A DNA stretch of 36,723 bases from Zetaproteobacteria bacterium CG06_land_8_20_14_3_00_59_53 (GTDB lineage Bacteria > Pseudomonadota > Zetaproteobacteria > Mariprofundales > Mariprofundaceae): positions 1 to 36,723 of the forward strand of contig PEWE01000031.1 in the NCBI GenBank assembly GCA_002779605.1, written 5' to 3'. Below the pieces are notes generated by a model, which was not told the origin of the DNA, ran no database searches, and saw nothing but the letters and a program-made list of their open reading frames with translations. A program made the translations under genes and the position numbers. Positions 1 through 36,723 of this stretch are shown here, piece by piece. The number at the start of each line of letters is the position of its first letter. The stretch's first letter is position 1.

Positions 1-7
1 GCGGTGT

Positions 8-96
8 CCTCCGGAAAAGTTGCTTGGTGGTACAAACAACCTAACCAGGGGCACCGCTCGCTTTAACCCCTATTTCCCGCCAATCCGCGATGAACC
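8..96. repeat. Left copy of 89-bp inverted terminal repeat
   Basis: These 89 bases are the exact reverse complement of the last 89 bases of the window (36635-36723). The first seven bases of the window lie outside the match. At the right end the inner part of the repeat is open in the frame of a PAS-containing kinase. Here that frame runs on past base 96 into sequence that does not resemble a kinase, so the junction at 96/97 looks secondary. It may be a real dispersed repeat at which the contig broke, or an assembly artefact. No transposase is nearby. Confidence 0.9.
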
Positions 97-141
97 TAAT
101 TTTAGGGGCTGTAGTAGCTAAGAATCGTTGGAGGTCCTATC

Positions 142-491
142 GTGGCTACAATGCATACCCGGCGGTTAAGCACCGGACGGGAGGTTCTTGAAGGCCTGAA
201 CTACATCGTCATCACAGCATCGAACGGTGCCGATGCCTTGCAGATATACGAAACCCGCATGAACGACATCGCCCTGCTGATTCTGGATGTGGTCATGCCC
301 GAGATGGGGGGCTCGAATCCCTGCAACTGATCCGCAGCATCAACCCTGAAGTGAAGGCTATCCTCGCCACAGGATATGACTGACAGAGCATTAAGGGGCA
401 GGAACGCCTGCGTCATGATGAATTGGTGGTGGGCAAACCCTTTGCCGTAGCAGAAATGGCCCGACTGATCCGCAGCCTGCTGGATGAATGA
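142..491 (+). pseudogene. Decayed response-regulator receiver domain, 5'-truncated
   Basis: The reading frame from 142 encodes the middle of a receiver domain, with a phosphoacceptor-type LILDVVMPEMGG segment. The first beta strand with its acidic pair is missing. After MPEMGG the frame is lost: the G run at 306-311 is one base short, and a -1 shift restores LESLQLIRSINPEVKAILAT. An in-frame TGA at 381-383 follows directly after ATGYD; the paralogue at the right end of the window has an Arg codon there, which suggests CGA to TGA. The remainder, with a KPF switch lysine, runs to the stop at 489-491. It was probably the C-terminal receiver of a hybrid kinase related to the one at the right end. 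A sequencing error in the G run is possible but would not explain the stop codon. Confidence 0.75.
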
Positions 492-493
492 AC

Positions 494-1288
494 TCAGGGG
501 TGCATCAGCAACGCGATCTCCTGACTACTGAAGCCGGCCTGCCTGCGAGCCTCAAGATTGAACGGTCCGAACAGACCCCTCGGATAATATTCGTCCAGCA
601 GCTCACGAAAGGTCACTTCGGGATCGAGGCCGCGCACATCGCAGCAATGCCGGAACCAGCGGTTGCCGATCTGCACATGTCCGACCTCGTCGCGCAGGAT
701 GATGCCCAGAATGCTTGCAGCATGGTCGTCCCCTGCCTGGATCAGCTTTTCGATAATGCCCGGAGTGACATCCAGGCCGCGCGCCTCCAGCACCCTCGGC
801 ACCAGCGCCATGCGATGCAGCACATCGTGAGCCGTTCTTTCACACATCTCCCACAGGCTGCCGTGCGCATCGAAATCCCCGTAGTCCGCCCCCAGATGCC
901 GCAGATGCGCGCGCAGCAGTTCGAAGTGATACACCTCTTCCTCGGCTACCCGCATCCAGTCGCCGTAGAACTGCTCAGGCATCCCGGCGAAACGTTGTAC
1001 CGCATCCAGTGCCAGATTGATGGCATTGAACTCGATATGCACGATGGCATGGATCATCACCGCGCGCCCGGCCCTTGTGCCGACGCCGCGCCGCCCCACC
1101 CTCGCACCGGAAACCAACATCGGCCGGTCCGGTCGGCCCGGCATCGAAACCGGAACCGCATCGCTGAAGCCACCAGAGACAACCGGCACTTCCTGCATAC
1201 ATCGTGCGGCGGCTCGCGTCAGTGAACATTTTTCATCGGCATCAGCGGTTTTCAGGGCCTGTCGCACCAAGCTGAAGCAATCGTTCAT
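494..1288 (-). CDS. DUF455 family ferritin-like protein
   Basis: This 264-residue protein matches the DUF455 family by its RPDRPMLVSG segment followed by HAIVHIEFNAINLALD. Metal-ligand-type E and H residues recur in three helices: HIEFNAI, EEEVYHFELL and RDEVGHVQIG. That pattern is typical of ferritin-like di-iron four-helix bundles. The function of the family is not established, and an oxidase or hydroxylase role is only inference. I chose the ATG at 1288 rather than a start at 1339 because GGAGG lies five bases upstream and the extra N-terminal residues are not family-like. The gene is divergent from tolB, and the two share the region 1289-1399 for their promoters. Confidence 0.8.
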   Translation of the reverse strand: MNDCFSLVRQALKTADADEKCSLTRAAARCMQEVPVVSGGFSDAVPVSMPGRPDRPMLVSGARVGRRGVGTRAGRAVMIHAIVHIEFNAINLALDAVQRFAGMPEQFYGDWMRVAEEEVYHFELLRAHLRHLGADYGDFDAHGSLWEMCERTAHDVLHRMALVPRVLEARGLDVTPGIIEKLIQAGDDHAASILGIILRDEVGHVQIGNRWFRHCCDVRGLDPEVTFRELLDEYYPRGLFGPFNLEARRQAGFSSQEIALLMHP

Positions 1289-1399
1289 GCAGGCCTCCGG
1301 GATACCGCAAGGGCAGAAGCAAAGACGGGCGATAAACACCCCGCCGGCTCACGCGGCGCCACTTGCAATCTAACTCTCTGCTGGATAGAAAACGGCCCC

Positions 1400-2659
1400 A
1401 TGCGACTGATATTCATTCTGTTCCTCACGTTTATCCCCTTCACCTCTCCTGCTGCCGAATTCGAGATCTTTCAGGCCGGCTACCACCCGCTGAAGCTCGC
1501 CTGGATGAGCGATGCAAAGGGCGTGGATGCCACTGATCTGAAGCTGCTGCACGGCATCGTGGCCAATGATCTGCAATCGAGCAAATCCTTTGTCATTCTC
1601 AATCCGTTCAGCTATCTGGCCGACATCGCACAAGTCCGGCAGAAAGTGGACTACGGCGACTGGCGCATCATCGGCACCGACATCCTCGCCCTCGCCCACA
1701 TGAAGAAATTCGGCAACCACTGGACAGCGGATATCGAGGTGCACGATCCGTTCAGTAACAAGTTGCTGTCGAAAACCACGCTGTCCTACGACAGCACCTC
1801 GCTGCGTCCGCTCGGGCATGCGATCGCCAATCATATCTATCGCGCCGCCACCGGCATACCCGGCTTCTTCGACACTCATATCCTGTATGTCAGCAAGCAT
1901 GGCAGAACCGCCGATCTGGTTTATATGGATCAGGACGGCGCCAACCGTCAGCTGGTCGGCAAGAATTTCACCCTGCTGCTCTCGCCCGACCTGGCTCCGG
2001 ACAACAACCTGCTCGCCCTGAATACCTATGTGGGCAATCACCCACGCCTTGAAACCTTCAACCTGAGTACCGGCGAGCGAACTACTTTCGGCGACTTCAA
2101 GGGCCTGAACAGCACACCGGCATGGTCGCCGGACGGTCGTTATATCGCCGCGACACTCTCTTATACCGGCTATACCCAGATTCACCTGTTCGACACGCAG
2201 ACAAAGCAGTGGCGCCGGCTGACGCATCACAAGGGTATCGATACCTCACCGAGCTGGTCACCTGATGGGGAATACATTGCGTTCACCAGCAATCGCAGCG
2301 GCACTCCGCAGATATGGAAGATCCGCTTAAGCGATTCGCATATCGAGCGGGTTTCCATGGAAGGCCCCTACAATACCTCACCGGTCTGGTCACCGACCGG
2401 CAACCGCATCGCCTATATCGCCCTGAAGAACTGGCAGTACGCACTGGCCACGATGCGCCCGGATGGCAGCGATGTGCAGTATCTGGTCACCGGCGGTCAG
2501 GTCGACACACCCGCCTGGGCACCCAACGGACAGATGCTGCTGTTCTCGCGCAATGTTTCCGGTGTGCGCAGATTGTATCGTGTGCCAAGCTGGGGCGGTG
2601 AAGGCGAGGCCATCAGCGGACCGCTGGAGGATGCATCCGATCCTGTTTGGTCGCGCTAA
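1400..2659 (+). CDS. tolB: Tol-Pal system periplasmic beta-propeller TolB
   Basis: TolB is the periplasmic propeller of the Tol-Pal complex, which links inner membrane, peptidoglycan and outer membrane and helps outer-membrane constriction at division. The 419-residue protein starts with a signal peptide (MRLIFILFLTFIPFTSPAAEF). An N-terminal alpha/beta domain extends to about residue 160. The C-terminal propeller carries repeated WSPDG-type PD40 motifs (TPAWSPDGRYIA, SPSWSPDGEYIA, SPVWSPTGNRIA, TPAWAPNGQ). Length and order agree with the family. pal and cpoB follow as in most Proteobacteria. tolQ, tolR and tolA are not in this window, and a DUF455 gene occupies the position upstream. Confidence 0.95.
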   Translation: MRLIFILFLTFIPFTSPAAEFEIFQAGYHPLKLAWMSDAKGVDATDLKLLHGIVANDLQSSKSFVILNPFSYLADIAQVRQKVDYGDWRIIGTDILALAHMKKFGNHWTADIEVHDPFSNKLLSKTTLSYDSTSLRPLGHAIANHIYRAATGIPGFFDTHILYVSKHGRTADLVYMDQDGANRQLVGKNFTLLLSPDLAPDNNLLALNTYVGNHPRLETFNLSTGERTTFGDFKGLNSTPAWSPDGRYIAATLSYTGYTQIHLFDTQTKQWRRLTHHKGIDTSPSWSPDGEYIAFTSNRSGTPQIWKIRLSDSHIERVSMEGPYNTSPVWSPTGNRIAYIALKNWQYALATMRPDGSDVQYLVTGGQVDTPAWAPNGQMLLFSRNVSGVRRLYRVPSWGGEGEAISGPLEDASDPVWSR

Positions 2660-2796
2660 TCAGGGCGCATTGAGATACACGGCGCGGGTATGCTAGGGTG
2701 CTGTACTCGGGGGTGAATTATTATGCCGTGTCATGTACTATGCCGCTGTAGATGTAATGCATGGTTCGAGTAGGTTCAATAAATATGGAGGAAATC

Positions 2797-3291
2797 ATGA
2801 AATTCAACAAGTATTCCAGCCTGGCTATCGCAGTGTTCGCAGTAGCAGGCCTGATGATGAGCGGTTGCGCCAAGAAGGTCGTGGAAGGCGACGGTTCCAA
2901 TGGCATGAACAAGGGCAACAACGTCGTGATCGACGACAGCGCCAATGATATGGCAACCCTGCCGGCCGAGCGTGCAGTGTATTTCGCCTTTGACAAGTCC
3001 GACATCACCGCAGAAGGCGAAGCCATTCTGAATGCCAATGCAGCCTGGCTGGCAGCCCATCCGAAACGCACCGCAACCGTTGAAGGTAACTGTGACGAGC
3101 GTGGCGGCCGCGAGTACAACCTGGCCCTGGGTCAGCGTCGTGCCGATGCAGTGAAGGACTATCTGGTTGCTCACGGTGCCAACGCCGCGAACATCAACAC
3201 CGCCTCCTTCGGCGAAGAGAATCCGGTCTGCCGTGGTACCGGCGAGAACTGCTGGAGCCAGAACAGGCGTGCAGACATCGTTGTTCGCTGA
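2797..3291 (+). CDS. pal: Peptidoglycan-associated lipoprotein Pal
   Basis: Pal is the outer-membrane lipoprotein of the Tol-Pal system and binds meso-diaminopimelate in peptidoglycan through its OmpA-like domain. The 164-residue protein has a lipobox ending MMSGC near residue 24, a short linker, and an OmpA_C domain with VYFAFDKSDI, NCDERGGREYNLALGQRRA and SQNRRADIVV. I chose the ATG at 2797 because GGAGG lies just upstream and the lipobox then sits at the right distance; a start at 2761 would add unrelated residues. The C-terminal loop holds two cysteines (PVCRGTGENCW), and a third lies in GNCDERG where many Pal proteins have His-Thr. A disulfide in the periplasm is possible. The 137-bp gap before it may hold its own promoter, but none was clear. 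Confidence 0.95.
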   Translation: MKFNKYSSLAIAVFAVAGLMMSGCAKKVVEGDGSNGMNKGNNVVIDDSANDMATLPAERAVYFAFDKSDITAEGEAILNANAAWLAAHPKRTATVEGNCDERGGREYNLALGQRRADAVKDYLVAHGANAANINTASFGEENPVCRGTGENCWSQNRRADIVVR

Positions 3292-3343
3292 TCAAGCGGA
3301 CTGAGTCGGTTGTACGTCATTGCTCCGCGCTGAACCGAGCGTC

Positions 3344-4150
3344 ATGACAACAAAACAGCGGCCATCGGTTTTTCCGGTGGCCGCTTTTGCTGTTTGTCTG
3401 ATTCTCTCAGGCTGCGCCACTGAGCAAAAGCAACAGACCGAAGTCTGGCTGCAGGACAAGCCGATGGTCATGCAGTCCGTTGTGCAGGCGCAGACCCGGC
3501 AACAACAGATCGAACAAAGAATCGCCGTGCTGGAAAAACGTCTCGCCGAACTGGAGACAGCCCGTTTGCAGCAGGATGCTGTGCTTGCCTCGGCTCAGGA
3601 AGAGATCACCGGCATGAAAGGCCAGATCCGCAGCCTGCAACGCGCAGCGGCGCAATTGAACGCATCGCGAAAAATCACCAAGCAGAAACTCGACAAGAAG
3701 ATCGAAAGTATCGCGCAGGCCATCAAGCCTGCCGAGCCGGCTGACCAGACCATCAACAAGGAAGCAGAAAAGGATCATTACACGGCCGCCTATCTGGCAC
3801 TGAAAAGCGGTCGCTACGATGAAGCCATCGAGAAGTTCCGTGACCTGCTGAAAACCTATCCCAATGGCGGCTACAGCGATCAGGCATATTATTGGCTGGG
3901 CGAGAGCTACCTGGCCCAGAACAATATCGAACGTGCTGTCGGCAACCTTGATTGGTTTGTCGGGCATTATCCCGAGAGCACCAAGCATGCCGCCGGCATG
4001 CTGAGACTGGCTACCGCCTATCAAACACAGCAACGCCCTGACGAGGCAGTTGCCATGCTGCGCCGGCTGATCGATCAGCATGCCGATTCACCGGCTGCCG
4101 AAGAGGCAAGGAATCTGCTGAAATCCTCTTCCGAAAACCCAGCCAAGTAA
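3344..4150 (+). CDS. cpoB: Cell division coordinator CpoB (YbgF), lipoprotein form
   Basis: CpoB couples Tol-Pal activity to peptidoglycan synthesis during constriction. The 268-residue product has a coiled coil of roughly residues 45-125, rich in Glu, Gln and Leu, followed by three TPR repeats (YTAAYLALKSGRYDEAIEKF, QAYYWLGESYLAQNNIERAV and a third with RLATAYQ). The N-terminus ends in a lipobox LILSGC. E. coli CpoB has an ordinary cleaved signal peptide, so this one is predicted to be membrane-anchored. The ATG at 3344 provides the basic residues the signal needs. The first codons coincide with a terminator-like hairpin at 3358-3388. Confidence 0.9.
   Translation: MTTKQRPSVFPVAAFAVCLILSGCATEQKQQTEVWLQDKPMVMQSVVQAQTRQQQIEQRIAVLEKRLAELETARLQQDAVLASAQEEITGMKGQIRSLQRAAAQLNASRKITKQKLDKKIESIAQAIKPAEPADQTINKEAEKDHYTAAYLALKSGRYDEAIEKFRDLLKTYPNGGYSDQAYYWLGESYLAQNNIERAVGNLDWFVGHYPESTKHAAGMLRLATAYQTQQRPDEAVAMLRRLIDQHADSPAAEEARNLLKSSSENPAK
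3358..3388 (+). terminator. Rho-independent terminator inside the start of cpoB
   Basis: An 11-bp stem (arms 3358-3368 and 3374-3384, one G-U wobble) with a TTTTT loop is followed by TTTTGCTGTTT. It has the form of an intrinsic terminator placed 66 bases after the pal stop. It overlaps codons 5-15 of cpoB, which encode the signal peptide. It could lower transcription into cpoB and queE relative to pal. Confidence 0.7.
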
Positions 4151-4168
4151 TCCGCGGTTTATTCATTC

Positions 4169-4834
4169 ATGTCTGCCTCGCCGTGTGTTCGCATCCACGA
4201 AATCTACGACTGTATCCAGGGAGAAAGCACCCTGACGGGCATGCCCTGCACGCTTGTGCGGCTTGCAGGATGCCCGCTGAACTGCAGCTACTGCGACACA
4301 CCCGACGCCATCCCCTTCGACAGCGGCGAATGGATGACGATCGATGCCATCGTCGCTGAAGTCAGAATGCGTAACCGCCCTTTGACGCTGGTCAGCGGCG
4401 GCGAACCGCTTGCCCAGAAGGCTTGTGCCGGGCTTCTCTCAGCTTTGGCTGACGTTGCTCCGCTGTTGCAACTGGAGACATCCGGAGCGCTGGATATCAC
4501 AGGCCTGCATCCCGCAGTGCGCCGCATTATCGACATCAAAACACCGGACAGCGGCGAGGAAGCACGCAACCGATGGCAGAATATCGAACACCTGAAGGCC
4601 GGTGACGAAGTGAAATTCGTGCTGTGCACCCGCAGCGACTACGACTGGGCACTGCACACTTTGGACCGGCTTGGCGATGCCTTGCGTGCCGGGATTCCCG
4701 TGCTGTTCTCTCCTGTTGAAAGCAGCCTGCCAGCCACAGATCTGGCCGAATGGATTTTGCAGGACAGACCACCGGTTCGCATGCAACTGCAGATGCACAA
4801 GCACATCTGGGGACCCGAGGCGATGCATGTCTGA
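4169..4834 (+). CDS. queE: 7-carboxy-7-deazaguanine synthase QueE
   Basis: QueE is a radical SAM enzyme that converts 6-carboxytetrahydropterin to 7-carboxy-7-deazaguanine in the pathway to queuosine. The 221-residue protein has the cluster motif CPLNCSYC (CX3CX2C) near residue 35, preceded by the family IQGES segment near residue 17. TLVSGGEPL supplies the SAM-binding GGE. The gene ends inside queC with an eight-base overlap, so the two are probably translationally coupled. queD and folE are not in the window. Confidence 0.93.
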   Translation: MSASPCVRIHEIYDCIQGESTLTGMPCTLVRLAGCPLNCSYCDTPDAIPFDSGEWMTIDAIVAEVRMRNRPLTLVSGGEPLAQKACAGLLSALADVAPLLQLETSGALDITGLHPAVRRIIDIKTPDSGEEARNRWQNIEHLKAGDEVKFVLCTRSDYDWALHTLDRLGDALRAGIPVLFSPVESSLPATDLAEWILQDRPPVRMQLQMHKHIWGPEAMHV

Positions 4835-5519
4835 GTCAGGGTCATGTGATGCTGTGGTGCTGCTCTCCGGCGGGCTGGATTCGAGCACCGCACTTGCATG
4901 GGCGGTACGCAAGATGGGCTGGAGATGCGCCACACTGGCCTTCGACTATGGCCAGCGGCATCGCATCGAGCTGGATGCTTCTGCGCGTGTCGCAGCCGCG
5001 TTCGGCATCGTTCAGCACTGCGTGCTGCGTGTAGATCTCGCAGCTATCGGAGGCTCGGCACTGACCAGTGAACAGGCTGTGCCCAAGGATCATCAGGATA
5101 AAAGCAGCATACCGGCTACCTATGTGCCGGCTCGCAACCTTATCTTTCTGTCCATGGCTGCGGCATTCGCCGAAGCGCAACGGGCGACCCGTCTGGTCAT
5201 CGGCGCCAATATCGTTGATTACTCGGGTTATCCGGATTGCAGGCCTGAATTTTTCGCCAGTTTCGCGAAAACCATCAAGCTGGGCACCAAGGCCGGTGTG
5301 GAGGGGCTCGATCTGTGCATCGAGACACCGCTGATTCATCTGAAGAAATCCGAAATCATCGCACTGGGCCTCGAACTCGGGCTGGACTATGCCCTGACCC
5401 ACTCCTGTTACGATCCCTCAGCGGATGGCAGGGCCTGCGGTCACTGCGATTCCTGTCTGTACCGCAAACAGGGCTTTGCCGAACTGGGGCGTGAAGACCC
5501 GCTTCCCTACACTATCTGA
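4827..5519 (+). CDS. queC: 7-cyano-7-deazaguanine synthase QueC
   Basis: QueC uses ATP and ammonia to turn 7-carboxy-7-deazaguanine into preQ0. The 230-residue protein begins with the ATP-pyrophosphatase loop LLSGGLDSST and has FDYGQRH and TYVPARN. Near its end is a zinc-binding group of cysteines (HSCYDP, then CGHCDSC). The ATG at 4827 lies within the end of queE and gives a protein of standard length; the open frame to the left is only the overlap with queE. Confidence 0.94.
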   Translation: MSESGSCDAVVLLSGGLDSSTALAWAVRKMGWRCATLAFDYGQRHRIELDASARVAAAFGIVQHCVLRVDLAAIGGSALTSEQAVPKDHQDKSSIPATYVPARNLIFLSMAAAFAEAQRATRLVIGANIVDYSGYPDCRPEFFASFAKTIKLGTKAGVEGLDLCIETPLIHLKKSEIIALGLELGLDYALTHSCYDPSADGRACGHCDSCLYRKQGFAELGREDPLPYTI

Positions 5520-5577
5520 TCTTCTGCGGGTGTTTCATTCAGGCCCGATGATCAACGACCGCTTGCCTTTAGGCTTG

Positions 5578-5607
5578 CAAACCCTACGATTACCAACCGA
5601 GGGTTTG
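5578..5607. other. Inverted repeat before the peroxidase gene
   Basis: Arms CAAACCCT (5578-5585) and AGGGTTTG (5600-5607) are perfectly complementary around a 14-base loop. No T run follows, so it is not a usual terminator. It lies just ahead of the peroxidase start and could be an operator or an mRNA hairpin. Confidence 0.4.
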
Positions 5608-5627
5608 GCAGGGAGATAACAATTGAA

Positions 5628-6713
5628 TTGACCCGGAGGATTGCCTTGCTGCGCACCGTCATCGCCCCGCTTCTTATTGCCTGTCTGGCTTACCTGCCGG
5701 CAGCACACAGCGAAGAGCAGTCAGACGATCAGACAGCGGTTCATCCCGATGCACAGCAATCCGTTGAGCAATCGGCATCAGCATCAGATCTCGCCACATG
5801 GCGACTGCCCCCCGTCACCTACCCGTCCAGCAACCCCTATAACCGCGCCAAGGAGGAACTCGGTCGTAAGCTGTTTTTCGACCCGCGGATTTCCGAGAAC
5901 CCGGCCCGTACCTGTGCAGCCTGTCACCACCCGGGTCTGGGCTGGGCGGATAGTATGCAGCGTGCACTGGGTAACCAGCAGGGGCTCGGGCGACATACCC
6001 CGAGCCTGATCAACGCCGGATACAGCAAGGCATTCTTCTGGGACGGCCGCGCCACCACCCTGGAGGATGCTGTCAGCCAGGATCTGCTTTCCCCCGGCAT
6101 GGCCAAGGATGAAACCCCCGACAGTATTGTGAAACGCATCGCATCCATTGCCGCCTACCGGCAGGAATTCACGACGGCCTTTTCTTCCAGCGGCATCAGT
6201 TTCGAACGCATCACCGACGCACTTGCCACTTTTCTGCGCGGTATCCGCTCCTCATCCACCCCCTTCGATCACTGGTTGCTGGGCGATAGCGCAGCCATTC
6301 CCGAGAGTGCCAAGCGCGGTTTCGCACTGTTTACAGGTAAAGCCGACTGTATCGCCTGCCACACCCCACCGAACTTCACCGATTCTTCCTTCCACAACAC
6401 CGGCATCAACACCGTCGATCCGGGGCATTATGAGATCTCCGGCAAGGACAAGGATCGCAACGCATTCAAAACCCCGGGGCTGAGCGATGCTGCTCTTACA
6501 CCTCCGTACATGCATAATGGCTCGAAGGCCACGCTCGCCGAGGTCATCGACTATTACGACCGCGGCGGCGACACCCTGGATGGCGGCAATGAACTACATC
6601 CGCTGCACTTGAATGACAGGGAAAAGGCCGATCTGCTTGCCTTCCTGCTCAGCCTGAGCGGAGAAGCTCCTGAAACACTGATCCCGGCTCTGCCGCTGGC
6701 ACTGACGCCCTGA
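5628..6713 (+). CDS. Di-heme cytochrome c peroxidase (MauG/CcpA family)
   Basis: This periplasmic enzyme family reduces hydrogen peroxide with electrons from small cytochromes. The product of 361 residues has a signal peptide ending near AAHS and two c-type heme sites, CAACH at residues 96-100 and CIACH at 241-245. A MHNGS segment near residue 295 could supply the axial Met. Length and order fit the family, although some members are MauG-like oxidases and the substrate cannot be read from sequence. No good ATG exists. TTG at 5628 gives a basic N-terminus. TTG at 5646 has GGAGG six bases upstream and is an equally plausible start. Confidence 0.88.
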   Translation: MTRRIALLRTVIAPLLIACLAYLPAAHSEEQSDDQTAVHPDAQQSVEQSASASDLATWRLPPVTYPSSNPYNRAKEELGRKLFFDPRISENPARTCAACHHPGLGWADSMQRALGNQQGLGRHTPSLINAGYSKAFFWDGRATTLEDAVSQDLLSPGMAKDETPDSIVKRIASIAAYRQEFTTAFSSSGISFERITDALATFLRGIRSSSTPFDHWLLGDSAAIPESAKRGFALFTGKADCIACHTPPNFTDSSFHNTGINTVDPGHYEISGKDKDRNAFKTPGLSDAALTPPYMHNGSKATLAEVIDYYDRGGDTLDGGNELHPLHLNDREKADLLAFLLSLSGEAPETLIPALPLALTP

Positions 6714-6736
6714 ACATACCCCGCTTCCCCGTTGCG

Positions 6737-7522
6737 ATGCGTTGTGTGAACAGCGTTGTTCTCATCGTCCTGGTATCACTGACGGCGTGCAATCTGGAGG
6801 GCAACTCTACGCAGCTTGAGGCTGCCCAAGCTGTCGTGGGAACCATCACCGAGATTCCGGATTTCGCGGCCATCAAGGATATCAAGACCAGAAAGAAGGC
6901 CTTCTTCGACTTCCTGCGACCGATCGTGATCTCCGAAAATGCCAAGGTGGCGAAGTCCAGGGTCAGGATGCTCGACATCGCAACCATACTGGACAATGGC
7001 GAGGCGGTTCCACCAAAAGACGAACAATGGCTGAGGCAACTGGCCGATAAGTACCACATCGAGATGGCTGCTCTGGATGATGAACAGGCCTGGCTTCTGT
7101 TGAAGCGCCGCGTGGACACCATCCCCTTCCGTCTGGCCCTTGCACAGGCAGCCAATGAATCCAACTGGGGCACCTCGCGTTTCGCCCGCGAGGGTCGCAA
7201 TCTGTTCGGCGAATGGTGCTTCACCGAAGGCTGCGGCATGGTCCCGCAACGCAGACGTACGGGCATGACACATGAAGTTGCCGTGTTTTCCAGCGTCAAC
7301 GAATCCGTCGCCAGCTATCTGTATCACCTGAACCGCGTTGATATCTACATGCCGCTGCGCGTGGCCCGGCATAAAGACCGGACATGGGGAAGAAAACCTA
7401 CAGCAGATTCGCTGGCCGCCGGTCTGTCAGGCTATTCCGAGCGCGGTAAAAACTATGTGGAAGACATCCGCAAAATGATCCGTGTGAATTATGACCTGAT
7501 GGCCGGGAAATCGCCCGCGTAA
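6737..7522 (+). CDS. Bax-type glucosaminidase lipoprotein (GH73-like)
   Basis: The 261-residue protein begins with a lipobox (LVSLTAC), so it is probably a lipoprotein. The C-terminal half matches Bax and related endo-beta-N-acetylglucosaminidases: LALAQAANESNWGTSRFA carries the likely catalytic Glu, followed by GRNLFGEWCF, with a later YSERG segment. It would cleave glycan strands of peptidoglycan. Two cysteines (WCFTEGC) could form a disulfide. It is the last gene of this plus-strand block and converges on the sulfur operon. Confidence 0.82.
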   Translation: MRCVNSVVLIVLVSLTACNLEGNSTQLEAAQAVVGTITEIPDFAAIKDIKTRKKAFFDFLRPIVISENAKVAKSRVRMLDIATILDNGEAVPPKDEQWLRQLADKYHIEMAALDDEQAWLLLKRRVDTIPFRLALAQAANESNWGTSRFAREGRNLFGEWCFTEGCGMVPQRRRTGMTHEVAVFSSVNESVASYLYHLNRVDIYMPLRVARHKDRTWGRKPTADSLAAGLSGYSERGKNYVEDIRKMIRVNYDLMAGKSPA

Positions 7523-7668
7523 GCCTGTACCCCGGTCTTTTCAACGGCCTATCCGGGTAGTCATTGCTGCTGCACAGGATGGTGCTCTTCCCTACCCGCT
7601 TACGAGGCCTGAGGTCCAATATTGACGGAGCTATGCTCGCTTCTGCTGCTGGCCGGTATCCAGATATG

Positions 7669-7700
7669 AAAAAGCAAGCGGGATCCCGCAGGCACCCGCT
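7669..7700 (-). terminator. Rho-independent terminator of the sulfur operon
   Basis: Read on the minus strand, AGCGGG (7700-7695) pairs with CCCGCT (7682-7677) around a 12-base loop and is followed by TGCTTTTT. It lies 22 bases after the cysN stop. Inside it is a perfect 12-bp palindrome (7678-7689). The rest of 7523-7721 shows nothing else I recognise. Confidence 0.75.
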
Positions 7701-7721
7701 CCTCCAGGTCCTCCCCAGGCC

Positions 7722-9002
7722 CTAGACGATCATACCTGCACCGACAGTGTTGTTGGTGAAGGTATCGATGACGATGAAACTGCCGGTGGTGCGATTCTCC
7801 GCATAGGCATCGTAGAACAAGGGCTTGAGCAGCTTGAAGGTGATCTGGCCGATCTCATTCATGGCAAGCTCGTCGGCTGATTCCTTGTCCAGGGTGTGAA
7901 TATCACGACGGAAATCGATGCTCTCGACCATCGCCTTGACGGTGCTGGTGGTATGCTTGATCAGGTATTTCTTGCGGCAGGACAAGGGTTCGGAGCCGAT
8001 CCAGCAGACATTGGCGACCAGTTGCTTGGTATCCGAAGGCTTGTCCGACGGGTGCACAAGCATATCGCCGCGTGAGATATCGATCTCGTCTTCCAGGGTC
8101 AAGGTGATGCTCTGTGGTGCGAATGCCTCCTGCAGATTGCCGTCGAAGGCGACGATCTCGCTGACCTTCGAGGCAAGCCCGGTGGATGCCACCACGACTT
8201 TATCACCGACCTTCACGGTGCCGGAGGCGATGGTGCCCATGAAACCGCGATAATCCGGCAGGTCGGGGGTCTGCGGACGATTGACCAGCTGCACTGGGAA
8301 ACGGAACGGTTTGCTGTCGATATTGTCCAGCGTCGGCAGGGTTTCCAGTGTTTCCAGCAGGGTTTTGCCTTCATACCAGCCGAGATGCTCGCCGCGCACA
8401 GCCACCATATCACCTTCCAGCGCCGACATCGGGATGCAGATCAGATCCTTCACACCCTGCTTCTCGCAATACGCCTGCATGTCGCTACGGATCTTCTCAT
8501 AAACAGCCTGATCAAAACCGACCAGATCCATCTTGTTGACCGCCACGATCAGATGTGGAATCCCCAGCAGTCCGAGAATGTGGGTATGGCGCTTGGTTTG
8601 TGGCATCACGCCACTGCGTGCATCGATCAGAATGATGGCAGCACTGGCGGTGGACGCACCGGTCACCATATTACGGGTGTACTGTTCATGCCCCGGACAG
8701 TCGGCCATGATGAACTTGCGCTTCGGGGTGGCGAAATAGCGGTAAGCGACATCGATGGTGATGCCCTGTTCGCGTTCGGCGGACAGACCGTCGGTCAGCA
8801 TGGCCAGATCGATCTCGGCGGCTGAAGCGATGTGCTCGGAGCCTTTCTGCTTGCGCACAGCCAGCAACTGGTCCTCGAAAGCACCCTTGGTGTCCACCAG
8901 CAGGCGTCCGATCAGGGTTGATTTACCATCATCCACACTGCCCACTGTCACCAGCCTGAGCAGCTCGATTTCTTTGGTCATTTTTACATTCAATTCAGAC
9001 AT
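7722..9002 (-). CDS. cysN: Sulfate adenylyltransferase subunit 1 CysN
   Basis: CysN is the GTPase subunit of ATP sulfurylase; GTP hydrolysis drives formation of APS from sulfate and ATP. The 426-residue protein has the P-loop GSVDDGKST, a DCPGHEQYTRNM G3 region, NKMD (G4) and the EF-Tu-like beta-barrel domains, with VNRPQTPDLPDYRGF typical of CysN. It lacks a C-terminal CysC (APS kinase) domain, in keeping with the APS-type reductase encoded upstream. I chose the ATG at 9002 because the family begins there; the upstream extension overlaps cysD and is rich in Arg and Ser. It is the last gene of the operon. Confidence 0.95.
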   Translation of the reverse strand: MSELNVKMTKEIELLRLVTVGSVDDGKSTLIGRLLVDTKGAFEDQLLAVRKQKGSEHIASAAEIDLAMLTDGLSAEREQGITIDVAYRYFATPKRKFIMADCPGHEQYTRNMVTGASTASAAIILIDARSGVMPQTKRHTHILGLLGIPHLIVAVNKMDLVGFDQAVYEKIRSDMQAYCEKQGVKDLICIPMSALEGDMVAVRGEHLGWYEGKTLLETLETLPTLDNIDSKPFRFPVQLVNRPQTPDLPDYRGFMGTIASGTVKVGDKVVVASTGLASKVSEIVAFDGNLQEAFAPQSITLTLEDEIDISRGDMLVHPSDKPSDTKQLVANVCWIGSEPLSCRKKYLIKHTTSTVKAMVESIDFRRDIHTLDKESADELAMNEIGQITFKLLKPLFYDAYAENRTTGSFIVIDTFTNNTVGAGMIV

Positions 9003-9018
9003 CGCTTTCCCCGCGGAC

Positions 9019-9927
9019 CTAGAAGTAGCCTTCTTTTTTCTTGTCTTCCATGCTGTTGGAGCCGTGATCGATGATGCGCGTCTCGCGCTCGGAGCGGCGT
9101 GCAGCCGCGGCCTCGATGACGATCTCATCCATATTCACGGCATCAGAACGCACAGCCCCCGTGCAGGGGCTGCAGCCCAGCGTGCGGAAGCGGCTCATCA
9201 CCATCTTCGGCTCCTCGCCTTCCAGCAGCTGATCCTTCATGTCTTCATAATACGGGATCAACATGTTCTTGCGCTCGACCATCGGACGCTCTTTGGCGAA
9301 ATACAGCGGAACGATCGGGATCTTCTCCTCGCGGATATACAGCCAGACATCCATCTCCGTCCAGTTGGAGATCGGGAACACGCGTACCGATTCACCTTCG
9401 TGGATGCGCCCGTTGTAGATGCTCCACAATTCGGGACGCTGGTTCTTCGGATCCCACTGGCCGAATTCGTCGCGCATCGAGAACACACGCTCTTTGGCGC
9501 GCGAACGCTCTTCGTCGCGGCGAGCACCACCGAAGGCTGCGTCGTACCCGCCCTCTTCCAGCGCATCGAGAAGACCCTGGGTCTTCAATGCGCCGCAGCA
9601 GCGGGCCACGCCGAAATCCTTCGGATTCATGCCCCTGGCGATGGCTTCCTCATTGCGACGCACGATCAGATCCGCACCGATCTCCTTGCAGAAGGAGTCG
9701 CGAAACTCGTACATCTCCTTGAACTTGTAACCGGTATCGACATGCAACAGCGGAAACGGAATCTTCGCCGGATAGAAGGCCTTGCGCGCCAGATGCAGCA
9801 GCACGCTGGAATCCTTGCCCACCGAATACAACATGACCGGATTGCGGAACTCGGCCACCACCTCGCGGATGATATGGATCGATTCGGCTTCCAGCGCCTT
9901 GAGCTGCGTCAGCTTGTGTTCGCTCAT
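9019..9927 (-). CDS. cysD: Sulfate adenylyltransferase subunit 2 CysD
   Basis: CysD is the catalytic subunit of ATP sulfurylase and partner of CysN. The 302-residue protein carries the PP-loop-type [49 protein letters not shown] and [10 protein letters not shown], all CysD hallmarks. It ends in the KKEGYF tail typical of the family. The ATG at 9927 has AAGGAG upstream; a start at 9960 would add a non-conserved lysine-rich extension. cysH ends ten bases before it. Confidence 0.95.
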
Positions 9928-9937
9928 CTTGTTCTCC

Positions 9938-10669
9938 TTAAATCCCTTCACCCTCTTCACCTGCCGGTTTTTCCAGAATCGGGCTGATCACATGCAGGCC
10001 GCATTCTGCCACCGACTCGTCGTTTTCCCACCACCAGCGACCGGCGCGGGCATCCTCGCCGACGGAGATCGCACGGGTGCAGCATTCGCATCCGATGGAG
10101 TGGTAGAAATGATCGTGAAGCTTGTTGTAGGGCACATCATTGGCACGGATGTAATCCCATATCTCTTCCCAGCTCCAGTCCAGCAGCGGATTGTATTTGG
10201 TAAGTCCGTACACGGGATCTCTTTCGACAGACTGCAGATCGCCGCGGCCCTCGGACTGCTCGCGCCGGCGACCCGTGATCCATGCCGTCTTGCCGTGCAG
10301 AACCCGGTTCAGTGGATTCACCTTGCGCACCTGACAGCAGAGCTTTCGTTCCTCGATCGAATGGCGGAACAAGTTCACGCCGTGGTCGCGGACCATCTGT
10401 TCCACTTCCCGGCAATCCGGAAACACGATCTGCACCTTCATGTCGTAGCGCTGCTCGACCTCGCTGATCACATCGTAGGTGGACTGCGGCAGGCGGCCTG
10501 TGTCCAGAGTCAGCACAGGGATCGGCAGATTGTTCCGCCCGATCATATCAATCAATACTGAGGCTTCGGCAGCGAAGCTGGATGGATAGATCAGACTACT
10601 CCCGTGCGTGGCGATCGCCCCGTTCAACAGGGCTAGAGCCGCTTCAATCTTGTTTCCGGACACATTCAC
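9938..10669 (-). CDS. cysH: Assimilatory APS reductase (CysH, iron-sulfur type)
   Basis: This enzyme reduces activated sulfate to sulfite with thiol electrons. The 243-residue protein has [18 protein letters not shown], a KYNPLLDW segment and the C-terminal ECGLH carrying the catalytic Cys. Two cysteine pairs, LCCQV and GCECC, mark the 4Fe-4S form that acts on APS; PAPS-specific enzymes lack them. This agrees with the absence of an APS kinase in the operon. The gene sits seven bases after the permease fusion. Confidence 0.92.
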
Positions 10670-10676
10670 TCCTTGC

Positions 10677-13331
10677 TCAACCGATACCGGCCACGGGCCA
10701 CCAGAAACGTGTCACCAGACCGAAAAGAACCAGCGTGGACAACATCAATAACAGGCCCATGCGCACCATGCGCCCGAGTTCGATGTATCCGGTACCGTAA
10801 ATCATCGCATTAGCCGGCGTACCCATAGGCAACGTGAACGCGAAGCCGGACACGATGCCGATGCCGAGTGCGATCGACACAGGATCCAGATGCGCGGTCC
10901 CGGCCATGGAGAGAGCCAGCGGCAACATAATGGCCACCGCAGCCGTGTTGCTGATCGCCTCAGTCAGCAGCAGGGTCATCAGGCCGAGCAGCAACAAGAG
11001 TCCCCAGCCGGAAAGGCCTGCCGGCCACAGCGCCTGTGCAATCCAGGCCGCGGCGCCGGTCATTTCCAGCGACTTGGCGATGGCAATCGCACCGCCGTAC
11101 ATGACGATCACACCCCAGTCGATTTGCGACTGCACTTCTTTCCATGCGGCAATGCGCAAAGCGAACATCAGTACCACGGCAAGCAGCGCGATAGCAGCCA
11201 GACCCAGGGTCTCACCGAACACCACCCAGCCGAACATGGTGCAAAGCATCAGTACCGCCATAAGGCGTGCCGACCACGAAGCCCGGCCGATCTCCAGCCG
11301 CTTCTGATCGATGCGCTGGATGGCTCCCTTCATGTCGATCGATGATACTTCCACAAAACTCAACAACAGCACTGCGGCCACCGACAGCATACCGAGCACA
11401 ATCGGGGCGGACGCCAGCGTCCAGTCGGTGAAGCTGAACACACTGCCGGTCGTCTCCTGCAGGATCGCCATGGCCAGCGGACCGCGAGCCCCGCCCAGCA
11501 GGGTCAGCACACCACCGATAATCGCGCCCCACGCCAGCGCAAAGAACAGGCCGGAGGTAAAAGAATGCCCGCGCGGCAGTTCCAGACCACGCACCACCGA
11601 CCACACGATGGGCAGCATCACGGCCACCACCGCATGCTCCGGCATGAAGCAGGCCATCAGTGCAGGCAGCAACAGCATGGTCAGCAACAGGCGGCGCGGG
11701 CTGGTTCCCATGCGATCAAGCACGGCCAGCGCCATCTGCTCGGACAAGCCGGAACGGATGATACCGGCAGCCAGCGCGAAGGCGCCGAGAATGAAGAACA
11801 CCGCCGGATTACCGAACAGGGAGTAGATATCCCCTGCCGGCAGTACGCCCAGCACAGGCAGCAGGGCCAGCCCGAGCATGGAGGTGACCGGCAGCGGCAG
11901 TAATTGGGTGATCCACAGAACCAGACACAGGCCGAATACCAGCAAGGCGCGCCAACCCGGTTCGCTCAGTCCTTCAGGAGAGGTTTGCAACATGGTCATC
12001 GCGGTCAATGCGAACAACAGCAGCAGGGCAAGGAGCGGAAAGCTGCGTCTGGCCACCAGCACGTGCATCGGGCGCTTGTCCATCGCGGGCGCTGAACCGA
12101 AAGCATCCTCACTGTCGACGGCTTCCGATTGATGCACCCGCAGATGGCGACGCAGCGCATCCAGCCAGCCATGCACCTTACGGCCCAGCGATGAGGCGGA
12201 GATACGTTCATGCAACATGGTTTCCTGACCGACCAGCGCTCCGCTTTCCATCGGCGTGAGTACTCGTCCCATATCGCGCAGCCTATGGCTGGGCAGCTGC
12301 GAAGCAGTGAGAAGTTCATACTGTTGCAGCAGCGCCTGCTCCACATCATCCAGACTAGGCAAATCGCAATCGGCCAGCGGTGTGCCGGGCAGAGGCCGGA
12401 AAGGAGTCAGCAAGGGTACAACACCGCATGCGATCAGCTTCTGCATGCCCTCGATGGTGGAAGACAGCGGTTCCAGTCCGACGATCAGATGGCTGACCAC
12501 AGAACCCGGCCTGAATACCGCCTGTGCGTGTTCCAGTGCCCTCCACACAGCCTGCTGTCCGCCTTCCTGTTGCTTGCCCGGACAAACCTCGGTAAAACGG
12601 ACTGCATCATTCACTTCCAGATTGCAGACAAAGATATCCAGTCCTGCTGCATACAGGTCGTCGATGACCTGCACATTGCGAGGGGCAACGGTTTCAAGCG
12701 CGATCTGCTGGTGCCCGAGATGCTTTCTCAGCAGAGCAATCACCGGAATCAGGCGGGACAAACCTGCATCATCTCCCGGCGATGCACCGTTGTAGAGATA
12801 GACGGTATCGATATCGCGCTCGGCAAGGGCGGCCCGAACCACCTCGACCAGTTCAAGCGGGTCGCGCATCGGCGGCTCGGCCTGGTTGAGCATCGAATCA
12901 TACTGGCAATAACCGCAAGCCATGCCCGGACGGGCAAAGAAACCGCAGCCCATCAGCGGATGCAGCATCAGCAACCTGTCGTGCAGCGAAGAAAAACTGC
13001 CCATGCGGGCGCCACTGCGGGTTTTCCTGCGATAATACTTGGGGGCCTCAAGCAGCTTGACCGGCTGCATCTCGCCACCGCAGTGCAGTTCCGCATTTCC
13101 ATCCACCATGCGCAGCGCAAAGCCGCTGGCCTCGGTGAACGGCTGACCGACGGGAACCGTGCAGAACTGACCGCTGGGCAGGCGCACATCGACCACCGAT
13201 TCCGCCGCATTGGCCTGCGCCACATAGCGCGAGGCATCCGGCAGGCCGTCGGGCAGAGCAAGGCCCCGGCTCACCAGAGCCAGCTTTGTACGCCCCGGGT
13301 TGGAGAACGGGTGCAGGTCGTCGGTTGTCAT
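10677..13331 (-). CDS. Radical SAM domain fused to DASS/SLC13 anion permease
   Basis: The single open frame encodes 884 residues. Residues 1-100 form an N-terminal region I do not recognise. Residues 100-345 look like a radical SAM TIM barrel, with YLYNGASPGDD, ALETVAPRNV and LLTPFRPLPGTPL, but the cysteines are spaced CX9CX2C (C129, C139, C142) rather than CX3CX2C. From residue about 430 a complete DASS/SLC13 transporter follows, with GNPAVFFILGAFALAAGII and a late SNTAAVAIMLP motif. The first SNT-type position reads PEHAVVAVMLP instead. Inside a sulfate-assimilation operon, the permease is the obvious candidate for sulfate uptake. The radical SAM substrate is unknown, and a regulatory or sensing role is only inference. 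Confidence 0.85.
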   Translation of the reverse strand: MTTDDLHPFSNPGRTKLALVSRGLALPDGLPDASRYVAQANAAESVVDVRLPSGQFCTVPVGQPFTEASGFALRMVDGNAELHCGGEMQPVKLLEAPKYYRRKTRSGARMGSFSSLHDRLLMLHPLMGCGFFARPGMACGYCQYDSMLNQAEPPMRDPLELVEVVRAALAERDIDTVYLYNGASPGDDAGLSRLIPVIALLRKHLGHQQIALETVAPRNVQVIDDLYAAGLDIFVCNLEVNDAVRFTEVCPGKQQEGGQQAVWRALEHAQAVFRPGSVVSHLIVGLEPLSSTIEGMQKLIACGVVPLLTPFRPLPGTPLADCDLPSLDDVEQALLQQYELLTASQLPSHRLRDMGRVLTPMESGALVGQETMLHERISASSLGRKVHGWLDALRRHLRVHQSEAVDSEDAFGSAPAMDKRPMHVLVARRSFPLLALLLLFALTAMTMLQTSPEGLSEPGWRALLVFGLCLVLWITQLLPLPVTSMLGLALLPVLGVLPAGDIYSLFGNPAVFFILGAFALAAGIIRSGLSEQMALAVLDRMGTSPRRLLLTMLLLPALMACFMPEHAVVAVMLPIVWSVVRGLELPRGHSFTSGLFFALAWGAIIGGVLTLLGGARGPLAMAILQETTGSVFSFTDWTLASAPIVLGMLSVAAVLLLSFVEVSSIDMKGAIQRIDQKRLEIGRASWSARLMAVLMLCTMFGWVVFGETLGLAAIALLAVVLMFALRIAAWKEVQSQIDWGVIVMYGGAIAIAKSLEMTGAAAWIAQALWPAGLSGWGLLLLLGLMTLLLTEAISNTAAVAIMLPLALSMAGTAHLDPVSIALGIGIVSGFAFTLPMGTPANAMIYGTGYIELGRMVRMGLLLMLSTLVLFGLVTRFWWPVAGIG

Positions 13332-13375
13332 GTACGATTCGTTGCCATGATTATCTGGTTATCATGATCTGATCA

Positions 13376-15727
13376 TCAAATCGAACCGCTCTTCTCCACG
13401 CGGATCTTCCATTGGGTATCGGATATCCTGTCCTTGGCCAGAACGCGCTGGCCCTGCTCCTGCAGCGAAAGCGGCACATTCTCGATCGGAGCACCGTCAT
13501 CGAGGATCACATCCAGCAGGCTGCCGACCGGCATCGTGGTAAGCTTGATCTTGGTTTTCACAAAGTTCATCGGGCAGGCGACCCCGGATAGATCGAGCAG
13601 AACCACATCCGAAGAGGATGCTTCAGGCGCAGCCACTGCGGGCTCTTCCTTTGCAGCCTCATCCTGCTGCGGAACCGCTGCGAAACGTTTCTCGGCAAGA
13701 GCCAGCCAATCGCCCTGAACCTGTTTCAGTCTGGTGACACCGGAAGCCGGATCAGCCAGATCGATATTCATCAGCGCCGATTGCACGGCCTGGAAACCGC
13801 CCATGACCTCGGCATCACCTGCAGCATTCACCATCAGCAGGCCGAACACGCTATTGTCTTCTTCAGGCGCCTCACCGAAAGCCACCAGGAAGGCGCGCGC
13901 CGTGGAGATCGCCGAACGGCGCAGTGCCGTCAGCGCCTCGGCCCAGAACATCGCATCACTGTGCGCACGGGCAAGCAGCAATTCATACTCTGCCTCGGAG
14001 ATCAAGGCATCGGACATGGAAAGCACAGCACCGGCACACTCGCCCTTCTTGTTACCCTTGGTATTGAAGGCCTCGTTTTCGCTCCAGTCGTAGATCAGGC
14101 CCTCGATCTCACCCGGCTGACCGGCAAACGGAGCCAGCACTGCGTTGATCGCCTCCTGCCCGATGCGTGATGCCCAGTCATGCACGCTCTCGCCCTCTGC
14201 CCGCCCGTCCTTGTAGGCATGAAGCATGGCGATGCCAGCCTCGGGGGCGCGCTTGGCAGGCACTGGATCTGTGGCAAAGGCCAGCGGCTGTCCGGCTTTA
14301 CCGGAACCGCCGACATGCAGCTGGTAATGCGGCACAGCCTGTCCGTCGATCTTCTTGGCCAGACCGTGGAATCCGAGATCGGCAATATGGTGACGGGCAC
14401 ATGAATGCTGGCAGCCCGATGCTTTGACCGTGATCCCGGCCAGCGTCGCATCCTTTTTCAGATCGGCCATCATCGGCTGCAGGGCCTCGGCAAGTCCGCG
14501 ACTGGAGGTGATGCCCAGACGGCAGGTTTCCGTGCCCGGGCAGGCCACCACATCGGCGATGCCGCGTGCATATTCGGTGGTCAGCCCCGCAGCATTGAGA
14601 ACAGCCTGGGCTGCGGCCACCTTGTCCGCATCCACATCTGCAATCACCAGACCCTGTTCGGTCGTCACGCTCAGGCTATCGGTGCCGGCGGCACGCGCGG
14701 CATCGGCCACGGCATGACACTGCGCCGGGGTCAGATCGCCACGGAACAGGTTCAGCAGGATCGCCTGCTTGCCGTTGTGCTGCCCGACCACACCGGAATC
14801 GGAATGCGGCATCTCGCCGGTCGGCGTGCGCCAGTTCGCTTCGGGGTAACCGGTAGCACCGGCATGGGTCTTCTCGACCACGGCACGCTGCCTCCTGTAC
14901 TCCTCGATAAAGCCTTCCTCGCCCAGTTTCTGTGCCACATATTTCATGCGCGCACGGGCACGGCGTTTGCGATCGGAGAATTTGAAATGGATGCGCATCA
15001 GCGCCTCACCGACCAGCAGCAACTCGGACTCCGGAATGAACGCCTCCAGCAGCAATGCGCTCATCGGCTGAGAAGAAAGCCCGCCTGCCGCCCATACCTG
15101 AAAGCCCCTGATACCGTCCTGAACGGTGGCGATGAAGCCGATATCGTGCATGCCGGACAAGCCGCAATCCGTAGCACAGCCCGAGAATGTCACCTTGAAC
15201 TTACGCGGAAACTGCTGCGCCAGAGGGTGACGCAGGAAAAACTCGGCAAAGCGGCGTGCGTGTACCGACACATCGGCATGCTCAGCAGGGCAGCGGCCAG
15301 CCAGAAAGCATGAGGAAACATTGCGCACGGTGTTACCGCATGCCTCGCGCGTGGTCAGCCCTGCGGCATCCAGCCTGCGCAAAAAGGCGGGCACATCGTC
15401 CAGTGAAACGAAATTGGCCTGGATATCCTGACGCGTGGTCACATGGGCGAATTTATGCGGAGCCTCGATGAGCGTGCCGTCGGTCGGCATGCGACCGGCA
15501 TAATCAGCCACACAATCGCCGATCACATCCAGTTGATCCGGGGTCAGATTGCCGCCCGGCAGCTTGACGCGCACCATCTGCACGCCTTCCTGACGCTGGC
15601 CGTACACACCCATCTGCAGACGGAACGGCGTAAAGCGCTCTTCGGACATCCGGCCGGCACGGAAAGCCTTATAGCCCGCCTCGAACTCATCGACATCGGC
15701 AGTCCGTGTAAAATTAAATTCGCTCAT
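13376..15727 (-). CDS. Siroheme sulfite reductase fused to a TusA-like domain
   Basis: The 783-residue protein has a siroheme nitrite/sulfite reductase module up to about residue 560. In the second half, C396, C402, C439 and C443 give the CX5C...CX3C quartet of the siroheme-4Fe-4S centre. The first half has a matching quartet (C140, C146, C184, C188), which is not present in E. coli CysI. A helical region of about 120 residues follows that I cannot assign; it may be HEPN-like. The last 75 residues form a TusA-type carrier with SGVACPMNFVKTK, whose Cys would hold persulfide sulfur. In this operon sulfite, not nitrite, is the likely substrate. An AGAGG Shine-Dalgarno lies upstream of the ATG, just after a strong hairpin. 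Confidence 0.88.
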   Translation of the reverse strand: MSEFNFTRTADVDEFEAGYKAFRAGRMSEERFTPFRLQMGVYGQRQEGVQMVRVKLPGGNLTPDQLDVIGDCVADYAGRMPTDGTLIEAPHKFAHVTTRQDIQANFVSLDDVPAFLRRLDAAGLTTREACGNTVRNVSSCFLAGRCPAEHADVSVHARRFAEFFLRHPLAQQFPRKFKVTFSGCATDCGLSGMHDIGFIATVQDGIRGFQVWAAGGLSSQPMSALLLEAFIPESELLLVGEALMRIHFKFSDRKRRARARMKYVAQKLGEEGFIEEYRRQRAVVEKTHAGATGYPEANWRTPTGEMPHSDSGVVGQHNGKQAILLNLFRGDLTPAQCHAVADAARAAGTDSLSVTTEQGLVIADVDADKVAAAQAVLNAAGLTTEYARGIADVVACPGTETCRLGITSSRGLAEALQPMMADLKKDATLAGITVKASGCQHSCARHHIADLGFHGLAKKIDGQAVPHYQLHVGGSGKAGQPLAFATDPVPAKRAPEAGIAMLHAYKDGRAEGESVHDWASRIGQEAINAVLAPFAGQPGEIEGLIYDWSENEAFNTKGNKKGECAGAVLSMSDALISEAEYELLLARAHSDAMFWAEALTALRRSAISTARAFLVAFGEAPEEDNSVFGLLMVNAAGDAEVMGGFQAVQSALMNIDLADPASGVTRLKQVQGDWLALAEKRFAAVPQQDEAAKEEPAVAAPEASSSDVVLLDLSGVACPMNFVKTKIKLTTMPVGSLLDVILDDGAPIENVPLSLQEQGQRVLAKDRISDTQWKIRVEKSGSI

Positions 15728-15743
15728 TTCAAACCTCTGATTG

Positions 15744-15781
15744 CCACAGAGGACACAGAGGACGCTCTGTGCTCTCTGTGG
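15744..15781. repeat. CACAGAG-type palindromic repeat
   Basis: The 38 bases fold into a 17-bp stem with a GACG loop: CCACAGAG-GA-CACAGAG on the left and CTCTGTG-CT-CTCTGTGG on the right, with one mismatch and one wobble. Similar CACAGAG palindromes are dispersed in many bacterial genomes. It lies in the 65-base gap between the thiF-like stop and the sulfite reductase start, 17 bases ahead of that start. Confidence 0.8.
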
Positions 15782-15792
15782 TGAAAAATTTG

Positions 15793-16617
15793 TCAGCTGT
15801 GACCAATCTGCAGTTCGCAGGCCTGCTCATAGGTCACCAGTTCGGTAATGGTGGGATGTTCGCTGCACAGCGGGCAACCCGGATCCTTACGCAGCTTCAG
15901 CTTCTTCCACTCCATGCGCAGCGCATCGAAGGTCATCAGTCTGCCCGCCAGAGAATCGCCGATGCCCAGCAGTTCCTTGATGGCCTCCACGGCCTGGATG
16001 GTACCCACGGCACCAGCCAGCGCGCCGAGAATGCCGGCCTCGGAACAGGAAGGTACCAGCCCCTTCGGCGGCGGCTCCGGATACAGGCAGCGATAGCAGG
16101 GTGCATCCTTCTGTTGATGTGGCTTGAAGGTGGCCACCTGCCCTTCGAAACGGAACATCGCACCGGAGATCAGCGGTTTCTTCTCGAAGTAGCAGGCATC
16201 GTTGACCAGAAAGCGCGTCGGGAAGTTGTCGCAGCCATCGATGATCAGATCGTATTCACGGATGATCTCGCGGATATTGTCCTCGGTGACGAAGTAGTTG
16301 TAGGTGTTGACCTGCACATCCGGATTGAGCGCCTGAATCGTTTCACGCGCGCTCTCCACCTTAGGCATGCCGACACGGTCTTCGTTGTGGATGATCTGGC
16401 GCTGCAGATTGGATGAATCCACCACATCGGCATCGGCGATACCGATGGTCCCCACTCCGGCGGCTGCCAGATAATAGGCCACAGGCGAACCTAGTCCGCC
16501 GGCGCCGATCATGAACACCTTGGATTCTAGCAGCTTCGACTGCCCTTCCGCCCCGACCTCGGGAAGGATGATGTGGCGCGCATAGCGCTCGATTTGTTTC
16601 TCTGTAAAATCAATCAC
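15793..16617 (-). CDS. ThiF/MoeB/HesA-type E1-like adenylyltransferase
   Basis: The 274-residue enzyme would adenylate the C-terminal glycine of a ubiquitin-like sulfur carrier, most likely the ThiS/MoaD-like protein of the same operon. It has the nucleotide-binding IGAGGLGSP near residue 37, SSNLQRQI, the DNFPTR acidic motif and two CXXC zinc pairs (CYRC and CPLC). A Cys in VPSCSEAGILGA is in the position of the E1-type reactive Cys. No rhodanese domain is attached, so sulfur must come from another donor. Whether it serves cysteine, homocysteine, thiamin or molybdopterin synthesis cannot be told from this sequence alone; its operon favours the first two. Confidence 0.88.
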   Translation of the reverse strand: MIDFTEKQIERYARHIILPEVGAEGQSKLLESKVFMIGAGGLGSPVAYYLAAAGVGTIGIADADVVDSSNLQRQIIHNEDRVGMPKVESARETIQALNPDVQVNTYNYFVTEDNIREIIREYDLIIDGCDNFPTRFLVNDACYFEKKPLISGAMFRFEGQVATFKPHQQKDAPCYRCLYPEPPPKGLVPSCSEAGILGALAGAVGTIQAVEAIKELLGIGDSLAGRLMTFDALRMEWKKLKLRKDPGCPLCSEHPTITELVTYEQACELQIGHS

Positions 16618-16676
16618 TTAAAATCTCCAATTAACTCGATAAATCACATAAGGAAGGCTCGATGACGGGCCGCTTC

Positions 16677-17609
16677 TTATACCTCGATACCCTTGAACAG
16701 GTCGGTGGACATATAACGCTCGGCCATGGACGGGATGATCACCACGATACGCTTACCCTTCATCTCGGGACGGGCGGCCACACGCAGAGCGGCAGTCACC
16801 GCCGCACCGGAAGAGATACCACCGGCAATGCCCTCTTCATCGGAAAGACGGCGCGCCATCTGGATGGCCTCGTCGTTGGTCACCTGCTCGACACTATCGA
16901 TGATGTCCACGTTCAGGTTCTTCGGAATGAAGCCTGCACCGATACCCTGGATCTTGTGCGGTCCGGGCTGACCACCTGAAATCACCGGGGAATCGGCAGG
17001 TTCCACAGCAATCGCCTGGAACGCCGGATTGCGCGATTTGAGCACTTCGGCCACACCGGTGATGGTCCCGCCGGTGCCGACACCGGCGACAATCGCATCC
17101 ACCTTGCCGTCGGTATCGTTCCAGATTTCCTCGGCGGTCGTCTTGCGGTGGATCTCGGGATTCGCAGGATTCTCGAACTGCTGCGGCATGAAAGCATTGT
17201 CGGTGGCGGCGGCGATTTCGTTGGCGCGCGCGATCGCGCCCTTCATTCCCTTCTCCGCCGGGGTCAGCACAAGCTCGGCTCCAAGCAGTTTCAACAGCTT
17301 ACGACGCTCAAGACTCATGGATTCCGGCATGGTCAGGATACAACGATAACCACGTGCACGCGCCACAAAGGCCAGCGCGATGCCGGTGTTGCCACTGGTC
17401 GGCTCGACAATCACGCCGCCCGGCTTGAGTACGCCATCCGCCTCGGCCGCATCCACCATAGCCCGACCGATACGGTCTTTGACCGAATTCAGCGGATTGA
17501 AGAACTCGAGCTTGAGCAGCAGCTCGGCATCCAGCCCGGCAGCAATTCGTTGCAGCCTGACAAGCGGGGTGTCGCCAACGGTTTCAGTGATATTGTTGTA
17601 TATTGCCAT
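16677..17609 (-). CDS. cysK: Cysteine synthase CysK
   Basis: CysK is a PLP enzyme that makes cysteine from O-acetylserine and sulfide. The 310-residue protein has the PLP lysine at K44 (NSVKDRIG), [11 protein letters not shown] for the substrate, [10 protein letters not shown] for the cofactor phosphate, and GGISSGAAV near the end, all standard. I chose the ATG at 17609 because GAGGTG lies upstream and the MAIYNNITE start is family-like. A CysM-type use of a carrier thiocarboxylate as sulfur donor is possible given the neighbours. cysE is not in the window. Confidence 0.92.
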
Positions 17610-17695
17610 TTCACACCTCATGAATCGTTTTATGCTTTAATAAACAATGCATCAACTGTACTTTGCAGGCAAACAGCATGCTTTGTCAGCCTGTT

Positions 17696-17935
17696 TCAAC
17701 CCTCGATGATATTCTGTTCGATCGGGTCGACATGCACGCCCTGCTCCTGCAGCCACTGCAGAGCCGCCTCGACCACGGCGGTCTTGCCTTCCAGTTCCAG
17801 GCCGACCAGTCCCATATGCTCGCGCACCTCGGCGGTGCGGATATTGGTGATCACATCGAATTCCCTGCTCAGTTTCCAGATCAGCGGCTCGCGCACCGTC
17901 TGCTCGGAAAAGGTCAGATAGACGCGCTGTTTCAT
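17696..17935 (-). CDS. Free-standing NIL domain protein
   Basis: This 79-residue protein consists of little more than a NIL domain (ACT-like fold): MKQRVYLTFSEQTVREPLIW, then EFDVITNIRTAEVREHMGLVGLELEG and QWLQEQGVHVDPI. The NIL domain at the end of the methionine importer MetN binds methionine. NIL domains fused to ferredoxins are tied to homocysteine synthesis in anaerobes. Here it is alone, five bases after the thiS-like gene, in a SAM-riboswitch operon. A methionine-sensing or scaffold role is inference. Confidence 0.85.
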   Translation of the reverse strand: MKQRVYLTFSEQTVREPLIWKLSREFDVITNIRTAEVREHMGLVGLELEGKTAVVEAALQWLQEQGVHVDPIEQNIIEG

Positions 17936-17940
17936 GCGCC

Positions 17941-18222
17941 TTACATCCTGCCGCCGGCAATGGCCGGCACGATGGAAACTTCGTCACCGTCTTTCAGTGC
18001 TGTGGCGCGACCATCAAGAAAACGCACATCTTCATCGTTTACATACACATTGACGAAACGGCGGATTTCGCCCTTCTCGTCGCATAAACGATCTTTCAGG
18101 CCGGCATGTGCAGCTTCCAGATTATCAATCAGCTGACCGATATTGGCCGCTTCTACATTCACCTCATCGGCACCGTTCGTCAGTTTGCGCAGCGGTGTCG
18201 GAATACGTACGGATACACTCAT
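17941..18222 (-). CDS. ThiS/MoaD-like ubiquitin-fold sulfur carrier
   Basis: The 93-residue protein has the beta-grasp pattern of MoaD/CysO carriers: [17 protein letters not shown] at the start, [15 protein letters not shown] in the middle, and [16 protein letters not shown] near the end. Such carriers bear sulfur as a thiocarboxylate on the last glycine after activation by an E1-like enzyme. This one ends GGRM, so two residues would have to be removed first. The AGGA in those last codons also serves as a possible ribosome site for the NIL gene. A good AGGAG precedes the ATG. Confidence 0.88.
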
Positions 18223-18263
18223 GTCAATCTCCTTTCTGTTATGTTCGTCATACTCATTAAAGT

Positions 18264-19514
18264 TCAGCTGTTTTGCACACCGTCAGCCTGAGCCAAGGCA
18301 TCAAATTCTTTCAAGCTGGCATCGATAATCCGCGGTTTGGCAAACGCGTCAATCACAGCCTCCTGTGTCTTCAAACCGTTGCCGGTAATGCACAGCACAA
18401 TGGACTCATCACGCGGCAGACGACCGGACTCAATCATTTTCCTTGCGCAGCCCAATGTAACACCACCGGCAGTCTCCGCGAAGATACCTTCTGTCTCTGC
18501 CAACTGCTTCATCGCATCAACCACTTCCTCATCTGTGATGTCTTCAGCCCAGCCGCCTGATTCGCGAATCACGCGATTGGCATAATAGCCGTCTGCCGGA
18601 TTCCCAATGGCCAAAGACTTGGCAATCGTATCGGCAATCACCGGATGGATCAGATCGGTACCTTCCTTCACCGATCTGGAAATCGGCGAACAACCTGTGG
18701 CCTGTGCACCATACACGGCCGTACCGTTGTCCTCGATCAGCCCCAGCTTGATGAATTCCTTGATGGACTTGTCGATCTTGGTGCACAGCGAACCGGAGGC
18801 CATCGGCACGACGATATGCTTCGGCGCCTTCCAGCCCAGCTGTTCCATGACTTCATAACCCAGCGACTTGGAGCCCTCGGCGTAAAACGGGCGCACATTG
18901 ACGTTCACAAAGGCCCAGCCGTATTTACCGGCCACCTCGGAGCACAGGCGGTTCACATCATCATATTTGCCGCGGATGCCGATGATCCTGGTGCCGAAGA
19001 TTCCGGCACCGAGCACCTTGCCCTGCTCCAGATCGTGCGGGATGAAAACATAGGATTCCAGACCGGCTGCAGCCGCATTGGCAGCCACGGAGCCAGCAAG
19101 ATTGCCGGTGGAGGCGCAGGCCACGGTGGTGAAACCGAACTCCACAGCCTTGGACAGCGCCACGGACACCACGCGGTCCTTGAAGGACAGCGTCGGGTAG
19201 CACACCGAATCATTCTTGATATACAGCTCGGAAACGCCCAGCACCTTTTCAAGGTTACGTGCACGCACCAGCGGCGTGTAGCCGTTCTGGGCACCCACCG
19301 TCGGCTCGCCATCGATCGGCAGCAGTTCCTTGTAGCGCCACATGGTCTGCGGACGAGACTCGATCAGCTCGCGGGTGAATTTCCCTTTCAGCTTGTCGTA
19401 GTCGTAGGCCACTTCCAGCGGTCCGAAGCAGTATTCGCAGACATGCGTCGGCTCGATCGGGTATTCCTGACCGCATTCGCGGCACTTCAGGGCGCGCACA
19501 ATACTTTTACTCAT
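18264..19514 (-). CDS. thrC: Threonine synthase-like PLP enzyme with zinc ribbon
   Basis: The 416-residue protein is by family a threonine synthase, which makes threonine from O-phosphohomoserine. It has an N-terminal zinc ribbon (C11, C14, C26, C29), the PLP lysine in [28 protein letters not shown], and CITGNGLKT for the cofactor. The ATG at 19514 has GGAG nine bases upstream; a start at 19571 would fall in the riboswitch terminator. It is the first gene of an operon controlled by a SAM riboswitch and precedes a thiS-like carrier gene. It might therefore be a paralogue that adds sulfur to O-phosphohomoserine to make homocysteine. That is inference; simple threonine synthesis is the default. 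Confidence 0.9.
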
Positions 19515-19569
19515 CAAATCAGCTCCATGGCCGGCATGATTCAACAGCAAACACCCGGTGGCGGGGCAC

Positions 19570-19599
19570 AAAAAAACCCCGCCTGGATAAAGCGAGGTT
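19570..19599 (-). terminator. Intrinsic terminator of the SAM riboswitch
   Basis: On the minus strand, CCTCGC (19597-19592) pairs with GCGGGG (19582-19577) and is followed by seven T. The heptamer CTTTATC (19592-19586), at the base of the stem and in its loop, is identical to the 5' strand of the aptamer's P1. The P1 3' strand could therefore pair here instead and open the terminator. Confidence 0.88.
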
Positions 19600-19635
19600 G
19601 CAGGTGCGGCAGAACCGCAGACGTCGACAACCGCT

Positions 19636-19783
19636 CCTTATCGCTCTCCCCCGTTGTTAATTAAAACATCGGAGAAGCAGGCATTGGCACCAGTCGCCGC
19701 AAGAGGAGTCCGATCGGAATCACAATCTTGGCCGGTTGCCGCAGTTTCACAGGGCCTGAAACCCTCCACTGCTCTTGATAAAG
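19636..19783 (-). ncRNA. SAM-I (S-box) riboswitch aptamer
   Basis: Read on the minus strand, the leader shows the S-box core in order: ATCAAGAG, GTGGAGGG, GGCCCTGTGAAA, CGGCAACC, then GGTGCCAAT and CCTGC, a P4 hairpin, and GCGATAAGG closing P1. P1 pairs CTTTATC (19783-19777) with GATAAGG (19642-19636). A terminator lies downstream at 19570-19599, before the thrC-like start. With SAM bound, P1 forms and the terminator can fold; without SAM, the P1 3' strand can pair with the second CTTTATC copy. It should thus repress the whole sulfur operon when SAM is plentiful. Confidence 0.93.
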
Positions 19784-19805
19784 CCGGATAAATTTTCGAG
19801 GCCGA

Positions 19806-19833
19806 TTTATACCGCCCCGCCACACAATTGCAA
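19806..19833 (-). promoter_or_regulatory. Sigma70-like promoter of the sulfur operon
   Basis: On the minus strand, TTGCAA (19833-19828) and TATAAA (19811-19806) are separated by 16 bases. Transcription would start just ahead of the riboswitch aptamer. This is a pattern match only, but its position is right. Confidence 0.6.
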
Positions 19834-19901
19834 GCATCGATTGCACCCGTCAGGCGAAAACCGGCATGGATTGCACAGCAGGCTGCCATTAGCATCGCTG
19901 C

Positions 19902-21341
19902 ATGCTTTCAGGCTTCTCCTCTCCCACATCTGTTTCCGACACCCTGTCCGTCAGTGCCCTGACCGCACAGATCAAAACTCTGTTGGAGCAGGGGTTTTCG
20001 CACATCAAGGTCAGCGGTGAGGTGTCGCGGCTGACGCGGCAGAGCGCCGGACATCTGTATTTCACCATCAAGGACAGCAACGCGGCGATCGCCGCCGTGG
20101 TCTGGAAATCCACGGCGCTTCGCCTTGCCGTGCAGCCGGAGGAAGGCAGGCAGTATATCTTTCACGGCCATATCTCGCTGTATCCGCCGCAGGGGCGCTA
20201 CCAGCTTGTGGTCTCCCGGCTGGAAGAGGAAGGCGGCGGCGCTCTGGCGGCCGAATTCGAACACCGCAAGCGACTGTTCAATGAACGCGGCTGGTTCGAC
20301 GCCGGGCGCAAACGGGCAGTGCCCGCCCTGCCCCGCCACATCGGTATCGTCACCTCCGAAACAGCGGCTGCATTGCAGGATGTACGCAAGGTGCTCTCCA
20401 CCCGGCCCGGCTGGCTGCAACTGACGCTCTCACCCACCGCTGTACAGGGGCAGGCCGCAGTCGCAGGTATCGCAAAGGCCATCAAACGACTGCAGACCCT
20501 GCCGCAACCGCCGGATGTCATCCTGCTGGTGCGCGGCGGTGGCAGCCCCGAAGACCTGTGGTGCTTCAACGATGAAAAGGTGGTGCAGGCCGTGGTGGAA
20601 TGCTCCATCCCCATCATCAGCGGCATCGGACACGATATCGACATCTCGCTGGCCGATTATGCCGCGGACATACATGCCGCCACGCCCTCCAATGCCGCTG
20701 AGATCGCCTGCCCTGCATCCGATACCCTGCGCCGGCAGATGCCGCGCATCGGCCTGTTGCGGCAACTGGTACAACACCGCACTGCGCATGCCCGACAAGG
20801 CACGGCTCAATCCGTCAGCGCCCTTCAGCATCGCTGGCAGACCGCGCGGGACGAACGTCGTATGCATATCGAGCGCATGCAAAATCTGCTTGCCGGACAA
20901 AGCCGCCAGATGCAGCGGGAACGACACCGGCAACTGCGCCAACTGGAAAAACGGCTGTTGCCGCTTGAGCCGGGCCAACGACTGCGCCAGCGCCAGCGCC
21001 AGTTGGACGAAAGCCTGCAACGCCTGCACAATGCAGCCGAACGCAGAACCCAACTCTCCTCACGCCATCTTGAGGGCTGCCGGCAATCGTTGATTGCCTT
21101 GCAGCGCAGTCTGGTTAGCGAAGCCCGACGCAGTGTGGAACGCGAACACGGTCGGCTTCAGGCACTCGGGCCACTGGGTGTTCTCAAGCGAGGCTACGTA
21201 CTGGCCTTCTCCAGCGAAGGCCGAGTGCTTCGCTCCGTCGAGCAACTCAAAGCCGGTGATGCCATCAGCATCCGACTGCATGATGGCTCTGCCGACGCCC
21301 GACTGCTTGATATTCATCGCAATGGAGATTCAAACCCGTGA
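19902..21341 (+). CDS. xseA: Exodeoxyribonuclease VII large subunit XseA
   Basis: XseA is the catalytic subunit of exonuclease VII, which degrades single-stranded DNA from both ends. The 479-residue protein starts with an OB fold (IKVSGEVSRLTRQSAGHLYFTIKD), then the catalytic domain with VPALPRHIGIVTSETAAALQDV, LLVRGGGSPEDLWCFNDE, and GIGHDIDISLADYAADIHAATPSNAAE. A long Gln/Arg/Leu-rich helical region (about residues 270-410) and the family ending ALGPLGVLKRGYVL follow. The usual GHETD is GHDID here, a mild change. xseB is not adjacent. The stop overlaps the GTG of the next gene. Confidence 0.95.
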   Translation: MLSGFSSPTSVSDTLSVSALTAQIKTLLEQGFSHIKVSGEVSRLTRQSAGHLYFTIKDSNAAIAAVVWKSTALRLAVQPEEGRQYIFHGHISLYPPQGRYQLVVSRLEEEGGGALAAEFEHRKRLFNERGWFDAGRKRAVPALPRHIGIVTSETAAALQDVRKVLSTRPGWLQLTLSPTAVQGQAAVAGIAKAIKRLQTLPQPPDVILLVRGGGSPEDLWCFNDEKVVQAVVECSIPIISGIGHDIDISLADYAADIHAATPSNAAEIACPASDTLRRQMPRIGLLRQLVQHRTAHARQGTAQSVSALQHRWQTARDERRMHIERMQNLLAGQSRQMQRERHRQLRQLEKRLLPLEPGQRLRQRQRQLDESLQRLHNAAERRTQLSSRHLEGCRQSLIALQRSLVSEARRSVEREHGRLQALGPLGVLKRGYVLAFSSEGRVLRSVEQLKAGDAISIRLHDGSADARLLDIHRNGDSNP

Positions 21342-22243
21342 AACACACAAAGCAGACAAGCTGCATGGCAGTCACCTCGAAGATGCTCTTCATGTCAAAA
21401 CCCTTCATGCCGAACTATTTAATGTTTGCTGGCCTGATCTTGATGGCCTGCCTGCCGCAAGCGGCATCGGCACAACAATGGCAGGCTGTTCAGGGCGATG
21501 TTCTGCTCATTGAGGTTCCGGCAGCCGGCCGACATCTCGAAGTCCGCGCATTCGGCAAAGCATGGCCGTGGAAACAGATCGACGGGCAACACATCAAGGC
21601 ATGGATCGGTGTTGACCTGACAACCAAAGCGGGTGATCACAAGCTCCTTGTTCGCGGTGAACCCATCGAACAGCGGCATGTGATACGGGTCAATGCAGGG
21701 AGCTTCCGCATTTCCCGCATCGAGGTGGCGAAGAAAATGGCTGAATTCGATGCCGCCACCTTGAAACATATCCGCGAGGATCAGGCTGCCATCAAAGCCA
21801 CCTATAGCATGCAGGTCGAGGGAGATCCGGATATCGGCATCCATAAGGAGCCTGCCGAAGGCATCATCTCCACCCCGTTCGGGGCGCAACGCTACGTCAA
21901 CGGTGAGCCCCGCTCTCCCCACTCGGGCATCGACATCGCCGCCCCCGAGGGTACGCCCGTCATCAACCCTCTGGCAGGCCGGGTGCTACTTGCCCGCCCC
22001 ATGTATCTCAACGGCAATACCGTGGTCATCGGGCATGGCAACGGCCTGGTCATGGTGTATTCGCATCTGCATTCACTGAGTGTCAAAGAGGGAGAATGGC
22101 TTGAAGCAGGATCACGAATCGGCGGGATCGGTATGACCGGGCGCGCCACCGGCCCGCACCTGCACTGGGGGGTGCGCTTCAATCAGGCCCGCATCAACCC
22201 GCTCACCCTGCTTAGCGGCACATCGAACCTGAAGAAAGAATAA
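21338..22243 (+). CDS. LytM/M23 peptidoglycan peptidase
   Basis: The 301-residue protein has an N-terminal hydrophobic signal sequence ending near AASA, a beta-rich middle region, and a C-terminal LytM domain. The zinc ligands appear as HSGIDIAAPEGTP (His and Asp) and HLHWGV (HXH). It would cleave peptide crosslinks in peptidoglycan in the periplasm. The start is GTG at 21338, which overlaps the xseA stop (GTGA), with GGAGA upstream. The long N-terminus before the hydrophobic stretch contains several ATG codons, so the true start could be a little further in. Confidence 0.88.
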   Translation: MKHTKQTSCMAVTSKMLFMSKPFMPNYLMFAGLILMACLPQAASAQQWQAVQGDVLLIEVPAAGRHLEVRAFGKAWPWKQIDGQHIKAWIGVDLTTKAGDHKLLVRGEPIEQRHVIRVNAGSFRISRIEVAKKMAEFDAATLKHIREDQAAIKATYSMQVEGDPDIGIHKEPAEGIISTPFGAQRYVNGEPRSPHSGIDIAAPEGTPVINPLAGRVLLARPMYLNGNTVVIGHGNGLVMVYSHLHSLSVKEGEWLEAGSRIGGIGMTGRATGPHLHWGVRFNQARINPLTLLSGTSNLKKE

Positions 22244-22321
22244 AAAAACCTGTTCTTTCCAATTAGTTGCAGCTGTGTAACCATATGCCACTGCAAGTGT
22301 GCGAACTAGGAGGGTGAGTCG

Positions 22322-22714
22322 TTGGCCGTGATGAAACGTGTACTGATCATTGAGGATGAAGAGAATATTCAGGGAATTCTCAAGGCGTTCGTGCAGCGAT
22401 ATTTCGACGAACGGGGTAACACCGCCGGTATCAAAACCATGGCCGATCCCGTGCACGGGCTGTTTGAGCTGAGCACCCACGGATCCGATTACGATGTCAT
22501 CATCCTTGATGTGCGTCTGCCCAAGCTGACCGGAGATGAAATCTACAACAGCATCGCCCAGGTCAACCCGGACCTGCTCAGGCGGGTGCTGTTTGTAACC
22601 GGCTATCCGGACGATCTTGCGCAGCGCTGGCCGGACAAACAATTCAACATCCTCAGCAAACCTTTCCGCTATGACGGTTTCGCCCATACCCTCAACAGCA
22701 TTGTTGAGACCTGA
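22322..22714 (+). CDS. Single-domain response regulator
   Basis: The 130-residue protein is a receiver domain only: VLIIEDEENI gives the acidic pair, IILDVRLPKLTG the phosphoacceptor Asp, LFVTGYP the Thr, and LSKPF the switch Lys. There is no output domain, so it may act by binding partners, as CheY does, or pass phosphate on. TTG at 22322 has the best spacing to AGGAGGG at 22308-22314; GTG at 22328 or ATG at 22331 are alternatives. No kinase gene is adjacent. Confidence 0.88.
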   Translation: MAVMKRVLIIEDEENIQGILKAFVQRYFDERGNTAGIKTMADPVHGLFELSTHGSDYDVIILDVRLPKLTGDEIYNSIAQVNPDLLRRVLFVTGYPDDLAQRWPDKQFNILSKPFRYDGFAHTLNSIVET

Positions 22715-22740
22715 ACAACTGCCCCCTCGCTGACCGGACG

Positions 22741-23394
22741 ATGACGCAAACAAATCAGGCTGCTGAATCCTGGATCGCCGGCCTGCTTGAACACCGGGTC
22801 GCTCTGGGTATCGCTGCCGGTGCCAGCATCGCCCTGATCATCATGCTGGTGATGACACCCTCGAAAGAGCCAGGCCGGACAACCGTCTCTGTATCCGGCC
22901 AGCCAGCCACCCCGAAAGCTGTAACCTCCGATACACCGCGTTATGCCATTCCGGACAAACAGCAGAAAACGGACACCAGGATCGCTCCTGCTGCCGCCAA
23001 AAAAGTCATAACCCCGGACACGCCTGCACAGGCGATACGTCCCATCCAGAAGGCTCCGGCCCCGGTCACGAACAGGCCCGCAGTCAGCAACAAAGCAAGC
23101 GTCGCCAGTCAACCGGTCGTCAAAGCCGCACCCGCCAAGCCGGCTGTTGCATCGTCACCCAACGCGTCCGGGCATGTTTATTTCGTGCAGGTCGGTGCCT
23201 ACCGCGAGCGCAATGGTGCGCGACAACAGGCTGCCACGCTATTGCAACAGGGCTGGAACAGTTCGGTGTCCAGCAACGACAAGGGCCTGTATGTCGTACG
23301 AATCGGTCCGGTTTCCACACGTCAGGCCGCGGATAAACTCCGCTCGCAATTAATGGACAAGGCCAAACTCAAGGGTTTCGTCGTCGAGGGCTAA
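22741..23394 (+). CDS. Membrane protein with C-terminal SPOR domain
   Basis: The 217-residue protein has a short cytoplasmic start, one membrane helix at about residues 18-38 (VALGIAAGASIALIIMLVM), a long periplasmic linker rich in Pro, Ala, Lys and Thr, and a SPOR domain from about residue 144 (HVYFVQVGAYRERNGARQQA...YVVRIGPVSTRQAADKL). SPOR domains bind denuded glycan strands at division sites. The architecture resembles FtsN and DedD, but the family member cannot be named. Its stop overlaps the next start by one base. Confidence 0.86.
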   Translation: MTQTNQAAESWIAGLLEHRVALGIAAGASIALIIMLVMTPSKEPGRTTVSVSGQPATPKAVTSDTPRYAIPDKQQKTDTRIAPAAAKKVITPDTPAQAIRPIQKAPAPVTNRPAVSNKASVASQPVVKAAPAKPAVASSPNASGHVYFVQVGAYRERNGARQQAATLLQQGWNSSVSSNDKGLYVVRIGPVSTRQAADKLRSQLMDKAKLKGFVVEG

Positions 23395-24977
23395 TGGCTG
23401 CCTCCCGCAATCGGGGCTGTGTGGCAGCCGGACATCCGATCACGGCGGAGGCCGGAGCCGGCATTCTCCGCGCCGGTGGCAATGCGGTTGATGCCGCTGT
23501 CGCAGCTGCATGCATGTCTTTTCTGGCCGAGCCTGTGCTCACCGGTGCAGGCGGGGGCGGATTCATGCTGCTGTGCAGACCCGATGGTGCATCCCTTTTA
23601 CTCGATGGTTTTGCCCGTATGCCGGCAGGCCTCGGCGAAAGCACCCCTCCTGAGGACTTCAAGGCCATCCCTGTGGACTTCGGTGATACCGTACAAACCT
23701 TCCATATCGGTCGCGGATCGGTTGCCACACCGGGTCTGATGTCCATGCTGTTCAGCGCACAACAGCGCTACGGGCGGATTCCGATGCGCGAGGTGCTGGC
23801 CCCGGCCATGCATGCCGCACGCCACGGCGTCACCCTGAACGCACTGCAGGCATCGTTCATCCACCTGCTCGATCCCATCCTGTCGTCCACGGGACCTTGC
23901 AAGGCCATGCACAGCTCGAAGGACGGTTTACTCAAAGCCGGCGAAAGTTTCAGCAATCCCGATCTGGCCAATCTGCTTGAATTACTTTGCATGGAAGGCG
24001 TGGACGAAATGTATCTCGGCGATGTGGCGCGCAGCATCGTCAGCGCCTGCCAGCCGGGCGGTCTGCTCGGTATGGGCGATCTGGCTGCTTGCCGGGTGAT
24101 TGAAAGACGCCCCCTGAACATAAAGGCCCTGAACGGTGTTCTGCTGAGCAATCCCCCCCCCTCTTCCGGCGGCCCGCTCATCGGATTCTCCCTGTTACTG
24201 CTGGAGGAAATGCGCAGGCAGGGTCATGGCATGGATGCCAGCCTGCTTACCGAATGCCTGCGCGAATCCTCTCTTGCGCGCAATGCGGACTTCGATGCCA
24301 TGGTGCATCGCCACGGCTTCGCAGACGATTTTCTGCACAAGGACAGGATAGACAGACACGCTGTTGGCCTTGCCGAACGTATCAGCAGGGGGGGCGCCCG
24401 CAGCTCGAAAGAATCCGCCAACAGACATGGCAGCACAACACATATCAGCGTGCTGGATAAGGACGGCATGGCAGTGTCGATGACCACCAGTAACGGTGAG
24501 GGTTCGGGCATCATGGTGCCCGGAACAGGCATCCACCTGAACAATATGCTGGGCGAAGAGGACATCAACCCGCTCGGTTTTCATCAACTCAAAGCCGGTG
24601 AAACCCTGTCCTCGATGATGGCGCCATCGATTCTGCTGCGCGACGGACGTCCTGCCCTGATCCTCGGTAGCGGCGGATCCAACCGTTTACGCGGTGCGAT
24701 CCTGCAGGTGTTGCTGCGTCACGCTGAACGGAGCGAGCCGATTGAAAAGGCCGTGCATGCGCCGCGCCTGCATCCTGAAGGATATCTGCTGGATGCCGAA
24801 CCCGGCGCCCTGAATGCGGCCGGCTACAACGCCTTGCGGCAGCTCGGCTGGAAGATCCGCCAGTGGTCCGACACCTCGGTGTATTTCGGTGGTGTGCATG
24901 CCATCAGCATGTCACAACACGGCATTGTCGAAGCTGCTGGCGACCCGCGCCGCGGCGGTGCTGTGGCATGGGCATAG
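23394..24977 (+). CDS. Gamma-glutamyltransferase family protein
   Basis: The 527-residue protein is a gamma-glutamyltranspeptidase-type Ntn hydrolase. It begins with AAGHPITAEAGAGILRAGGNAVDAAVA and has PVLTGAGGGGFML. The self-cleavage and nucleophile Thr is in HGSTTHISVLD, near residue 347, and GSGGSNRLRGAILQVL follows in the small subunit. Typical bacterial GGT is periplasmic with a signal peptide; none is visible here, because the conserved domain starts within the first ten residues. It may act in the cytoplasm or on another gamma-glutamyl or lactam substrate. Confidence 0.88.
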   Translation: MAASRNRGCVAAGHPITAEAGAGILRAGGNAVDAAVAAACMSFLAEPVLTGAGGGGFMLLCRPDGASLLLDGFARMPAGLGESTPPEDFKAIPVDFGDTVQTFHIGRGSVATPGLMSMLFSAQQRYGRIPMREVLAPAMHAARHGVTLNALQASFIHLLDPILSSTGPCKAMHSSKDGLLKAGESFSNPDLANLLELLCMEGVDEMYLGDVARSIVSACQPGGLLGMGDLAACRVIERRPLNIKALNGVLLSNPPPSSGGPLIGFSLLLLEEMRRQGHGMDASLLTECLRESSLARNADFDAMVHRHGFADDFLHKDRIDRHAVGLAERISRGGARSSKESANRHGSTTHISVLDKDGMAVSMTTSNGEGSGIMVPGTGIHLNNMLGEEDINPLGFHQLKAGETLSSMMAPSILLRDGRPALILGSGGSNRLRGAILQVLLRHAERSEPIEKAVHAPRLHPEGYLLDAEPGALNAAGYNALRQLGWKIRQWSDTSVYFGGVHAISMSQHGIVEAAGDPRRGGAVAWA

Positions 24978-24979
24978 TG

Positions 24980-25492
24980 ATGCATCAAGAACATCCGGTT
25001 GAAGCGATCATCGCGCTCGGCGGCAATCTCGGAGATGTATTGCTCAGCTTTACCGGTGCACGCGCCATGCTGGATGCAGAGGACGGCATCGAGGTGACCG
25101 CATCGTCCCTGCTGTACAGCTCGCCGCCCATGGGGCCACAGGATCAGGCCGATTACCTCAATGCGGTGATCGCCATCAGCACCACGCTGGAACCCCTCAC
25201 CCTGTTGCTCCGCATGCAGGCCATCGAGTTGCACTTCGGACGACAGCGCGGCCGACGCTGGGGCGAACGGACACTTGATATTGATCTCATCGCCCATGAC
25301 GATACGCAGATGCAATCGCATACACTCACGCTGCCGCATCCCGGCATGCAGCAACGCATGTTCGTACTACAACCACTGTGTGACATCCGGCCCGGCTGGC
25401 GACATCCCGCCAACGGAAAAACCGCCCGCGCACTTTTACAGCACCGAATCAACGCGGGTGACACACTGCTTGGCGGGGGGAAAGCATGGTAA
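24980..25492 (+). CDS. folK: Dihydropteridine pyrophosphokinase FolK
   Basis: FolK (HPPK) transfers pyrophosphate from ATP to 6-hydroxymethyl-dihydropterin in folate synthesis. The 170-residue protein has AIIALGGNLGDVLLSF, the GRQRGRRWGERTLDIDLI signature and LPHPGMQQRMFVLQPL. The start is uncertain: ATG at 24968, GTG at 24977 and ATG at 24980 are all in frame and close to the stop of the preceding gene; I prefer 24980 on family length. It overlaps the kinase gene that follows. Confidence 0.92.
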   Translation: MHQEHPVEAIIALGGNLGDVLLSFTGARAMLDAEDGIEVTASSLLYSSPPMGPQDQADYLNAVIAISTTLEPLTLLLRMQAIELHFGRQRGRRWGERTLDIDLIAHDDTQMQSHTLTLPHPGMQQRMFVLQPLCDIRPGWRHPANGKTARALLQHRINAGDTLLGGGKAW

Positions 25493-26136
25493 TGCGCAAT
25501 ACGCAACTCAATCATATCGCCATCGAGGGGCCGATCGGTGTCGGCAAAACCACCCTGGCGTGCCGGCTGGCCGACCGCCTGCAGGCGGGCTTGTTACTGG
25601 AACGCATCGACGATAACCCGTTTATCGGTCTGTACTACGAAGACCCGGAGCGGCATGCGCTGCCGGTACAGCTGTCCTTCCTGTTTTCACGCTTGAAGCA
25701 ATGGCAAGAACTGAATCAGCAGGACCTGTTTCATCAGGGCATGATCACCGACTACATCTTCGCCAAGGATCGCCTGTTCGCCACGGTCACGCTCTCCGAC
25801 GATGAATTATCACTGTACGATCAGGTGCTGCATGCCGTGGCCGTCGACCTGCCCAAGCCGGATCTGGTGATCTATCTGCAATCCGATGCGAATGTGATCA
25901 TGGAGCGCATCCGTCACCGTGGACGCGATTTCGAGCGCCATCTGGGGGCGGACTACCTGCGCCGCATCATCGCCGCCTACGATCGCTTCTTCTTCCATTA
26001 TCAGGAAACCCCGCTGCTCATCGTACAGACGGATCGTATGAACTTCGCCGACGACCCCGAGGCCATCGATGCCCTGCTCAGCCGCATCGGCAAGATGCGC
26101 TCCAATACCGAGTTCTGGGCGGATCACTCCGCCTGA
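25486..26136 (+). CDS. Deoxynucleoside kinase (dAdo/dCyd kinase family)
   Basis: The 216-residue protein has a P-loop (IEGPIGVGKTTLACRLADRL), DYIFAKDRLFA in the position of the ERS-type substrate motif, LPKPDLVIYLQSD, and an arginine-rich lid (RIRHRGRDFERH). It belongs to the deoxyadenosine/deoxycytidine kinase family, used in nucleoside salvage. Such genes often sit beside folK in Proteobacteria. The exact nucleoside cannot be read from sequence. It overlaps folK by seven bases and ends the plus-strand block. Confidence 0.88.
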   Translation: MVMRNTQLNHIAIEGPIGVGKTTLACRLADRLQAGLLLERIDDNPFIGLYYEDPERHALPVQLSFLFSRLKQWQELNQQDLFHQGMITDYIFAKDRLFATVTLSDDELSLYDQVLHAVAVDLPKPDLVIYLQSDANVIMERIRHRGRDFERHLGADYLRRIIAAYDRFFFHYQETPLLIVQTDRMNFADDPEAIDALLSRIGKMRSNTEFWADHSA

Positions 26137-26143
26137 CAGTCGA

Positions 26144-26554
26144 TCAGGGATGAAAGGCTTTGATGCGCTCGCAGTTGCGCACATCGAAATGAAGCCAGGA
26201 AGTCCCCAGTTCGATGCCTCCGATCAGATCAAAATTCGGATCATCATGATCGGCAAGGATGTGTTTGCGCACGCTTTCCGCATCGGTACGATGAAAAATG
26301 CAGTCCGCCGCCCGACCGAAGGTATGCTGACTGGTCGGGCTGTAGAAGGGACTCTCCGGTGTGCGCAGCCCGCTCCATTCGCGCTCCTGCCCCACATGCC
26401 AGTTATTCACCGTGATCGGACCGTAGAGCTTGCGCAGCCGGTCCAGCGTGATGAGTAGTCGCTCATCGAGCAGTTCCCAGGCACCCTCTCCGCACGCCTC
26501 GAATATCGCAGGAGGTACCAGTTCCTGAATCTTGAAATGCTCACATTGATACAT
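26144..26554 (-). CDS. Peptidase M15-like protein without signal peptide
   Basis: The 136-residue protein carries the M15 zinc signature SQHTFGRAAD (H77, D84) and WLHFDV (H122), which fits SXHXXGXAXD plus HXD. Such domains occur in D,D-carboxypeptidases and in phage endolysins. There is no signal peptide, so how it would reach peptidoglycan is unclear. No phage gene is near. The ATG at 26554 was preferred to 26575 because of the GGGGG-rich stretch just upstream of it. It converges on the deoxynucleoside kinase, with only seven bases between. Confidence 0.78.
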   Translation of the reverse strand: MYQCEHFKIQELVPPAIFEACGEGAWELLDERLLITLDRLRKLYGPITVNNWHVGQEREWSGLRTPESPFYSPTSQHTFGRAADCIFHRTDAESVRKHILADHDDPNFDLIGGIELGTSWLHFDVRNCERIKAFHP

Positions 26555-26585
26555 AGTCCATCCCCCACCCATCAATTCAGATGAA

Positions 26586-27881
26586 TTATTTTTGATCTAT
26601 TTCTCCGCCTTTGATATGGATGTCTCGCTGCGGGAACGGGATGGTGATGCCGGCCTCTTTAAAGCCGCGCCAGATGGCCAGATTGACTTCCGAGCGAACG
26701 CCACCCAGGCCGTTTTCCGGGTCCTGGATCCAGATGCGCAATTCCAGCTCGATGCCACTGTCGCCGAAGTTCATCAGCCGGCATAGTGGCACGGGCTCTT
26801 TGAGCACGCGCGACGATGCGAAGGCCGCATCCAGCATGATCTGCATGGCCTTTTCGGGATCGTCGCCATAGCTGATCTGCACCGGCAATTTCAATCGAAC
26901 GGCCTTATCCGAATAACTCCAGTTGATCACATCCGTGGTCACCAGATTCTCGTTCGGGATCAGGGTCTCCACGCCGTCTCGGTCGCGCACCACAATGTAG
27001 CGGGCACGCAACTCCTGTACCCAGCCGAACTTGCTGCCGATGGTGATCACATCACCCGGCTTGATGGACTTGTCGAATAGCAGGATGAAACCGCTGATGA
27101 AGTTGCTGGTGATGCGTTGCAGGCCGAAACCGATACCCACACCGACTGCACCGCCGAATACGGCCAGTGCGGTCAGATCGATACCAGCCGCATCCAGCCC
27201 GACAAGGATGGCCAGCGCCAGCAGGAAGAACTTGCTGAATTTGGTCAGAGCCACGCGCGAGCTTTCACTGATGTGCACCGAGTCGTGCAGGCGCTGCTCG
27301 ATCAGCCGGGCCAGCCACAGGGCCAGAATCCAGAACAGCGCGACCGTGATGACCAGCTTGATGACCAGAAGCAGGGAAATGCGATTGCCTCCCAGATGGA
27401 AAGCCAAACCATCCAGTGCAGCAAGCACGCCCGGCAGCCAGCCCAACAGGTGCAGTGAGACAACCGCCCAGACGGCGGTTGAAATCACGTTCTCGAAGGC
27501 CTTGAGCAAGGGGCCTGCGGAGAAGCCCTTGCGCAGCAGGTAAACCGCGATCCGGATACCGGCCAGAGAGAGCAGCAGCGGCGTGGCGAAGGCCAGCAGC
27601 GTTGCATCCAGATGCATATGCACGAGTGCCGCCTTGCCGATCAGAGTCGCCAGCAGCATGGTCAGCGGGAACTGGATGCGATTCAGGCCCTTGCGGGAGA
27701 TCTTGCGCAGGCGGTTGACGCCTTCGGTTTCTTTCATGCCCGGATTGGCTTCCTTCAGCAGGTTGCGCACAAACAAGGCCAACCCCAAGGCCAGCACAAG
27801 CACCGCTATCTGCCACCAGAAACCGGACAGGGAAACGATGCGCTGTCCCCCGGCAAACACGGACAGCCATGCATCAGACAT
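26586..27881 (-). CDS. MscS family mechanosensitive channel
   Basis: The 431-residue membrane protein has about five hydrophobic segments before the pore. The pore helix and beta domain read LTALAVFGGAVGVGIGFGLQRITSNFISGFILLFDKSIKPGDVI, typical of MscS, with RDRDGVETLIPNENLVTTDVINWSYSD next. It would release solutes on hypo-osmotic shock. It is longer than E. coli MscS (286 residues) because of extra N-terminal helices, as in YnaI/YbdG-type members, but lacks the large periplasmic domain of MscK. Confidence 0.9.
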   Translation of the reverse strand: MSDAWLSVFAGGQRIVSLSGFWWQIAVLVLALGLALFVRNLLKEANPGMKETEGVNRLRKISRKGLNRIQFPLTMLLATLIGKAALVHMHLDATLLAFATPLLLSLAGIRIAVYLLRKGFSAGPLLKAFENVISTAVWAVVSLHLLGWLPGVLAALDGLAFHLGGNRISLLLVIKLVITVALFWILALWLARLIEQRLHDSVHISESSRVALTKFSKFFLLALAILVGLDAAGIDLTALAVFGGAVGVGIGFGLQRITSNFISGFILLFDKSIKPGDVITIGSKFGWVQELRARYIVVRDRDGVETLIPNENLVTTDVINWSYSDKAVRLKLPVQISYGDDPEKAMQIMLDAAFASSRVLKEPVPLCRLMNFGDSGIELELRIWIQDPENGLGGVRSEVNLAIWRGFKEAGITIPFPQRDIHIKGGEIDQK

Positions 27882-27921
27882 ATGAAATCCCCCTATCGGT
27901 GTGCAACATACCGTTCACCCT

Positions 27922-27969
27922 CCCTGGAGGCATTGCCTGACGAACAGCATGCCTCAACAGGCTCCAGGG
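27922..27969. other. Palindromic intergenic element
   Basis: CCCTGGAG (27922-27929) and CTCCAGGG (27962-27969) are complementary, and inside them GGCAT and ATGCC pair as well. No T run follows on either strand. It lies between the symporter stop and the mscS start; it could be an mRNA-stabilising hairpin or a repeat unit. Confidence 0.45.
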
Positions 27970-27989
27970 CGCAATTCATCAGGCCGGCC

Positions 27990-29423
27990 TCAGGAAAGGT
28001 CAGGCTCCCGACGACGGGCCAGCGAACCGAACAGCATGCCGGCAACGGCCATCAGAAAGCCTGCGAACTGCGGCGGCATGATGCCCTCCCCCTCGGGAGC
28101 GATGAATTCCAGCGGCAGCCACGTGAGCAGACCCAGGATAATGGCGGTATAGGCACCGAGCGTGGTGGCGCGCTTCCAGTACAGGCCTGCCACCAATGGC
28201 ACGAAGGCCACCACCAGCGTCACCTTATAGGCATTCTCGACCATCTGGTGGATGCCCAGGTCGCTATCCAGTGCCCACAGAGCATACAGTGTGACCAGAA
28301 GGGCAAAGGTCGCCACCACCCAGCGGGTCATCATCAACAGATGTTCTTCAGAATTGTTACCCCGGGTCAGCCAGCCTTTCAGTACGTTCTCCGACAGGGT
28401 GACCGATGGTGCCAGCAAGGTGCCCGAAGCCGTACTCATGATCACCGCCAGCAGGGCACCGAAGAACACCACCTGCGCGAACAGCGGCAGATGTCCGAGC
28501 ACCAGATTGGGAAGGATCTTCTGGGCGTCTTCGTTGAGCAGGCCGGACACCATGCCCGGATCGATCAGGAAGGCGGAATAAGCCAGATAGATCGGCACGG
28601 CGGCAAACAGGAAATAGGCAACCCCGCCGATCACCGTCCCCCATACAGCCACCCCTTCGCTCTTGCCCGAGTTGGCCCGCTGGAAAACGTCCTGCTGCGG
28701 AATGGAGCCGAAGCCCATGGTGAGCAGACCGGAAACAAAGGCGATGATGGCCACGGTGTTCAGCCCCGGCCAGAAATGGAACTTGTCGTGCTGCATCGCG
28801 TGCTCGACCACCGGTGTAACGCCGCCAGCCAGCCCCGCCACCAGCCATGCGATGTAGAACAGGCCGACAACGATCACGAGCATCTGGAAGGAAGTGGTCA
28901 GGGCCACCGACCACATGCCGCCGAACAGGGTGTACACCAGCACCACCGAGGCCCCGATCAGGATGCCCTGCACCTGCGTGATGGAGCCATCGGAAAGCAC
29001 GTTGAATACGAGTCCCAGCGCAGTGATCTGCGCAGACACCCAGCCGAGGTAGGACAGGGTGATGGCGATACCGGTGACGAACTCGACACGCCTGTCATAG
29101 CGGTTGCGGTAGAAATCCACGATGGTCAGCAGATTCATGCGATACAGCTTGCGGGCGAAAAACAGACCGAACAGGATCAGGCAGAGCGAAGCGCCGAACG
29201 GGTCGGAGATCAGTCCGGCGAGATCCTCTTCAAGAAAGGTCGCCGGAATGCCCAGCACCGTTTCGGCTCCGAACCATGTAGCGAACACCATGGCCACCAC
29301 CACAAAGAACGGCAGCTTGCGATCAGCGGTGATGTAGTCGCGTGCATTATGCACCCGGGTCGCGGCATACATGCCGAGCGCAATGGATACCACGAGATAG
29401 AGAATCACAAAACCAATCAGCAT
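27990..29423 (-). CDS. Sodium:solute symporter (SSS/SLC5 family)
   Basis: The 477-residue protein has about 13 predicted membrane helices and SSS features: ARDYITADRKLPFFVVVAMVFATWFGAETVLG at the start, DFYRNRYDRRVEFVTG, GFGSIPQQDVFQRANSGKSEG, and ALLAVIMSTASGTLLAPSVTL. It would import a solute with sodium. The substrate cannot be told from the sequence; proline, pantothenate and acetate carriers all belong here. I chose the ATG at 29423, which has AAGGGG upstream, over 29441. Confidence 0.88.
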   Translation of the reverse strand: MLIGFVILYLVVSIALGMYAATRVHNARDYITADRKLPFFVVVAMVFATWFGAETVLGIPATFLEEDLAGLISDPFGASLCLILFGLFFARKLYRMNLLTIVDFYRNRYDRRVEFVTGIAITLSYLGWVSAQITALGLVFNVLSDGSITQVQGILIGASVVLVYTLFGGMWSVALTTSFQMLVIVVGLFYIAWLVAGLAGGVTPVVEHAMQHDKFHFWPGLNTVAIIAFVSGLLTMGFGSIPQQDVFQRANSGKSEGVAVWGTVIGGVAYFLFAAVPIYLAYSAFLIDPGMVSGLLNEDAQKILPNLVLGHLPLFAQVVFFGALLAVIMSTASGTLLAPSVTLSENVLKGWLTRGNNSEEHLLMMTRWVVATFALLVTLYALWALDSDLGIHQMVENAYKVTLVVAFVPLVAGLYWKRATTLGAYTAIILGLLTWLPLEFIAPEGEGIMPPQFAGFLMAVAGMLFGSLARRREPDLS

Positions 29424-29511
29424 AATGCGCCCCTTCGACAAAACCTGCCCGTTAACCGGTGCAATGATGCCGGAAAATGCCGCACACCCTGCGATGCGTC
29501 AAACGGGAAAA

Positions 29512-30390
29512 TCATCCGCTGAACAGGACCAGACCCACCGCGCAGAGCACCCCGAGCAATCCGGCCGTAAGTGCCCCTCTGGGCGGACGCTCCCCGAGAA
29601 CGAAAACACCCAGCAGCATCAGACCGACGATATGCAGCATCACCATGCTTTTCACATAGGTCACACCGTTGGCCATATGCAGCGAATACTGCACGGCATA
29701 CTGTTGCGCCAGAAAAGCCGCAAGCGAACTGACAGCCACGATGAAAAGCAGGCGGCGCGGGCCGCCGCCTGCCGGTAGGTTAATCCGCCCGCGCAACAGG
29801 ATAACAAGCAGCATCGCGCTTAAAGCGTTCCATATCAGGGTATAGTTGAAGGCACCGTGTTCGACCGCTGCAACGGCCACCTTGTCCAGCACCGTCGAAA
29901 CCGCATACAGGGCTGCCGCGAGCAGCGACAGATATACAGCACCGGCATCGGAAACCGCATGCCCGCCCCCGGCCCTGCTGAAAAACACCATCCCGATACA
30001 GGCAGCCATGCCAAACAGAAAGAACAGCGCGGCAGCCGGAGGATATTGCTCCCAGAACAGCGCAATCACAGCCACCATCATCACCGGAATAGCTGCCTGC
30101 ACGGCAGAAACGATACAAAGCGGCCCGCGTTTCAATGCCTCGATATAAACATAACCGGCCAGCGTGGTCAGCAGTACGGCAGCACAGGTGGCGAACCAGA
30201 ACACCGGACTTGCGGGAAGCTGCACGGATGCAGCGAAAGGCAGCAGGGCCAGACAGGTTGCCAGACGGGCATAAAACAGGATGTACAGATTGCTGATGCC
30301 GCCGCCGATCCGCTTGATGTAATAGACCTTGGCGATGCTGGCCGCAATGGCCAACAGGCAGAACCACAGCCAGATGCCGCTGAAGGTCAT
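29512..30390 (-). CDS. EamA/DMT family transporter
   Basis: The 292-residue protein is almost entirely hydrophobic, with about ten helices in two similar halves, as in the drug/metabolite transporter superfamily. The LGERPPRGALTAGLLGVLCAVGLVL ending is typical. Substrate unknown. Its ATG overlaps the stop of the inositol monophosphatase gene by four bases, so they are probably cotranscribed. Confidence 0.82.
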   Translation of the reverse strand: MTFSGIWLWFCLLAIAASIAKVYYIKRIGGGISNLYILFYARLATCLALLPFAASVQLPASPVFWFATCAAVLLTTLAGYVYIEALKRGPLCIVSAVQAAIPVMMVAVIALFWEQYPPAAALFFLFGMAACIGMVFFSRAGGGHAVSDAGAVYLSLLAAALYAVSTVLDKVAVAAVEHGAFNYTLIWNALSAMLLVILLRGRINLPAGGGPRRLLFIVAVSSLAAFLAQQYAVQYSLHMANGVTYVKSMVMLHIVGLMLLGVFVLGERPPRGALTAGLLGVLCAVGLVLFSG

Positions 30391-31199
30391 GCCATGGCTT
30401 CGTTGAGAAGTTCGAGAAGGTCTTTCTTCAACGCGGGCGATGCGGCGATGGTGGAAGCGGAAAACACATCATGCATCGAACCGTCCAGATCACACACCAC
30501 CCCGCCGGCTTCCCTCACCAGCAGTGCACCTGCCTGCATATCCCAGGCCTTGTTCGAGAAAATCACGCTGGCATGCAGACGCCCGCTCGCAACCCAGGCC
30601 AGATCGACAGCCGCCGACCCCAGCATGCGCACCCGCATCACCCGCGAGCTCAACGCCTTTATCACCTTCAGCCTGTCACGGTTGATGTCTCCGGCACCGG
30701 AACCGACCGCGAAATCTCCAAAGGCGATCACGGCGCCGGCAAGACTGCCTGACGATGATACCCGCACAGCTTCGCCGTTGCATCGCACGCCGTGACCGGC
30801 AACCGCGCGGTAGCTCTGCCCGAGAAAAGGCAGCTCGATGGCCCCGATGACCGCCCTCCCCTGATTGACCAGAGCCAGAGAGATGCCGCACAACGGCATG
30901 CCTTGCGCAAAATTGATGGTTCCGTCAACGGGGTCGAGCGTCCAGAACAACGGCGCCCCGATATCCACCCCGCCGCGCTCCTCGCCGAGTAACGGGATAT
31001 CCGGCGTGAGCCCGGCCAGCAAGCCGCGCAGTGCAGCCTCGATGCTCAGGTCCGTGGCGGTGGCGAAATCGCGATCCCCCTTGGCTTCCTTTATCTCTCG
31101 ACTGCCGGTTTGCAGCATAGTTGCAGCCAGCGACATCGCCTGATTGACTGCCGCGATGCAGTCATCCATGGTCTCGCGGGATATCGGCCGGGTGGACAT
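30387..31199 (-). CDS. Inositol monophosphatase family protein
   Basis: The 270-residue protein has the metal-binding motifs of the IMPase family in order: GEERGG, WTLDPVDGTINFAQG, and WDMQAGALLVREAGG. Members hydrolyse inositol phosphate, fructose-1,6-bisphosphate, 3'-phosphoadenosine phosphates (CysQ) or NADP. There is no clear CysQ signature, so I leave the substrate open. I chose the ATG at 31199; the longer frame from 31250 would overlap the marC gene. Confidence 0.88.
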   Translation of the reverse strand: MSTRPISRETMDDCIAAVNQAMSLAATMLQTGSREIKEAKGDRDFATATDLSIEAALRGLLAGLTPDIPLLGEERGGVDIGAPLFWTLDPVDGTINFAQGMPLCGISLALVNQGRAVIGAIELPFLGQSYRAVAGHGVRCNGEAVRVSSSGSLAGAVIAFGDFAVGSGAGDINRDRLKVIKALSSRVMRVRMLGSAAVDLAWVASGRLHASVIFSNKAWDMQAGALLVREAGGVVCDLDGSMHDVFSASTIAASPALKKDLLELLNEAMA

Positions 31200-31215
31200 G
31201 TGTCTCGTGATAAGC

Positions 31216-31848
31216 TCAGGCCAGTGCCGGAAACAGGCCCTTGATGCCATTGGCGATGAATTCCACGGCGATAGCCGCCAGAATCAGACCCATGATACGG
31301 GTGAAGATATTGATGCCGGTGGCGCTGATACGCAGCGAGATGAACGGCGACAGGCGCAGCACCAGCCACAGGCAGATGCTGAGCACAACGATCTCACCCG
31401 CGATGACACTGTAGTGACCCACGCCCGTGGCTTTATGCGCATCGATAATCACCGTACTGATCGCACCGGGACCAGCCAGCAGCGGAATGGCCAGCGGCAC
31501 CACGGCGATGGACTCCTTGTCTCTCGACTCATCCGCCTCCTCGCTGGTCTGCACGATCGAACTGACCCTGGCATTGAGCATCGAAATGGCGATCAACAAC
31601 AGCAGAATGCCGCCGCCGACGCGGAAGGAATGGATGGAGATGCCGAAAAAATCCAGCATGAACTGCCCGAACACCAGCGAGGCCATCAGGATCAGCCCGA
31701 CGCTTAGTGCCACCGTATTGATGATGCGGTGACGTTCAAGCTTCTCCACCTCGCCGATCAAACCGATGAAAATCGGTATCGCACCCAGCGGATTCACGAT
31801 GGCTAACAGGGAGATAAAGATTTTAAGATAGTCGGGATATTCAAGCAT
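31216..31848 (-). CDS. MarC family integral membrane protein
   Basis: The 210-residue protein has six predicted helices and the MarC motifs IVNPLGAIPIFIGL near the start and LAIPLLAGPGAISTVI in the middle. Despite the name, the family has no proven role in drug resistance and its function is unknown. It starts within the CDF stop (TGATG), implying translational coupling. Confidence 0.88.
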   Translation of the reverse strand: MLEYPDYLKIFISLLAIVNPLGAIPIFIGLIGEVEKLERHRIINTVALSVGLILMASLVFGQFMLDFFGISIHSFRVGGGILLLLIAISMLNARVSSIVQTSEEADESRDKESIAVVPLAIPLLAGPGAISTVIIDAHKATGVGHYSVIAGEIVVLSICLWLVLRLSPFISLRISATGINIFTRIMGLILAAIAVEFIANGIKGLFPALA

Positions 31849-32834
31849 CAGGCAGCCCCGGCCTGCTCAGCCTCGGACTTCTCGGCAGGAACCGCGAACT
31901 CGATAAATATATGCTGGGCTTCTGGAGCAACGCTGGTGACATCATCTTCCAGCGAGCGCCGGATCATGTCGAGCTTGCGCATGAAGCGGATGGCCTGAGC
32001 CACCTCGGCAGCCGTCATATCGGCGAAGATGGTCTCCTCACGAAGCTCCACCTCGGCCATCAGCAGGGTATCGTCGGGTGAAAGCACGATGCTGTTCACT
32101 CGCTGCACATGCTGCACCTTTTCATCCGCCTGCCATGCCCGTGTAGCGATCGTATTGACCTCGTCATCGGAACGGTTGAGCAGGTATTTGCGATTGGTCG
32201 AGGCAAGAAAGACTGCCAGCACGCCCATCAACAGACCGATGCAGATAGCCGCGATGCCATCGAACACCGCCGAGCCTGTCCATGCCGCCAGCCCTATACC
32301 GAGAAGCGCGATCAGCAGGCCGAACACCGCCACCGCATCTTCGATGAGCACTGCAAGCGTGGTCGGATCGCGGGTCTCCACAAAATATACGCGCAGCGGC
32401 TTTCCGGCCTCACCTGCCTGCCTTCTGAACTCGCTCAGGGCCACCAACAGCGAGTACCCTTCGGCGGCAAATGCCACACCGATGATCAGAAAAGGAACCC
32501 AGGACAACTCCGGTTGCGTGTCCTCCTGCAACTGATGCACGGCATGCATAACGGTGTACACGCAGCCGAGGAAAAAGATGGTGACCGCGGAAACCAGATT
32601 CCAGAAATAGCGTTCCTGCCCGTAACCGAAATGATGTTCCTGATCCGCCTTGCGCTGCGAACGGCGCAGACCGAAATAAAGCAAAGCCTGATTGGCCGTA
32701 TCGGCCAGCGAGTGCACTGCCTCGGCAAGCAAAGCGCTGGAACCGGAAACAAAGAATCCGAAGAATTTTGCGACTGTGACCAGACTGTTGCCGGCCAGCG
32801 CGGTCAGAACCGCCTTGGTGGAACCGTGGGACAT
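31848..32834 (-). CDS. Cation diffusion facilitator, ZnT9-like
   Basis: The 328-residue protein has a CDF membrane domain with the transport-site motif HSLAD (AEAVHSLADTANQALL) and ED (VLIEDAVAVFGLLIALLG) in the later helix, a pair seen in SLC30A9-type members. A cytoplasmic C-terminal domain of about 110 residues follows. It would export a divalent metal such as zinc, cobalt or manganese from the cytoplasm. It is divergent from a ZIP importer gene. Confidence 0.86.
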   Translation of the reverse strand: MSHGSTKAVLTALAGNSLVTVAKFFGFFVSGSSALLAEAVHSLADTANQALLYFGLRRSQRKADQEHHFGYGQERYFWNLVSAVTIFFLGCVYTVMHAVHQLQEDTQPELSWVPFLIIGVAFAAEGYSLLVALSEFRRQAGEAGKPLRVYFVETRDPTTLAVLIEDAVAVFGLLIALLGIGLAAWTGSAVFDGIAAICIGLLMGVLAVFLASTNRKYLLNRSDDEVNTIATRAWQADEKVQHVQRVNSIVLSPDDTLLMAEVELREETIFADMTAAEVAQAIRFMRKLDMIRRSLEDDVTSVAPEAQHIFIEFAVPAEKSEAEQAGAA

Positions 32835-32940
32835 ATATCCTCCGAGGCAATCACTCTAACCTGTTGTCGCAAACCCGCCACTCGCTTTATCGACCATGCC
32901 GGTGCTTTTTCCCCCTCCGACTGTGCGATACCATCGCCGC

Positions 32941-33714
32941 ATGGATGTTATCTGGTCTGGTTTTCTGGGTAGTCTCGCTGCCGGGATGATGACAGCCGTG
33001 GGCGCCGTGGGCGTGTTCTTTTTCCGTAGTCTATCCGAGCGTCTGGAGGATGGCCTGCTGAGCTTTGCCGCGGGCATCATGCTCGCAGCCTGCTTCTTCT
33101 CCCTTCTGCTGCCCGCCATCAACTTCGGTGAGATCGAATTCGGCAGCAAAATCATTGCCGTATGGCTTGTCATAGCCGGCTTCCTTTCGGGAGGGTTTTG
33201 CCTTTACCTGATGCATCGCTATCTGCCGCATGAGCATTTCCATGCCGGCCATGAAGGACCGGATGTGACGGCCATCCGGCGCATCTGGTTGTTTGTGTTC
33301 GCCATCACACTGCACAACTTTCCCGAGGGCATGGCCGTGGGCTCAGGCTTTGCGGGTGGGGATTTGCATAACGGCATGACGCTGGCCACCGGCATCGGCA
33401 TCCAGAATATCCCGGAAGGTCTGGCCGTTGCCATCGCGCTGATCGCAGTTGGTTACTCTCGTATGCAGAGTTTCCTGGTCGGCGCGCTGACCGGCCTGGC
33501 CGAACCGGTTGGCGGCCTCTTCGGGGCTGTCGCCGTCTCGCTTGCAGGCCCCGTGATGCCCTTTGCACTGGCCTTCTCGGCCGGGGCCATGCTGTTGATC
33601 ATCAGCGACGAGATCATCCCGGAGACCCATCGCAGAGGCTTTGAATCGCTTGCCACATTCAGCCTGATGATCGGCTTCGCCTGCATGATGTTCCTCGATG
33701 CAACACTCGGTTGA
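32941..33714 (+). CDS. ZIP family metal transporter
   Basis: The 257-residue protein has eight predicted helices with the ZIP metal-site motifs [12 protein letters not shown] and [13 protein letters not shown] in the central helices, plus a histidine-rich loop ([11 protein letters not shown]) before them. It resembles the GufA/ZupT type, which imports zinc and other divalent metals. The ATG at 32941 gives the family start; the frame to the left is not conserved. It shares the 106-bp gap 32835-32940 with the divergent CDF gene; no clear Zur or Fur box was seen there. Confidence 0.9.
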
Positions 33715-33736
33715 TATGCAGATTCAGACTGATTCC

Positions 33737-34195
33737 ATGATGCGGATATGGGTCGATGCCGATGCATGCCCGAAGGCGATCAAAGAGATTGTTTACCGGG
33801 CCGCCGACCGGCTGAAGATTCATACCACTTTCGTGGCCAATTCCCGCCTTACCCTGCCCCGCTCGCCATTCCTGCATTTTCTGCTGGTCGAGGCCGGTTT
33901 TGATGTCGCCGATAAAGAGATCACCCGGCTGATGCGGGCCGGCGATCTGGTGATCACCGCCGACATCCCGCTGGCTGCCGATGCCATTGAAAACGGAGGA
34001 TTCGCCCTGAATCCGCGCGGCGAATTCTATACGCAGGACAATGTGAAAAGTGCGCTCTCCATGCGCAACTTCATGGATGGTCTTCGCGGTGCCGGCAGCC
34101 TCACGGGAGGACCGGCAGCCTTCTCGCAACGCGACCGCACCGCCTTCGCCAACCAGCTCGACCGCTTTCTGACCCGGCATCTGCAGGGTTCATAA
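33737..34195 (+). CDS. DUF188 (YaiI/YqxD) family protein
   Basis: The 152-residue protein opens with [24 protein letters not shown], the signature of DUF188. Further in are [15 protein letters not shown] and NPRGEFYT. Acidic residues in the DAD and TADIPLA segments recall PIN-type nucleases, but the family function is unproven. Starts at 33716, 33737 and 33740 are all possible; the family aligns to 33737-33740. It follows the ZIP gene by about 20 bases. Confidence 0.88.
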
Positions 34196-34211
34196 CACGC
34201 TCTTTTCGCCC

Positions 34212-36641
34212 CTACTCCACATGTAGCATCGTCTGAATATTCCGTGATAATTCATTGAAATCGAATGGTTTACTGATGACAATGCAATATTCGTCAAGTC
34301 CGCTCCTATCCAGCACATGCTGTCTGTCGTAGCCCGTCGCAAGAATAACGGGCACCTTACACCCTTCCCCGCGAATCACCTGCAATAGCTCAACGCCGCC
34401 CATATCCGGCATCACCACATCGGAGAGAATCAAATCGATCCCCCCCTGCTGTTCGTGGAACACCTGCAGTGCCTCTCTGCCAGTTCCGGCCTGTAACACC
34501 CGATAACCAAGAACGCTCAGCACCTGTGCCGATGTTGTACGCAGATCCTCCTGATCGTCCACCAGCAGGATGGTCTCCCCATACCCGCCTGCAGGCTCAG
34601 CTGGGTTTCCGCTCTCGACCGGGTCATCGACTACGCACAACGGCAGATAGATCCGGAAGGTACTCCCCTGACCCGGCTTGCTCTCCACCTCGACCACGCC
34701 GCCATGTGTCTGCACAGCGCCATACAGCATGGACAGCCCCAGCCCCGTGCCTTTGCCGACCTCCTTGGTGGTGAAAAACGGCTCGAATATCTTGCCCAGC
34801 GCATCGGGCTCGATGCCGCAACCATTGTCCTGAACGCTCAGGCAGGCGAAGCGTTCCCCTGCCAGATGAGGATGCCTCAGACGGAAGGTATCGTCCGCTT
34901 CATAGGCATCCAGAGAGCAGCGGATGGATGGTTGAGAACCCCCTGCCAAAGCATCCACCGCATTGTTCAGCAGATTCATCAGTACCTGCTGCAACTGGGT
35001 GGCATCGCCGTACACCTTCAATTCTTCACTGCAGATGACGTTGCTGTGCTCGATGTTCTCCGGAATCAGCGTGCGGGTGAGTCTGTATCCCTCATTCAGG
35101 AATGAATTGAGCGAGAACACCATCATGCTCACCCGATCCTTACGGGCGAAGGTGAGCAACTGCTTCACCATCTCGGCGGCCCGGTTGCCCAACTGTTCGA
35201 TATTATCGATCTTGTCGCTCACATCCGGCTGTCCCTGCAACTGCATTCTGGCCAGATACACATTGCCCTGAATGGCTGCCAGCATATTGTTGAAGTCGTG
35301 CGCAATCCCCCCGACCAGCGTACCGATGGCCTCCATCTTATGCGATTCCCGCAGTTGTGCCTCAAGCGACTTCTTGTCACTGACATCCCGGTCGAAGGCG
35401 GCGTTGAATGCCTTTTGACCGAACTGCATGTAGTTGGCAATGATCTCGACAGGGAACACCTCACCGTTTTTGCGCCGATGTTCCCTCTCCAGAGACACCT
35501 GTTTGCGCTGCTTCAGATCCTGCCAGTGTTCCCGCCATATCTCGTCGCTTGCCCCGGGGTCGATGTCCGACAAATACATCCCCCTGACCTCTTCCTCGGT
35601 CAATCCGAATGTCTCTCGGCCGGTTTTATTCATGTAATGGATCTTCGCATGCTCATCGAGGAAGGTGATGTTGTAGGGCGCGTTCTCCATGACGAACTTG
35701 GACATACGCAGCTCTTCCTCTGTCCGGTGACGCTCGGTGACATCGCGAAAACTCCACACCCGGCCGACAATCTCATCCTCGATACGCTGCTCCATCGAGT
35801 AGCGCTCGAATACCCGCCCATCCCTGAAATGCAACACATCGAAACTGCTTTCCTCGGGGCGGGCATAGAGTGACATCACCTTGTCGATGAAGCCTTGCGG
35901 ATCGAGCAGTTGATCCAGCACAAAATCCAGAGCCCGCTGATCGTCACCGGATTCCAGTATATCCTCCGGGATACGCCACATATCGGCGAACTTGCGGTTA
36001 TAGGCCGTCCACTGCCCTTTGTTGCCGACCACCAGTATGCCGTCTGCCGTGGCCTCAAGCGTGGCCATTTGCAGCGACAGCGCCTCGCGCAGGCGGTTCT
36101 CGGTCTGTTTGCGAGCGGTGATATCCTGAAAGGTGCCGAGCATACGGACGGGCTTCCCCGCAGCGTCAAAGCTTACCTTTCCCTGCGCATTGGCCACCCC
36201 CTCGCTGTTGTCCACGCGCATGAAGCGGCAGTCGATATCGTATTTGCTTCCTTCATGCAGCGCCGCCTCGACAGCCCGGGTCAGGGGCTCGCGATCCTCA
36301 GGATGCACATGCTTTAGAAACAGTTCGAAACCGGGTTCCACCTCGCCGAGGGCATAGCCGAAGATATTGTAGGTCTCTTCCGTCCACACCAGTGCTCCGG
36401 TCACAGGATTCCAGTCCCACACCCCGACCTCGCCGATGATCTGCGCCTGTTTCAGACGCTCCTCGCTTTGTTTCAGAGCATCTTCGACCTGTTTTCTCTC
36501 GCTGATGTCCCGCCAGATACAGTAAAGTTGTTGCACCCCGTCGATATCGATGCGGGCCAGCGTGACCTCCACGGGGAAGCATTCGCCGTTCTTCCGGCGA
36601 TGTTCCCACTCGAAACGGTACACCCCTTTTTTGTGGTTCAT
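34212..36641 (-). CDS. Hybrid PAS histidine kinase, truncated at its 5' end
   Basis: The 809 residues given here hold the end of one PAS (to about 50), then three PAS/PAC units (about 60-180, 185-305 and 310-425), a histidine kinase core with H448 in GGIAHDFNN, the N box NLLNNAVDA, DNGCGI and GTGLGLSMLYG, and a C-terminal receiver from about 690 with D741 (LILSDVVMPD). The first residues (FEWEHRRKNGECFPVEV) are mid-PAS, so the gene started further upstream. The frame stays open to a stop at 36687-36689 inside the terminal repeat. No membrane segment is left; the sensor part is lost or lies beyond the window. It probably controls a motility, metal or redox response, but nothing here shows which. 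Confidence 0.85.
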   Translation of the reverse strand: MNHKKGVYRFEWEHRRKNGECFPVEVTLARIDIDGVQQLYCIWRDISERKQVEDALKQSEERLKQAQIIGEVGVWDWNPVTGALVWTEETYNIFGYALGEVEPGFELFLKHVHPEDREPLTRAVEAALHEGSKYDIDCRFMRVDNSEGVANAQGKVSFDAAGKPVRMLGTFQDITARKQTENRLREALSLQMATLEATADGILVVGNKGQWTAYNRKFADMWRIPEDILESGDDQRALDFVLDQLLDPQGFIDKVMSLYARPEESSFDVLHFRDGRVFERYSMEQRIEDEIVGRVWSFRDVTERHRTEEELRMSKFVMENAPYNITFLDEHAKIHYMNKTGRETFGLTEEEVRGMYLSDIDPGASDEIWREHWQDLKQRKQVSLEREHRRKNGEVFPVEIIANYMQFGQKAFNAAFDRDVSDKKSLEAQLRESHKMEAIGTLVGGIAHDFNNMLAAIQGNVYLARMQLQGQPDVSDKIDNIEQLGNRAAEMVKQLLTFARKDRVSMMVFSLNSFLNEGYRLTRTLIPENIEHSNVICSEELKVYGDATQLQQVLMNLLNNAVDALAGGSQPSIRCSLDAYEADDTFRLRHPHLAGERFACLSVQDNGCGIEPDALGKIFEPFFTTKEVGKGTGLGLSMLYGAVQTHGGVVEVESKPGQGSTFRIYLPLCVVDDPVESGNPAEPAGGYGETILLVDDQEDLRTTSAQVLSVLGYRVLQAGTGREALQVFHEQQGGIDLILSDVVMPDMGGVELLQVIRGEGCKVPVILATGYDRQHVLDRSGLDEYCIVISKPFDFNELSRNIQTMLHVE

Positions 36642-36723
36642 CGCGGATTGGCGGGAAATAGGGGTTAAAGCGAGCGGTGCCCCTGGTTAGGTTGTTTGTA
36701 CCACCAAGCAACTTTTCCGGAGG
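36635..36723. repeat. Right copy of 89-bp inverted terminal repeat
   Basis: Exact reverse complement of bases 8-96. Its inner part is open in the frame of the hybrid kinase (a PAS fragment), while its outer part carries an in-frame stop at 36687-36689. The kinase is therefore interrupted here. Confidence 0.9.

Follow-up and report, generated by a model that had tools for sequence, protein, structure and literature searches.

A class-wide fusion of a CX9CX2C-variant radical-SAM domain and a DASS-type transporter in the sulfate-assimilation operon of Zetaproteobacteria

Radical SAM enzymes are, in general terms, recognised by a partial TIM barrel and a CX3CX2C cysteine motif, and members of the superfamily without that motif are already known. 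A variant lineage of this kind is represented by the MSMEG_0568/NitD proteins (TIGR04043), whose cysteines are spaced CX9CX2C (TCIRY...SCQFC) and which belong to nitrilase-cyanide (Nit1C) clusters, and the variant_rSAM model NF045502 is a domain model with no function attached. In the nit1C cyanide/nitrile cluster, the gene bears the name NitD and its product the annotation of a protein with a radical-SAM domain (PMC6368324); the literature search turned up no reaction ascribed to it. On the transport side, the DASS/SLC13 family is characterised by two SNT motifs, which in VcINDY bind the substrate and contribute to the Na+ sites, and basic side chains have been reported in place of the Na+ ions in DASS exchangers (PMC7553777). 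As for the sulfur chemistry, the mycobacterial CysO/CysM/MoeZ/Mec+ route offers the closest comparison, and it comprises neither a radical-SAM (rSAM) enzyme nor a DASS permease.

The window (the whole stretch of 36,723 nucleotides analysed here, from Zetaproteobacteria bacterium CG06_land_8_20_14_3_00_59_53) contains, at 10677-13331 on the minus strand, as are all its features given below, one uninterrupted open frame of 884 codons. Its 884-aa product is shown by profile matches and predicted structure to be a two-domain membrane protein, with a CX9CX2C-variant rSAM domain (residues 1-400; 12132-13331), a flexible linker (residues 401-421; 12069-12131) and a divalent-anion transporter of the SLC13/DASS type (residues 422-884; 10680-12068). 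The presence of a radical-SAM enzyme and a permease in a single frame, proposed in a preliminary description of this DNA, is hence confirmed. The linker is the least conserved part of the protein, and the whole-chain AlphaFold model has two well-formed domains, an overall pTM of 0.56 and a very low-confidence linker at 400-417 (pLDDT below 50); given this disorder and this pTM, no fixed contact between the rSAM and DASS domains is predicted. Both halves are under strong purifying selection, with dN/dS values against the nearest relative of 0.08 (rSAM) and 0.11 (DASS). A literature search found no paper on an rSAM/transporter fusion or on CX9CX2C radical-SAM proteins, and the architecture is apparently undescribed: what is new is the combination, since both halves are of known families and the variant family is itself already known.

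The N-terminal half reaches 167-170 bits against NF045502 (cut-off 125) over most of the model in the NCBIfam profile search, and all 20 of the 20 aligned class members match it as well. Other models score below their cut-offs, namely Pfam Radical_SAM (26.8 bits, slightly under the 29.5 required), TIGR04043 of the MSMEG_0568 family (88 bits; cut-off 303.7) and the LipS2 lipoyl synthase model (24-26 bits; cut-off 270). No solved homologue of this half was found by sequence search. In its AlphaFold model, computed from the alignment of 20 relatives with a pLDDT of 88 and a pTM of 0.89, the radical-SAM barrel is preceded by a small N-terminal part rich in beta structure. Among solved structures, the top Foldseek matches are HydE (3ciw, E=1e-8), LipA (lipoyl synthase), BioB (biotin synthase), PylB and MoaA. 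The model and its matches, all of them radical-SAM enzymes, agree in a partial TIM barrel and support the radical-SAM fold put forward in the preliminary description. A chance motif was considered as well, and rejected on the profile-model and Foldseek matches.

In place of CX3CX2C, the domain carries its predicted cluster cysteines as C129-X9-C139-X2-C142 (12906-12947), exactly the spacing first noticed. None of the three varies among the 20 aligned relatives, and the loci compared show an identical motif. As CX9CX2C is also the spacing of MSMEG_0568/NitD, the odd motif marks a known variant lineage that is detectable by profile search; the expectation that a motif search would miss the protein holds for a strict CX3CX2C search, but not in practice, with NF045502 and TIGR04043 both matching it. 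The rSAM half can be aligned along its whole length with the NitD-type proteins, at about 25% identity. Unlike them, the rSAM half lacks the C-terminal GCGxCGACS cysteines, is fused to a transporter and, in the window and its class relatives, is encoded in a sulfate-assimilation operon instead of a nitrilase-cyanide cluster. Relatives retain K253 and the NLE-like and G-L-E motifs of the barrel, most of which are common to NitD-type proteins as well. After beta-2, YNG stands at the place of the glycine-rich GGE motif, which counts against the reading preferred below. Judging from its intact catalytic residues, the rSAM half looks like an enzyme and not a sensor. A distant rSAM relative with the CX3CX2C motif is encoded at L056:7542-8621(-), among non-sulfur genes of a different Pseudomonadota genome.

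Could the domain nonetheless bind SAM without turnover and gate the permease? The union of a SAM-binding fold with an importer, controlled by a SAM riboswitch, is what such a sensor would look like, but the conservation of the catalytic residues makes a pure SAM-sensor role unlikely, and the strong purifying selection on a domain that keeps its catalytic cysteines and barrel motifs, the disordered linker with no fixed domain contact (whole-chain pTM only 0.56) and the existence of seven genomes with the halves as separate genes speak against it too, so that we regard this possibility as highly improbable. The coupling between SAM and uptake suggested in the preliminary description loses its footing on the same flexible linker, separate genes and retained motifs. 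A membrane unit in which radical chemistry is directly coupled to transport, either converting the imported sulfur anion or gating it by SAM, seems to us improbable.

The C-terminal half is a complete SLC13 transporter, as had been proposed: it scores 243 bits against the DASS model TIGR00785 (cut-off 198.6) and far above cut-off against PF00939 and PF03600, it is related to VcINDY by sequence (E=8e-39) and by structure (Foldseek TMt 0.88), and the Foldseek matches to this half of the whole-chain model are NaCT, NaS1 and VcINDY. With VcINDY and NaS1 it shares the complete fold, a family-model score above cut-off and the second SN motif, whereas it differs from them in its N-terminal radical-SAM domain and in having PEH (residues 564-566; 11634-11642) for the first SNT. 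This PEH, part of the PEHA at 564-567 to which the preliminary description had already drawn attention, takes the position of VcINDY's first SNT in the alignment and is found in every aligned class member covering the site, which leaves these proteins without the pair of SNT motifs of DASS/SLC13. At the second motif (SNT, residues 794-796; 10944-10952), the S and the N are kept in all aligned relatives covering the site, and the third residue is A, T or S. The PEH-type site is a subtype and not unique, since 3 of 23 DASS proteins of another class have GEHT at the first-SNT position. With PEH at that site, the substrate and the coupling ion may differ from those of VcINDY, and its histidine might stand in for Na+ as the basic side chains of DASS exchangers do. 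Furthermore, permeases of the SulP family are also present in Zetaproteobacteria, so that sulfate import need not depend on the DASS domain, or not on it alone. In the window's genome, a SulP-family permease is found in two pieces (G000:C14:11183-11851 and G000:C15:6890-7282), and another genome has one in two overlapping frames (G104:C4:339560-340607). The GEHT-bearing DASS proteins include two of other Pseudomonadota (L171:6101-8656(-) and L173:6235-8797(-)), beside whose genes a similar protein of ~335 aa (...FRILVCIDGTDASYEGL...) is encoded in both cases.

The distribution of the fusion was determined by scanning 84,980 species with two class-specific peptides, so that a distant relative outside the class could be missed, and 66 loci were retrieved. 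All but two are titled as Zetaproteobacteria, among them Mariprofundus (M. ferrooxydans PV-1 included), Ghiorsea and others; the two exceptions bear no more than the title “proteobacterium” and sit within the same tree as the Zetaproteobacteria. In a sample of 398 Pseudomonadota genomes, no close relatives turned up outside the family and order of the window, and the Pseudomonadota samples otherwise gave only MSMEG_0568/NitD-like proteins and the one CX3CX2C relative. The family search thus returned the same fusion in 57 of the 64 classifiable Zetaproteobacteria, the seven others having two adjacent genes: the fusion is real and class-wide, and apparently confined to Zetaproteobacteria. The preliminary description had itself raised the possibility of two genes joined by a sequencing error. 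Such a sequencing or assembly artefact is rejected, its probability being negligible, because the same single frame is conserved in 57 species from independent assemblies, isolates included (M. ferrooxydans PV-1, M. erugo, M. micogutta and strain EBB-1), and the seven two-gene genomes show clean stop and start codons.

In the split genomes, the rSAM gene ends and the permease gene begins in the linker region. Six of the seven have a permease start at -3 to +3 nt relative to the rSAM stop, and in the remaining one (L109) the gap measures 270 nt. In one split genome (L122:3606-5230), the rSAM part is itself in two frames, possibly because the metagenome bin was misassembled. The tree of fused and split forms, unrooted since the branches to NitD as outgroup are saturated, implies at least two switches of state. 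The fusion might have arisen, or been lost, when a stop codon changed between neighbouring genes whose translation was probably coupled. As seven genomes keep neighbouring separate genes, it is not essential, and it would merely set the stoichiometry and the place of the two halves.

The gene belongs to a long operon that begins with a SAM-I riboswitch (19635-19784; RF00162, 64.7 bits). The search of the genome gave no second one, and downstream of the aptamer lies a terminator-like hairpin with a T tail (19575-19599). The riboswitch control described earlier is therefore upheld, and it extends to the 8 of 8 relatives tested, in which the element lies upstream of the same first gene. From there, the order is as follows: a threonine-synthase-like (ThrC-like) PLP enzyme (18264-19571; TIGR00260, about 261 bits), the true start of which is probably at MSKSIVRAL; a ThiS/MoaD/CysO-like sulfur carrier of 93 aa ending in ...IAGGRM (17941-18222; PF02597, 62 bits), which also matches NF041918 (60.4 bits, cut-off 60); a NIL-domain protein of 79 aa (17696-17935; PF09383, 54 bits), conserved in the class like the carrier; the cysteine synthase CysK (16677-17621; TIGR01139, 465 bits); a MoeB/ThiF-type adenylyltransferase (15793-16617; PF00899, 286 bits); a siroheme sulfite reductase fused to a TusA domain, SiR-TusA (13376-15727; PF01077, PF03460 and PF01206); the rSAM-DASS gene; the APS/PAPS reductase CysH (9938-10669; TIGR02055, 242 bits); CysD (9019-9960; TIGR02039, 454 bits); and CysN (7722-9128; TIGR02034, 550 bits). 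The preliminary description was right in calling this a sulfate-assimilation operon, although it overlooked the carrier and the NIL genes.

The neighbours are not equally constant. SiR-TusA lies upstream of the rSAM gene in 56 of the 56 loci with enough sequence (at most 57 nt away in 51), and CysH adjoins the permease downstream in 42 of 57, so that the most stable unit is formed by SiR-TusA, rSAM and permease. Where the locus lacks CysH or CysD, genes of the PAPS-reductase family were found elsewhere in the genome in most of the cases tested, which identifies these genomes as sulfate assimilators. An additional free-standing TusA gene is encoded between CysH and CysD in four loci (L040:6618-6848, L044:5803-6060, L045:12773-13000 and L051:12811-13062).

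What, then, would the two halves do together? The reading that we prefer, and to which we give an even chance, is that of a catalytic cytosolic rSAM domain tethered to a sulfate-type importer and serving the sulfite-reductase/sulfur-carrier branch; it is chosen on the family and fold of the rSAM half, its conserved motifs and purifying selection, the family and fold of the transporter, the SiR-TusA neighbour, the adjacency of the split genes, the riboswitch and the evidence that genomes whose locus lacks CysH or CysD assimilate sulfate all the same. According to the mechanism of SAM-I riboswitches, low SAM would permit transcription of the operon, and at low levels of SAM and methionine the transporter half would bring in sulfate or another divalent sulfur anion like it. 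Since the N terminus of DASS proteins is cytosolic, the rSAM half is placed in the cytosol, where it may cleave SAM in the service of this sulfur pathway, with a step in the branch of sulfite reductase, TusA and CysO-like carrier being the most likely. Against this proposal stand the PEH site and the SulP permeases mentioned above; moreover, the textbook route from sulfate to cysteine requires, to our knowledge, no radical step.

The constancy of SiR-TusA, compared with the more variable CysH, can also be read in favour of a maturation enzyme, in which the rSAM half would modify, or load a cofactor on, SiR-TusA, the carrier or the permease, and be fused merely for co-expression. Maturases and sulfur-inserting enzymes (HydE, LipA and BioB) are indeed among its closest solved folds, but a similar fold within the rSAM superfamily tells little about the substrate, and the assimilatory sulfite reductases that we know of elsewhere work without such an enzyme; we consider this role rather unlikely. 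The same core of permease, rSAM and sulfite reductase, with CysH and CysDN sometimes elsewhere and a PEH that suggests an altered substrate site, might instead import an organosulfur anion (e.g., a sulfonate) from which the rSAM half frees sulfite for SiR-TusA to reduce. However, the operon usually contains CysH, CysD and CysN too, as sulfate use predicts, and we know of no sulfonate-cleaving radical-SAM enzyme, which makes this a long shot. In the preferred reading of a tethered rSAM enzyme, a fusion conserved across a class of marine iron-oxidising bacteria, cultivated M. ferrooxydans among them, points to an unrecognised radical step in their sulfur assimilation, connected with the uptake of sulfate or the reduction of sulfite, and SiR-TusA, the CysO-like carrier and the SAM riboswitch provide a genetic setting in which the function of the CX9CX2C radical-SAM lineage could be probed.

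The first genes of the operon recall the mycobacterial route in having a CysO/ThiS-like carrier, a MoeB-type activator and CysK, and differ from it in that the sulfite reductase is here fused to TusA. A JAMM-domain protein is encoded elsewhere in the genome (L135:6533-7075). The combination of the carrier (CysO/ThiS/SAMP1-like, with an end of IAGG plus 0-2 residues), NIL, MoeB, CysK and JAMM suggests protein-thiocarboxylate cysteine synthesis in Zetaproteobacteria. The riboswitch-led ThrC-like copy may act on another substrate, for instance phosphohomoserine or phosphoserine together with a sulfur carrier. A second ThrC of the window's genome (G000:C9:31234-32193) scores higher than the operon copy (304 vs 262 bits), to which it is 34% identical.
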